Positions 1 through 46,598 of a DNA stretch of 46,598 bases are shown piece after piece; within the stretch, counting starts at the first letter, position 1; the number at the start of each line of letters is the position of its first letter. This DNA comes from an uncultured bacterium (GTDB lineage: Bacteria; Atribacterota; Atribacteria; Atribacterales; Caldatribacteriaceae): contig CALAIW010000039.1 of assembly GCA_937922705.1 (NCBI GenBank), forward strand, positions 1 to 46,598, written 5' to 3'. The notes beneath the pieces were generated by a model. That model made no database searches and was not told the DNA's origin. It saw nothing but the letters and a program-made list of their open reading frames with translations. A program made the translations under genes and the position numbers.

Positions 1-63
1 GACTTGAATTCCTGGGTAGTACGGTATCACCTTCAGGAAGTAGGCGGAATATTCACTTTTCAA
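1..63 (-). CDS. possible 5' end of a gene leaving the left edge
   Basis: An open frame of 21 codons runs from a TTG at 61-63 to base 1 and reads LKSEYSAYFLKVIPYYPGIQ onward. Codon choice (many NNC/NNG codons) resembles the real genes of the window, and a strong leftward promoter lies 40 bases upstream. Against it: no good ribosome-binding site sits before the TTG, and the mRNA start would fold into a 6-bp hairpin with a GGAA loop (79-94). The alternative is a stable-RNA or rRNA operon leader, since the RNA also contains CACCTTGAAAAGTGAATA, like spacer/leader sequences of rRNA operons. Unresolved. Confidence 0.3.
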   Translation of the reverse strand, partial: MKSEYSAYFLKVIPYYPGIQV

Positions 64-102
64 GGTGCGTGTTCTTTTCCCTGGTTCCCCAGGGCAAGAG
101 AT

Positions 103-131
103 AATTTAGCACAGGGGTTTTGAATTGTCAA
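103..131 (-). promoter_or_regulatory. strong leftward sigma-A type promoter at the window edge
   Basis: On the minus strand a perfect -35 TTGACA (126-131) is followed after 17 bases by a -10 TAAATT (103-108), preceded by TGC as an extended -10. The expected start is near base 97 and the product reads out of the window. It points away from rarA. Bases 132-295 between this promoter and the end of rarA show no gene, RNA or convincing terminator. Confidence 0.6.
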
Positions 132-295
132 CAAGGGGAGAACTCATCTATTGCATAAATAGACCAAGAGCTTTGTTCACAGCACCGCAAGAAGTTGGAA
201 AACTAAAGATTTACATTAAGCGATAGGGAAGCAGGTAACCCATTAGAATATTCACCAGGATTACCGGTTGCTTTTAGAAGACTGTTTGGGAGCCC

Positions 296-1609
296 TTACC
301 CGCGATCGCCCCAAAGAAGAGCAAGGCGCTCTGCAAGCACCTTTTCGTACCCTCGGTCTGTTGGACGATAGTACACCCGCTTTCCCAGAGCCTGGGGAAA
401 GTAATCCTGCTCGACAAATCCTCCTGGGAAATCGTGAACATATTGGTACTCCTTTGCATATCCTATTTTACGAAGCAGGCTTGTAGGGGCATTTCGAAGA
501 TGCAGGGGAACGGGAAGCGAGCCATGCTTTCGCACATCCTCGAGGGCCTCCTTAAGTGCTTGGTACGAAGCATTACTTTTCGGAGCACAGGCAACGTACA
601 CCGTTGCTTGTGCAAGGGCAAGCCTCCCTTCAGGCTCCCCAAGGAAATCAAAAGCCTCTCGCGCTGCAAGGGCAATAAGCAACGCTTGTGGATCGGCATT
701 TCCCACATCTTCCGAAGCACAAGCAATAAGACGTCGCAGGATAGCGTGGGGGTCCTCTCCCGCCTCAAGCATTCGAGCGAGCCAGTACAAGGCAGCGTCA
801 GGATCGCTTCCCCGGAGACTCTTATGATATGCTGAGAGGAGATTATAATGCTCTTCTCCTGCTTTATCGTAAAGGTACGAAGCTTTCTGGAAAATACCCT
901 TAAGAAAGGCAACATCCACAAACCCTTTCCTCTCTTGCTGAGCAAAGAAAACCGCTGCTTCAAGGATATTGAGAGCTCGACGAGCATCACCATCAGCAAG
1001 AGATGCAATCCACCGAAGGGCTTCTTCCTCAAAAGGTGGCGCCTTACCCTTAAGGCCTCGTTCCTCCTTGAGAGCCCGTTGCAGAAGAACAAGGAGATCT
1101 TCAAGAGGAATTTCTCGAAAGAGAACAACCTGCGTCCGCGAGAGGAGTGGAGGAATAATTTCAAAAGAAGGGTTTTCCGTAGTAGAACCAATAAGCGTCA
1201 CAATGCCTTCTTCCACATAGGGAAGAAGAAGACTCTGCTGTCCCTTGTGAAACCGATGGATTTCATCGATAAAGAAGACAGTTTTTCTTCCCTTAAACCT
1301 TAAGGCGTTCTCAGCCTCTTGAACCGCTTCACGAATTTCCTTCACCCCTGAAGCCACAGCACTAAGGGAGATTATTTGATACCCACAGGTCTCGGCAAGA
1401 ATAAAGGCTACAGAAGTTTTTCCCGTTCCTGGAGGACCCCAAAAGATGAGAGAAGGGAGGAAACGAGCTTCAGCAATCCGCCGCAAAAGGCCTCCAGGAC
1501 CAGTCAAATGAGGCTGTCCCACAACTTCATCTAAGGTACGGGGACGCAGACGGAAGGCCAGAGGTTTTGTTTCCTCCCGAAGCCCAAAAAGTTCTTCTTC
1601 CTTAAAAAT
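296..1609 (-). CDS. rarA: RarA/MgsA replication-associated recombination AAA+ ATPase
   Basis: Clamp-loader-like AAA+ ATPase of the RarA/MgsA/WRNIP1 family, which acts at stalled replication forks. Counting from residue 1 at base 1609: Walker A GPPGTGKT at 58-65, Walker B with DEIH at 115-118, the sensor motif STTENPSFE near 142-150, then the family's C-terminal oligomerisation region. The frame is open upstream to 1765, but a strong promoter at 1649-1677 lies inside that extension, so those codons are untranscribed. Downstream of the promoter the frame has no ATG, GTG or TTG before the conserved region. The only placed start is ATT at 1607-1609, 8 bases after AAGGAG (1618-1623), giving 437 residues, normal for the family. 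The function is secure; the ATT start is inferred. Confidence 0.92.
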   Translation of the reverse strand: MFKEEELFGLREETKPLAFRLRPRTLDEVVGQPHLTGPGGLLRRIAEARFLPSLIFWGPPGTGKTSVAFILAETCGYQIISLSAVASGVKEIREAVQEAENALRFKGRKTVFFIDEIHRFHKGQQSLLLPYVEEGIVTLIGSTTENPSFEIIPPLLSRTQVVLFREIPLEDLLVLLQRALKEERGLKGKAPPFEEEALRWIASLADGDARRALNILEAAVFFAQQERKGFVDVAFLKGIFQKASYLYDKAGEEHYNLLSAYHKSLRGSDPDAALYWLARMLEAGEDPHAILRRLIACASEDVGNADPQALLIALAAREAFDFLGEPEGRLALAQATVYVACAPKSNASYQALKEALEDVRKHGSLPVPLHLRNAPTSLLRKIGYAKEYQYVHDFPGGFVEQDYFPQALGKRVYYRPTDRGYEKVLAERLALLWGDRG

Positions 1610-1627
1610 GGGGCTCGCTCCTTTCTT

Positions 1628-1677
1628 TAGAACTTTTGTTCTACAAGAATTATACCCATGAGAACAAAAGAAAACAA
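1628..1677 (-). promoter_or_regulatory. rarA promoter with LexA-type (SOS) operator
   Basis: Minus-strand promoter: -35 TTGTTT (1672-1677), 17-base spacer, perfect -10 TATAAT (1649-1654). The expected start (about 1642) is the first base of a palindrome at 1628-1643, AGAAC-AAAA-GTTCT with flanking T/A, which fits the GAAC-N4-GTTC LexA/DinR box of Firmicutes. A second GTTCT half-site in inverted orientation lies on the other side of the -10, making 10-base arms at 1633-1642 and 1661-1670. A repressor here would cover the start site, so SOS control of rarA is likely. No lexA gene is in the window. Confidence 0.7.
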
Positions 1678-1679
1678 GG

Positions 1680-2003
1680 CTATTGCTGTAGAGAAGCAGA
1701 AAGTACATCCTGGCTGTGTTTGAGCATTTCTCGGAGCAGCTTAAGTCCCCTCTCGACTTCCACAAGCCACAAGAGAGTGCGAGAAGAAAGGCGCAGAAGA
1801 TGCTCCCCAGAGAGCTTTTTCAAAGTTTCAAGAAAGGATGTTGTGCCAAGAAAGGCTCCTATATCCTCAGGCTGAAGGTCACAAAGATCAAGAAGGTACG
1901 TCTTCACATTCTCCTGAAAGGCGTACTCTTCAAAAGGTATATATCCTTCCTGGGGACAAGAGTCTACAAGAGACTGAATAAACTCCCTAAGTCTTTGTCT
2001 CAT
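1680..2003 (-). CDS. uncharacterised 107-residue protein
   Basis: I do not recognise this family. The product is 107 residues, acidic at the N-terminal half (a run EGYIPFEEYAFQENVKTY, then DLCDLQPEDIGAFL) and leucine/arginine-rich and probably helical at the C-terminal half. No membrane segment, signal peptide or metal motif is obvious. Its ATG at 2001-2003 overlaps the last 17 bases of the threonine aldolase gene, so translational coupling is likely and it is the last gene of the leftward exporter operon. It ends 3 bases before the rarA promoter. The gene-sized overlap and codon use support a real gene, but nothing defines its job. Confidence 0.6.
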   Translation of the reverse strand: MRQRLREFIQSLVDSCPQEGYIPFEEYAFQENVKTYLLDLCDLQPEDIGAFLGTTSFLETLKKLSGEHLLRLSSRTLLWLVEVERGLKLLREMLKHSQDVLSASLQQ

Positions 2004-3039
2004 ATTCCAACACCCTTTTAACGGTATCCACTGCAGCGAGAATATCTTCCCTTGTGACTTCTTTCGAAGTTACAAACCGAACGACAGTTTCTGAGACCGG
2101 AGTAACAAGTACCCCTTTTTCCTTAAGAAGCGCGGCTAAACGATATGCCGTGAGATTCCTCCGTCGTATATAGAGAAGGACAAAATTAGTCTGAACCTTT
2201 GAGAGATCAACTTCAAAGCCTTCAATTTCTACGAGTTTTTCAGCAAGGAGACGAGCATTCCTATGATCTTCTGCGAGTCGAGCAATATTTCCCGGAGAAA
2301 GGGCCACAATACCACAAGCGCAAAGCCATCCAGTTTGGCGCATTCCTCCTCCAAGCATCTTCCGGTATCGTCTTGCCTCTTCAATAAGCTCCCTTGGCCC
2401 AGCAAGAAGCGAACCAACCGGAGCACCAAGGCCCTTAGAAAGGGAAATCATAACCGTATCAGCACAGGCAGCGATATCCTTTGCAGGGATTCCAAGATAC
2501 ACTGAGGCATTGAAAAGACGAGCCCCATCGAGGTGTACTCTCAGACCTTCCTCTTCAGCAAGTTTCTTAATGGCTTGCAACTTTGAGAGAGGAGGAACGA
2601 TTCCTCCGTAGCGATAATGCGTGTTCTCAAGACAAATAAGGCGAGTGCGGGGGTAATGAATGTCTTTTGGACGTATTGCTCGACGAATATCTTCAGGATC
2701 CGGGGCTCCGTCTTCACCCCGAATGGCCCGCACCATAAGCCCCGCAACAGCTCCTATTCCTCCGGTTTCTGAAGTCCGGATATGAGCATTTTCTTCAAGA
2801 ATAACTTCATCCCCTCGGTTAGTGTGCACAAGAAGCGCAATAAGGTTTCCCATTGTGCCACTGGGAAGAAAAATACTCGCTTCCTTACCCAGAAGGGAGG
2901 CTGCCAGAGCCTCAAGCTCATTCTGCATCGGGTCTTCCCCGTACACGGAGTCCCCCAAAGGGGCTTGGAAAGCAAACCGCTTCATCTCTTCCGTTGGTAG
3001 GGTAATAGTGTCTCGACGGAGGTCGATGACCTTTTGCAT
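1987..3039 (-). CDS. ltaE: low-specificity L-threonine aldolase
   Basis: PLP-dependent fold-type I aldolase that splits L-threonine or L-allo-threonine to glycine and acetaldehyde. The N-terminus has the family's VIDLRRDTITLPTEEM and GDSVYGEDP segments; the Schiff-base lysine is in SLSKGLGAPVGS. The frame could start at GTG 3046-3048, but ATG 3037-3039 has GGTGAG at a proper distance, so the ATG is preferred (350 residues, normal length). It follows the TetR gene closely and probably shares its transcript. Why an aldolase should travel with an exporter operon is unclear; the glycine or acetaldehyde product does not obviously relate to the transporter. Confidence 0.9.
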   Translation of the reverse strand: MQKVIDLRRDTITLPTEEMKRFAFQAPLGDSVYGEDPMQNELEALAASLLGKEASIFLPSGTMGNLIALLVHTNRGDEVILEENAHIRTSETGGIGAVAGLMVRAIRGEDGAPDPEDIRRAIRPKDIHYPRTRLICLENTHYRYGGIVPPLSKLQAIKKLAEEEGLRVHLDGARLFNASVYLGIPAKDIAACADTVMISLSKGLGAPVGSLLAGPRELIEEARRYRKMLGGGMRQTGWLCACGIVALSPGNIARLAEDHRNARLLAEKLVEIEGFEVDLSKVQTNFVLLYIRRRNLTAYRLAALLKEKGVLVTPVSETVVRFVTSKEVTREDILAAVDTVKRVLEYETKT

Positions 3040-3049
3040 CTTTCTCACC

Positions 3050-3622
3050 CTAAGCCAGGAAGGCGGTAAAAACCTCTTTGAGGAACTCTCTATCCTCCTC
3101 GGTTACAGTACGGCCTTCCCTAATTTCCTCCATACAGTACCCCCCAATACTAGAGGTAACAACTCGAAGCAAAGTATCTCCAGAAATCCTTCTTCCCGTT
3201 CTTGTGGTGATCTCTCCGATTTTCTCTGCTACTCTCTTCCGAAGGTCATGAAGCTTTCGAACAATCTCTTGAAAGTACCTGCAGGCCTCCTCGTGCGAGA
3301 GGAGGTCAAATGCAGCACGCTGAAAAACAACAAAAAGGTCACGCTTCTGAGAGAAAAAGTCACAGTAACAATCGATGAGCTTTGAAATAGTCTCTTGGGG
3401 ATTTCCCCTCACGAGATTACCCTCTAAAATTGTAGCAAGCTCTTCAAGAACCTCGCGCACAATCTCCATAAGGAGGTCCAACTTGCTCTCAAAGTAATAG
3501 TATATTGTGGACTTCTTTATCCCTGAGAGATGGGCCACATCCTCAAGAGTAGCATCAAAAAAACTCTTCTCAGCGAAAACCTTCTTTGCCGCTTCAAGAA
3601 TCTTTTGCCTCGTTTCTTCCAA
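3050..3622 (-). CDS. TetR/AcrR family transcriptional regulator
   Basis: The N-terminal 50 residues form a TetR helix-turn-helix (KILEAAKKVFAEKSFFDATLEDVAHLSG, then KKSTIYYYFESK, given here in parts). The rest is the variable helical ligand and dimer domain. The frame opens at TTG 3635-3637, overlapping the stop of the barrel gene, but a second TTG at 3620-3622 has GAGGTGG upstream at good spacing, so 190 residues is preferred. It is encoded inside the operon it presumably represses: a TetR-style palindrome lies at the operon head (8483-8496). The ligand is unknown; a substrate of the neighbouring MMPL exporter is the natural guess. Confidence 0.88.
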   Translation of the reverse strand: MEETRQKILEAAKKVFAEKSFFDATLEDVAHLSGIKKSTIYYYFESKLDLLMEIVREVLEELATILEGNLVRGNPQETISKLIDCYCDFFSQKRDLFVVFQRAAFDLLSHEEACRYFQEIVRKLHDLRKRVAEKIGEITTRTGRRISGDTLLRVVTSSIGGYCMEEIREGRTVTEEDREFLKEVFTAFLA

Positions 3623-3633
3623 ATTCCACCACC

Positions 3634-4902
3634 TCAAAAGCTGTACTTTACCTCAAGAGATACCTCCTCCCCGATGCTTCCAAGCTTGCTCTCCGGCGCA
3701 CCTTGAGAAACAGTATACGCAAAGGAGATATTCCAGTTATCCTTTGGCTTATATTCTGTCCCAAAGACCCATACCGCACTTCCGTCTTCCAAACTTGTTA
3801 CCCAATTGGCAAAGGGTTTCCACTTTCCATCTTTGCTTTGCCAGTCAACGTGCACATATCCGTAAGGCGAGACCTTTTCTCCCTCTTCCCAGAGATTTCC
3901 AAGAAGGTACGCAATACTTGCGTATGTGTTGTTCCAGGAGTAGTCGAGCCCAAGACTTACCTTCCAGTAGGGTACATCAAAGATCGGAACCGAGATTGTC
4001 TCGCCTTGTGGAAGCATTACCATGTTTACCCATCGCTCCGGAACAACCCAAGCTACATCGCCTCGGAGTGTTAGACCTTCTACTCCTGCAATTGTTCCCT
4101 GAAACTCAAGCCCCAAAATCGACCTTCTAGGGTACCCAGAACGGACCTGGACATTCCAGGACCCTTCCGGAAGCACAGAAATGACCGTCTCCTTTGGGTA
4201 AGCGGAGAGGAAATACCCTTCGATGTAGCTTAAGGCAATATCGAAAGAACCAAGGGATCCCCGAGCCCTAAGTGCCCAGATAGGAGAACCAAAACCTACC
4301 GAAGGCTCTTCTTTTGTGATAACCACATCGGTTCTCTCAGGAACAACACCAAAAGGAAGAAGCGAAAATACCAATGATTGTTTCTCGACAAACTCAGGAA
4401 TAAAATGGGCCACAAAACGAGGCTGGTAGAAAAATTCAAGTGACCAGGTATCGCTTAAATACCATTCAAAATCAAGAGCTGGAACAGGGATTTTTTCCTC
4501 AAACATAGTCCTACTGAGACTTCGAGAAAAAGGCCGGGGATTGAGAACATCCACAGGGCTCATAATGTCTGAAGCCCCCCAAGTCATCTCAAGGAGACCA
4601 ACCCGGAAATCCGTTGCTTCCCAGGGGGCTTGAACTCCTTGGAGACTTATCTCCCGTATCCTAAAGGGGCGAATGTTATTCTCGTCCTGGTATTTTAGAA
4701 GGAGCTCCGCGTTGCCAAAGTACTTTTCACTGAGAGATACCGTTGAAGAGAGGTTCACTACTATACCATAATCGAAATCACCCTCTGGAAAGCTATAACT
4801 CCCCCGAGCAGTTACATCCCCCCGAATCTCCAAGGCTCCAGCAGACAACCCAAAAAGGAACAAAACACCGACTATTGCTACTCCCAATGATTGCTTTACC
4901 AT
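3634..4902 (-). CDS. outer-membrane beta-barrel protein of the exporter operon
   Basis: A signal peptide of about 24 residues (VKQSLGVAIVGVLFLFGL, cut after AGA) precedes a chain dominated by alternating hydrophobic/polar strands with many aromatic residues. The last residues are EVKYSF, the terminal Phe used by the BAM machinery. This fits a transporter-type or DUF1302-like barrel of about 420 residues. GTG 4909-4911 is possible, but ATG 4900-4902 has AGGTGAT 5 bases upstream and is preferred. It lies 15 bases after the LolA-like gene and before tetR. It is the outer-membrane partner of the MMPL/LolA-like pair. Exact barrel family and cargo cannot be decided from the sequence. Confidence 0.8.
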   Translation of the reverse strand: MVKQSLGVAIVGVLFLFGLSAGALEIRGDVTARGSYSFPEGDFDYGIVVNLSSTVSLSEKYFGNAELLLKYQDENNIRPFRIREISLQGVQAPWEATDFRVGLLEMTWGASDIMSPVDVLNPRPFSRSLSRTMFEEKIPVPALDFEWYLSDTWSLEFFYQPRFVAHFIPEFVEKQSLVFSLLPFGVVPERTDVVITKEEPSVGFGSPIWALRARGSLGSFDIALSYIEGYFLSAYPKETVISVLPEGSWNVQVRSGYPRRSILGLEFQGTIAGVEGLTLRGDVAWVVPERWVNMVMLPQGETISVPIFDVPYWKVSLGLDYSWNNTYASIAYLLGNLWEEGEKVSPYGYVHVDWQSKDGKWKPFANWVTSLEDGSAVWVFGTEYKPKDNWNISFAYTVSQGAPESKLGSIGEEVSLEVKYSF

Positions 4903-4917
4903 CGATATCACCTACGC

Positions 4918-5679
4918 TTACAGTGTCGGACGCTGTATTGTACGGACACTGAAGAAATCTTCTGGTAGGGGGATATCCTCTTCAATAGAGCTTGCCTCCA
5001 TAATAGTAGCGTGATTTTCTTTCACGTCTTTCAGGGAGAGTTTAAGAATTTGAATGCTCCCATCCTCTTTTTCCCGAATTTCATGCACTTCAAGGACTTT
5101 CCAGAGATTTCCGGAGGCGTCAAAAAACTCTATCTTTTTGAAGTAAAACTTTTCCTTATCTACAACCATGATAAGTCTCCCGTACTTTGAGTCCGATTTT
5201 TTCGGGGTAAGCTCAAGATAGTAATTTGCTTCGTCCTCTCCCTGGAGAGCGCTCTCATAATCTTCTTTCCCATATCCCGCCGAAAGGTCATCGTAGCTGA
5301 AGTCGGTTCCCATAAACTTCTCACTCTTGCTCGAACCGGCGATGAGGCGAACCTTTTTATACGCAGGCATGTAAAGGTAAATTTTTTCTCCATTTCGAAG
5401 ACTCAAAAGCGTGACTCCTTTCACATCAGCAGGACTTAAAAAGCGGAAAATAACAGAAGTTTTGTCATCGCCTTCATCTTTTAAATACATGACCATTTCT
5501 CGAGTTTCCTCTTTTCCTGAAGCATCAATAAGGATGATTTTCCCAACCGTCTTTTGAGTTGTAAACTGCGTACGTCGAGCCTCCACTTCGTCGAGAATTT
5601 CTTGAGCGGTGAGAGCAAAAACATTCCTACCTCCCAAAAGGAACACAAAGAGAAGACATACTAGAAGGAATCGCTTCAT
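4918..5679 (-). CDS. LolA-like outer-membrane lipoprotein-sorting family protein
   Basis: 253 residues with a signal peptide (KRFLLVCLLFVFLLGGRNVFA) and then the family's opening TAQEILDEVEARR. The body holds the typical YLKDEGDDKTSVIFRFLSP, a KIYLYMPAYKKVRLI stretch, GTDFSYDD and ELTPKK, which match the LolA-like family often named outer-membrane lipoprotein-sorting protein (PF17131). These proteins probably carry lipid or a lipidated cargo across the periplasm for MMPL-type exporters. The start ATG follows GGAGG and overlaps the exporter stop by 4 bases (ATGA), so the two are translationally coupled. It is not the canonical LolA of the Lol pathway. Confidence 0.85.
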   Translation of the reverse strand: MKRFLLVCLLFVFLLGGRNVFALTAQEILDEVEARRTQFTTQKTVGKIILIDASGKEETREMVMYLKDEGDDKTSVIFRFLSPADVKGVTLLSLRNGEKIYLYMPAYKKVRLIAGSSKSEKFMGTDFSYDDLSAGYGKEDYESALQGEDEANYYLELTPKKSDSKYGRLIMVVDKEKFYFKKIEFFDASGNLWKVLEVHEIREKEDGSIQILKLSLKDVKENHATIMEASSIEEDIPLPEDFFSVRTIQRPTL

Positions 5680-8456
5680 AGAGAAGAAACCTCCCTTTTC
5701 TTTAAATTTTCGTTCCCAAGGTATTCTTCAAGATGGAGCAAAAGTGAAAGAGCTATAAACGTGTAAAACACTCCAAGAAGAAGTACCGTGGCCACAAGAG
5801 AACCAAAAATCCGCAACATGTGGATTCTGGAAAGGGCCATAACGTAAGAGCCCCCAGCGACTCCCAAGGCATTAAGCAAAATGCCTCTTCCCGTATTGAG
5901 CAGAGTTGCTCTCAGAGCTTGAGAGCCAGAGTTAGTAGCTATCTCTTTGTACCATCGAGCTGAGAAATGAATGGCGTAATCAATACCGGCGCCAATGGCA
6001 ATGCTTGCCACCATAAGAGTGGCCACATTCAGGGGAATTTCGAACCATCCCATGATGCCAAAAGACGTAGCTACAGTAAGAAGAATGGGAACCATGGCAA
6101 TACTTGCTCGGCGTAGGGAAGCAAGTTGCAGCAAAAGGAGACCAAAAACAATGGCAAAAGCCAAAATCATGCTTTTTGCCTGTTGGCTGAAGAGCATTTC
6201 ATTCACACGGTTACTGATGATGGGAGTCCCTGTAATTCGGTACGCAACGGTAATATCACCCTCCTTGTCCTCAACGTATGCCACTTCATCAAGAATCTCA
6301 TAAAGGGCAAAATCGCATTCTTTTCCTAATTCCTTTCCCTGGAGTTTCTCAAGCTTCGAGCGCAACGCCTCCACTTTTTCCCGTTTGGCAACTCGTTCAA
6401 GAGAAATTGCAAGCACCTCTCCAAGATATGAAGCACTTTCCGAATCAAGACCAAAATCTTCTTCGAGGGCTTCTCCAAAAGAAATCCCTCTCGCCAGAGC
6501 CCGGGCAAGGGTTTCTTGAACAACCTCCATATCAAGACCGAGGTCCTCTATCTCAAGCTGAGCATCACGAGTAACTTTAGCGAGAAAAGAAGGATCCTGG
6601 GTTACAAAGTCCTGCCATGGTTTCCCAAGGAATTCGCTAACGATTTCTTGGACAGTATTGGGGGGAAGTGAAACCCCAAAAAGGATAAGATCGTCAACAA
6701 TCATTTTCACTAGAGCATCTCGCGCAGGAGCACTATCAAGAGGGACTTTTTTTACACGCTTTGGGCGATTGGCAAGGAACTCCCTTGCTTCCTCAAGTTC
6801 CTTTTTCAGTTCTGCTGATGTTGTCTCTCCAGCCCTAAATTCAATTATTGTTTCTCGTTCATCTTCAGAGATTCTCCCTTGAAGGTACTCACTATCCTTC
6901 ACAAAGAACCAAAGGTTCTGGATTTTCTCCTCCTCATCAGGTATTGCTCGCCATCCCTCCATAGCCTCGTTAAGATCAAGTAAAAATGAAGCAAGAGAAG
7001 AAGGGTCCTGGAAGTTGTGAAACCGCTTTAAGTACTGGGTAATACGGACCATCTCTCGAAGCACAAAAGGGTCTTTAAGATTTTCTGTCGTTACACAGAG
7101 ATAATTGTAGTCCGTACTCCCAAAACGGTTCTTAAAATATTCGACAAGTTTCGTTATCGGATGTTCCTCTCCCATTTGCATTCGGATGGTAGTTTCTACC
7201 CTGATTCTTGGAATGCCTGCGCAGAGAAGTAGCGTAACCACCACTAGAAAGACCAAAACAGTGCGTTTCCGGTGTAGCAAGGAATGGCTCAAGAAGAGAA
7301 GGAAACGATGAAAGTAATCTCTTTGCTTTCCCTGAGGATTTTTGTTCGGAGTATTCTGACGAACGGGAAAAGCCGCATAAAGCGCTCCAAGAGAAAACGT
7401 TGCGAGAACCATACCAAAAAGGACACCCAAAGCAGCATAAAGACCGAAATCAGAAACAGGTCGGATTGCAGCAGAAAGAAGCGAGAGAAATCCACCCATC
7501 GTGGTAAGGGCACTCATGAGGATAGGCAAAAAGACACCTCTCAGAGTCCGCGTCACTGCTTGTGTGTTTCCAGCAAGGGCATACTCTTCATGGTACCGAT
7601 TGATGAAATGAACCCCGTAAGCACTGACGAGAGACAAAAGCAACACTGGGAGTGATGCGGAAATAACTGTAAAGGATTTTCCCAGAAACATTGCTACCCC
7701 TATGGTCCACACAGCAGCAAGAAGGGCAATCACTATCGGAAGAATCATCCCTCGAATGTTTCTGAATCCCCAAAAGAGTATGACAAGAAGCACTCCTCCT
7801 GCTACAGGGGTCAAAAAACGCATATTCCTCTGTGCATCTTTTGACATTTCATCCACGATTATACGAGCGCCAAAAAGGGTTACCTGTACACCCTGGGGGA
7901 CCATCTCACGTACAACTCGCTCCACATCATGGATAGCCTTGCTTTGATCAGCAGTGTCGAAGAAAGAAACAAAAATGACCGTACCTTTGCCGTCAGGAGT
8001 GATAATCTTCCCCCAGACAAGGTCATTAGCTTTAAGGCGTTCTCTAAGATCCCGTGCCTCTTCAATACTTGTTGGTAAGGCCTCAACGATTTCTCGGACT
8101 TCTACACCATACTCTGTGGCTACAATCTCCGGCATGTTGGTGAGTGCGGTAACTCCTTGAACAGCAGGGAGACTCTTTATACTCTCAGCTACTCTCTGGA
8201 GAAGAAGGAGATTTTCAGGGGTGAAAAGGTCATCAAATTCTAAAGCTACGATGACGCTCTTCTTCTGGAAGCCCGAAAACTTTTCTTCTAGGGAATTGTA
8301 AAAGGAGATTTCTGGATCATCTTCTGGAAGATACTTGGTGATATCATCATCAAAACGGACGTCTCTGAGTTTCCAAAGAAAAAGAAGAGTCAAGAAAACA
8401 GTTATTCCAAGAATAGGCCAAGGATGCCTTTCAATCCAGCGAAAGAGACGTTCCAT
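5676..8456 (-). CDS. RND superfamily MMPL-type exporter
   Basis: A 926-residue inner-membrane protein. One membrane segment near residues 13-30, a large periplasmic loop, a bundle of five segments near 215-370, then a second segment, loop and bundle (about 390-910): the duplicated MMPL/RND layout with sterol-sensing-like bundles. The second periplasmic domain is long and acidic, rich in coiled-coil-like EEAREF and LEKLQ stretches. Relatives (HpnN, MmpL) move lipids or hydrophobic molecules using the proton gradient. It heads an operon with a LolA-like periplasmic protein and an outer-membrane barrel, so an envelope-spanning lipid or hydrophobic-molecule exporter is likely. ATG follows GGGGGTGGGG. 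Substrate not predictable. Confidence 0.9.
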   Translation of the reverse strand: MERLFRWIERHPWPILGITVFLTLLFLWKLRDVRFDDDITKYLPEDDPEISFYNSLEEKFSGFQKKSVIVALEFDDLFTPENLLLLQRVAESIKSLPAVQGVTALTNMPEIVATEYGVEVREIVEALPTSIEEARDLRERLKANDLVWGKIITPDGKGTVIFVSFFDTADQSKAIHDVERVVREMVPQGVQVTLFGARIIVDEMSKDAQRNMRFLTPVAGGVLLVILFWGFRNIRGMILPIVIALLAAVWTIGVAMFLGKSFTVISASLPVLLLSLVSAYGVHFINRYHEEYALAGNTQAVTRTLRGVFLPILMSALTTMGGFLSLLSAAIRPVSDFGLYAALGVLFGMVLATFSLGALYAAFPVRQNTPNKNPQGKQRDYFHRFLLFLSHSLLHRKRTVLVFLVVVTLLLCAGIPRIRVETTIRMQMGEEHPITKLVEYFKNRFGSTDYNYLCVTTENLKDPFVLREMVRITQYLKRFHNFQDPSSLASFLLDLNEAMEGWRAIPDEEEKIQNLWFFVKDSEYLQGRISEDERETIIEFRAGETTSAELKKELEEAREFLANRPKRVKKVPLDSAPARDALVKMIVDDLILFGVSLPPNTVQEIVSEFLGKPWQDFVTQDPSFLAKVTRDAQLEIEDLGLDMEVVQETLARALARGISFGEALEEDFGLDSESASYLGEVLAISLERVAKREKVEALRSKLEKLQGKELGKECDFALYEILDEVAYVEDKEGDITVAYRITGTPIISNRVNEMLFSQQAKSMILAFAIVFGLLLLQLASLRRASIAMVPILLTVATSFGIMGWFEIPLNVATLMVASIAIGAGIDYAIHFSARWYKEIATNSGSQALRATLLNTGRGILLNALGVAGGSYVMALSRIHMLRIFGSLVATVLLLGVFYTFIALSLLLHLEEYLGNENLKKREVSSL

Positions 8457-8482
8457 TTCCCCACCCCCAAGGTGACTCGTAA

Positions 8483-8543
8483 ACTGACCGTTCAGTCGAA
8501 GATATACTGATAAGTATATACTACAAACTATTCACCCTTGCAA
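8483..8543 (-). promoter_or_regulatory. exporter operon promoter with TetR-like operator
   Basis: Minus-strand -35 TTGCAA (8538-8543) and -10 TATATA (8515-8520) are 17 bases apart. A perfect 7-base-arm inverted repeat, ATATACT-GATA-AGTATAT, spans the -10 region (8502-8519). Downstream, inside the leader, ACTGACCGTTCAGT (8483-8496) is a near-palindrome, matching in 12 of 14 positions, and has the ACTGAC/TCAGT half-sites common to TetR-family operators. Either palindrome could be the site of the TetR encoded by the fourth gene of the operon, giving autoregulation. The -35 and -10 are only moderate matches. Confidence 0.55.
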
Positions 8544-8548
8544 TCTGC

Positions 8549-10462
8549 CTATGGTCCAATCCCAAAACCCTCCAGCTTCCAAGCATTCCGGTAACTTCCT
8601 AGAACCCGAAGAAAGGTGCTTTTTGTTTTCAATTCCTCGATAAGCTCCTGATACTTCTCCTCAACAAGATTTCCTTCCCAGTCCACGTAAAAGAGGTACT
8701 CCCATGGTCTCCCGACAAACGGTCGAGACTCAAGCTTCAGAAGGTTCACTCCCCGACGGGCAAAGACTCCCAAGGCTTCATAAAGTGCCCCGGGGTAATT
8801 CCGAAGGGCGAAAACACAGGAAACCTTGTCGTGCTCAGGAAGAGGTTCAAAATATCTGGAAACGACGATAAAGCGGGTGAAGTTTCGAGGGTTATCCTCA
8901 ATATCTTCTTCAGCTTTTTCAAGACCGTATTTCGCAATTGCCTCTTCACTCGAGATACAGCCACTCCCCCTACCAAATTCTGCGACTCTCCGAGCAGCTT
9001 CTTCAGTGTTTCCCACGTTTATGACTCGAACATTTTTTAAACTCTCAAGAAACTTTCCACACTGAGCAAATCCCTGAGGATGGGCAAAAAGCACCTGCAA
9101 TTCTTCTCGCTTTGTCCCCGGATAGAGTCCAAGATGCTGAGAAACACGAATAAACCGCTCTCCCACGATAAACGTTTCAGGAAACTCAAGAAGAAGGTCA
9201 AAATTGTGATGTATGCTTCCAGTAATAGTATTTTCAATGGGAAGGACTCCATGCGTAACCTCGCCGCGGGACACTCGCTCAAAAATCTCTCGGAAATTCT
9301 GACACGAGACGAATTCAACGCTTTCCCCGAAGGAACGCCGGGCAACTTGAGAACTAAAGGATCCCTGCTCTCCAAGGAAGGCAACCCGGATTTGTATCGA
9401 ACCCAAGGAAACCGAATACGACCCACGAAATTCTTCAGCAAGAATATCCTTCTTTCTCAGTTCTCTGCCTACAAGAACGCTTACAACTTCAAGGTCCCGC
9501 ATGAGTTTTCGGAACTGCTCAATACGAAGACTTTGAGGTCCATCAGAAAGCGCTCGTTCTGGCTCTGGATGCACCTCAACCATAATACCGTCTGCTCCAC
9601 AAGCCAGGGCGGCTTTCGCCATAGGAATGACTTTCTCCCGGAGACCAGTGCCGTGACTCGGGTCGACAATAATAGGAAGGTGGGAAAGTTCCTTAATAAG
9701 GGGAATAGCAGTAAGATCAAGGGTATTTCGGGTGAGACGTTCAATCGTTCGAATGCCACGCTCACAGAGAACGACCTGAAAGTTCCCAAGACTCAAAATG
9801 TATTCAGCAGCAAGAAGGAAATCCTCAATAGTGGCCGACATGCCTCGTTTCAGGAGAACAGGCTTTCGCAACATTCCGGCCTTTTTTAGAAGTTCAAAAT
9901 TCTGCATATTTCGAGCTCCAACTTGAATCATATCGGCATAGGCAGCAACAAGTTCTGCATTCTCGGGACTCGTAGCCTCGGTAACCACTGGGAGACCAAA
10001 GCGCTCCCGAGCTTCAGCAAGAATTTCAAGTCCCTCAATCCCCAGACCCTGGAAGCTATAGGGAGAAGTACGAGGTTTGAAGGCCCCTCCTCGGAGAATG
10101 TGTCCCCCAAACCTCTGAACAGCTTCCGCAGTTCGGAAAAGTTGTTCCCTTGACTCTACAGCACATGGTCCAGCAATAACTACAATGGTCTCTCCACCAA
10201 TTTCGACATCGCCCACCCGCACAATGGTTCCCTGAGGATGCACAACCCGGTGTGCAAGCTGGAAAGATGTCTCAAGGTCAATGATTCTTTCGACGAGGGA
10301 TGAAGGAAAAATCTCTGAAACGGGAAAGGAACGCTCGCTGACTATCGCCGTTTTTTCTTCGTCAAAATCGACAAAATGAACAAGATAGCCTCTGCTCTTG
10401 AATTCCTCTGCGAGATCTTGCTTCTCCGATTTTTCGAGAAGTCGCCTACAAAGAACAATCAC
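8549..10462 (-). CDS. DAHP synthase - prephenate dehydratase fusion
   Basis: A single 637-residue chain joins the first enzyme of the shikimate pathway to the phenylalanine-branch dehydratase. Residues 1-75: a ferredoxin-like regulatory domain as in type I-beta DAHP synthases. About 80-335: the DAHP synthase barrel with AGPCAVES (C100), RGGAFKPRTSPYSF, DPSHGTG (H270), E296 and SDGPQS (D307) as metal ligands. About 358-545: prephenate dehydratase with GSFS, LPIENTITGSIHHN and the catalytic NFTRF (T529-R530-F531). About 550-630: ACT domain with NYPGALYEAL and ESRP (578-581), the Phe-sensing loop. GTG start overlaps the flavoprotein stop by 4 bases. No chorismate mutase domain is present. Confidence 0.93.
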   Translation of the reverse strand: MIVLCRRLLEKSEKQDLAEEFKSRGYLVHFVDFDEEKTAIVSERSFPVSEIFPSSLVERIIDLETSFQLAHRVVHPQGTIVRVGDVEIGGETIVVIAGPCAVESREQLFRTAEAVQRFGGHILRGGAFKPRTSPYSFQGLGIEGLEILAEARERFGLPVVTEATSPENAELVAAYADMIQVGARNMQNFELLKKAGMLRKPVLLKRGMSATIEDFLLAAEYILSLGNFQVVLCERGIRTIERLTRNTLDLTAIPLIKELSHLPIIVDPSHGTGLREKVIPMAKAALACGADGIMVEVHPEPERALSDGPQSLRIEQFRKLMRDLEVVSVLVGRELRKKDILAEEFRGSYSVSLGSIQIRVAFLGEQGSFSSQVARRSFGESVEFVSCQNFREIFERVSRGEVTHGVLPIENTITGSIHHNFDLLLEFPETFIVGERFIRVSQHLGLYPGTKREELQVLFAHPQGFAQCGKFLESLKNVRVINVGNTEEAARRVAEFGRGSGCISSEEAIAKYGLEKAEEDIEDNPRNFTRFIVVSRYFEPLPEHDKVSCVFALRNYPGALYEALGVFARRGVNLLKLESRPFVGRPWEYLFYVDWEGNLVEEKYQELIEELKTKSTFLRVLGSYRNAWKLEGFGIGP

Positions 10463-11022
10463 CGCTTTTCACCCCGAAGAAAGTATCTCCCACTGGCTTT
10501 TACCTCTTCTTGACACACAACACATTCTTTTATTGACCCTGAAACATCAAACCCCCGAAAGAAAAGCCCTCCCTTATAGACACATCCAAGGGCGTCAAAA
10601 AAATATCGAATGGTGAGAACCACTCCTTTAAAGAGCTGTTCTCCTCTTGTTGCTCCTACTGCAAGAAGAAAACCTATCTTTTCTGGCATCGTCTCCCCAA
10701 AAATATACCTCCTTGCCCAAAGAGGTTGTACCCGATCAACGAGAGCCTTAAACGAAGCAGGAAGTCCATAAAAGAATACTGGAGTACTCACTACTATTCG
10801 ATCTGCCTCAAGGAGCTTCCGTATAACCTCATCCATGTCATCTCTAATAACACAAAAACCAGTATTTTCACAATACCGGCAACCACGACAGAATTGAAGG
10901 TGAAGCTGAGAAGGGGTGAGGATATCGACCATATCGCTCGTAGCTTCAGAGAGAAACCACTCGAGAAGTTGGTCGCTATTTCCTCCTCTTCGTGGACTTC
11001 CCCGAATACCAAGGATTTTCAA
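10459..11022 (-). CDS. flavodoxin-like NAD(P)H-dependent FMN reductase
   Basis: 187 residues of the NADPH-dependent FMN reductase / iron-sulfur flavoprotein family. The FMN phosphate loop is GSPRRGGNSDQLL near residues 8-20; CRGCRYCENTGFC (about 45-57) gives the compact Cys cluster of iron-sulfur flavoproteins; STPVFFYGLPASFKALVDR follows (about 79-97). It starts at TTG 11020-11022, with AGGTGA about 8 bases upstream. The 3' end overlaps the fusion enzyme by 4 bases, so the two are coupled. A link to aromatic synthesis is not evident; supplying electrons in an anaerobe is the family's usual role. Two further Cys occur in CVVCQEE near the C-terminus. Confidence 0.85.
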   Translation of the reverse strand: MKILGIRGSPRRGGNSDQLLEWFLSEATSDMVDILTPSQLHLQFCRGCRYCENTGFCVIRDDMDEVIRKLLEADRIVVSTPVFFYGLPASFKALVDRVQPLWARRYIFGETMPEKIGFLLAVGATRGEQLFKGVVLTIRYFFDALGCVYKGGLFFRGFDVSGSIKECVVCQEEVKASGRYFLRGEKR

Positions 11023-11031
11023 TGGTCTTCA

Positions 11032-11082
11032 CCTTTTCATAATTCTACCCAATTGCAGAGAAAAAATCCCCCTTTTCATAAT
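11032..11082. repeat. 12-base direct repeat in the flavoprotein leader
   Basis: CCTTTTCATAAT occurs at 11032-11043 and again at 11071-11082, 39 bases apart start to start. In the minus-strand transcript both copies read ATTATGAAAAGG, and the downstream copy supplies the AAGG of the flavoprotein ribosome-binding site. It may be a small local duplication or two binding sites; nothing else marks it. Confidence 0.4.
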
Positions 11083-11147
11083 CCCCAAAACAGGGTTACC
11101 CACGGGGTAGAGGTAAAAGCCACAAGAAGCCCGACCGAAACCTCACA

Positions 11148-11191
11148 GCGCTAAAGCTTCTCTACAGGATTCCCATAACAAGCCTTAGCGC
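11148..11191 (-). terminator. stem-loop at the end of the first sugar ABC operon
   Basis: Arms GCGCTAAAGCTT (11148-11159) and AAGCCTTAGCGC (11180-11191) pair over 12 positions with one mismatch around a 20-base loop. On the minus strand the hairpin begins inside the last codons and stop of the permease gene. No U-run follows, so it is more likely an mRNA 3'-end stabiliser or a weak terminator than a classical intrinsic terminator. Confidence 0.45.
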
Positions 11192-12171
11192 CTTTGCCGG
11201 TTACTCGCATAGATACTGAGCATGGCAAAAAGGATAATGCCAAACCCAAGCCATTTCCCTGCGTCTCCCAAACCAAGAGCGGTAAGAAGATTCGTCAAGG
11301 CTTGGAGAAAAACCGAGCCAAGAATGACTCCGAGATAGTTTCCCCCACCTCCCGAGAGAGGTACACCTCCAACAACTACAGCGGCGATACTCGGCATAAC
11401 ATAGTTTGAGCCCATGTCTTTAAAGGCAATACCCATATTCCCAAGGAGAAGGAGCCCAATAAGGCTTGCCAGAATACTACTCGCTACAAAGGTGAGACAA
11501 CGAACTTTCCTCACATTAATACCGCAAAGATATGCGGTTCTCTCGTTAGCTCCTACCCCAAAAAGGATTTGTCCCCACTTGGTCTTCTGGAACACCAGGG
11601 TTGCTACAAACGCTACCGGTATAAGGACGTAGAGGATGTTTGGAAAGACACCGGTCAAGCGGGCAGAGAGAATAACAAGTATCGGCGACGGTCTTCCTGT
11701 AATAGCCTTCCCCGCTACGTAAGCATTCACAATCCCCTGAAGAATATCAGCCATAGCAAGGGTAACAACAAGCGGCGGAAGACGAAGATACGAAGTCAAC
11801 ACACCGTTTGCTAATCCTACGAGAGCCCCAAGAGCAAAAGCAATAAGAAGAGCAAGCCACAAGTATTCATTACGTCCATCCATAACACTTGCAGTGAGTA
11901 CTGCCGTCAGGGTCGCCATGTATCCAACCGAAAGATCAAGACCACTTCCTCCAGCTACAATAACAATCATCTGGCAGAGACCGAAAAGAGCGATAAATGC
12001 AGCAAGCTTTAGGGTGAGCAAAACTTGTTCTAAACTTAGGAACCCAGGTACCACAGTACCCCCACCAATGTATAAAAGGACAATGAGTACAAGGATTGTC
12101 AGAATCTGACGGTATTTTGTCGGAACAACCCACTTACGCCAAAAAATTGCTCTTTTAAGCAAGGTTTCCAT
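11185..12171 (-). CDS. ribose-type (CUT2) sugar ABC transporter permease
   Basis: 328-residue inner-membrane permease of the RbsC/BPD_transp_2 family, with eight to ten hydrophobic segments. Family motifs include the GGSGLDLSVGYMATLTAV stretch after the third segment and AAVVVGGVPLSGGGGNYLG near residue 270, the loop that contacts the ATPase. It is the second of two permeases in this operon and lies 9 bases after the first, so a heterodimeric channel is likely. ATG follows GGGTGAGAG. The sugar imported is not decided by permease sequence. Confidence 0.92.
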   Translation of the reverse strand: METLLKRAIFWRKWVVPTKYRQILTILVLIVLLYIGGGTVVPGFLSLEQVLLTLKLAAFIALFGLCQMIVIVAGGSGLDLSVGYMATLTAVLTASVMDGRNEYLWLALLIAFALGALVGLANGVLTSYLRLPPLVVTLAMADILQGIVNAYVAGKAITGRPSPILVILSARLTGVFPNILYVLIPVAFVATLVFQKTKWGQILFGVGANERTAYLCGINVRKVRCLTFVASSILASLIGLLLLGNMGIAFKDMGSNYVMPSIAAVVVGGVPLSGGGGNYLGVILGSVFLQALTNLLTALGLGDAGKWLGFGIILFAMLSIYASNRQRR

Positions 12172-12180
12172 ACTCTCACC

Positions 12181-13206
12181 CTAGTGAAGTTCTCGTTTCA
12201 AGGTTGCGTATGCTGGACCAGCAATAGCGGCAATAACGATTATTCCCGAAACCAGGGTCTGATAAGCGTTCGGGATATTAGCGAAGAAAATGATTCTACC
12301 AACAAAATTCAAAATGAGTGCTCCCACAATAGCCATATATACACTTCCCCGACCACCAGCAAGGGCAATACCACCAACTACCACAGCAGCAATAGACCTA
12401 AGCGTCAATGGGCCACCCATACGGGCATCTCCGGTTTGATTCTGCCCCACGAAAAAGAGAGCAGCGAGGAAAATACATATTGCGTTGATGAGACAAGCAA
12501 ACATTTGAGTCTTACCGGTATTTATACCACTTACATAAGCACTTTCGATATTGCTCCCCACAGCGTAAATATACCGACCAACACGAGTTTTACTAACTAA
12601 ATACCAAAGAAGACATGCCCCAATAATCAGCAATAAAGCCGGGGGAATGTATGTTCCAAAAACCCTTAAAGTCTCTGGAATTCCTTCAACAACACGCATG
12701 TTATAGAATACCCTAAACCAAGGAACGCTTTCTCCCCCAGGCGTAGGGCGCAAAAAAAGCGCAATACCAAGCCAGGCATATGACGTAGCAAAAGTCACAA
12801 TTACTGGAGGGATCCGCAGGTACCCAATCCCCAAGCCATTTATCATGCCTGTCCCCAGAGCTACAAGAAAGGTTACAAGAAGCGCGTATACTCCGGTAAT
12901 TGGGTCATTCTGCTTCATCACTGTAGTAAGAATACAGGTAAAAAGCGACAGTGCTGCACCAGAAGAGAGATCAATACCTCCCGAAATAACGACCACCGCT
13001 TGTCCCATAGCAAGGAGAACAAGGGGAGCACAGGAATTTATCGTACGAACAATCGATTTAGTCTCGAAAAAGTTCTTCTGGAGAAAAGCAGTAATACCGA
13101 AAAGAATACCAAACATGATAAGGCCCGAAGTCTCAGGTTGCAGAAAAGCATTCCGCAGGAAAACCACAGGAAAGACAGTACGTTTCTGCATTACTTCCAT
13201 GGGCAT
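12181..13206 (-). CDS. ribose-type (CUT2) sugar ABC transporter permease
   Basis: 341-residue RbsC-family permease. SGGIDLSSGAALSLFT and AAVVVGGIALAGGRGSVY are the two conserved cytoplasmic/transmembrane signatures of the family. Starts at ATG 13204-13206, with a second ATG two codons later that fits the GAGGGA site somewhat better. It lies 9 bases after the ATPase gene and 9 bases before the other permease. The pair of different permeases, rather than one homodimer, resembles autoinducer-2 and some xylose/rhamnose systems. Confidence 0.92.
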   Translation of the reverse strand: MPMEVMQKRTVFPVVFLRNAFLQPETSGLIMFGILFGITAFLQKNFFETKSIVRTINSCAPLVLLAMGQAVVVISGGIDLSSGAALSLFTCILTTVMKQNDPITGVYALLVTFLVALGTGMINGLGIGYLRIPPVIVTFATSYAWLGIALFLRPTPGGESVPWFRVFYNMRVVEGIPETLRVFGTYIPPALLLIIGACLLWYLVSKTRVGRYIYAVGSNIESAYVSGINTGKTQMFACLINAICIFLAALFFVGQNQTGDARMGGPLTLRSIAAVVVGGIALAGGRGSVYMAIVGALILNFVGRIIFFANIPNAYQTLVSGIIVIAAIAGPAYATLKRELH

Positions 13207-13215
13207 TCCCTCGCT

Positions 13216-14721
13216 TTAGCGTACTCTAACAGACGCAGCCGTAATAGCCTCTTCTGTAATGTCCTCCCCCAAAAGTGTAGCCACAATACGGCCCTCGTAC
13301 ATGATAATGACTCGGTCCGCGTAATGGGCCAATTCTTCATGATCACTCGCATAGAGAAGAACACCAATGCCTTGTTCCCGGGCCAAGCGCTTTATATACT
13401 CATAGAGATCTCTTTTAGCTCCAATGTCAACTCCCTTTGCAGGGTCTGCGAGAAGAAAAACTTGAACGTTAAAGGAGAGCCACTTTCCGACAACTACCTT
13501 CTGTTGATTGCCCCCCGATAGGGTATTGACTGGGGCATCAAGGCCGGGAAGCTTAATAGAGAGGAGTTGTACAACATCCATGCACTCTTCCCGATATTTC
13601 CTCTCGGGAATCAAGGTAGGATGCCGCGGCAAGCCGAGCTTCGGAAAAATCATGTTGCTGTATACCGAGTGTTCAAGGAAAAGACCTTCTTGCTGCCGGT
13701 CTCCAGGAACAAGGAGAATACCGTTCTGAATGGCATCTTGAGGACAACGCACAAGGATTTTCCTTCCAGACATCTCAACTTCACATCGAATCTTGGGATG
13801 ACTCCCGGCCAAAGCATAGAGGAGCTCGCTTTGGCCCTGTCCAGCAAGGCCACCAATTCCAAGAATTTCCCCGCGTCCCAGCTCAAAAGAAAGACCATCC
13901 TGCAGCGACTTTGTTCTACTTTGGATGCGTACCCGAAGGAGGGTCTCGGAAGAGAGGCGCTCTCTGAGGCGTTCTTTTTCCCGAGGCAGGTTCTCTTTAG
14001 CTTCCCCAGTAATGTAATTTACGATTTTTTCCGGATCCTTTGCTTCCCTCGCGAAATCTATATACGCTACTGTAGCACCATTTCGAAAAATCGTCACATC
14101 ATCACAGATCTCCATGACCTCCCATAAGCGATGGGAGGTAAAAACGATAGCAACACCGCTTTGGGCAAGTTCGCGCATATAAGCAAAGAGGTTTCGTACT
14201 TGCGCTTGTTCAAGAGCTGCCGTAGGCTCGTCAAGAATAAGAAGTTTTGGATTCTCTGCAATGGCCTTGGCAATCTCGACAATTTGCTTCTCGCCAGGAC
14301 TAAGCTCATACACCTTTCGGCTCACATCAAGACCAGGAAGAAGTCGCTTCAAAATGCGCCTTGATATCTCCTTTGCTTCCCGATCATCGAGAAAGATACC
14401 ACGGCTCTTTTCCATACCTAAAACAACGTTTTGCCACACCGTGAGATCAGGCACAAGACTAAGATTTTGAAACACAAGAGCTATGCCGTCCTTACGTGCT
14501 TCCTTGGGGTTTCGGTAATGCACTTGTCTTCCCTTGTACCATATTTCTCCCCCATCGGGTCGGTACACACCAGCAATAATTTTGGACATCGTACTCTTCC
14601 CTGAACCATTGGCCCCAAGAAGCCCTGTGATCCTGCCTTGGCAACACCTCAAGTTTCCATCAGAAAGAGCCACAACCCCACCAAAGTACTTTCGAACCCC
14701 TTTTGCTTCAAGCACAACCAA
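13216..14721 (-). CDS. ribose-type sugar ABC transporter ATP-binding protein (two ABC domains)
   Basis: RbsA/MglA-type fused ATPase, about 501 residues. Domain 1 has Walker A GANGSGKS and a signature LSPGEKQ with LLILDEPTAAL as Walker B. Domain 2 has the usual degenerate Walker A (GLAGQGQSE) but a full signature LSGGNQQKVVVGKW and DPAKGVDIGAK. Upstream codons to 14781 are open, but they contain a 13-bp hairpin (14743-14773) that would be unlikely inside a gene. TTG 14719-14721, preceded by AAGGGG, is the better start, giving VVLEAKGVRKYFGG as the N-terminus. Energises uptake by the two downstream permeases. Confidence 0.92.
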   Translation of the reverse strand: MVVLEAKGVRKYFGGVVALSDGNLRCCQGRITGLLGANGSGKSTMSKIIAGVYRPDGGEIWYKGRQVHYRNPKEARKDGIALVFQNLSLVPDLTVWQNVVLGMEKSRGIFLDDREAKEISRRILKRLLPGLDVSRKVYELSPGEKQIVEIAKAIAENPKLLILDEPTAALEQAQVRNLFAYMRELAQSGVAIVFTSHRLWEVMEICDDVTIFRNGATVAYIDFAREAKDPEKIVNYITGEAKENLPREKERLRERLSSETLLRVRIQSRTKSLQDGLSFELGRGEILGIGGLAGQGQSELLYALAGSHPKIRCEVEMSGRKILVRCPQDAIQNGILLVPGDRQQEGLFLEHSVYSNMIFPKLGLPRHPTLIPERKYREECMDVVQLLSIKLPGLDAPVNTLSGGNQQKVVVGKWLSFNVQVFLLADPAKGVDIGAKRDLYEYIKRLAREQGIGVLLYASDHEELAHYADRVIIMYEGRIVATLLGEDITEEAITAASVRVR

Positions 14722-14742
14722 CGTCTTTCGCCCCTTTTCGAA

Positions 14743-14773
14743 CAGAGTGCTGGGAATTGCTCCCAGCACTCTG
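14743..14773 (-). promoter_or_regulatory. intergenic stem-loop between binding-protein and ATPase genes
   Basis: Perfect 13-base arms CAGAGTGCTGGGA (14743-14755) and TCCCAGCACTCTG (14761-14773) with a 5-base loop. It sits between the stop of the binding-protein gene and the ATPase start and lacks a U-run. Such hairpins commonly protect the upstream mRNA or partly stop transcription, so that more binding protein than ATPase is made. That role is inferred from position. Confidence 0.7.
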
Positions 14774-14812
14774 GAGAACACTCTAAAATGTATCTATCCC
14801 CTAGAGGGTTAG

Positions 14813-15871
14813 TTACTCAAACAACTCTGCTACCGCTTCTTCCGACATAATCTCGGTAAGGAGGTAATCGTCCGGTTTGTCCTTGAGAAGTTCCCACGCC
14901 TCGTCAAAGTTCTCGTCGGTGATGAACATGCTCACCTTGTAAAAGAAGGTATTATCCTGAAGAATGCCGGGTTTGAACTGCTTACCATTATAGAGCTGCA
15001 AAGCAATGCGGAATGCGGTTCCTCCGATTCCTGGCGGATTCGGCTGTGTACAAGCCTTAAAATCGGCGCCAGCCTCACGAAGTTTCTTCCATTCCTTAAA
15101 GAATGCCGTTCCCGGATCTCCAAACATAACTTTCGGGAGTTTTCCAGCATCGAGGAAGGCTGAAAGAACACCATAAGCCATTCCATCCTGAGTAATGACA
15201 CCATCAATCTGCTGACCCGAAGCGATAATCTGTGCAGCTACCTCCTTGGCCTTAGTCTGGTCCCAGTATCCGCTTGTATCTGCAATGAGTTTAATTTCTG
15301 GATATTGCTCTAAAACCTCATAGACTGCCCTCCGACGATCGTTATCCGCAGGATGTCCCTCAAGACCATAGATCTGGATAACATTACCTTTTTGAAGCGT
15401 CGAACAAATCCACTCTACGTTTTTCTTCATCCAGGTATAGTGGTCAAGAGTCACGTTAATAACATTGGGAGCAGTCACGGTAGCATCAAAAGCTATAACA
15501 AGAATTCCTGCCTCTTGTGCTTCTTCAATAACTGCGTTAAGGGCTGTGGGGGAATTGGGGTTTACCAGAATGATATCAACGCCTTGGGCAATGAAATCGC
15601 GAAGAATATTAGCCTGCTCTGTTGCATCACCATTGACAACGTTATTAACGATCTTGAAATCGGCAATTTTCCCTGCCGCCTTGTATTCATTCCCAACTTC
15701 CTCAAGACCGTTGATCATAATAGTTCGCCAAGAGGTCCCAGAAGATCCTGTGGAAATGCCCACAACCGGAAGCTTCTTTTGGGCCAAGGCGGGGTACGCA
15801 CCAAGGGTAAAGATAACACAGAAAAGAGCCAGAAGAACCAGAACTTTCAGAGAGTTCTTCCTTCCAACCAC
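14813..15871 (-). CDS. periplasmic sugar-binding protein of CUT2 ABC transporter
   Basis: 352 residues: a Sec signal peptide (SLKVLVLLALFCVIFTLGAYPALAQ in outline, cleaved after ALA), then a Peripla_BP_4/RbsB fold with TSWRTIMINGLEEVG near the sugar site, VDIILVNPNS and an EAQEAGILVIAFDA strand typical of the family. Starts at GTG 15869-15871 behind an AGGAGG that is 11 bases away, rather long. First gene of the operon; its own promoter is at 15993-16021. Sequence features such as IYGLEGHPADNDRR recall ribose/rhamnose/autoinducer-type proteins, but the ligand cannot be named. Confidence 0.9.
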   Translation of the reverse strand: MVGRKNSLKVLVLLALFCVIFTLGAYPALAQKKLPVVGISTGSSGTSWRTIMINGLEEVGNEYKAAGKIADFKIVNNVVNGDATEQANILRDFIAQGVDIILVNPNSPTALNAVIEEAQEAGILVIAFDATVTAPNVINVTLDHYTWMKKNVEWICSTLQKGNVIQIYGLEGHPADNDRRRAVYEVLEQYPEIKLIADTSGYWDQTKAKEVAAQIIASGQQIDGVITQDGMAYGVLSAFLDAGKLPKVMFGDPGTAFFKEWKKLREAGADFKACTQPNPPGIGGTAFRIALQLYNGKQFKPGILQDNTFFYKVSMFITDENFDEAWELLKDKPDDYLLTEIMSEEAVAELFE

Positions 15872-15928
15872 GATTACAACAACCTCCTTCCTTTTTCCGC
15901 AACACTGTTCGTAATGGTCAAAGATCGC

Positions 15929-15952
15929 TCATACCTTTTTCACTTCTTCCAT
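15929..15952 (-). CDS. possible 7-codon leader ORF (MEEVKKV)
   Basis: In the 115-base leader of the binding-protein mRNA, GGGAGGTGGGAC precedes an ATG at 15950-15952. The ORF is seven codons long and ends at TGA 15929-15931. The ribosome-binding site is better than that of the following gene. It could be a leader peptide or a standby ribosome site; nothing else supports translation. Confidence 0.25.
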   Translation of the reverse strand: MEEVKKV

Positions 15953-15992
15953 GTCCCACCTCCCAAACGTCATTTTGAATAATCTACCTTAC

Positions 15993-16021
15993 ATTATAAC
16001 AAATCTTTAACACAGATTCAA
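15993..16021 (-). promoter_or_regulatory. promoter of the first sugar ABC operon
   Basis: Minus-strand -35 TTGAAT (16016-16021), 17-base spacer and perfect -10 TATAAT (15993-15998). The transcript would start near 15986 and have a leader of about 115 bases. No clear operator palindrome is visible and no regulator gene adjoins this operon. Confidence 0.7.
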
Positions 16022-16033
16022 GAAACCCCATTC

Positions 16034-16073
16034 AAAAAAAAGCACTTGTGCCGTGCGGCACAAGTGCTTTTTT
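16034..16073. terminator. bidirectional intrinsic terminator
   Basis: Perfect 11-base arms GCACTTGTGCC (16042-16052) and GGCACAAGTGC (16057-16067) enclose a GTGC loop, with an A-run before (16034-16041) and a T-run after (16068-16073). On the minus strand it ends the transcript of the 56-residue membrane protein just before the ABC operon promoter. It would work in both directions. Confidence 0.88.
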
Positions 16074-16079
16074 CACCTG

Positions 16080-16250
16080 CTATCCTTCCTTCTTTTTCAC
16101 CATTGATGCCCAAATACCTACAATACCCAGTATGACCTTCAAAAGAGCATGCCATACCGGTTCTGTTCCTAAATTGAGACCTGGAATAAGCCCAAGAATA
16201 CCCATAATGAGTAAAACCCAGCTGTAGATGAGAAGCAGTATACGAACCAT
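16080..16250 (-). CDS. 56-residue membrane protein
   Basis: A short gene with full signals: extended -10 promoter (16284-16292), AAAGGAGGGAG ribosome site, ATG at 16248-16250, TAG at 16080-16082, and an intrinsic terminator 7 bases on. The protein begins MVRILLLIYSWVLLIMGILG and ends VKKKEG. Residues 3-23 and about 34-50 are hydrophobic, joined by a short polar turn with PGLNLGTEP, so two membrane helices with a basic C-terminal tail are predicted. I do not recognise the family. It stands as a single-gene transcript between the ferritin-like gene and the sugar ABC operon. Confidence 0.75.
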   Translation of the reverse strand: MVRILLLIYSWVLLIMGILGLIPGLNLGTEPVWHALLKVILGIVGIWASMVKKKEG

Positions 16251-16283
16251 AAAATCTCCCTCCTTTAAGTGGAATCTCCTTTC

Positions 16284-16292
16284 ATTATATCA
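16284..16292 (-). promoter_or_regulatory. extended -10 promoter of the small membrane protein
   Basis: On the minus strand TGATATAAT: a perfect -10 with an extended TG motif. No good -35 stands 16-18 bases upstream. It lies between the stop of the ferritin-like gene and the small ORF, so the small gene probably has its own transcript. Confidence 0.55.
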
Positions 16293-16300
16293 CACTCTTT

Positions 16301-16825
16301 TCAACCACCCTCGAATATCGGTTTTTCCTCTCCAAAATGCCACTCCTCAGGACTCCTAAGGTACTCATAGGTATTAAAAAGAAGGTTATAGTGACGGTAC
16401 TCCTCAGAGGCTAAAAAATCCAAAAAATCCTGGGCGTCTTTCTCCTGAACCTCCTTCTTCTTCTCTGCATAAAATTTATGTGCTTTGGACTCAAGATCCA
16501 TAGCCATCTTTAGAATGTCAAGCTCTTCGCTCGTAGGAGGAATGAGTTCTTCGGCATGTTTTTGTGCTTCGGTGAAGATATTCTCAAAGTGTTCCTGCGT
16601 TGACTTGCGAATGCCTCCCCAACTCTCAAACACAAATCGTTCGCCTCTACGAACACGCTCATACCCTTGCTGTATCCGCTCAATGTGAATCAGTTCCTCA
16701 TCAGCCAGGTGCCTCAACACCTCTCTGCTTAAAGCGTTTGCAACCCTTAAGATACCGTCAAGGTAGAAGTTCCGTCCATCCTCTTCCATCTTGAGGGCGA
16801 ACTCGAAAATAGACTCAAGTATCAT
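16301..16825 (-). CDS. rubrerythrin/ferritin-like diiron protein
   Basis: 174 residues from ATG 16823-16825, which has AAGGGGG upstream; the open frame further upstream to 16900 starts in the divergent promoter region and is not used. Two helix pairs carry carboxylate/His motifs: KMEEDGRNFY, then ADEELIHIERI in the first half, and DLESKAHKFYAE, then ASEEYRHYNLL in the second. These are the ExxH-type diiron ligands of the rubrerythrin/ferritin-like superfamily. No rubredoxin domain is present. Likely role: peroxide removal or iron handling in an anaerobe. It is divergent from the sigma-factor operon, which fits a stress context. Confidence 0.85.
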   Translation of the reverse strand: MILESIFEFALKMEEDGRNFYLDGILRVANALSREVLRHLADEELIHIERIQQGYERVRRGERFVFESWGGIRKSTQEHFENIFTEAQKHAEELIPPTSEELDILKMAMDLESKAHKFYAEKKKEVQEKDAQDFLDFLASEEYRHYNLLFNTYEYLRSPEEWHFGEEKPIFEGG

Positions 16826-16881
16826 CGTACTTTCCCCCTTTCTCTGATGTTCTCTTTTGTCTCTCCTAACCACCTTGTGCC

Positions 16882-16910
16882 TTGCCTTATTCACAGTCAA
16901 CTGATAGAAT
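16882..16910 (+). promoter_or_regulatory. promoter of the ECF sigma factor operon
   Basis: -35 TTGCCT (16882-16887), 17-base spacer, -10 TAGAAT (16905-16910) preceded by TGA as an extended -10. It looks like a housekeeping promoter. ECF promoters often carry AAC at -35; none is clear here, so autoregulation by the sigma factor is not shown. Confidence 0.6.
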
Positions 16911-16938
16911 ATCCCAAAAAGAGAAAAAGGAGGAAGAA

Positions 16939-17241
16939 ATGCACGAGCTCCCCCTTAAGTGTAGACATTGTAAAACTCTCATTGGTCCTGAGGACATAAC
17001 CGAGATAGGCATTTACAAAATCCCAGCATACCGAGGCCTAGCATATATTCGTTACATTTGCCCATACTGCCGGGATTTTGGGGAAGTAACTTTCCACCTC
17101 GAGAAAATCGAAGATGTAGCTAAAATTCTCAGAAAAGGTAAACGGGAATCCCCTCGTGGCCAGATTACCATCGATGAGGTCATCGAGTTCCATAGAGAAC
17201 TCGAAAAACTGAAGAATGCTGACTTTCTGAAGGATACTTGA
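16939..17241 (+). CDS. small zinc-ribbon protein upstream of the ECF sigma factor
   Basis: 100 residues from ATG 16939, which has AAAGGAGGAAG directly upstream. Two Cys pairs, C8-x2-C11 and C41-x2-C44, form a probable zinc ribbon; the C-terminal half is basic, then acidic and helical (TIDEVIEFHRELEKLKNADF). I do not recognise a named family. It ends 7 bases before the sigma gene and so is cotranscribed. It could be a regulator of the sigma module or a separate small nucleic-acid- or protein-binding factor. Confidence 0.75.
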   Translation: MHELPLKCRHCKTLIGPEDITEIGIYKIPAYRGLAYIRYICPYCRDFGEVTFHLEKIEDVAKILRKGKRESPRGQITIDEVIEFHRELEKLKNADFLKDT

Positions 17242-17248
17242 GACCGCC

Positions 17249-17842
17249 ATGGTGCGAACAAAAGAGGAACAGAAAAAAGTTTTCCAAGAGCTTCTTATTC
17301 CGGAGCTTCCAGCGCTTTTTCGGACAGCTCTCCGCATGACCCGGAACCGTGAGGATGCCGAGGACCTTGTGCAAGAGGCCGTAACTAAGGCTTTCGCTGC
17401 TTTTGATCGATTCGAAGAGGGAACAAATTTCCGGGCCTGGATCTTCAAGATCCTCACTAACACTTTTATAAACAACTATTATCGCCTTCGAGATCGACAA
17501 AAAGTACCCTCTCTAGAAGAAATGGAGGAGGAAACTTCTTTCCAGCCGTCTTTCGAGGGGATAACTCCTGAAGAAGTACTCCTTAATACCCTGACTCGAG
17601 AAGATATTCTCCGAGCTATTGAGTCACTACCCCTTGAGTTTCGTACCGTTGTTGTGCTTGTCCTCATCGAAGGGTTTTCCTACAAAGAAACAGCTGAAAT
17701 TCTTGATATCCCTATAGGTACGGTTATGTCTCGCCTCCATCGGGGACGAAGGATGCTTCAGAAACTCCTTTGGGAATACTCCATGCAGAAAACCCCTTTT
17801 GAGAAGGAGAATGAGAAAGGATGGACTGCAAAGACCTTGTAG
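17249..17842 (+). CDS. ECF-type RNA polymerase sigma factor
   Basis: 197 residues with sigma region 2 at about 15-85 (RTALRMTRNREDAEDLVQEA, then FRAWIFKILTNTFINNYYR) and region 4 at about 125-180 (LPLEFRTVVVLVLIEGFSYKE in outline, then AEILDIPIGTVMSRLHRGR as the helix-turn-helix). Regions 1 and 3 are absent, as in ECF factors of the RpoE/SigW/SigR type. The following gene, overlapping by 22 bases, encodes a zinc-binding anti-sigma factor, so its activity is probably controlled by that partner. The overlap implies coupled translation and near-equal amounts. Confidence 0.95.
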   Translation: MVRTKEEQKKVFQELLIPELPALFRTALRMTRNREDAEDLVQEAVTKAFAAFDRFEEGTNFRAWIFKILTNTFINNYYRLRDRQKVPSLEEMEEETSFQPSFEGITPEEVLLNTLTREDILRAIESLPLEFRTVVVLVLIEGFSYKETAEILDIPIGTVMSRLHRGRRMLQKLLWEYSMQKTPFEKENEKGWTAKTL

Positions 17843-18048
17843 AAAAGCTCTACTTTTATCTCGATGGAGAGGTTCTCACTGAAGAGGAACGAAAAGCTAT
17901 AGAAGCACACTTAGAACTTTGTCGGAAGTGCTGTGAGAAATATGAATTCGAGCGCTTTCTCTGGGAAATGGTACGCTCCAATGGGCGGAACGATAGTATT
18001 CCAGAGGCTCTTATTAGCCGGATTGAGAGTGTCATAGCCCAATTTTGA
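17821..18048 (+). CDS. zinc-binding (ZAS) anti-sigma factor
   Basis: 75-residue cytoplasmic protein with no membrane segment. The motif HLELCRKC (H-x3-C-x2-C) is the zinc-binding anti-sigma signature seen in RsrA and ChrR; CKDL near the N-terminus gives an extra Cys as in redox-sensing members. Disulfide formation with zinc release is the known trigger for that class. It begins within the end of the sigma gene and stops 9 bases before cysE. Redox sensing is inferred from the motif and from the neighbours. Confidence 0.88.
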   Translation: MDCKDLVEKLYFYLDGEVLTEEERKAIEAHLELCRKCCEKYEFERFLWEMVRSNGRNDSIPEALISRIESVIAQF

Positions 18049-18057
18049 GGACAGCGT

Positions 18058-18960
18058 ATGGAGAGCATAGAACGCTTAACTAAGGCTCTTGTTGAGAGTT
18101 ATCGAAAAACTTCCCGCATTACCTGCAGTGAAGAGCGGGAGTTTCCATCTCGCGAGAATGTTATCCGAATAACTGAGGAACTCCGGGAGCTTCTCTTTCC
18201 AGGGTATCTCGGGAATGCCCGTCTCTGCTTAGCCAACGTGGAATACGTTGTAGGGTGCAAGCTTAGTAAGCTCTTTGTAGAACTAAGCCAGGAGATTACA
18301 AAAGCCCTTCGTAGTGATCCTAAAGCCATGGAAGAAAGCACTCTACCTCTTGAAGAACGAGCACACTATGAGACAGAGCGTTTCTTCGAAAAACTCCCCT
18401 ACATCCGAGAAATGCTTGATGAAGACGTTCAAGCTGCTTTTGATGGAGATCCAGCAGCAAAAAGCATCGAAGAAGTCATCCTGAGCTATCCTTGTGTCAT
18501 CGCTATTTCTATTTACCGTATGGCACACGAACTTTTTGTCCAAGGTATCCCCCTCATTCCTAGAATGATGACCGAATACGCCCACAGCATCACTGGCATT
18601 GACATCCACCCGGGAGCAAAAATTGGTCGCAGTTTCTTTATCGACCATGGAACAGGAGTGGTTATTGGTGAGACCTGCGAAATAGGGGACAATGTAAAGA
18701 TCTACCAGGGTGTAACCCTGGGTGCGCTTTCTTTCCCAAAGGATGAGCGTGGAAAAATCATCCGGGGGAAGAAACGTCACCCCACCATTGAGAACAACGT
18801 GACAATCTACGCCGGGGCAACAATTCTCGGCGGAGAAACAGTCATTGGCAGCGGAAGCATCATTGGAGGGAACGTGTGGCTTACGCACTCTATCCCTCCA
18901 AACACCAAGGTTGTTATCGAAGAACCTCGTCTTAGAATTATTGAAAATCGGCCCAAATGA
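18058..18960 (+). CDS. cysE: serine O-acetyltransferase
   Basis: 300 residues. An N-terminal helical domain (1-150) is longer than in minimal bacterial CysE and like the EpsC/SAT group; from about 180 a left-handed beta-helix of hexapeptide repeats follows (IHPGAKIG, then FIDHGTGVVIGE with H197 as the likely catalytic base, CEIGDNVKIYQGVTLG). It makes O-acetylserine for cysteine synthesis from serine and acetyl-CoA. It sits within an operon with an ECF sigma factor and a ZAS anti-sigma factor, 9 bases after the latter, which suggests cysteine supply under thiol stress. The C-terminus is long enough for Cys feedback. Confidence 0.93.
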   Translation: MESIERLTKALVESYRKTSRITCSEEREFPSRENVIRITEELRELLFPGYLGNARLCLANVEYVVGCKLSKLFVELSQEITKALRSDPKAMEESTLPLEERAHYETERFFEKLPYIREMLDEDVQAAFDGDPAAKSIEEVILSYPCVIAISIYRMAHELFVQGIPLIPRMMTEYAHSITGIDIHPGAKIGRSFFIDHGTGVVIGETCEIGDNVKIYQGVTLGALSFPKDERGKIIRGKKRHPTIENNVTIYAGATILGGETVIGSGSIIGGNVWLTHSIPPNTKVVIEEPRLRIIENRPK

Positions 18961-19724
18961 ACCTCCTTGTGCACTTTGTGTTCCTTGTTGGGTGGGCACT
19001 AAGCAAGGTTTTTTTGCCCCCAAGCTATTCCAGCAGCATAGGTGTAAGTTGGTTATGCCTCTTCCTCTTTACCGCACTCCGTTTTGCACGCTTTTCCTGG
19101 CAGAGGCAAGCTCCCTTCTTTAAAGGCCTTGGTTATGGTTTTGTTGCCGCATTGCACTTCCCCGTGTTCTTTTGGAAACTCCGACTGCGGCTCAAACTAC
19201 CCCCTGAAGAAAAAATGCAACTCCTTACTCACTCTGAGAAAATTACGAGAGTATCCCGACCAAGTTCGCTCCTTTGCCCTTTCTGTAGGGTCGAAATTCC
19301 CGAAGTCCTCACTATACTCCCCAATGAAACTCTAGGAGTGCGAAAAAGACCCGTTCTGTGCCCTCGTTGTGAAACTCGTCTCGACTGTTGCCGTTTTTGC
19401 ACTTTCTTTGAGCCAAGCAGGGGATTCTTTGGAGAGGAAACTACTTCCGGACGATGTACCCTCATAAAAAAGCAGCAAAACGTAGAAGAGATATGCAGTC
19501 CTTCCATAGCACGAAAACTTAAAGAAATGGGATGGCACACCCTCTACGCCGGACTTGCCATCCCTGACTCTTTTTCACCGCCGGAAGAATGTCGAACCTT
19601 CCAGTTCGATGAACGAAAAACTCTCTCTGAAGGTCTTCCCTGTATGGGTAAAGAAAGGGTACTCCTTTTACACCTAGAGGAAGAAATCTACTCCCAACCC
19701 TCTTCAAGTTCCCGCTCTGATTGA
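18957..19724 (+). CDS. membrane protein with Cys-rich zinc-ribbon domain
   Basis: 255 residues, unrecognised family. Two to three hydrophobic segments occur in residues 1-75, followed by a cytoplasmic-type region with cysteines C107-x2-C110, C135-x2-C138, C144, C145, C148, C167 and C180, which could hold two zinc ribbons. The ATG overlaps the cysE stop (ATGA), so it is the last gene of the sigma-factor operon. The 3' end overlaps the convergent ylbF-like gene by 37 bases. A role in metal or thiol handling at the membrane would suit the operon, but this is only context. Confidence 0.7.
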   Translation: MNLLVHFVFLVGWALSKVFLPPSYSSSIGVSWLCLFLFTALRFARFSWQRQAPFFKGLGYGFVAALHFPVFFWKLRLRLKLPPEEKMQLLTHSEKITRVSRPSSLLCPFCRVEIPEVLTILPNETLGVRKRPVLCPRCETRLDCCRFCTFFEPSRGFFGEETTSGRCTLIKKQQNVEEICSPSIARKLKEMGWHTLYAGLAIPDSFSPPEECRTFQFDERKTLSEGLPCMGKERVLLLHLEEEIYSQPSSSSRSD

Positions 19725-20083
19725 GCAGCAGAAGATGCAAAGTCAAAACCTAGAAGGTTACTCATTTCGTTGTTGATCTCCTGAAGTAAAGAAACAAGAC
19801 GGTCCTGAGCCTGGAAATAAGCAAGAATAACTGGGTGAGAAAGAGCCTCCTGGCGGGCTTGCTCAATACCAGCAAAATCCTCATCCACAAGGTCTCTCTG
19901 AAGAGCAATACGACTCAGAGATTTCTGTTCCTCTTCAAGACGCTCAAGAAGCTGTAACGCCTTCGCATCCCTTGAAAGCATGATACGGGTGTTCTCAAAA
20001 TCCTGAAAGGGTTGTGTCGAGATAATTTGCTCCACAAGAGACCGAATAGCATCCTTTAAAGCTTGAGAAAGAACGGTATTCAC
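19688..20083 (-). CDS. YlbF/YmcA family protein
   Basis: 131 residues, nearly all helical, matching the Com_YlbF family: FENTRIMLSRDAKALQLLERLEEE, then AQDRLVSLLQEINNEMSNLLGFDFA at the C-terminus (quoted in parts). In B. subtilis relatives join the Y-complex that guides RNase Y mRNA processing. Starts at GTG 20081-20083 behind GGAGGTG. Its gene is convergent with, and overlaps, the Cys-rich membrane protein gene. The acidic tail RELEEGWE is extra. Family assignment is good; role in this organism inferred. Confidence 0.82.
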   Translation of the reverse strand: MNTVLSQALKDAIRSLVEQIISTQPFQDFENTRIMLSRDAKALQLLERLEEEQKSLSRIALQRDLVDEDFAGIEQARQEALSHPVILAYFQAQDRLVSLLQEINNEMSNLLGFDFASSAAQSERELEEGWE

Positions 20084-20109
20084 ATGGCACCTCCAGTGTC
20101 TTTTCTTCT

Positions 20110-20138
20110 ATTATACGGTGCTTCTCACGAAATTTCCA
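20110..20138 (-). promoter_or_regulatory. promoter of the ylbF-like gene
   Basis: Minus-strand -10 TATAAT (20110-20115) with a weak -35 TGGAAA (20133-20138) 17 bases upstream, 27 bases from the GTG start. Confidence 0.5.
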
Positions 20139-20230
20139 TCCTCCTTGTTTACTTCTTCGAAAAAAGCATGACTTCGTTTACAATTTATGAAGGAAAGTAA
20201 AAATATGAAAGAGAAAAAGGAGGTGCACAA

Positions 20231-21637
20231 ATGGCGAAGGTTGGAGTAATCACCTTCTCGGATGGACGCCCTCACGTGCACAAGGAACTTCTCCCGATGA
20301 ATCTTGCTTTCCAGGAAAAACTTGTACAGAGGCTTCGGGAAGCAGGGCATGAAGTCATTGTACCACCTGAACCTCCCTGGAACAACGAAACTGCCGTACA
20401 GGCTGGAAAAATACTCCAGAGAGAGGATGTAGATTGTACTATTTTCAACTATGCTATCTGGTCCTGGCCCCACTTTACAGTGCTTGCTGCCCAGTTTGCC
20501 CCTCGACCATACCTCTGTCTTTCTAACATCAATCCTGGGTATCCTGGACTTGTAGGAATGCTTGCAAGTTCTGGAGCCCTGGCCAACATCGGGATACCCT
20601 ACATCAGGGTATCTGGAGACGTCGCTGACGAAAAGGTTTTTCGAAAAATCCAGACTTTCATTCGGGCTGCGTCTTGTGTGAAATCCCTTCGGGGGGAGAC
20701 TTTTGGATGCTTCGGTGGACGTCCTATGGGTATGTACACAGCAACTGTCGGGACAGACACTTGGGCAAAGGTCTTCGGTATTGATGTTGAACACATTGAC
20801 CAATGGGAAATCGTTCGCCGAGCCGAAACTATTCCTAAGGAGAAAATCGAAAACGCCTTTAAATGGTGTGAAGCAAATGTTGGAAAGATTCTCTACGACG
20901 GCAAGCAACTCACTCCGGAAATCCTAAAGCGCCAAATCGCCTCATATTACGCTGTAAAGTCCCTTTGTGAGGAAATGCACCTTGACTTTTGCGGTATCAA
21001 GGGCCAGCCTGAACTTACCAACAACTTCTGCACCATGGACGTTGCAGAGGCTTTCCTCAACGACCCTTATGATTTCGATGGTCCAAAGGAGCCCATAGTT
21101 TGCGCAACCGAAGCAGATATGGATGCAGCCATTACCATGGAAATTCTCAAAAAGCTTGCCGGTACGCCTGTGCTCTTTGCCGATGTCCGCCACTGGCACG
21201 AAGATTACGAAGTGCTTGACCTCTGTAACTCAGGACAGCACGCCACGTATTTCGCTGGAGGAAGTTTTGACTACCGGGACAACCTTCCCAAAGTCATCTT
21301 CTATCCCGAAGGCTTCTACTTCCCTGCTGGAGGAGCTGCGGTGCACCACCTTGCTCATCCTGGAAGGGTAACATTGGCACGGCTTGGGCGAAAGAATGGA
21401 GCATATTGGATGGCCATCTTAAGGGGGGAATTCGTACAATTCGATGCGAAAACCAACGAAGAGATCATGCGACGGACGCAGATTGAATGGCCCCATGCCT
21501 TCTGTCGCATTGAAACTTCTATCGACCGCTTCATTGAGAAGTTCCCTTGTAACCACATTCATGCAGTGTATGGTGATTACGTAGATGAACTCACGATGGT
21601 ATGTGAAATCCTAGGAATACCTTGGGAAATCATCTGA
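20231..21637 (+). CDS. L-fucose/L-arabinose isomerase family protein
   Basis: 468 residues of the FucI/AraA-like isomerase superfamily in its shorter form (true FucI is about 590). Candidate Mn-ligand regions are ATEADMDAA, DVRHWHED and the C-terminal CNHIHAVYGDY; the last motif is close to the conserved His site of FucI. Such enzymes interconvert deoxy-aldoses or pentoses and their ketoses. Start ATG has AAGGAGGTG. It is convergent with the LacI-controlled sugar operon and shares the terminator, and a fuculokinase-like gene lies at 39441-40943. The exact sugar is unclear. Confidence 0.85.
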   Translation: MAKVGVITFSDGRPHVHKELLPMNLAFQEKLVQRLREAGHEVIVPPEPPWNNETAVQAGKILQREDVDCTIFNYAIWSWPHFTVLAAQFAPRPYLCLSNINPGYPGLVGMLASSGALANIGIPYIRVSGDVADEKVFRKIQTFIRAASCVKSLRGETFGCFGGRPMGMYTATVGTDTWAKVFGIDVEHIDQWEIVRRAETIPKEKIENAFKWCEANVGKILYDGKQLTPEILKRQIASYYAVKSLCEEMHLDFCGIKGQPELTNNFCTMDVAEAFLNDPYDFDGPKEPIVCATEADMDAAITMEILKKLAGTPVLFADVRHWHEDYEVLDLCNSGQHATYFAGGSFDYRDNLPKVIFYPEGFYFPAGGAAVHHLAHPGRVTLARLGRKNGAYWMAILRGEFVQFDAKTNEEIMRRTQIEWPHAFCRIETSIDRFIEKFPCNHIHAVYGDYVDELTMVCEILGIPWEII

Positions 21638-21645
21638 AAAAATAA

Positions 21646-21674
21646 AAGGCTCCGGGCGCAAAACCCGGAGCCTT
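21646..21674. terminator. intrinsic terminator between convergent sugar genes
   Basis: Arms AAGGCTCCGGG (21646-21656) and CCCGGAGCCTT (21664-21674) with a 7-base loop. On the minus strand TTTTATTTTTT follows, so it is a good terminator for the sugar ABC operon. In the plus direction the T-run is poor and it ends the isomerase transcript less efficiently. Confidence 0.85.
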
Positions 21675-21678
21675 AACG

Positions 21679-22641
21679 TTAGAAGCTCTTTTCTGCTTCG
21701 TTCAGGTTATCTACAGTAATAACCTTTGGCTCGATATAGACCAATGGCTTTTCAGGCTGCACACCTTCTCGGAGGTACTTCACAAGGATTTCAAAGGCTG
21801 TAGATGCCTGCTTGCCGGGGAATTGCTCAATAGTCGCATCGAGAATACCTTCCTCAATAAGCTTCAGGGCCTCTGGTAAAGCATCAAATCCAACTGTTAT
21901 AACCTCTTTGACGTCGAATTTCCCGCTGGCATCAAGCGCCTGAATAGCTCCAAGAATCATCTCATCATTTGCGCCAAACACAGCATCAATTTGCGGAGTA
22001 CTCATGATAAAGTCTTCCATAACTTTCATGCCATCTTCACGACGGAAGTTCGCTGTCTGCGACTTCACTACGATATTGGGGTACTGCTTTATAACCTCGT
22101 TGAACCCTGCACTCCGATCAATGGCGGGACCAGCACCAGGAGTCCCGGTGAGCTCTATAACAACACCTTTAGGTTCACCATACTTTTCTGTAAGCTTTTC
22201 GACGATGAACCTCGCCGCCTTTCGCCCACCTTCAACATTATCCGCTCCCACATGGCAGAGAACTTGAACTGGGGCTCCTTCTTTAATCCTCCGATCCACA
22301 GTGACAACAGGAACGTTGGCTTTGTTTAGGGCTTCAATGGCAGGAATAACCGCTTCAACCTCAATGGGAACAAGAAGAACCCCATCCACCCCTCGGACAA
22401 TCATGTCTTCAATGATAGAAATCTGCTTTGAAACGTTATTTTCCGCCTCCAGCGAAATAACCTCAATACCTCCAAGTTGCGCTGCTTTGTCCTTTACTGC
22501 TTGTTCAAGAAAGGCAAACCAGGCAAAAGAAAGGCTTGGAAATGACAATCCAATGGTAAGATCCTTTCCAAACACCCACGATCCCAATACCGAAAGAATA
22601 AGGAATACGCTCACTACAAATCCCAAGACGATTCTCTTCAT
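21679..22641 (-). CDS. periplasmic sugar-binding protein of second CUT2 ABC transporter
   Basis: 320 residues: signal peptide KRIVLGFVVSVFLILSVLGS, cleaved before KDLTIGLSFPSLSFAWF, then an RbsB-like Peripla_BP_4 fold. VDGVLLVPIEVEAVIPAIE, VPVVTVDRR, GTPGAGPAIDRSAGF and DAVFGANDEMILGA are the canonical ribose-binding-protein motifs, including the Arg of the ligand site. ATG follows GGAGGGAGG. It is the last gene of the operon isomerase-ATPase-permease-binding protein, an unusual place for a protein needed in excess. Ligand probably a pentose or deoxyhexose. Confidence 0.93.
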   Translation of the reverse strand: MKRIVLGFVVSVFLILSVLGSWVFGKDLTIGLSFPSLSFAWFAFLEQAVKDKAAQLGGIEVISLEAENNVSKQISIIEDMIVRGVDGVLLVPIEVEAVIPAIEALNKANVPVVTVDRRIKEGAPVQVLCHVGADNVEGGRKAARFIVEKLTEKYGEPKGVVIELTGTPGAGPAIDRSAGFNEVIKQYPNIVVKSQTANFRREDGMKVMEDFIMSTPQIDAVFGANDEMILGAIQALDASGKFDVKEVITVGFDALPEALKLIEEGILDATIEQFPGKQASTAFEILVKYLREGVQPEKPLVYIEPKVITVDNLNEAEKSF

Positions 22642-22727
22642 TTCGACAACCTCCCTCCAGGGTTAATGAATCTCAACCAGAAGACTAAAACAAGGAGAAT
22701 CCCGTTCCTTTTTCCTTTCACCCCCTC

Positions 22728-23708
22728 TCATGTTGTTCGGAACCGGCGCTTAAGTCTATCAAGAAGTACAGCAAAAATAACGATAATGCCCTTTACAATC
22801 ATCTGCCAATAAGGCTGAACACCGAGAAGGTTCAGGCCATTGGAGACGACCCCAATAAGAAGAGCTCCAATGAGTGTTCCATAAACACCCCCTTCTCCTC
22901 CCATGAGACTTGTTCCGCCAATGACCACCGAAGCAATAACGTCGAGTTCATATCCCTGACCTGCTACAAGCTCTCCTGAGTTCAGGCGGGAAGTAAGGAT
23001 AAGGCCACTCATTCCGGAGAGGAAACCAAGGAGTGTAAAAGCACTGATTTTGTATCGTTCAACCATGATGCCCGAAAGAAGCGCTGCCTCTTCGTTTCCT
23101 CCTATGGCATAGATATACCGACCAAAAACCGTTCTTTTCAAAACAATTCCAGCAGCAATCACACATCCCAAAAAGAGAATTACAGGAAATGGAATAGGAC
23201 CAATCATTCCTGCACCAATGAACCGAAACGCAGGACTCATTCCTGAAATAGGTTTCCCTTGGGCCACAAGAAGTGTGGCTCCTCTGAAGATACTCATCAT
23301 CCCAAGAGTCACAATGAAGGGATGGAGCTTTCCTTTTGTTGATATGAAACCATTGAGAAAACCTATACCCCCACCGATGAGCAGTGGTACAACAATGCTC
23401 AAAAATAGGCTCCCACCCCACTTCACCTGGAACCCTGCAGCAATAATCCCAGTGAAAGCTACAATGGAACCAACTGAAAGGTCAATTCCCCCAAGAAGTA
23501 TGACAAAGGTCATGCCTACGGCAATAACGCCGATAATAGACACCTGGCGGATAACGTTGAGGATATTAATAGGGTGAAAGAACACCGGAGTTAACGCACC
23601 AAACATTATGAAGACGACGATAAAAGCAAGGAGGATGCCAACTCTGTCCCAGAAAACGAAAAATTTCTGTAAGACCTGAGTAGCCCTCTCTTCAGCCAAC
23701 ACTGGCAT
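22728..23708 (-). CDS. ribose-type (CUT2) sugar ABC transporter permease
   Basis: 326 residues from ATG 23706-23708 (GGGAGGAG upstream); the open frame to 23783 lies within the ATPase gene and is not needed. RbsC family: LLGGIDLSVGSIVAFTG and VASVVIGGTSLMGGEGGVYG are the conserved loops, within about nine hydrophobic segments. It overlaps the ATPase end by 17 bases. Unlike the first sugar operon there is only one permease, so the channel is a homodimer. Confidence 0.93.
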   Translation of the reverse strand: MPVLAEERATQVLQKFFVFWDRVGILLAFIVVFIMFGALTPVFFHPINILNVIRQVSIIGVIAVGMTFVILLGGIDLSVGSIVAFTGIIAAGFQVKWGGSLFLSIVVPLLIGGGIGFLNGFISTKGKLHPFIVTLGMMSIFRGATLLVAQGKPISGMSPAFRFIGAGMIGPIPFPVILFLGCVIAAGIVLKRTVFGRYIYAIGGNEEAALLSGIMVERYKISAFTLLGFLSGMSGLILTSRLNSGELVAGQGYELDVIASVVIGGTSLMGGEGGVYGTLIGALLIGVVSNGLNLLGVQPYWQMIVKGIIVIFAVLLDRLKRRFRTT

Positions 23709-25206
23709 ATTCTTCTCTCCTCCCAAGAGCAAGTCGCAGAATAGCCTCTTTTGTAGCTTCCTCGCGGGAGAGCTCTCCAACAATCCTCCCTTCTCTCATA
23801 ACAAGGATGCGATCACTCATCGCAAGAACCTCGGGAAGTTCTGAAGAAACCATAATTATGGAGGCTCCCCGCTCGAGAAGGCGATTCATAAGATGGTAAA
23901 TCTCAACCTTTGCGCCGACATCTATTCCCCGAGTTGGCTCATCAAAAAGGTAAATATCACAGTTTCGGGCAAACCACTTACCAAGAACCACTTTTTGCTG
24001 ATTCCCTCCAGAAAGGTACATAACCTTCTGGTACAGCGAGGGAGTCTTAATATTCATGTGATGCACCATATCTTGAGCTATAGTTTTAAGACGTCCATCA
24101 TTGATAAATCCCCGGAGAGATACAAAAGGAAGCATAGGAAGACCAAGATTATCAAGAACCGAAAGAAGAAGCACAAGACCGTGCACTTTCCGCTCTTCCG
24201 GAAGAAGAGCAATACCGTGGTTTATGGCGTCAAGGGGAGATCGAATACGAACTTCCTTTCCCCTAATATATATCTTTCCTCCATCAATTGGGTCTACACC
24301 GTAAATAGCTCGGAGTAGCTCTGTTCTCCCCGAGCCTACCATTCCAGCAATGCCAAGAATCTCCCCTCTCCGCAAGGAAAACGAAATGTCCCTGAGAACT
24401 CCACGCCGTGTTAGACCTTCAACTCGCAAAACTTCTTCACCGATCGTATGAGACGTTCGCGGAAATTTTTCTGTTACTCCACGACCGACCATCATGCGGA
24501 TGAGGTCATCCATAGTAACGTCTTTCACGTCTTGTGTTGCCACATGACGGCCATCTCGAAGAACCGTGACCCGATCACACAGCTCATAGATTTCCTCAAG
24601 GCGGTGGGAAATGTAAATAACAGTAACTCCTTCATTTTTCAAGAACTTGATAATTCTGAAAAGTCCTTCAATCTCTTTCTGAGCCAGTGTAGCTGTTGGT
24701 TCATCCATGATAAGTACCCTTGCTTTATGGGAAAGAGCCTTGGCAATCTCCACAACCTGTTTCTTAGCGACTCCCAAATCCCGAACTTTCTGGTCCACAT
24801 CAATGTCCACGTCAAGGAATCGCATAAGCCTTTGAGCTTCTTGCCGCATCCGGTTCCAATCAACAAAGAAACGCCGCTTTACAAAATGATGACCCATAAA
24901 AATGTTCTCTGCAACAGTAAGAGCCGGGATAAGGTTAAACTCTTGATAGATTGCTGCAATACCATTGCGAAGAGCTTCATGAGGATTAGCAAAATATACT
25001 GGTTTACCGTCGAAGAATATCTCACCCGAGGTCTTCTGATATACCCCAGTCACAATCTTGATGAGGGTAGATTTTCCGGCCCCATTTTCCCCTACCAAAG
25101 CATGGACTTCTCCCCGGCGAACGGAAAAAGTCACATTATCAAGAGCCAGAACTCCAGGAAAACGCTTGGTGAGTTTTTCAAAATGAAGAATAGGAGTGTC
25201 TCCCAT
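23692..25206 (-). CDS. ribose-type sugar ABC transporter ATP-binding protein (two ABC domains)
   Basis: 504-residue RbsA-like double ATPase. Domain 1: Walker A GENGAGKS, LGVAKKQVVEIAKAL in place of the usual LSGGQ signature (common in this family), Walker B LIMDEPTATL. Domain 2: degenerate Walker A (GMVGSGRTELL), signature LSGGNQQKVVLGKWF and LFDEPTRGIDVGAK. ATG 25204-25206 follows GGTGGAG and overlaps neither neighbour. Couples ATP use to sugar import with the downstream permease. Confidence 0.94.
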   Translation of the reverse strand: MGDTPILHFEKLTKRFPGVLALDNVTFSVRRGEVHALVGENGAGKSTLIKIVTGVYQKTSGEIFFDGKPVYFANPHEALRNGIAAIYQEFNLIPALTVAENIFMGHHFVKRRFFVDWNRMRQEAQRLMRFLDVDIDVDQKVRDLGVAKKQVVEIAKALSHKARVLIMDEPTATLAQKEIEGLFRIIKFLKNEGVTVIYISHRLEEIYELCDRVTVLRDGRHVATQDVKDVTMDDLIRMMVGRGVTEKFPRTSHTIGEEVLRVEGLTRRGVLRDISFSLRRGEILGIAGMVGSGRTELLRAIYGVDPIDGGKIYIRGKEVRIRSPLDAINHGIALLPEERKVHGLVLLLSVLDNLGLPMLPFVSLRGFINDGRLKTIAQDMVHHMNIKTPSLYQKVMYLSGGNQQKVVLGKWFARNCDIYLFDEPTRGIDVGAKVEIYHLMNRLLERGASIIMVSSELPEVLAMSDRILVMREGRIVGELSREEATKEAILRLALGRREEYASVG

Positions 25207-26412
25207 TTACTCCACCCGAGGTCCAAAATGTTTCAGCATGACAAGATTTTCAGTTTCACTCTCATTCACAATAGTAACACCAGCTCGAGCTGCCTCATAA
25301 GTTACAAAGAGCTCATCCTTAGTCATCTCCCCAAAGCGAATGAGAGTCGGCGTCTCAACCTCAAGAACTCCAAATCTTCCATGTCCCTGAACAACGATAA
25401 CTCCATAAGGTCCATCTTCTCGGATAGTGACACTACGCTTGGGGAATACGGTAAGCTCTTTGGCAGAGAAATCCTCCGAACCATAGACCACATAGTACTC
25501 TTCATACCCTTCAGCTCTCATTTCCTCGAGAGGCCGAACCGGCTTAGGTTCAAGATAATGGTGAGCGAAAAAGTCTGGATCAGTATTAGCCTCCCAGTCA
25601 AGAAGACTCACAATATACTCCAGGTCATTTTTATGTTCGGGAGGAACGTCTTTGACCACAAGGTCCCAAGGAATGAAACGGTCCCAAACAATATTCTGGA
25701 AAGGAGCAAAGACATCAGAAGCCTTCTGGGGCTCATAAGTAAGGAGAGACCCCGGGGCATGGAGAATACCCGGTTGCACAATCCATCCCGTCCCCGGTTT
25801 AAGCTTGTACGCTCGGGAGAGATACAGAATACCATTATCTCCCTTATCCCACACTTCAAGACAGCGGATGACATCTTCTTTCCTTGTTCCTGGATTCAGC
25901 CCAAAGAAAGTATAGGGGAAATACCCGCTGTGGTTATTCAGTTGGGGAGGAAAGTAATATCCCTCTGGCTTCCCAAGTCTTCCTACCCTTTGTGCCTTCT
26001 CATCATCATGGTGCACATGGTGAAAGAGTGGATTCATATTGTCGAAAAACTTTGCGAAAACTGGCCATCCCCGGTACTTTTCCATCATGGCCTTACCAAG
26101 GAGCTTATCTCCCGCAAGCTCTATAGCGTCTCGGAGGAGAAGCTTTGCGGCTTTCCCTTTATCCTCGATGTAGATATAGCTCAAGCCTTCATCTGGAAGG
26201 GTTTCGGGACCGTTGTCAGCTTGAACAGTAGAGGCAAACCATCGTTCATCAATGCCGCCACGATGGACCCCGAAGGCATAGTAATCATCGGGGTGCAGTT
26301 TCAATCTTTTCCCAGGGATACAGAAGGATCTAGGAACCCAAGTAGGGAAAAGACGTAAAATCCCCTGTCCTTGGTTTAGAGCAATATCAAGGAGTTTGTT
26401 CGCCGTGGTCAT
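25207..26412 (-). CDS. cupin-type sugar isomerase, phosphomannose-isomerase-like
   Basis: 401 residues from ATG 26410-26412 (AAGGGA upstream); the frame continues to 26460 but that part holds the operon leader. The chain shows the class-I mannose-6-phosphate-isomerase/cupin layout: FHHVHHDDEKA, with His residues suited to a metal site, then NNHSGYFPYTFFGLNPGT and GTGWIVQPGILHAPGS, a second cupin motif, and a C-terminal half with a further barrel (YYVVYGSEDFSAKELTVFP). It is the first gene of the LacI-controlled sugar operon and so probably acts on the imported sugar or its phosphate. The true substrate may differ from mannose-6-phosphate. Confidence 0.7.
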   Translation of the reverse strand: MTTANKLLDIALNQGQGILRLFPTWVPRSFCIPGKRLKLHPDDYYAFGVHRGGIDERWFASTVQADNGPETLPDEGLSYIYIEDKGKAAKLLLRDAIELAGDKLLGKAMMEKYRGWPVFAKFFDNMNPLFHHVHHDDEKAQRVGRLGKPEGYYFPPQLNNHSGYFPYTFFGLNPGTRKEDVIRCLEVWDKGDNGILYLSRAYKLKPGTGWIVQPGILHAPGSLLTYEPQKASDVFAPFQNIVWDRFIPWDLVVKDVPPEHKNDLEYIVSLLDWEANTDPDFFAHHYLEPKPVRPLEEMRAEGYEEYYVVYGSEDFSAKELTVFPKRSVTIREDGPYGVIVVQGHGRFGVLEVETPTLIRFGEMTKDELFVTYEAARAGVTIVNESETENLVMLKHFGPRVE

Positions 26413-26470
26413 GCCTATCCCTTCTTTCCTTTTTGTACAAGAATATCGCAAAAGAGACAAAAAGTCTATT

Positions 26471-26517
26471 GATAACGTTTGCCCTAAAGTCTATCACACA
26501 TGTATTTTCCCTGTCAA
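26471..26517 (-). promoter_or_regulatory. sugar operon promoter with LacI-type operator
   Basis: Minus-strand -35 TTGACA (26512-26517), 18-base spacer, -10 TAGACT (26488-26493) with a TGA extension. The operator GATAACGTTTGC (26471-26482) overlaps the expected start and has the central AACGTT of LacI/GalR sites. The same centre occurs before the lacI gene (26564-26575), so the regulator should control both its own gene and the operon. Confidence 0.7.
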
Positions 26518-26543
26518 CGCTGATTTTCTGCCTTGTTTCATGA

Positions 26544-26575
26544 TATAATGCTCTCAGAATTAAGAAAACGTTTCC
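26544..26575 (+). promoter_or_regulatory. lacI-type regulator promoter and operator
   Basis: An extended -10 TGATATAAT (26542-26549) with no clear -35 is followed by GAAAACGTTTCC (26564-26575), a LacI-family operator with AACGTT at its centre. It lies between the start site and the ATG at 26588, suiting autorepression. Confidence 0.65.
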
Positions 26576-26587
26576 AATAAGAGGGCC

Positions 26588-27595
26588 ATGGTATCTATTA
26601 AGGATGTCGCAAAACTTGCGGGGGTCTCTGTAAGCACTGTCTCCCGAGTTATCAACAAGCGAGGGAAAACAAGCAAAGAAACAGAGGAGAAGGTATGGAG
26701 AGCTATAGAGATTCTTCAGTACCGACCGAACCTTCTTGCCCGCAGCCTCAGAAGCCAGAAGACAAAACTCCTTGGTCTTCTTGTTCCAGATATTGATAGC
26801 CCATTCTTCGCAAGGCTTGCGAAGTACATCGAAGAGGCTGCGTACCAGAAGGGGTACAACCTCATTCTCTGTAATGTTGGAGAAGATCCCAAAAGGGAAA
26901 AAGACTACCTCGAAGTTCTTGTCCAGAGACAGGTTGAAGGCATCATTTTTCCCCGGGTTTCGGACGAGAGTCTACTCGTCAGAATTCCTTACCTCTCAAA
27001 AATTCCCTACGTTATTCTCGACCGAACACTTGAAAAAGAAGAAGCGCCTACAGTGAAACTTGATAATATTGCTGCAGGAATGCTTGCCGCTACGCATCTT
27101 CTCAAGCTTGGCCATAGAAAATTTGCCTGTATTACAGGACCACAAAAGATTAGCGTATCCCGAGAGAGACTTGAAGGGTTCCTCACCACGCTGATTCAAG
27201 CAGGTATTTCAGTAGAAAACATCTTTGTCGTCGAGGGTGACTTTAAAATTGATGGCGGGCGAAAAGGCATGGAAAGAATTCTTGATCACCTCTCTCCTCC
27301 TTTTGCTCTTTTCTGCATGAACGACATGATGGCCTTTGGAGCTATTCAGGTAGCAAGGGAAAGGGGCTGGCAAGTACCCAGAGATATTTCTGTTGTTGGA
27401 CTCGATAATAATCCTCTTTGCGAGGTTTTCTCTCCCCCTTTGACTACAGTAGCACAACCTTTTGACCAAATCGCAAAGGCAGGAATCACTCTCCTCTGCA
27501 AGCTTATCGAAGGAAAAAAGGTGCGAAAAAAGTCGATTACTGTCTTACCCTACCTTGTTACTCGCCAGTCCACTGCTCCCCCAAGGGAGCAATAG
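26588..27595 (+). CDS. LacI/GalR family transcriptional regulator
   Basis: 335 residues. Residues 2-21 form the helix-turn-helix (IKDVAKLAGVSVSTVSRVIN), followed by the hinge with NLLARSLRSQKT and a periplasmic-binding-protein-like core (LLVPDIDSPFFARLAKYIE, quoted in part, then GPQKISVSRERLEGF and MNDMMAFGAIQ). The 5' side is divergent from the sugar ABC/isomerase operon, and operators with the same AACGTT core precede both genes. The inducer is presumably the transported sugar. It also lies convergent to hcp with only 12 bases between them. Confidence 0.95.
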   Translation: MVSIKDVAKLAGVSVSTVSRVINKRGKTSKETEEKVWRAIEILQYRPNLLARSLRSQKTKLLGLLVPDIDSPFFARLAKYIEEAAYQKGYNLILCNVGEDPKREKDYLEVLVQRQVEGIIFPRVSDESLLVRIPYLSKIPYVILDRTLEKEEAPTVKLDNIAAGMLAATHLLKLGHRKFACITGPQKISVSRERLEGFLTTLIQAGISVENIFVVEGDFKIDGGRKGMERILDHLSPPFALFCMNDMMAFGAIQVARERGWQVPRDISVVGLDNNPLCEVFSPPLTTVAQPFDQIAKAGITLLCKLIEGKKVRKKSITVLPYLVTRQSTAPPREQ

Positions 27596-27600
27596 ACTGG
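27565..27600. terminator. two-part stem-loop between lacI and hcp
   Basis: CCAGTC (27565-27570) pairs with GACTGG (27595-27600), and inside it GCTCCC (27575-27580) pairs with GGGAGC (27585-27590). It overlaps the last codons of the lacI gene. Neither side has a T-run, so termination is likely but unproven for these convergent genes. Confidence 0.5.
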
Positions 27601-27607
27601 CAAGCTG

Positions 27608-29251
27608 CTATCCAAGAATAGCTTTCAAGTCTTCTTGAGGTGTCGTAATAGGTAGGAGATTGAACTGATCACTTAAGACTTTGTAAACTGGTTCTTTCAC
27701 AAATGCTGGCATACTCGGTCCAAGGCGCATATTCTTAATACCGAGATGAAGAAGTGTAAGGAGAATAGCTACCGCCTTTTGCTCATACCAGGAGAGAACA
27801 AGAGAAAGAGGAAGGTTGTTTACGTCGGTGTTTAGAGCCTTAGCAAGGCCAAGCGCTATCTGGATTGCCGAGTATGCATCGTTGCACTGACCAATATCAA
27901 GAAGTCGAGGAATACCCTCTATATCTCCAAATTCGAGTTTGTTAAAGCGGTACTTACCACAGGCAAGAGTGAGGATAATGCAGTCACTGGGTACCAGTTG
28001 GGCAAACTGGGTGTAGTAATCTCTTCCTGGTTTTGCCCCATCGCATCCCCCGATGAGGAAAAAGTGTCGGACTTTTCCCTTCTTGACAAGGTCAAGAACT
28101 TTGTCGGCAACGTTGAGTACAGCATTCCTGGCAAATCCTACAAGGATAGTTTTCTCCGGTTCATCCTGCACAAATCCTTCCTCCCTAAGAGCAGCTTCTA
28201 TAACTGGAGAGAAGTCTCGATTACTGATGTGTACCACCCCGGGCCAGGCAACGAGGCCACTAGTAAAAATACGGTGCTTATAGCTATCCTTAGGCTTCTG
28301 GAGACAATTTGTTGTCATGAGAATTGCCCCGGGGAAAACATCAAATTCTTTCTGCTGGTTCTGCCAGGCACTGCCATAGTTTCCTACAAGATGAGGATAC
28401 CTCTTAAGACCGGGATACCCATGAGCAGGAAGCATCTCCCCATGGGTATACACGTTAATTCCTGTTCCCTCGGTTTGCTTAAGAAGCTCTTCCAGATCTT
28501 TCAAGTCATGACCAGAAACGACGATAGCTTTCCCCTTTACCGGGGTAACCCTCACCGGAGTAGGCACAGGATGGCCATACGTAGTGGTATGAGCACGGTC
28601 AAGAAGTTCCATAACTCTGAGATTGTACTCACCCACCTTTAAGGCCGTAGCCAGGAGTTCTTCAAGGGTAAAATTCTCTCTGGTCAAAAAGTCAAGGGTT
28701 TGGTGAAAGAAGTAGTAGACGTCATCATCCTCCACTCCAAGAATTTGGGCATGATCTGCATATGCTGCCATCCCTTTCAGGCCATAGAGAATGAGGTGCT
28801 TTGCCCCTGCAAGTGTTTCTCCGAGGCGATCGATGTCCTTTTCAAGAGTAACTTCTTCTCCTTGACGAATGAGTCCATTAAGATCGCCAGCAGGAACCCA
28901 CTGAGCAGGACCTGAAAGGTCTTCAGGAATCATATTCTTTTCCGCACATGCCTTAAAATAGAGGTTTTTAAGCCGTTCCTTTATTTCGTATGCCTTTCCA
29001 AGGTACATTTTGATTCGCTCGGGGTCAAAATCTACGTTTGTTACCGTGCTGAAAAGAGCCTCAAGAATAAAAACATTCGCTTCTCTATCTCGTACACCAA
29101 GTTCCCAAGCTCGTCTTGCAAACATTGCTACACCTTGCGTGGCATACACAAGAAGATCTTGCAAGGCAGCTGTTTCGGGATCTTTTCCACATACTCCAAA
29201 GTTCGTGCACCCTGTACCTTTTGCGGTTTGTTCGCACTGGTAACAGAACAC
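27608..29251 (-). CDS. hcp: hybrid-cluster protein (Hcp)
   Basis: 547 residues. N-terminal cysteines C3, C6, C15 and C21 bind a cubane [4Fe-4S] cluster, and the later motifs GHDLKDLEELL, TTNCLQ, GGCDGAKPGRDYY, TLACGKYRFNK and IGQCNDAYSAI supply the hybrid Fe-S-O cluster ligands (two conserved Cys and one Glu typical of the family). Hcp reduces nitric oxide or hydroxylamine and is made under nitrosative stress in anaerobes. Starts at GTG 29249-29251 behind GGGGG. A palindrome over its promoter indicates a dedicated regulator. No hcr reductase follows. Confidence 0.96.
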   Translation of the reverse strand: MFCYQCEQTAKGTGCTNFGVCGKDPETAALQDLLVYATQGVAMFARRAWELGVRDREANVFILEALFSTVTNVDFDPERIKMYLGKAYEIKERLKNLYFKACAEKNMIPEDLSGPAQWVPAGDLNGLIRQGEEVTLEKDIDRLGETLAGAKHLILYGLKGMAAYADHAQILGVEDDDVYYFFHQTLDFLTRENFTLEELLATALKVGEYNLRVMELLDRAHTTTYGHPVPTPVRVTPVKGKAIVVSGHDLKDLEELLKQTEGTGINVYTHGEMLPAHGYPGLKRYPHLVGNYGSAWQNQQKEFDVFPGAILMTTNCLQKPKDSYKHRIFTSGLVAWPGVVHISNRDFSPVIEAALREEGFVQDEPEKTILVGFARNAVLNVADKVLDLVKKGKVRHFFLIGGCDGAKPGRDYYTQFAQLVPSDCIILTLACGKYRFNKLEFGDIEGIPRLLDIGQCNDAYSAIQIALGLAKALNTDVNNLPLSLVLSWYEQKAVAILLTLLHLGIKNMRLGPSMPAFVKEPVYKVLSDQFNLLPITTPQEDLKAILG

Positions 29252-29271
29252 CTTGTTTCCCCCTTTCTATG

Positions 29272-29313
29272 AATTTTAGTACTATTATACTAAAATTATC
29301 GCACCTACGTCAA
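29272..29313 (-). promoter_or_regulatory. hcp promoter within a large palindrome
   Basis: Minus-strand -35 TTGACG (29308-29313), 18-base spacer, -10 TATAAT (29284-29289). Arms AATTTTAGT (29272-29280) and ACTAAAATT (29289-29297) form a perfect 9-base inverted repeat with an 8-base centre that overlaps the -10 and the start. A repressor or NO-sensing regulator bound there would block transcription. The sequence does not match the Fnr/HcpR TTGACnnnnGTCAA consensus, so the regulator is unidentified. Confidence 0.65.
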
Positions 29314-29328
29314 GAATCGAGGGAATTC

Positions 29329-29357
29329 TTGACAAGGAAAGAGAAATGCTCTATTGT
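29329..29357 (+). promoter_or_regulatory. tRNA-Leu promoter
   Basis: -35 TTGACA (29329-29334), 17-base spacer, -10 TATTGT (29352-29357), directly upstream of the tRNA-Leu at 29371. Confidence 0.65.
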
Positions 29358-29370
29358 ATTTTCTGCCAGT

Positions 29371-29458
29371 GCCGAAGTGGCGGAATTGGCAGACGCGCTG
29401 GAATCAGGCTCCAGTGAGCACAAAGCTCATGCGGGTTCGACTCCCGCCTTCGGCACCA
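29371..29458 (+). tRNA. tRNA-Leu (CAG)
   Basis: 88 bases including an encoded CCA. Acceptor arms GCCGAAG (29371-29377) and CTTCGGC pair fully; anticodon stem CTGGA/TCCAG encloses the loop ATCAGGC, giving anticodon CAG. It has the long variable arm expected of leucine tRNAs and the standard TTCGACTC T-loop. It reads CUG codons. Confidence 0.97.
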
Positions 29459-29618
29459 CTTTTGTCTGCTCTTCTCCTGAAGGAACCCAAATACGATCCC
29501 ACACGTATACCAAGAATCAGGAAAAGGAAACTAAAAGAGGCAATACAAAGGAGAAGGCCTTTTCGAAGTCCGGTGATAGAAGTACCATTAGCAACCCTCT
29601 TCGGGGTCCAAAAACATA

Positions 29619-29695
29619 TGGTGCGCCCGAGAGGACTTGAACCTCCAACCTTCGGCTCCGGAGGCCGACGCTCTATCCTGTTGAGCTACGGGCGC
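29619..29695 (-). tRNA. tRNA-Arg (CCG)
   Basis: 77 bases with CCA encoded (29619-29621). Acceptor arms GCGCCCG and CGGGCGC pair fully; the anticodon stem TCGGC/GCCGA encloses the loop CTCCGGA, giving anticodon CCG, for CGG codons. The T-loop is TTCAAGT. It faces the tRNA-Leu, leaving 160 bases between them in which I see no further gene. Confidence 0.97.
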
Positions 29696-29708
29696 ACTCT
29701 CGTTTTAT

Positions 29709-29737
29709 AGTATATCCAGAGTATTTTACAAAGACAA
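29709..29737 (-). promoter_or_regulatory. tRNA-Arg promoter
   Basis: Minus-strand -35 TTGTCT (29732-29737), 17-base spacer, -10 TATACT (29709-29714), right upstream of the tRNA-Arg. Confidence 0.65.
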
Positions 29738-29739
29738 GA

Positions 29740-29769
29740 CCCTTACAGGGGGAGCTCCCCCTGTAAGGG
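29740..29769. terminator. 30-base perfect palindrome after the hup gene
   Basis: CCCTTACAGGGGG and CCCCCTGTAAGGG pair over 13 bases with the AGCT centre, beginning 14 bases after the hup stop. In the hup direction only TCTTGTCTTTG follows, so the U-run is broken. It is most likely the hup terminator, placed just before the tRNA-Arg promoter. Confidence 0.7.
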
Positions 29770-29782
29770 AAAAGAACCAACC

Positions 29783-30070
29783 TTACTTTACAACTTCCTT
29801 CAAAAGCTTACCCGGACGGAAGAAAGGCACTTTGGTCTCAGGAATGTGGATTTCCTTTCCAGTCTGGGGGTTTCTACCTCTGCGACCCGCTCTCCTCTTA
29901 ACCCCAAAAGTACCAAAGCCCACAAGCTGCACTTTCTCGCCTTTCCGGAGCGCATTCTCGATAACCTCAAGCATTTTGTCCACAACGCGAGCCGTGTCCT
30001 TTTTGGTGATATTCAGACCCTCCTTCTTCAACTCCTCTGCAAGAGTACCCACCAAGTCCTGCTTGTTCAT
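29783..30070 (-). CDS. hup: HU family DNA-binding protein
   Basis: 95 residues from ATG 30068-30070, with AGGGAGGT upstream; an in-frame TTG at 30077-30079 sits too close to that site. MNKQDLVGTLAEEL begins the helical dimer body, GFGTFGVKRRAGRRGRNPQTGKEI is the beta-arm that enters the minor groove (quoted as the family's hallmark), and VPFFRPGKLLKEVV closes the chain. It compacts and bends DNA in the nucleoid. It follows spoVS by 33 bases and probably shares its transcript. Confidence 0.97.
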   Translation of the reverse strand: MNKQDLVGTLAEELKKEGLNITKKDTARVVDKMLEVIENALRKGEKVQLVGFGTFGVKRRAGRRGRNPQTGKEIHIPETKVPFFRPGKLLKEVVK

Positions 30071-30103
30071 CCTCCCCAACCTCCCTTTTTTGAGGATAAA
30101 GTT

Positions 30104-30364
30104 TTAAGCCGGAAGAACAATAAAACGTATTGCCGTTCTTTCCGAATCGTTGATTTTAACATCCACAAAAGCTGGAATGCATACAAGGTCAATACCACTT
30201 GGTGCAAGATACCCCCGTGCAATAGCAATAGCTTTTACCGCCTGGTTTACGGCTCCTGCTCCCACTGCTTGCATTTCTGCCCGTCCATGCTCGCGAATAA
30301 CACCGGTAAGTGCTCCTGCCAGGGCCGCCGGCTTGGTGCGAGACGAGATTTTCAAGAGTTCCAC
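30104..30364 (-). CDS. spoVS: stage V sporulation protein S family (SpoVS)
   Basis: 86 residues covering the whole SpoVS fold: LKISSRTKPAALAGALTGVI, VGAGAVNQAVKAIAIARGYL and IPAFVDVKINDSERTAIRF (each given within the limit). This Alba-like small protein may bind nucleic acid; its role in sporulation is known in B. subtilis, but homologs are common in non-sporulating thermophiles. GTG start with AAGGAGG at 7 bases. First of a spoVS-hup transcript. Confidence 0.96.
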   Translation of the reverse strand: MELLKISSRTKPAALAGALTGVIREHGRAEMQAVGAGAVNQAVKAIAIARGYLAPSGIDLVCIPAFVDVKINDSERTAIRFIVLPA

Positions 30365-30459
30365 AGGGAAACCTCCTTGCCTGTTTGTGGTGCTCGTTTC
30401 CTGGGCCCTGTTCCTCCCTTCTCACAAGGGTGAAACTAGGCTTTCCCTCCTCTGCTAGT

Positions 30460-30489
30460 ATTTTAGCGTATGAACAGCAATTTTGTCAC
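30460..30489 (-). promoter_or_regulatory. spoVS-hup promoter
   Basis: Minus-strand -35 GTGACA (30484-30489), 18-base spacer and -10 TAAAAT (30460-30465), about 95 bases before the spoVS GTG. A TTGACA six bases upstream of the -35 has no well-placed -10. The leader has no obvious structure. Confidence 0.5.
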
Positions 30490-30506
30490 TGTCAAGAGGG
30501 AAAATC

Positions 30507-30950
30507 TTAGAAATTTGTACCTTCTTTTTCAAGATACTCCTGAGCAAGAGAGAGGATATGTCGCTCGTTCTCGTAGAAAAGGAAAGAAGGAACTTCATGA
30601 AGGGGAAACCACTGAACCTCCGCAACTTCCTCCTTTGCAGTACGAGTACCTTCCCTCTCTACTCCCATAAGGTAGAAAGTGACGTGTTCCTCAAAAAGGT
30701 GGCTATTTCGTTCATAAGTATAAGCGATTTCTCCGAGCTTCGGTCCAAGGCGCGGAACACATCCAGTTTCTTCACGAACCTCTCGGATTGCTGCCTCTTC
30801 TTCTCTTTCTCCCTCCTCAAGGTGTCCTTTAGGAAGTGTCCAGAAAGAAGAGTTATGTTTGCGAATCAGGAGAACTTCAAAAGAAGAACATCTCTTTCGA
30901 ATTACGACCCCACCACTTGAACGAACGACAGTCGCTTTCTCCTTGTCCAT
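30507..30950 (-). CDS. Nudix hydrolase
   Basis: 147 residues from ATG 30948-30950, which follows the DUF89 stop by 4 bases with GGGTGA as the ribosome site. The open frame upstream belongs to a shadow inside DUF89. The Nudix box G-x5-E-x7-REVREETG is complete (GHLEEGEREEEAAIREV and so on), and FWTLPKGHLEEGE is like (di)nucleoside polyphosphate and 8-oxo-dGTP type hydrolases. It is the last gene of the tRNA-Met-tilS-hpt-ftsH operon. Substrate not predictable; AP4A-type is a plausible guess from the KGHLEEGE context. Confidence 0.92.
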   Translation of the reverse strand: MDKEKATVVRSSGGVVIRKRCSSFEVLLIRKHNSSFWTLPKGHLEEGEREEEAAIREVREETGCVPRLGPKLGEIAYTYERNSHLFEEHVTFYLMGVEREGTRTAKEEVAEVQWFPLHEVPSFLFYENERHILSLAQEYLEKEGTNF

Positions 30951-30954
30951 AAAA

Positions 30955-31815
30955 TCACCCAAGATTTCGCTTAAGAACCAAGGCCCCCTGGGGAACACCA
31001 AATTCTCTTGCCACGGGAACACACTTCGCTTTAAGGAGAAAGTAAATATTCTCCCTTCGCCCACTAAGCGTTTCAAAATTTCCTTGACCCTTGGAAAGAA
31101 TAAGGTCGGCTCTCTTCCATACTTCTTGGAGTTCACGAGGGGCCCTAGTAACATCAATACCTATCTCAGCCTGTCCTGTGGTCATAAGTACAGCTAACTC
31201 ATCAAGACCCGCTTCCTTTGCATCCTCAAGGAGAGCATCGTTGGAAATTGGTCCTCCTTTAACAACGAAAATAATTTCCTTTTCCCCATAGGACCGAATT
31301 TCCTCAATCAGGACACGATCAAAAACAATTTCCCCCGCGTTGTCCCCGACATAAATAATGGTTTGCGCCTTTATAAGGTCCGCAAAAAGCGCCGGGAAAT
31401 CATATTTTCCCCACTGGGCAACCGCTACTTGAGCGAGGATATCGGAAACATTCACGTCTCTGTAGACCCCAAGATCGATGATATTCCCAGCAATAGCCAC
31501 AAGAACTGCCCGTTCAAGCCGGTTATCTTCCGAAGAGGCAACAAATTCCCTAAGTCGAGGATAGAGTTCCAGGGCCATCCGATTGTAATGGCGCTTGAAA
31601 CGGTAATAGATATCTTCAACCCCTGTGGATTCCTTAGCAATCTGGTGAGCAAGAGTGGTCATATACGCTGGGGTCCACTGCGGATCAGCATGGGCATAGA
31701 GAGCACAAACTTTTTGCGAAATCTTCCAGATAAGGTCAAAATCAGCTCCTGCAATTTCTGCTGCTTCCTGAGCTTGCCGGATATTACAGGTGAAACATTC
31801 AAGCTGTGCCCTCAT
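30955..31815 (-). CDS. DUF89 / ARMT1-like damage-control phosphatase
   Basis: 286 residues of the DUF89 family in its archaeal/bacterial short form. ECFTCNIRQAQEA gives the N-terminal CxxC; DLGVYRDVN, VGDNAGEIVFDRVLIEE and FVVKGGPISNDALLEDA carry the metal-binding Asp/Asn residues, and GQGNFETLSG closes the fold. Relatives remove damaged or overphosphorylated metabolites such as sugar phosphates. ATG overlaps the trkA stop by 4 bases and its TGA is 4 bases before the Nudix start, so these genes are coupled. Two clean-up enzymes side by side fit a housekeeping role. Confidence 0.9.
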   Translation of the reverse strand: MRAQLECFTCNIRQAQEAAEIAGADFDLIWKISQKVCALYAHADPQWTPAYMTTLAHQIAKESTGVEDIYYRFKRHYNRMALELYPRLREFVASSEDNRLERAVLVAIAGNIIDLGVYRDVNVSDILAQVAVAQWGKYDFPALFADLIKAQTIIYVGDNAGEIVFDRVLIEEIRSYGEKEIIFVVKGGPISNDALLEDAKEAGLDELAVLMTTGQAEIGIDVTRAPRELQEVWKRADLILSKGQGNFETLSGRRENIYFLLKAKCVPVAREFGVPQGALVLKRNLG

Positions 31816-32495
31816 ACCTCCACAGCCTTTCCATTGCGGCTTTCAACTACCTCTCTAAAGAATTTTCGCAACTGTTGCTCATTCCCCAGAATATAGATGA
31901 TATCGCCCTTAAGGAGTACCTCGTCAGCAGAAGGGGAAACACGGTATTCGTCACCCCTTTTAATGGCTAAAACGGTAACACCGTACCGGTTCCGCAGTTG
32001 AGCTTTTCCAAGGGATACCCCGTGGAGAACAGCAGGAAGCCTTACCTCAACAACGTTATACCCCGGAAAAAGTTCTTCAGTTCGAATAGCATTTGGAAAG
32101 GCAAGCGTCTTTGCCACTTTAAGCGCCATATCCCGTTCAGGAAAGATAACGCGATCAGCTCCGATTTTCTCAAGTATCTTCCCGTGCATCTCATTAATAG
32201 CTCGAGCCACGATGAAGGGAACTCCAAGCTCTTTTACCGCAAGAGTGGTAAGAACACTCGACTGAATGTCATTACCAATGCTCACAATAGCCACATCAAA
32301 GTTTCTCACTCCTAAGGCCTCAAGAACTCGTTCATCAGTCGTATCTGCTTGAACAACTTCGGTAATCTTGCCTGCCATCTCTTTTACAGGATCCTCATCA
32401 ATGTCTACACCAAGGACCGTAAATCCTTGTTGATACAGGGCAATGGCAATACTGCTCCCGAAAATTCCTAACCCAAAGACAGCAAATTGTCTCAT
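31812..32495 (-). CDS. TrkA/KtrA potassium uptake regulatory protein
   Basis: 227 residues: an RCK-N Rossmann domain with the nucleotide loop FGLGIFGSSIA (residues 7-17) and the acid GVDIDE, then an RCK-C domain ending near residue 220. This cytosolic ring gates a KtrB/TrkH-type potassium channel in response to ADP/ATP or NAD. No channel subunit gene is adjacent, which is common since KtrA genes can be separate. It lies between a FlK-like thioesterase and DUF89 in the same operon. Confidence 0.93.
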   Translation of the reverse strand: MRQFAVFGLGIFGSSIAIALYQQGFTVLGVDIDEDPVKEMAGKITEVVQADTTDERVLEALGVRNFDVAIVSIGNDIQSSVLTTLAVKELGVPFIVARAINEMHGKILEKIGADRVIFPERDMALKVAKTLAFPNAIRTEELFPGYNVVEVRLPAVLHGVSLGKAQLRNRYGVTVLAIKRGDEYRVSPSADEVLLKGDIIYILGNEQQLRKFFREVVESRNGKAVEV

Positions 32496-32502
32496 TGCCT
32501 TA

Positions 32503-32919
32503 TCAAGCCTCGCTCTTTACTCCCCTTGACTTTGACTCAAGGCGCTTCATGAACCACTCCCTATTCACCACAAAGCGTTCAAGACGTCCCTCTCCAACCT
32601 TTTCAACCTCGTCAAAGGCCTCGGCTTCAAAAACGAGACGGTTCCGGTAAATTTCAACAAGCGTAGCTCGAGCGGTTACTTTCATACCCCTTGGGGTTGC
32701 AGCAATGTGGGAGATGCTAATCCTTGTGCCTACACTGACATATCCCTCAGGAAGGTGGTGTTTCACTGCCTCGTGGGCAGCATTGTCCATAAGCGACACA
32801 AGCATTGGAGTTGCAAAAGCAGGGACCATATCAGGATCGAAACGGTCAGCAGTACTTTCATCGGTCACCACCATGCTCGCTACCCCCGTCAGGCCAACGC
32901 GCAGCGTGTTCGCCTTCAT
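32503..32919 (-). CDS. FlK-like hotdog thioesterase
   Basis: 138 residues from ATG 32917-32919 with GGGAGGAG at 10 bases; the open frame upstream to 32979 runs over the end of ftsH. The chain fits the fluoroacetyl-CoA thioesterase-like hotdog family: [31 protein letters not shown] and [18 protein letters not shown], the last matching the TxVxxxHxAPT region with the catalytic His. Homologs outside Streptomyces act on unknown acyl-CoAs. It overlaps ftsH by 62 bases, an unusually long overlap. Function by family only. Confidence 0.83.
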
Positions 32920-34756
32920 GGATTTTTTCTCCTCCCTTAGACGAACTCTCATCCTGAGGTATATCGAGGATGCGCTCAATATCCTCTCTCCCCAGGACTT
33001 CTTTCTCCATAAGCTCTTTTGCCAGTGCGTCCAGTTTATCCCGATACCTCATAATAATATCCTTTGCCCGCTCGTACGCCTGGTCAATAAGTGCCCGAAC
33101 CTCCTTATCAATGGCATAGGCAATCTCCTCGCTGTAGTTTCGATCTTCAGCAATGTCCCGCCCAAGAAAAACCTCCTTATGCTTTCTACCCAAAGTAAGG
33201 GGACCAAGGAGCTCGCTCATGCCATACTCGCAGACCATTTCCCGAGCAATTTCTGTAGCCTTCTTTAAATCATCGTGAGCCCCAGTAGTGATATCTCTGA
33301 AAACAACTTCCTCCGCTACGCGTCCTCCAAGGAGAATGGAAAGCCGCGCAAGAAGCTCTTGCTTGGTAAGGAGGTAACGATCCTCTGTAGGTAACTGCAA
33401 CGTATACCCCAAAGCAACACCACCACGGGGAATGATGGAAATTTTGTGCACTGGATCACTATTGGGGAGAACTTTTGCTACGAGAGCATGTCCAGCCTCG
33501 TGATAGGCAATGATACGTTTTTCTCGCTCACTGATAATAACGTGCTTTCTTTCCGGACCAGCGATAACCTTATCAATTGCTTCCTCGAAATCCTCCATTT
33601 CGATAACATCCTTTCCCTTACGAGCAGCGAGAATAGCTGCCTCATTCACCAGATTCGCAAGGTCCGCTCCCACAAACCCTGGAGTGCGACGAGCAAGAAC
33701 CTCAAGATTCACATCTTTTCCTAAAGGCTTGCCTCGAACATGAACCCGGAGAATTGCTTCCCGTCCTCGAACGTCAGGCTGCGGCACAGCAATACGCCGG
33801 TCGAATCTCCCAGGGCGAAGAAGGGCTGGATCCAGGATATCTGGGCGATTCGTAGCAGCAATGAGAATAACACCTTGGTTAGGGTCAAACCCGTCCATTT
33901 CCACAAGGAGTTGATTCAATGTCTGTTCCCGCTCATCATGTCCTCCACCAAGCCCTGCACCCCGGTGGCGACCAACAGCATCAAGTTCATCTACAAAAAC
34001 AATGCAAGGAGCGTTTCTTTTAGCGTTGGCAAAGAGATCTCGAACTCGCGCCGCTCCAACCCCAACAAACATTTCAACGAAATCAGAACCACTGATACTA
34101 AAGAAAGGAACACCTGCCTCTCCTGCAATAGCCCTGGCGAGGAGGGTTTTACCCGTTCCCGGAGGACCATAAAGCAGGACACCCCTTGGTATACGAGCAC
34201 CAATCTTCTGAAACTTTCGGGGGTTTTTGAGAAAGTCAACAACCTCCTTAAGCTCTTCTTTTACTTCGTCAATTCCTGCAACATCGTCGAAAGTCACTTT
34301 GACCTTTTCCGGATCCACCATTTTTGCTCTGCTCTTCACAAACGAGGCAACTTTGCTCCCACCTTGGATCTGCTGGAGAAGAAAAATCCAGACCACAATA
34401 AGAAGAAGAGTGGGAAAGAGAGAACTCAAAATTCGTGTCCACCAAGATGGTTCAACCGGTGGACGAGCTTCAATTTCCACGTTTTGATTCCGAAGAATGC
34501 GAATGAGCTCAGGATCCTCCGGGGCATACGTGGTGAAGCGGGTTCCATCGTACATTTGCCCACTGATACTTCGGTCAGCAATGACTACCTTTCGGACGAC
34601 TCCACGCTGCACCGCATCAAGAAACTGACTGTACGTCAATACTTGAGGTGGAGCCTCTCTCTGCATGAGAGAGGTTACCAGAGAGATAACGATAATAAGA
34701 AAGAGAAGATAGAAACCAAGATTTCGATAAAATCTGCCACCAGGAATATTGTTCAT
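32858..34756 (-). CDS. ftsH: ATP-dependent zinc metalloprotease FtsH
   Basis: 632 residues. Membrane segments at about 12-30 and 110-128 flank a small periplasmic domain; the AAA+ module has Walker A GPPGTGKT (197-204), DELDA (256-260, usually DEIDA) and the ring motif [21 protein letters not shown]; the protease has HEAGH at 419-423 and the third zinc ligand farther on. It degrades membrane and short-lived cytosolic proteins. ATGA overlap with hpt upstream. Its C-terminus runs 62 bases into the thioesterase gene, ending in an extension rich in Gly/His/Asp after [10 protein letters not shown]. Confidence 0.98.
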
Positions 34757-35325
34757 CCGCCCTGACCCTTTCCTTCCCTTTGAGCATCACTGTAGTACTC
34801 CGGTCTCAAGACAAAGATAAAGGGATAGTTCCGGTACCGTTCTGCATAGTCTAAACCATATCCCACCACAAAGCAATTGGGGATTTCAAACCCCAGATAG
34901 TCGATGCGCAAGTCCTGAACAACTCTCCTTTCCGGCTTGCTCAAAAGTGCACAAATCCGAAGACTTGCCGGTCCTCTTGTAGAGAGGACTTCCTTAAGAT
35001 GCCGCAGGGTCAAACCTGTATCTACAATGTCCTCAACAATGAGGACATGACGACCAGTTATAGGTTTGTCAAGATCCTTGAGAATACGTACAATACCGCT
35101 TGTTTCACACTCATCCCCATAACTCGATATCGACATAAAATCAACACTCAAAGGAACACGAATATTCCTGACAAGATCAGCCATAAAGATAAAGGCACCA
35201 CGTAACACCCCTACCACCCGGAGTTCCGTACCCTGATAATCCCTGGTTATGGCTGACCCAAGCTCCCGGACTCTCTTTTGAATATCCTCTTCGGTGATGA
35301 GTATTCTCTCAATAAACTCCTCCAC
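34753..35325 (-). CDS. hpt: hypoxanthine phosphoribosyltransferase
   Basis: 190 residues from GTG 35323-35325, directly after the tilS stop and preceded by AAGGGGTGA; the longer open frame to 35352 overlaps tilS and is not needed. [14 protein letters not shown] is the PPi loop, [12 protein letters not shown] the flexible loop and [14 protein letters not shown] the PRPP motif, in family order. It recycles hypoxanthine and guanine to IMP and GMP. The order tilS-hpt-ftsH is the same as in B. subtilis. Confidence 0.96.
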
Positions 35326-35329
35326 CCTT

Positions 35330-36694
35330 TCACCCCTTGTACCGCCATACACTTACATGAAGAACACGCTTGCTATTTTCCTGAACTCGTACTCTTTCGT
35401 CAAGAGCCAGCCCAGGAACCCAGAGAATCTTATTTGCATCGCAAAGAATGGGAAGCGCCTTCCTCCACTCTCGGGGAATTCCCCACTTCTCGAAGAACTC
35501 TTTGAGCTTCCGATTGCCCCCTTCCCATACTATCCGATCCCCCTCACGAAAATTTCGCAAAACAAAAGGAGGAGAACACTTCTCAAAATCAAGCATTGTC
35601 TGCCAGCACTCCTGATGACTACAAGAAGGGGGCTCAAAACGCGCCTCGAGAGTAATACCAAGGTCGGAAAAAGCATATTTCCCAGGAAAATCAAGAGAAA
35701 AACTCCAATAGGGCATATCGACAAGGGGAAGGGGAGACAACAAAGCCCAAAGGTATCCTTCGCGAACAAAAACTCGGACCTTCCCCGGAAGCACAACCTC
35801 GCCCTTTCGTTGCTCTACGAGACGAAGCACATCCTTTACCTGGCTTCTTGTAACATCCCAGAGTGTTCCTCGTGCTTCCTTGAGAAATTTTCGAATCGCC
35901 CAGGAACGTTTTCCAGGAGGAAGGAGTATAAGGTCATCAAGAGAAACACCTGTGGTCCCGTTCTCCTTCGTAAGAGAAAGCTCGATATCCTCCTCGGATT
36001 GCATAAACTCTTGAACATTGAGAGAAAGTCGAACAAGAGCTTCTAAAACCCGAGGGTTCACCTCTTGAAGAAGAGGGAGAATTCTATGGCGAATTCGGTT
36101 TCGCAAAAATGCGGGGTCAAAGTTCGAGCTATCCTCAACGAAAGAGATACCCTCCTCTTCGAGAAACTTGCGAACCTCTGAGCGCCAGACCCCAAGGAGT
36201 GGCCGAACATAAAGGTCATCTTTTACCTTCATGCCACAAAGTCCCGAAAGGCCCGTTCCCCGGATGATATTCATGAGAACCGTCTCTGCCTGGTCATCCA
36301 AGGTATGTCCCAGGGCTACAGATGAAGCTCCATACCTTTTAGCGTACTCCTCCAAGAGGTTATACCGAATGGTACGAGCTGCTTCTTCAAGAGAAAGTCC
36401 TGAAGACTTATGAAACGAGATAACATTACTCCGCTCCACAATAATGGGAAGACTATGTTCTTGTGCCCACTGGAGACAGAAAGCTTCATCCCGCTCTGAC
36501 TCTTTTCCCCGAAGCCCGTGATTCAGATGAAAGAGAACAAGTTCAATGTCAAGAAGCGGTCTAAGGCGATAGAGTGTCTCGGCAAGAGCGGTTGAGTCCG
36601 GTCCTCCAGAGAAGGCAACAAGCACAACACTTCGAGGAGCAAGGAGGGAGTACTCCTCAATAAACTTGAGTACCTTACGCTCAAACGTATGCAC
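35330..36694 (-). CDS. tilS: tRNA(Ile)-lysidine synthase
   Basis: 454 residues. The N-terminal PP-loop ATPase has SGGPDSTALAETL near residues 29-41, HLNHGLRGKESERDE, LGHTLDDQAETVLMNIIRGTG and RPLLGVWRSEVRKFL; the rest contains the TilS substrate domain and the small C-terminal domain. It makes lysidine at C34 of the CAU anticodon of tRNA-Ile2, so AUA is read. GTG start with AAGGG. Encoded just downstream of tRNA-Met(CAT) and upstream of hpt and ftsH. Confidence 0.97.
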   Translation of the reverse strand: MHTFERKVLKFIEEYSLLAPRSVVLVAFSGGPDSTALAETLYRLRPLLDIELVLFHLNHGLRGKESERDEAFCLQWAQEHSLPIIVERSNVISFHKSSGLSLEEAARTIRYNLLEEYAKRYGASSVALGHTLDDQAETVLMNIIRGTGLSGLCGMKVKDDLYVRPLLGVWRSEVRKFLEEEGISFVEDSSNFDPAFLRNRIRHRILPLLQEVNPRVLEALVRLSLNVQEFMQSEEDIELSLTKENGTTGVSLDDLILLPPGKRSWAIRKFLKEARGTLWDVTRSQVKDVLRLVEQRKGEVVLPGKVRVFVREGYLWALLSPLPLVDMPYWSFSLDFPGKYAFSDLGITLEARFEPPSCSHQECWQTMLDFEKCSPPFVLRNFREGDRIVWEGGNRKLKEFFEKWGIPREWRKALPILCDANKILWVPGLALDERVRVQENSKRVLHVSVWRYKG

Positions 36695-36713
36695 TGCTCA
36701 ACCCTTCACAACC

Positions 36714-36789
36714 TGGTGGCGGTGCAGGGATTCGAACCCCGGCACTCCGGGTATGAGCCGGATGCTCTAACCAACTGAGCTACACCGCC
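36714..36789 (-). tRNA. tRNA-Met (CAT), elongator type
   Basis: 76 bases including CCA (36714-36716). Acceptor GGCGGTG/CACCGCC, D-arm GCTC/GAGC, anticodon stem TCCGG/CCGGA with loop CTCATAC, so anticodon CAT. The first seven bases pair fully, which is not true of initiator tRNAs (they have a mismatch at 1-72). The sequence is close to elongator tRNA-Met of Firmicutes rather than tRNA-Ile2, although tilS lies next to it. Confidence 0.9.
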
Positions 36790-36801
36790 ACCCACTTATT
36801 T

Positions 36802-36829
36802 ATTATACCGAGGACACACGAAAATACAA
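36802..36829 (-). promoter_or_regulatory. promoter of the tRNA-Met-tilS-hpt-ftsH operon
   Basis: Minus-strand -35 TTGTAT (36824-36829), 16-base spacer, perfect -10 TATAAT (36802-36807). No terminator stands between the tRNA and tilS, so the mRNA genes probably follow the tRNA in one transcript. Confidence 0.65.
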
Positions 36830-36836
36830 GAACCCC

Positions 36837-36866
36837 CTGACCGGGTGCCCATCAAGATAGTATACT
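36837..36866 (+). promoter_or_regulatory. ttuA promoter
   Basis: -35 CTGACC (36837-36842), 18-base spacer, -10 TATACT (36861-36866), divergent from the tRNA promoter. The start site falls after 36870, which rules out the longer ttuA frame beginning at 36845. Confidence 0.5.
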
Positions 36867-36895
36867 TAGAAGAAAAGACCTGGAGCGTGACACCC

Positions 36896-37834
36896 ATGAA
36901 ATGTAGCCGATGTGGTAAAGAGGCCTTCACCAAATTAAAACGCCACAACGCTGCTTTCTGCAAAGACTGCTTTGAACTCTTCTTTGAACGACAGGTAGAA
37001 GGAGCCATCCGGAGAAAGCAAATGTTTACGAAAAACGAACACGTTCTCATTGGGGTTTCAGGAGGAAAAGACAGTATGGCCTTGTGGTATTACCTCCACA
37101 AGGCTGGGTATAAGACCACAGGAGTTCACGTTTTTCTCGGGATTGGGAGGTACTCAGAGGAGTCGCGAAAAATCGTCGAGAGCTTTGCCCTTTCCCATGG
37201 TCTTTCCCTTAAGATTCTCAACGTTGCCGATTTTATCGGGCACTCTCTCCCCGAAGCCACCAAAAAACTCAAAGAGCGAGCACCGTGTTCCCTCTGTGGG
37301 AGTATAAAGCGGTACATTCTAAACAAATTTGCTGTGGAACAAGGTTTTACGGTGTATGCTACAGGACACAACCTTGATGACGAAGCAGCAACTCTTCTTG
37401 GAAACGTTCTCCACTGGCACATTGATTACCTTGCACACCAGGACCCCCACCTTCCGAGTCCCCATCCCAAAATGACTCGGAAAGTGAAGCCCTTTTATAC
37501 GCTAACTGAGGAGGAAATCATCCACTACGTTACGCTCCACAACATTCCCTTCATTCCCGAGCGGTGTCCTCTCTCGATAAAGGCCAAAAGCCTTGATTAT
37601 AAGGAAGTCCTGAATTCCCTTGAAGAGAAATCCCCTGGAACAAAACACATGTTTCTTCTGGGCTTTCTTGAGAAAGGAAAACAGTATTTCGCCAGAGAAT
37701 ATACTCCCCCACTCCTTAGAGAGTGTGAAAGGTGTGGTATGCCCACAACCAGAGATATATGTGCTTTTTGTCGGATTCTTGAAAAACTTAGGAACCAAGG
37801 GGTGAAGAACAGTGCGCATTCTCGCAGTGAATAG
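36896..37834 (+). CDS. ttuA: TtuA-type tRNA 2-thiolation enzyme
   Basis: 312 residues from ATG 36896. N-terminal zinc finger (C3, C6, C22, C25), PP-loop SGGKDS at 55-60, a [4Fe-4S] site from C131, C134 and C224 (compare C130, C133 and C222 in Thermus TtuA), and a C-terminal zinc finger (CERC, then CAFC). This is the layout of TtuA/TtcA group II (NcsA/CTU1-like) enzymes. In thermophiles TtuA makes 2-thio-ribothymidine at T54, which stabilises tRNA at high temperature; the sulfur carrier TtuB is not in the window. CTU1-like U34 thiolation is an alternative. The 3' end overlaps the kinase gene by 23 bases. Confidence 0.87.
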   Translation: MKCSRCGKEAFTKLKRHNAAFCKDCFELFFERQVEGAIRRKQMFTKNEHVLIGVSGGKDSMALWYYLHKAGYKTTGVHVFLGIGRYSEESRKIVESFALSHGLSLKILNVADFIGHSLPEATKKLKERAPCSLCGSIKRYILNKFAVEQGFTVYATGHNLDDEAATLLGNVLHWHIDYLAHQDPHLPSPHPKMTRKVKPFYTLTEEEIIHYVTLHNIPFIPERCPLSIKAKSLDYKEVLNSLEEKSPGTKHMFLLGFLEKGKQYFAREYTPPLLRECERCGMPTTRDICAFCRILEKLRNQGVKNSAHSRSE

Positions 37835-39026
37835 TGGAGGCTCATCTATTAAGTATGAACTTTTTGCAGTACACGATAATATAACGTCTCTTCTCAGGGG
37901 AAGCGTGAAACGACTCTACCGCCAGGATTCCTTTCTTGAACAAAGGTCGGAAAAGGGTGGCGTCCTTGAGAAGAGAATCCCAAACCTTGATCACGAAAAG
38001 GGACTTCATACTATGCTTGAGGCACTCACCGAAAGCGGTCACCTTAAAGATTTTTCTGAACTCGACGCCATAGGAATAAAACTCATTAACGGAGGCAAGA
38101 AAATTCGAGAAACACGTTTCATAGACCATGAAGTCATCGAAGCGCTCCGGGACCTATCCTCAGTGACTCCAGTACATAATCCACCTGCACTCCTTGCCAT
38201 TGATATCTTCCGCCGTATTGTTCCTCATATCCCGCTTGTAGGAGTTTTCGAAACAACTTTCCATATCTCCATTCCTCCTGCTCACCGGGTTTTTGGTCTC
38301 CCCTGGTCATTGAGTACAGAATACGGCCTTGAAAAGCTTGGTTTCCATGGAAATTCGTACCGGTATATAGCTGAGCGCTTAAGACAACTCACCCCTTCCT
38401 CTTCAAGGGTCGTAGCTTGCCATCTTGGGAGTGGTTGTAGTGTCTGCGCCATAAAAGACGGTAAATCTTTTGATATCTCAAGCAGCTTCACTCCTCAAAG
38501 TGGTGTCATTATGTCTACTCGTCCAGGGGACTTTGATCCTCAGGTGCTTCTTTACCTTGAGGAAAGGGTTGGACTTTCTCCAAAAGAGCTGAATAGCATC
38601 CTGGCTAAGGAATCAGGGCTTTATGGTATATCCGGAGTTAGCGGAGAATTGTGGGAAATTGAAAAAGCCGCCCAAGAAGGCAACGAGCAAGCACAACTTG
38701 CTGTTGACGTCTTTGTCTACCAGGTGAAAAAGTACATCGGAGGATTTGCTGCCCTTATGGGAGGCCTTGAGAGTCTCGTGTTTACTGGAGGTATTGGCGA
38801 AAACGATACATACATTAGAGAAAGAATTTGTGAAGGCTTGGAGTTTCTGGGTATCACTATTGATCCAGAGCTCAACAAGACCACTACAGGTGGTAAAGAA
38901 GGCAAAATCAGCCGTGGACCTTGCGAGGTGTGGGTAATCCCAACTTGGGAAGAGTTTATGATAGCTAGAGAGGTAGCAAACCTCCTCAGAAAAGAGGGAG
39001 GAATACCAGATGCCAAAAGGAGTTGA
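37812..39026 (+). CDS. acetate-kinase-family carboxylate kinase, divergent active site
   Basis: 404 residues of the acetate/propionate kinase fold, with NSGGSS at 7-12, VHNPPAL (H122), GFHG (H179), HLGSGCS, STRPGDFDP (R237) and the C-terminal EEFMIA Glu. Two positions that are catalytic in M. thermophila acetate kinase differ: R91 of HRVVHGG is Lys here (IKLINGG, K90) and D148 of VFDTAF is Glu (VFETTF, E147). The first His of HGG is Asn (N93). GTG start overlapping ttuA, with AAGGGGTG. No phosphotransacetylase gene is adjacent. Acetate kinase proper is possible but a different carboxylate, or weaker activity, is likely. Confidence 0.8.
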   Translation: MRILAVNSGGSSIKYELFAVHDNITSLLRGSVKRLYRQDSFLEQRSEKGGVLEKRIPNLDHEKGLHTMLEALTESGHLKDFSELDAIGIKLINGGKKIRETRFIDHEVIEALRDLSSVTPVHNPPALLAIDIFRRIVPHIPLVGVFETTFHISIPPAHRVFGLPWSLSTEYGLEKLGFHGNSYRYIAERLRQLTPSSSRVVACHLGSGCSVCAIKDGKSFDISSSFTPQSGVIMSTRPGDFDPQVLLYLEERVGLSPKELNSILAKESGLYGISGVSGELWEIEKAAQEGNEQAQLAVDVFVYQVKKYIGGFAALMGGLESLVFTGGIGENDTYIRERICEGLEFLGITIDPELNKTTTGGKEGKISRGPCEVWVIPTWEEFMIAREVANLLRKEGGIPDAKRS

Positions 39027-39453
39027 GTACCATCGTCAGGGATTTAACTGTGCCGAGTCTGTTCTGCTTGGACTCTGTGATCACCTGGGAATAGAAAATT
39101 CTCTTATTCCCAGAATTGCTACCGGTTTTGGAGGGGGTATAGGACATACAGGAAACATTTGCGGGGCTATCACCGGAGCTGTCATGGCTTTGGGTATACG
39201 CTTTGGAAGAGAAAACCCACAGGATAAAGACTCAAGAGACAGGCTCTACCTTTTAGTCGAGACTTTTCTTAAGGAAATTGAGGAAACCCTTGGGTACCTT
39301 GACTGTCTCAACCTCATCGGGGTTCGTCTCAACACAAAAGAGGGTCTCGAGAGATACCGAGAAGAAAACCTCCGACTCAAATGCCAACAAATTGTAGAAA
39401 CGGTCGAGAATATTGCCCGGCGATATCTTAGGGGGTCCACCTACTCTCGGTAG
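39010..39453 (+). CDS. C_GCAxxG_C_C family redox protein
   Basis: 147 residues of the small family named for its Cys pattern: FNCAESV (C14), GFGGGIGHTGNICGAITG (the GxCGAxxG core), and LDCLNLIG, with a fourth Cys in LKCQQIV. It is probably redox active and is often found next to oxidoreductases or transporters. ATG lies within the last codons of the kinase gene (17-base overlap), so translation is coupled. It is convergent with the fuculokinase gene, overlapping 13 bases. Function unknown. Confidence 0.88.
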   Translation: MPKGVEYHRQGFNCAESVLLGLCDHLGIENSLIPRIATGFGGGIGHTGNICGAITGAVMALGIRFGRENPQDKDSRDRLYLLVETFLKEIEETLGYLDCLNLIGVRLNTKEGLERYREENLRLKCQQIVETVENIARRYLRGSTYSR

Positions 39454-40943
39454 TGAGGCTCAAGAAGGCGCGGAACATTCGCATATCGCGCAAAGAGCTC
39501 ATCGTAAATTTCCCGATGAGGAGACGGCTCAAAAACCCGGGTGGTACGAGTGATATTCTCCTTTGCTTCCTTAAGACTTTTGGCGTGTCCTGTGCCCACC
39601 ATAGCAAAGAGTGCTGCTCCAAGAACAGTAGCCTCCTCACAAGATGTAACTACAATCGGAAGATTTAAGACATCCGCCCGAATGCGATTCCAAAGCTCGT
39701 TTTTTGAGCCTCCTCCCACAACCACGACTCGTCCTGGACGAAAACCAAAGGCTTCAAAAAGAGCGTCCACAGCCTGTCTAAGCTGGAACGAAAGTCCCTC
39801 AAAAACAGCTCTTGCAATCTGCCCACGACCAGTAGTAAGCCCCAGTCCAAGAATTGTTCCTTTTGTTCCATAGGGCTTAAGAGGACCCGAAGGCATAAAA
39901 GAAGGGATGAAAAAGACACCCTCCGCTCCAGGACCCACCGAAGAAGCAGCTTCAATAATACGGGTGTAAATATCCTGCTCATCTTTGCAATCAGCAAAGA
40001 GGTTGCGACGTACCCACTCTACGACACCACCAGCAATCATAAGCATCTGGGGATTCCAGAAACCCTTTTCGGCATCAAGTTCTACAAGCATACCCGTAGC
40101 AAAGGCTACCTCCGAATCTCGGAAAAAAGGAATCCGAAGGGCGGCAATTTCCCAAGTACCTGAGCTCAGAACAAGCTCGTTATCCTCTGCAAGAGACCCA
40201 ATAATGGCAAATTGGGTGTCATGCCCAGCAGAGGTTACTGGGGTTCCTTTCGGAATTCCAGTTTCTTCGCTTGCTTTTGCAGTTACCGTCCCGATAACTT
40301 CTCCGCTTTCCACCATCCTAGGAAAGAAATCAGAGCGGAGACCAGCAAGCGACAGAAGACGTTCTGACCATTTGCGCTCTTGAATATCAAACATCATTGT
40401 TGTGGACGCAGCGGTAAAATCCATGGTCATTTCCCCAGTGAGTCGAAAGTTCAAAAGTCCTGGCATCATAAGAAAATACTTTGCTTCATCTAGTGCCCTG
40501 GGGACATTTTCTCGGAGCCACAAAAGCCTAAGGAGTGTATTGAAGGGGATAACTTGGTAACCAGTAATCCGAAAAATCTCTCGGGCACTTATAAGTTCGG
40601 TAATCTTTTTTGACCACTTCTCGGTCCGAGAGCATTGCCAAGAGATGACCGGATACGTGAGGCTGCCATCCTCTCGCACTGGTGCGCCATCGGCTCCAAA
40701 GGTTGTTACCGAGACCGCTTGAACTTCACGGCCAATCGAAGCAACGATTTTCCCTGTAGCCTGACAAATCTTTCCCCATATCTCCTCAAGGTCCCATATA
40801 AGATAGTGCTCAGATCCCTCTTCACGTTTTGGAGCATTGGGAAAAGAAACAATGGAGAGAATGTTTCCTCGAGAGTCTAAAGCTACAGCCCTGATACTTG
40901 TCGCCCCACAGTCAAGTACCATAAAGTAACCCTGTTTCTTCAC
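39441..40943 (-). CDS. fucK: FGGY-family kinase, L-fuculokinase-like
   Basis: 500 residues, FGGY kinase fold. The N-terminal LDCGATSIRAVALD (residues 10-23), VTTFGADGAP, PVISWQC, AGHDTQFA, VLSSGTWEI and the C-terminal VVVVGGGSKNELWN match E. coli FucK motif by motif, so L-fuculokinase is the closest named relative. Catalytic Asp is in the GADGAP segment. GTG start with GGAGGG at 7 bases. It is the last gene of the long leftward operon, just after mtnA; fuculose-1-phosphate and 5-deoxyribulose-1-phosphate are cut by related aldolases, so the kinase may take part in such a deoxysugar route. No aldolase is in the window. Confidence 0.87.
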   Translation of the reverse strand: MKKQGYFMVLDCGATSIRAVALDSRGNILSIVSFPNAPKREEGSEHYLIWDLEEIWGKICQATGKIVASIGREVQAVSVTTFGADGAPVREDGSLTYPVISWQCSRTEKWSKKITELISAREIFRITGYQVIPFNTLLRLLWLRENVPRALDEAKYFLMMPGLLNFRLTGEMTMDFTAASTTMMFDIQERKWSERLLSLAGLRSDFFPRMVESGEVIGTVTAKASEETGIPKGTPVTSAGHDTQFAIIGSLAEDNELVLSSGTWEIAALRIPFFRDSEVAFATGMLVELDAEKGFWNPQMLMIAGGVVEWVRRNLFADCKDEQDIYTRIIEAASSVGPGAEGVFFIPSFMPSGPLKPYGTKGTILGLGLTTGRGQIARAVFEGLSFQLRQAVDALFEAFGFRPGRVVVVGGGSKNELWNRIRADVLNLPIVVTSCEEATVLGAALFAMVGTGHAKSLKEAKENITRTTRVFEPSPHREIYDELFARYANVPRLLEPHYRE

Positions 40944-41027
40944 ATTTCTTCCCTCCCCAGACCCAGAAAGCCCTGGAAAGATTCAAGGAAAACCACACAA
41001 TTCTCCCGCTGTAACAGGACACCCCTA

Positions 41028-42077
41028 CTACTTCCTCCTTTTACTCCTCAAGGCTTGTAGTTTCTCTTCAAAGGGAGGATACACTACCCCCTCCTCGGTT
41101 ACGAAAGCATGCACCAAAGATGAGGGGGTAACATCAAACGCCGGATTATATACCGCAACCCCAGAAGGAGCAACAGTAACCCCCCCAAAAGTCGTAACTT
41201 CCTGAGGATTCCGCTCCTCTATGGGAATATCACCACCAGTTTTAGCCTCCGGATCCACTGTTGAAAGAGGGGCAGCGACATAAAATGGTATTCCATGGTG
41301 ATAAGCAAGAACAGCTATGGTGTACGTCCCGATCTTGTTTGCTACATCCCCATTCATGGCAATACGATCTGCTCCCACGATAACCTTTGTAATGTGTCCC
41401 CGGGACATCAAGGATCCAGCCATGTTGTCACAGACAAGAGTAACCGGAATGCCGCTTTTAAGAAGCTCAAAAGCAGTGAGGCGAGCCCCCTGAAGAATTG
41501 GACGGGTCTCATCAGCATACACGGTGAGTTTTTTCCCTTCCCTGTGGACCGCCCAGAGAATTGCTCCCAATGCTGTTCCCCATCCCCCACAGGCTAAAGG
41601 TCCAGTGTTACAGTGGGTGAGAACTCGATCACCGTTCTCAAAGAGTGCCGCCCCAAAGCGAGCAATGCTTTCAGAAGTAGCAACGTTTTCCGCGTCTATC
41701 GCTTTTGCTTCGGCAACGAGACGATCCACCACTTCTTCCCAATCTCCCAGGGCATTTTGTGCAGACCATATAGCTCGCATACGGTCCAAAGCCCAGAAAA
41801 GGTTTACCGCCGTGGGTCGTGTTGATCGAAGCTCAAGGTCCACCCGCTCGAGAAAGGAAAAGAAATCCTCACTCTTAAGCCCCTCAAAAGCTCCAAGGCA
41901 CAAGCCATAAGCCGCTGCAACCCCAATAAGCGGAGCTCCACGAATACGCAAGTGTTTAATCGCTTCGACGATATCTCGGTAATCCTCGGTTTCAACGTAA
42001 ACTTCTTCCCAGGGAAGGCGAGTTTGGTCAAGAAACCGCAAACTCCTGCCCTTCCATTCAAGTGCTCGCAGAAACAT
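41028..42077 (-). CDS. mtnA: S-methyl-5-thioribose-1-phosphate isomerase
   Basis: 349 residues of the eIF2B-like family. HLRIRGAPLIGVAAAYG in the N-terminal half, THCNTGPLACGGWGTALGAI (catalytic Cys), DETRPILQGARLTAFEL, and VGADRIAMNGDVANKIGTY with the catalytic Asp are all present. It isomerises MTR-1-phosphate, or 5-deoxyribose-1-phosphate, to the ketose phosphate. A phosphorylase gene with an adenosine-type specificity residue lies two genes upstream, and a fuculokinase-like gene is downstream. ATG behind AGGGGATAGGAG. No mtnB, mtnC or mtnD is here. Confidence 0.96.
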   Translation of the reverse strand: MFLRALEWKGRSLRFLDQTRLPWEEVYVETEDYRDIVEAIKHLRIRGAPLIGVAAAYGLCLGAFEGLKSEDFFSFLERVDLELRSTRPTAVNLFWALDRMRAIWSAQNALGDWEEVVDRLVAEAKAIDAENVATSESIARFGAALFENGDRVLTHCNTGPLACGGWGTALGAILWAVHREGKKLTVYADETRPILQGARLTAFELLKSGIPVTLVCDNMAGSLMSRGHITKVIVGADRIAMNGDVANKIGTYTIAVLAYHHGIPFYVAAPLSTVDPEAKTGGDIPIEERNPQEVTTFGGVTVAPSGVAVYNPAFDVTPSSLVHAFVTEEGVVYPPFEEKLQALRSKRRK

Positions 42078-42091
42078 CTCCTATCCCCTTT

Positions 42092-42547
42092 CTACATTCC
42101 TCTTCCGAAGAGAATAAAGAGCATTACTATGCTTCCTGCCATAGCGACGCCTCCCAAGGCAAAGGGAAATATCTCCCAAAATCTAAAACCAAGAAGAAAG
42201 GCGATAAGTGACCCTGTCCAAACTCCGGTAAAGGGGAGGGGAATTCCAATAAAAAGAAGAATGCCCCATCTTCCATACTTCCTGTATGGGTCAAAATGCT
42301 TCTTTGCTTTCTCGGTGTACCATACCCAAAAGCGATGAAACCACTGCATACGCTGCAGGAAGGAAAAAACAAATGGTAGAAAGCGCATGACAAGGAAAAA
42401 GGGAATAACATTTCCCCAAAAAGCAACTCCAAAAGCTACGGGTAGAGGAAGTTGTTTTACGAAAACACCATATGGCAGTGCTCCTCGGATTTCACTAATT
42501 GGAAGCGCTGCAAGGAGCACAACCCAGAGGATGCCTTCAAAACTCAC
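42092..42547 (-). CDS. small multi-drug export protein family (COG2426)
   Basis: 151 residues with four to five membrane segments and the family opening LPISEIRGALPYGV, then WGNVIPFFLVMRFLPFV, GIPLPFTGVWTGSLIAF and FPFALGGVAMAGSIVM. This is PF06695, a DedA-distant group called small multidrug export proteins, with no established substrate. Its GTG start overlaps the phosphorylase stop by 4 bases (GTGA), so it is coupled. The association with nucleoside salvage may hint at export or flux of a related compound, but that is not supported further. Confidence 0.87.
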   Translation of the reverse strand: MSFEGILWVVLLAALPISEIRGALPYGVFVKQLPLPVAFGVAFWGNVIPFFLVMRFLPFVFSFLQRMQWFHRFWVWYTEKAKKHFDPYRKYGRWGILLFIGIPLPFTGVWTGSLIAFLLGFRFWEIFPFALGGVAMAGSIVMLFILFGRGM

Positions 42548-43368
42548 AGAGACATCCTCCGAACAAGTTCCCGAATAATCAGGGTGAGCTTTGGCTGTGC
42601 CTCGTTAGCAGCCTGGACAACGTCTTCAAAGCTTAAGGGCGTAACCACTCCATCAATAGCAAGGTCAGTAATGCAGGAAATACCAAAAATTCGCATCCCA
42701 GCATGCTTGGCTACAATAACTTCAGGAACGGTGGACATTCCTACCGCGTCGGCCCCAATTTTACTAAGAAAACGATACTCTGCAGGGGTCTCAAGGCTTG
42801 GCCCAGGAAGAGCGACGTACACCCCTTGATGGAGGTAAATACCATGCTCGAGCCCTATCTGAAGCGCAAGCTCTCGGAGTTCTCTATCGTACACCTCAGA
42901 CATATCCGGGAAGCGAGGACCAAGTTCCGGATCGTTAGGTCCACGGAGTGGGTTATCTCCAAGAAGGTTAATGTGATCAGTAATAATCATGAGATCCCCC
43001 CGGCGCATATTTCGATTGAGACCCCCTGCTGCGTTGCTTACAATAAGTACTCCTGCTCCAAGGCCTTTCATGACGCGAACTGGAAAAGTTACTTGCTGCA
43101 ACGTGTACCCCTCGTAATAGTGGAATCGCCCTTGCATAACCACCACAGGCTTCCCGGAAAGGAAGCCTAGGACAAGGTTACCCCGATGCGTTTCAACAGT
43201 AGAAATCGGAAAATGAGGGATCTCCTCGTAGGGAATCACCCGGTCAATTTCCACATCGTCCACAAGCTTTCCAAGTCCTGTTCCCAGGATGATGCCAATG
43301 CGGGGAGTAAAGCGAACTCTTTCTTGAATAAAACGAACACTCTCCTCGATACACTTGCGAAGCTCCAC
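42544..43368 (-). CDS. trimeric purine nucleoside phosphorylase, possibly MTA/deoxyadenosine specific
   Basis: 274 residues from GTG 43366-43368, with GGAGGTGAT upstream; the TTG at 43381-43383 is less well placed. PunA/MTAP fold: GTGLGKLV, ETHRGNL, QGRFHYYEGY, SNAAGGLN, GPSLETPAEYR (the base-binding Glu, E201 in human PNP) and GMSTVPEVIVAKH. At the base-recognition Asn (N243 in human PNP) this protein has Asp (CITDLAI), a change that favours 6-aminopurines. With mtnA in the same operon, methylthioadenosine or 5'-deoxyadenosine is a likely substrate. Overlaps the COG2426 gene by 4 bases. Confidence 0.88.
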   Translation of the reverse strand: MELRKCIEESVRFIQERVRFTPRIGIILGTGLGKLVDDVEIDRVIPYEEIPHFPISTVETHRGNLVLGFLSGKPVVVMQGRFHYYEGYTLQQVTFPVRVMKGLGAGVLIVSNAAGGLNRNMRRGDLMIITDHINLLGDNPLRGPNDPELGPRFPDMSEVYDRELRELALQIGLEHGIYLHQGVYVALPGPSLETPAEYRFLSKIGADAVGMSTVPEVIVAKHAGMRIFGISCITDLAIDGVVTPLSFEDVVQAANEAQPKLTLIIRELVRRMSL

Positions 43369-43383
43369 CCCTATCACCTCCAA

Positions 43384-44289
43384 TCATTTTCTCGGAAACG
43401 CTCGTTCATAGGATTCACGTAAAAGCCTTCGATTGACATGGGTATATACTTGCGTTGTCGCAATGTCGCTATGTCCTAGGAATTCTTGAACTACCCGCAG
43501 TTCTGCACCTCCTTCAAGAAGATGTGTTGCAAAAGTATGCCGGAGTGTATGGGGGGTAATGTGCTTGCGTATACCTGCCTGAAGGGCATATCGTTTTACC
43601 ATATTCCATACACTCTGACGGCTTAAAGGTTTCCCACTGGGACCACTGACAAAAATATACCTACTTTTTTTGCCCCTGAGAAGAAGGTTTCTCGCTCTAT
43701 TAAGGTACTCGAGGAGGGCTTCCTTTGCTCTCTCCCCAAAAGGAACAATACGCTCTTTAAATCCTTTCCCCCAAAGCCTAAGCATTTGCTCTTCAAGGTC
43801 AAGGTGCTGAAACTCAAGAAAGACAACCTCACTTACCCTAAGACCACTCGAGTACATAAGTTCAAGAATCGCTCGGTCACGAACACCAGAAGGTTTCGTC
43901 ACATCACAGGAAGCAATGAGAGCTTCTACTTCTTCAACCGTCAAAACTTCAGGAAGATGTCTCTTGATGCGTGGAGTATCAAGAAGTTTTGCCAGGTTCT
44001 CTCGAGCTACCTTTTCCCGAACAAGGAAACGAAAAAAGGTACGAAGCGCTGAGATACGGCGCGCAAGGGTTGTTGCCTCAAGTCCAGCAGAGGACTCGTG
44101 CTCCACGAAAGCTTCAAGAGTGTCCAAAGTTACCAAGCTAAAATCCTCTACCCTACATTCTTTAAGGAAGCGAAGGAAACTTGCTACATCTTGGCGATAT
44201 GCAAGAATCGTATTCTCCGCCACACGTCGCTCCCAGAAGAGAAAGTTAAGAAAAGCTTCAAGGTACTCTTCAGGCCGAGGATTGGACAC
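43384..44289 (-). CDS. xerD: XerC/XerD tyrosine recombinase
   Basis: 301 residues: SAM-like N-terminal DNA-binding domain (NFLFWERRVAENTILAYRQD in outline) and catalytic domain with SSGLRVSEV (first Arg), a Lys in the beta-hairpin, HTLRHTFATHLL (His-Arg) and LGHSDIATTQVYTHV (His and nucleophile Tyr). The complete catalytic set is present. Length and sequence fit the chromosome-dimer-resolving XerD/XerC rather than a phage integrase, and it sits in a housekeeping operon between lgt and the phosphorylase. GTG start overlapping lgt by 20 bases. Confidence 0.93.
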   Translation of the reverse strand: MSNPRPEEYLEAFLNFLFWERRVAENTILAYRQDVASFLRFLKECRVEDFSLVTLDTLEAFVEHESSAGLEATTLARRISALRTFFRFLVREKVARENLAKLLDTPRIKRHLPEVLTVEEVEALIASCDVTKPSGVRDRAILELMYSSGLRVSEVVFLEFQHLDLEEQMLRLWGKGFKERIVPFGERAKEALLEYLNRARNLLLRGKKSRYIFVSGPSGKPLSRQSVWNMVKRYALQAGIRKHITPHTLRHTFATHLLEGGAELRVVQEFLGHSDIATTQVYTHVNRRLLRESYERAFPRK

Positions 44290-45025
44290 GCTTCCTAAGC
44301 ACTCCTTTCAGGACAAGGGCGAAAAGAATAATCCCAAGGCACGCGGCCTGACCCAAGGTGAAAACACCCAAAACGGCGAATGGTTCGTCCCGCAAGTATT
44401 CGATAAGGAATCGGGCAACTCCATAGAGCACAAGATAGTCAAGGAAAAGCTCTCCCTTAAACCACCGTGACTTCTCAATTCGAAGGAGTACGAAGAGGAT
44501 AATGAGCGAATACCCGATGGCATATATCTGTGTGGGGTAACGAAACCCTTCAAGATGAGGAAACTTCACACCAAGGGGAAAAACGGAGAAAGGGGAAATC
44601 CGACCATAGCAGCACCCGTTGAGAAAACATCCAATACGAGCAACAGCATACCCCAAAGCAAGAGGTGGAGCAAAAAGGTCAAAAAAAACCGCAAGTTTAT
44701 ACCGTTTCAAGTGAAGGTACGGAACAGTAAGCAAAATAGCCCCTAAAACTCCACCGTAAAAGGTCAAGCCACCCTCCCGAAAAGAGAGAATATGCAAGGG
44801 ATAACGTCGGTAATACTCAAGGTGAAGAAGAACATAGGCAAACCGCGATCCCAAAACAGCCCCAATAATACAAAGTGACGCTGCCTCCACAACACTTTCT
44901 GGGGAAACACCTAACTGCAGAGCCCTCCGAATAGCAAAGAGGATACCTATAAGAAAGGCAATCCCAAGTAGAACTCCATAGGAGTACACTGGAAAGCCAC
45001 CAATAGAAAAGAGAATACGGTACAT
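44270..45025 (-). CDS. lgt: prolipoprotein diacylglyceryl transferase
   Basis: 251 residues with seven membrane segments. FREGGLTFYGGVLGA, GYAVARIGCFLNGCCYG (family signature) and FPHLEGFRYPTQIYA are the conserved segments, and a terminal RFLIEYLRDEP is typical. It transfers diacylglycerol from phosphatidylglycerol to the lipobox Cys of prelipoproteins. The ATG overlaps the last base of the upstream stop (TAATG), so it is coupled to the TonB-like gene. Consistent with lipoproteins and a diderm envelope. Confidence 0.97.
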   Translation of the reverse strand: MYRILFSIGGFPVYSYGVLLGIAFLIGILFAIRRALQLGVSPESVVEAASLCIIGAVLGSRFAYVLLHLEYYRRYPLHILSFREGGLTFYGGVLGAILLTVPYLHLKRYKLAVFFDLFAPPLALGYAVARIGCFLNGCCYGRISPFSVFPLGVKFPHLEGFRYPTQIYAIGYSLIILFVLLRIEKSRWFKGELFLDYLVLYGVARFLIEYLRDEPFAVLGVFTLGQAACLGIILFALVLKGVLRKRVQSSA

Positions 45026-46464
45026 TAAAACACCACCTTTTCTTGAGAGTCTATAACCCCAATCCAGACTGGACCAGGAGCAACCTTCACCTCTTTCCCG
45101 TCAGGGAGATAAAAGCGCGTTTTATCTCGCATGCTCTTTTTTTCCCAAGTAACAGGAATGACCTTCCCTTCAAGGAATACAAATCCTGAACCTCTACCAA
45201 TAAAGCGAATTTCAACTCTCCCTTCTGCATCCTTTATTTTGTGCTCGGTTACTTGGATGATAACCGTGCTACAAGCAAGCTGTGCCCGTGTTTCCCCATC
45301 CCGATGTGGTTCCCCATTAATAAATCGGAGATATACTCGGCGTTCAGGGTTATAGACAAACTGAACACGATAATCTCGCGTGTATCTAATCTCAACTTGA
45401 GGAGCACTTCTCCCCTCCAACGTCTCTCCCGGAGGAAGGACAGAAAACGTTGCCGAACGTATCGGACGGAGAAGACCAAGACGCTGTGCCTCCTCAAGAA
45501 GGGACGGAAAAAGAGCATAGAGATTATGCGGTGGACGCCGATCTTTCACTCGTTCAAAGGGGCGAAAATTTTTCTGCTCATCAATGTGGTCTACAGCAAG
45601 TTCCCGAATATACGCATAGGATTCTACACTTCCACCACTGTGGACAAGAATAGCATCGTGCTCAGATGCTTTTAAAACAAAGTACGGACGAGCACTTCGA
45701 ATGGGTCCAACACGTCCCCTGGATTGAGGGTCAAACACGGCTAAAAATCGGGTGATACCACCTTCAGTAAGCATCTCGTAGACAACACGTGCTCGCCCCA
45801 AACCATACTGGGGCCTGGCCTGGGGCGTATTTTCAATGGCAAAAGCGAAAGGCCTTTGAGTAAAAGGAGAACGTCGCTCAAACCATCCTTCTGGAGGAAC
45901 AAGCTCCCCCGTAGCCAGCGTCTCCCCTGCCATACCTTCACTTGTTGCAAGACCTTCCTCAGCAAGACGGGCAAGAAGGTTTGACTTTCCCTCCTCTTCA
46001 AAAAGACCACGCACAGTTGCTTCTGCTTCAGGTCCTTCCCACTGCATCCGCTCTTCGACTTGGAGCTCTTCCCCAGGGGTGAAGACTTTTTCTCCCGAGG
46101 GCGCAGCTTCCTCAAAAGCACTCTCAGTTTTTGGAAGGTCCACCGGGGGCTTAGGAATTCGAACTTGTTGCCGCTCCTGTTCTACCTTCGCAGCAAGCTC
46201 ACTCTGTATCTTTGGTTGCAAAGGCTCCTCCGCCTTAAGTTCCTCGGGAGGTTGAAGTTCCGCACGGGTAACCTCTTGAGGTAGAACACTCCGAGGCGCT
46301 TCTTTCGCAGGAATCTCCATAAGCTCTACAACCACAGGCTTCTCTTCTCCCTTCGTTACCCGTATGGAGAGAAGCCACAAAGAGAAAACAGCAAGGAAGG
46401 CAACATTTACCGCAATGGAAATTGCAAGGGAAATAGACCATACACGCCTTTCGTTATAAACCAC
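45025..46464 (-). CDS. TonB-like anchor fused to a DUF3048 domain
   Basis: 479 residues from GTG 46462-46464, one base after the exbD stop, behind GGAGG; the TTG at 46492-46494 lies within exbD. Residues 1-9 are basic, 10-34 form one membrane helix, 38-50 are VVVELMEIP-type as in TonB/TolA, 40-200 are Pro/Glu-rich and likely extended, and about 200-479 are a DUF3048 (YerB-like) domain with FAFAIENTPQARPQYGL, YEMLTEGGITRFLAVF, GPIRSARPYF and VHSGGS. In the helix, S16 and N20 fall on the S16/H20 positions of E. coli TonB. No TonB_C domain is present. Role: a periplasmic partner driven by ExbB/ExbD is inferred; DUF3048 function is unknown. Confidence 0.87.
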   Translation of the reverse strand: MVYNERRVWSISLAISIAVNVAFLAVFSLWLLSIRVTKGEEKPVVVELMEIPAKEAPRSVLPQEVTRAELQPPEELKAEEPLQPKIQSELAAKVEQERQQVRIPKPPVDLPKTESAFEEAAPSGEKVFTPGEELQVEERMQWEGPEAEATVRGLFEEEGKSNLLARLAEEGLATSEGMAGETLATGELVPPEGWFERRSPFTQRPFAFAIENTPQARPQYGLGRARVVYEMLTEGGITRFLAVFDPQSRGRVGPIRSARPYFVLKASEHDAILVHSGGSVESYAYIRELAVDHIDEQKNFRPFERVKDRRPPHNLYALFPSLLEEAQRLGLLRPIRSATFSVLPPGETLEGRSAPQVEIRYTRDYRVQFVYNPERRVYLRFINGEPHRDGETRAQLACSTVIIQVTEHKIKDAEGRVEIRFIGRGSGFVFLEGKVIPVTWEKKSMRDKTRFYLPDGKEVKVAPGPVWIGVIDSQEKVVF

Positions 46465-46465
46465 C

Positions 46466-46598
46466 CTACTCCTCCTCTCCCGGTTGAGTGGCAATGGCCA
46501 TACGTTCCACTCCAGCCCGCTTTAAGAGGTCCATGAGTTTCACCACTTTTCCATGGAGGACTTCTCGGTCAGCTTCAATGACTACTGCGACTTGGGGG
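46466..46598 (-). CDS. exbD: ExbD/TolR biopolymer transport protein, C-terminal part
   Basis: Only the last 43 residues are in the window: PQVAVVIEADREVLHGKVVK, then LMDLLKRAGVERMAIATQPG and a short acidic tail. This is the periplasmic ExbD/TolR domain end (strand, conserved aD..v.hg.vv, helix, aGv.r..iat). Its TAG at 46466-46468 precedes the TonB-like GTG by one base. The N-terminal membrane helix and, most likely, exbB lie beyond the right edge. Confidence 0.9.
   Translation of the reverse strand, partial: PQVAVVIEADREVLHGKVVKLMDLLKRAGVERMAIATQPGEEE

Follow-up and report, generated by a model that had tools for sequence, protein, structure and literature searches.

A candidate force transducer with a YerB (DUF3048) head, encoded beside ExbB/ExbD-type motor genes in Atribacterota

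The window, 46,598 nucleotides from an uncultured member of the Caldatribacteriaceae, represents contig C39 in its full length, from a genome of 1.85 Mb; its last gene but one codes for a protein with a TonB-like N-terminus and a C-terminal DUF3048 (YerB) domain. The transducer is not confined to one contig; nearly all Atribacterota carry such a fusion. With a probability of roughly 70%, we take it to be a proton-motive-force-driven force transducer with a YerB head, belonging to an Atribacterota-wide trans-envelope machine with a probable task in the envelope or cell wall. Gene structure, conservation, co-occurrence and domain folds form the observed supporting layer of this reading; from it we infer that the transducer binds the motor and transmits force, as well as its target and physiological role.

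Gene layout and distribution of the fusion

All window features of this locus lie on the minus strand. The transducer gene (45025..46464; orthologues in 42 of 46 Atribacterota genomes) codes for 479 amino acids and starts with GTG, a choice supported by the relatives, which begin at the same place; direct reading of the sequence places a ribosome-binding site, GGAGGA, at 46470..46475. Upstream, the 3' end of an exbD/tolR-type gene (46466..46598; PF02472 positions 90–127, E 4.4e-7), comprising the last 43 amino acids, is truncated by the contig end. Its TAG occupies 46468–46466 and is followed by the single base 46465 and the transducer GTG at 46464, i.e. exbD ends one base ahead of the transducer gene, as had been stated in the preliminary description. 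The best named relatives of the window genome are from Candidatus Caldatribacterium, with 74–77% identity of the transducer protein, which places the genome in Atribacterota. On the downstream side, the stop codon of the transducer and the start codon of lgt (44270..45025; PF01790, E 3e-51) overlap by one base at 45025. The coupling to lgt proposed earlier holds for the window, but only part of the phylum has it: lgt is absent beside the fusion in families f5–f7 and in parts of f3, and is a neighbour rather than a constant part of the locus. The tight spacing of exbD and fusion is relaxed in family f7 (L058, L060, L080, L081, L084, L104), where the gap between the two genes is about 110–460 bp. 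Frameshifts interrupt the fusion gene of L037 (G003:C40), probably as a result of sequencing error.

Homologous fusions, the question left by the preliminary description, are present among the relatives: the long fusion protein was found in 42 of 46 Atribacterota genomes of at least 70% completeness, and one additional genome of this set has a short DUF3048 protein only. Within a first set of 31 relatives, 27 genomes had both the fusion and ExbD, and the other four had neither; these four are metagenome-assembled genomes of 60–90% completeness, so that the absences may be true or reflect gaps. Of 43 fusion loci read directly, five were excluded from the exbD count because their contigs start inside or just before the fusion; in 38 of 38 loci whose contig extends far enough, exbD lies directly upstream. 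The gene order TPR–exbB–exbD–transducer is retained as far as the contigs extend. About 235 genomes sampled outside the phylum yielded DUF3048 in six, mostly as lipoprotein-like or secreted proteins, and no ExbB or ExbD was found within about 5 kb of these six genes. An additional short DUF3048 protein (about 312 amino acids) with an ordinary N-terminal signal is encoded in L061, L062, L063 and L105 of families f5 and f7; it occurs without exbBD and lacks the PPHN motif, having GGWIN instead.

Helix, motor-box-like segment, linker and head

According to its AlphaFold2 model, the window protein consists of one helix (residues 5–33), a mostly disordered linker, and a confidently predicted domain from about residue 200. 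The transmembrane helix (46366..46452), assigned from the model and from conservation, contains S16 (46417–46419) and N20 (46405–46407), and is followed by the motor-box-like segment VVVELMEIP (residues 44–52; 46309..46335) and a Pro/Glu-rich linker (residues 53–199; 45868..46308) with pLDDT values below 50 over most of its length and helices at about residues 145–178. With numbering from the GTG start, an ungapped comparison places S16, N20 and P52 on S16, H20 and P52 of what we take to be the sequence of E. coli TonB, in line with the correspondence noted before for the first two positions. In all 43 orthologue N-termini the pattern S-x3-N/H is kept, with Ser in 43, Asn in 42 and His in one (L056), which excludes a chance match of a TonB-like helix. 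In an alignment of 40 sequences, S16 is the sole invariant residue of the helix, N20 and S12 are the sole near-invariant ones, and E50 and P52 of the VVVELMEIP segment are invariant. The hydrophobic segment behind the helix is likewise conserved and terminates in E-[ILV]-P at the TonB distance, N20 being separated from the proline by 32–35 residues vs. 32 in TonB. The remainder of the SHLS motif (Leu27, Ser31) is not kept, position 27 being occupied by F, I, A, L or V and position 31 by W, I, L or T.

A profile built from residues 1–60 was searched against 714 ORF N-termini and the presumed sequence of E. coli TonB. Three canonical Atribacterota TonB proteins ranked directly below the fusions (E 0.002–0.013) and E. 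coli TonB (E 0.054) came out narrowly ahead of the first decoy (E 0.074), while two further canonical Atribacterota TonB proteins scored like decoys.

Structural work on the Ton system gives these positions a context. S16 and H20 of TonB contact Ser34 and Trp38 of ExbB (PMC12215075), and VVVELMEIP occupies the position of the TonB and HasB segments that engage the ExbD dimer (PMC10771500). That Asn can replace His20 in E. coli TonB, as the preliminary description stated, and can do so fully, is supported by the title of Swayne and Postle 2011 as cited in PMC8928145. The idea that a TonB-type helix would fit inside the ExbBD pore, however, conflicts with the structure, because the pore is occupied by the ExbD helices and TonB makes contact with a single ExbB from outside (PMC12215075).

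Pfam searches (hmmscan) of the transducer gave matches above cut-off to DUF3048 domains only, namely PF11258 (45478..45861; 142.9 bits, E 1e-41) and PF17479 (DUF3048_C; 45061..45396; 99.4 bits, E 2e-28); neither TonB_C (PF03544) nor a vWA head was found by this search, and the description of DUF3048 standing in place of TonB_C at the C-terminus is upheld. When the model of the DUF3048 region was compared with the PDB, the sole significant match was YerB (2PSB), with a TM-score of 0.85 by target length. Twelve polar or aromatic residues (R204, N212, Q219, E230, E234, R239, R256, S257, R259, H275, R305, W440) are invariant in all 40 fusions compared and in 10 free DUF3048 proteins, B. subtilis YerB included, suggesting that the head retains whatever site YerB has. 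The full two-domain fold and all invariant polar residues are thus shared with the YerB lipoproteins, which differ in having a lipid anchor and no link to a proton-motive-force motor. In the literature searched, DUF3048 is mentioned only in a report of YerB as a lipoprotein whose function is called unknown (PMC13068155).

Motor, TPR partner and resemblance to Tol

Since the window contig ends inside exbD, exbB was read in relatives. The motor proteins match families PF01618 and PF02472 and have the channel Thr and the ExbD Asp. All 33 fusion-linked ExbB proteins contain the Ser of TM1 and the motif GLLGTVxGM, and all 35 fusion-linked ExbD proteins, full-length in relatives, contain the proton-binding Asp motif TPxxD; the TM1 residue equivalent to W38 is not Trp. 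NCBIfam scores lie nearer to TolQR than to ExbBD, although all are below the equivalog cut-offs (TolQ, 98 vs. 221 bits; TolR, 76.5 vs. 127; ExbB, 73.5 vs. 206). In a tree, the fusion-linked ExbB proteins form one group that is separate from canonical Atribacterota ExbB and broadly follows the families, which fits vertical inheritance, several inner forks being weak and the outgroup branch long.

In the window genome, the ExbD beside the fusion is the sole ExbD. A second exbD in G001 and G005 was considered as a possible partner of another transducer, and this was rejected: it belongs to a 100% identical copy of exbBD that precedes the TPR gene, and the interval contains no other transducer. 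Such copies with 100% DNA identity flank the TPR gene in L035 (397–1469 and 5089–6161) and in L039 (660–1807 and 5408–6555); the duplication spans two genera, and a third (L040) has a 125-bp remnant (99%) at the contig start. The complete identity of the copies suggests gene conversion or recent duplication, and the repeat is probably the reason why contigs break inside exbD here and in several other genomes.

The TPR partner, encoded upstream of exbB in relatives and thus beyond the end of this contig, has about 1,200 amino acids and a probable signal peptide. On the sequence level, its first domain gave only weak matches (TolB_N, below cut-off, in 3 of 15 members, CsgG in two, LpoB in one), and a search of the TolB_N profile against PDB sequences gave no match to it. 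Its AlphaFold2 model (pLDDT 91) matched TolB, FlgT, LpoB, PelC and GNA1162, each with a Foldseek probability of 1.00. No β-propeller was present among the families listed for this protein. The sole OmpA-domain match in the window genome, tried as a candidate for Pal, is MotB, encoded beside motA, fliL and fliM.

With a motor nearer to TolQR and a TPR protein of TolB_N/LpoB-type fold, the operon is described better as Tol-like than as Ton-like. It looks like a Tol system that lacks Pal and the canonical TolA tip. Features shared with Tol-Pal are the motor, which scores best against TolQ/TolR, a transducer built from a transmembrane segment, linker and globular head, and an exported partner that joins a TolB_N-type fold with TPRs, cf. 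TolB and CpoB; the sub-equivalog TolQ/TolR scores, the DUF3048 head, the unseen β-propeller and the absence of Pal set it apart. With TonB-ExbBD it shares the helix with S16 and His or Asn at position 20, the motor-box-like segment, the Pro-rich linker and a motor of the ExbB/ExbD family, but the Atribacterota operon has an exported TPR protein and no TonB_C, and most of the genomes have no TonB-dependent receptor.

The closest precedent is found in the vWA force transducers, in which a vWA domain stands in place of TonB_C (Williams-Jones et al. 2025, PMC12204202). These proteins likewise have a transmembrane helix with an SHLS-type motif, a Pro-rich linker and a C-terminal domain other than TonB_C, have a motor box where the Atribacterota protein has its motor-box-like segment, and are encoded in operons of the order TPR, tolQ-like, tolR-like, transducer. 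They occur in Proteobacteria, PVC, Bacteroidetes and Rhodothermaota and differ in the vWA head and the His of the helix, as opposed to DUF3048 and Asn (once His) in Atribacterota. The main-text sections consulted contain no mention of DUF3048, and cite Dodsworth 2013 for TonB in Atribacteria. The earlier statement that no Ton system of this design was known needs qualifying, as the principle of exchanging the receptor domain was published, with vWA, in 2025.

Proposed machine and alternative explanations

We propose a motor, made of a pentamer of the TolQ/ExbB type and a dimer of the TolR/ExbD type, that would exploit the proton-motive force. The single transducer helix would dock via S16/N20 on the ExbB-type subunit, as does TonB via S16/H20, and VVVELMEIP may bind the periplasmic domain of the ExbD-type subunit in the manner of the TonB and HasB peptides. 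The disordered Pro/Glu linker would then transmit the pull to the YerB domain which, in place of TonB_C, would grip a target in the envelope; the TolB_N/LpoB-fold and TPR protein of about 1,200 amino acids is probably a periplasmic partner or regulator. Delivery of proton-motive force from ExbBD to DUF3048, as put forward in the preliminary description, agrees with the homologous fusions and with the lack of a TonB_C gene, whereas the delivery itself is still something that we infer. Replacement of the TonB tip by DUF3048 suggests proton-powered pulling on an envelope target other than import receptors. The most likely task would be to maintain the envelope or cell wall, in analogy to Tol-Pal/CpoB, and import of nutrients is less likely, given that DUF3048 occurs in bacteria lacking an outer membrane and that the operon codes for a TolB/LpoB-like partner with CpoB-like TPRs; "cell wall" as the target is suggested mainly by DUF3048 being a lipoprotein in such bacteria. 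More specifically, and with somewhat less than an even chance of being right, the TolQR-type motor, the YerB-headed transducer and the TolB_N-TPR protein might mechanically couple proton power to the peptidoglycan or to tethering of the outer membrane in a phylum that lacks Pal. Atribacterota are likely to have an outer membrane, since Omp85 was found in 33 of 33 genomes of at least 85% completeness.

The helix could instead be a plain membrane anchor replacing the lipid anchor of a YerB-like wall protein, with ExbBD as a mere neighbour that energises something else. A transmembrane anchor is an ordinary substitute for a lipid anchor, and elsewhere DUF3048 proteins are lipoproteins, like YerB (PMC13068155), or secreted, and come without exbBD. 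An anchor of this kind, however, does not account for Ser and Asn/His being the conserved residues of the helix, spaced as in TonB, for a motor-box-like segment at the TonB distance, or for an N-terminal profile that retrieves TonB proteins; moreover, the fusion is strictly co-present and co-absent with ExbD, and in most genomes there is no TonB_C partner. We therefore regard the plain anchor as improbable. That the motor switches rather than pulls, gating DUF3048 as an envelope enzyme or sensor, appears less probable again. A dozen polar residues (R, E, H, N, Q, S) that are invariant and common to free YerB resemble an active or ligand site, but no known catalytic fold was recognised, the sole PDB match being YerB itself; a search for an enzyme-like fold among viral models gave none either, and the long disordered linker suits transmission of force.

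We give the least credence to a nutrient-uptake Ton system in which DUF3048 replaces TonB_C in opening outer-membrane transporters. The overall architecture is TonB-like, and Omp85 and a probable outer membrane occur in the phylum, yet DUF3048 is also present in bacteria that have no outer membrane, and canonical Ton components are sparse. Profile searches of the window genome revealed neither a TonB_C gene (PF03544) nor a Plug domain of TonB-dependent receptors; TonB_C is present in 3 of 31 relatives and receptor plugs in five of 31. In G025, the single case where such a locus was read completely, a receptor, a canonical TonB (SIFFH, TonB_C) and an ExbBD of their own lie side by side at a separate locus. 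A TonB_C gene just past the contig edge is not indicated either, as the genome has none and the relatives have exbB and then the TPR gene upstream. A canonical Ton locus, consisting of a BtuB-like receptor, TonB with TonB_C, ExbB and ExbD, adjoins an ABC transporter of the FecCD type in L094 (1683–5562); the DUF3048 transducer is encoded in this Atribacterota genome too.

Our preferred reading, a YerB-headed force transducer, would have several consequences. In the literature searched, the only tips described for 5:2 proton motors of this type are TonB, TolA and, since 2025, the vWA proteins, and a phylum-wide YerB tip would be a further kind. It would also provide the first testable context for the DUF3048 family, unstudied despite the presence of 2PSB in the PDB since 2007, and a candidate for envelope management without Tol-Pal in a deep-branching phylum with two membranes. 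If the machine is indeed Tol-like, DUF3048 would represent a force-coupled module of a new kind that binds the wall or acts on it. A member of the phylum, Atribacter laminatus, has been cultured (PMC7736352).

Elsewhere in the window, reading by eye of positions 3050–8456 revealed a probable operon coding for a TetR-type regulator, a porin-like barrel, a LolA-like lipoprotein-sorting protein and an exporter of the RND/MMPL type with 926 amino acids, which may serve the export of lipids or lipoproteins at the outer membrane.
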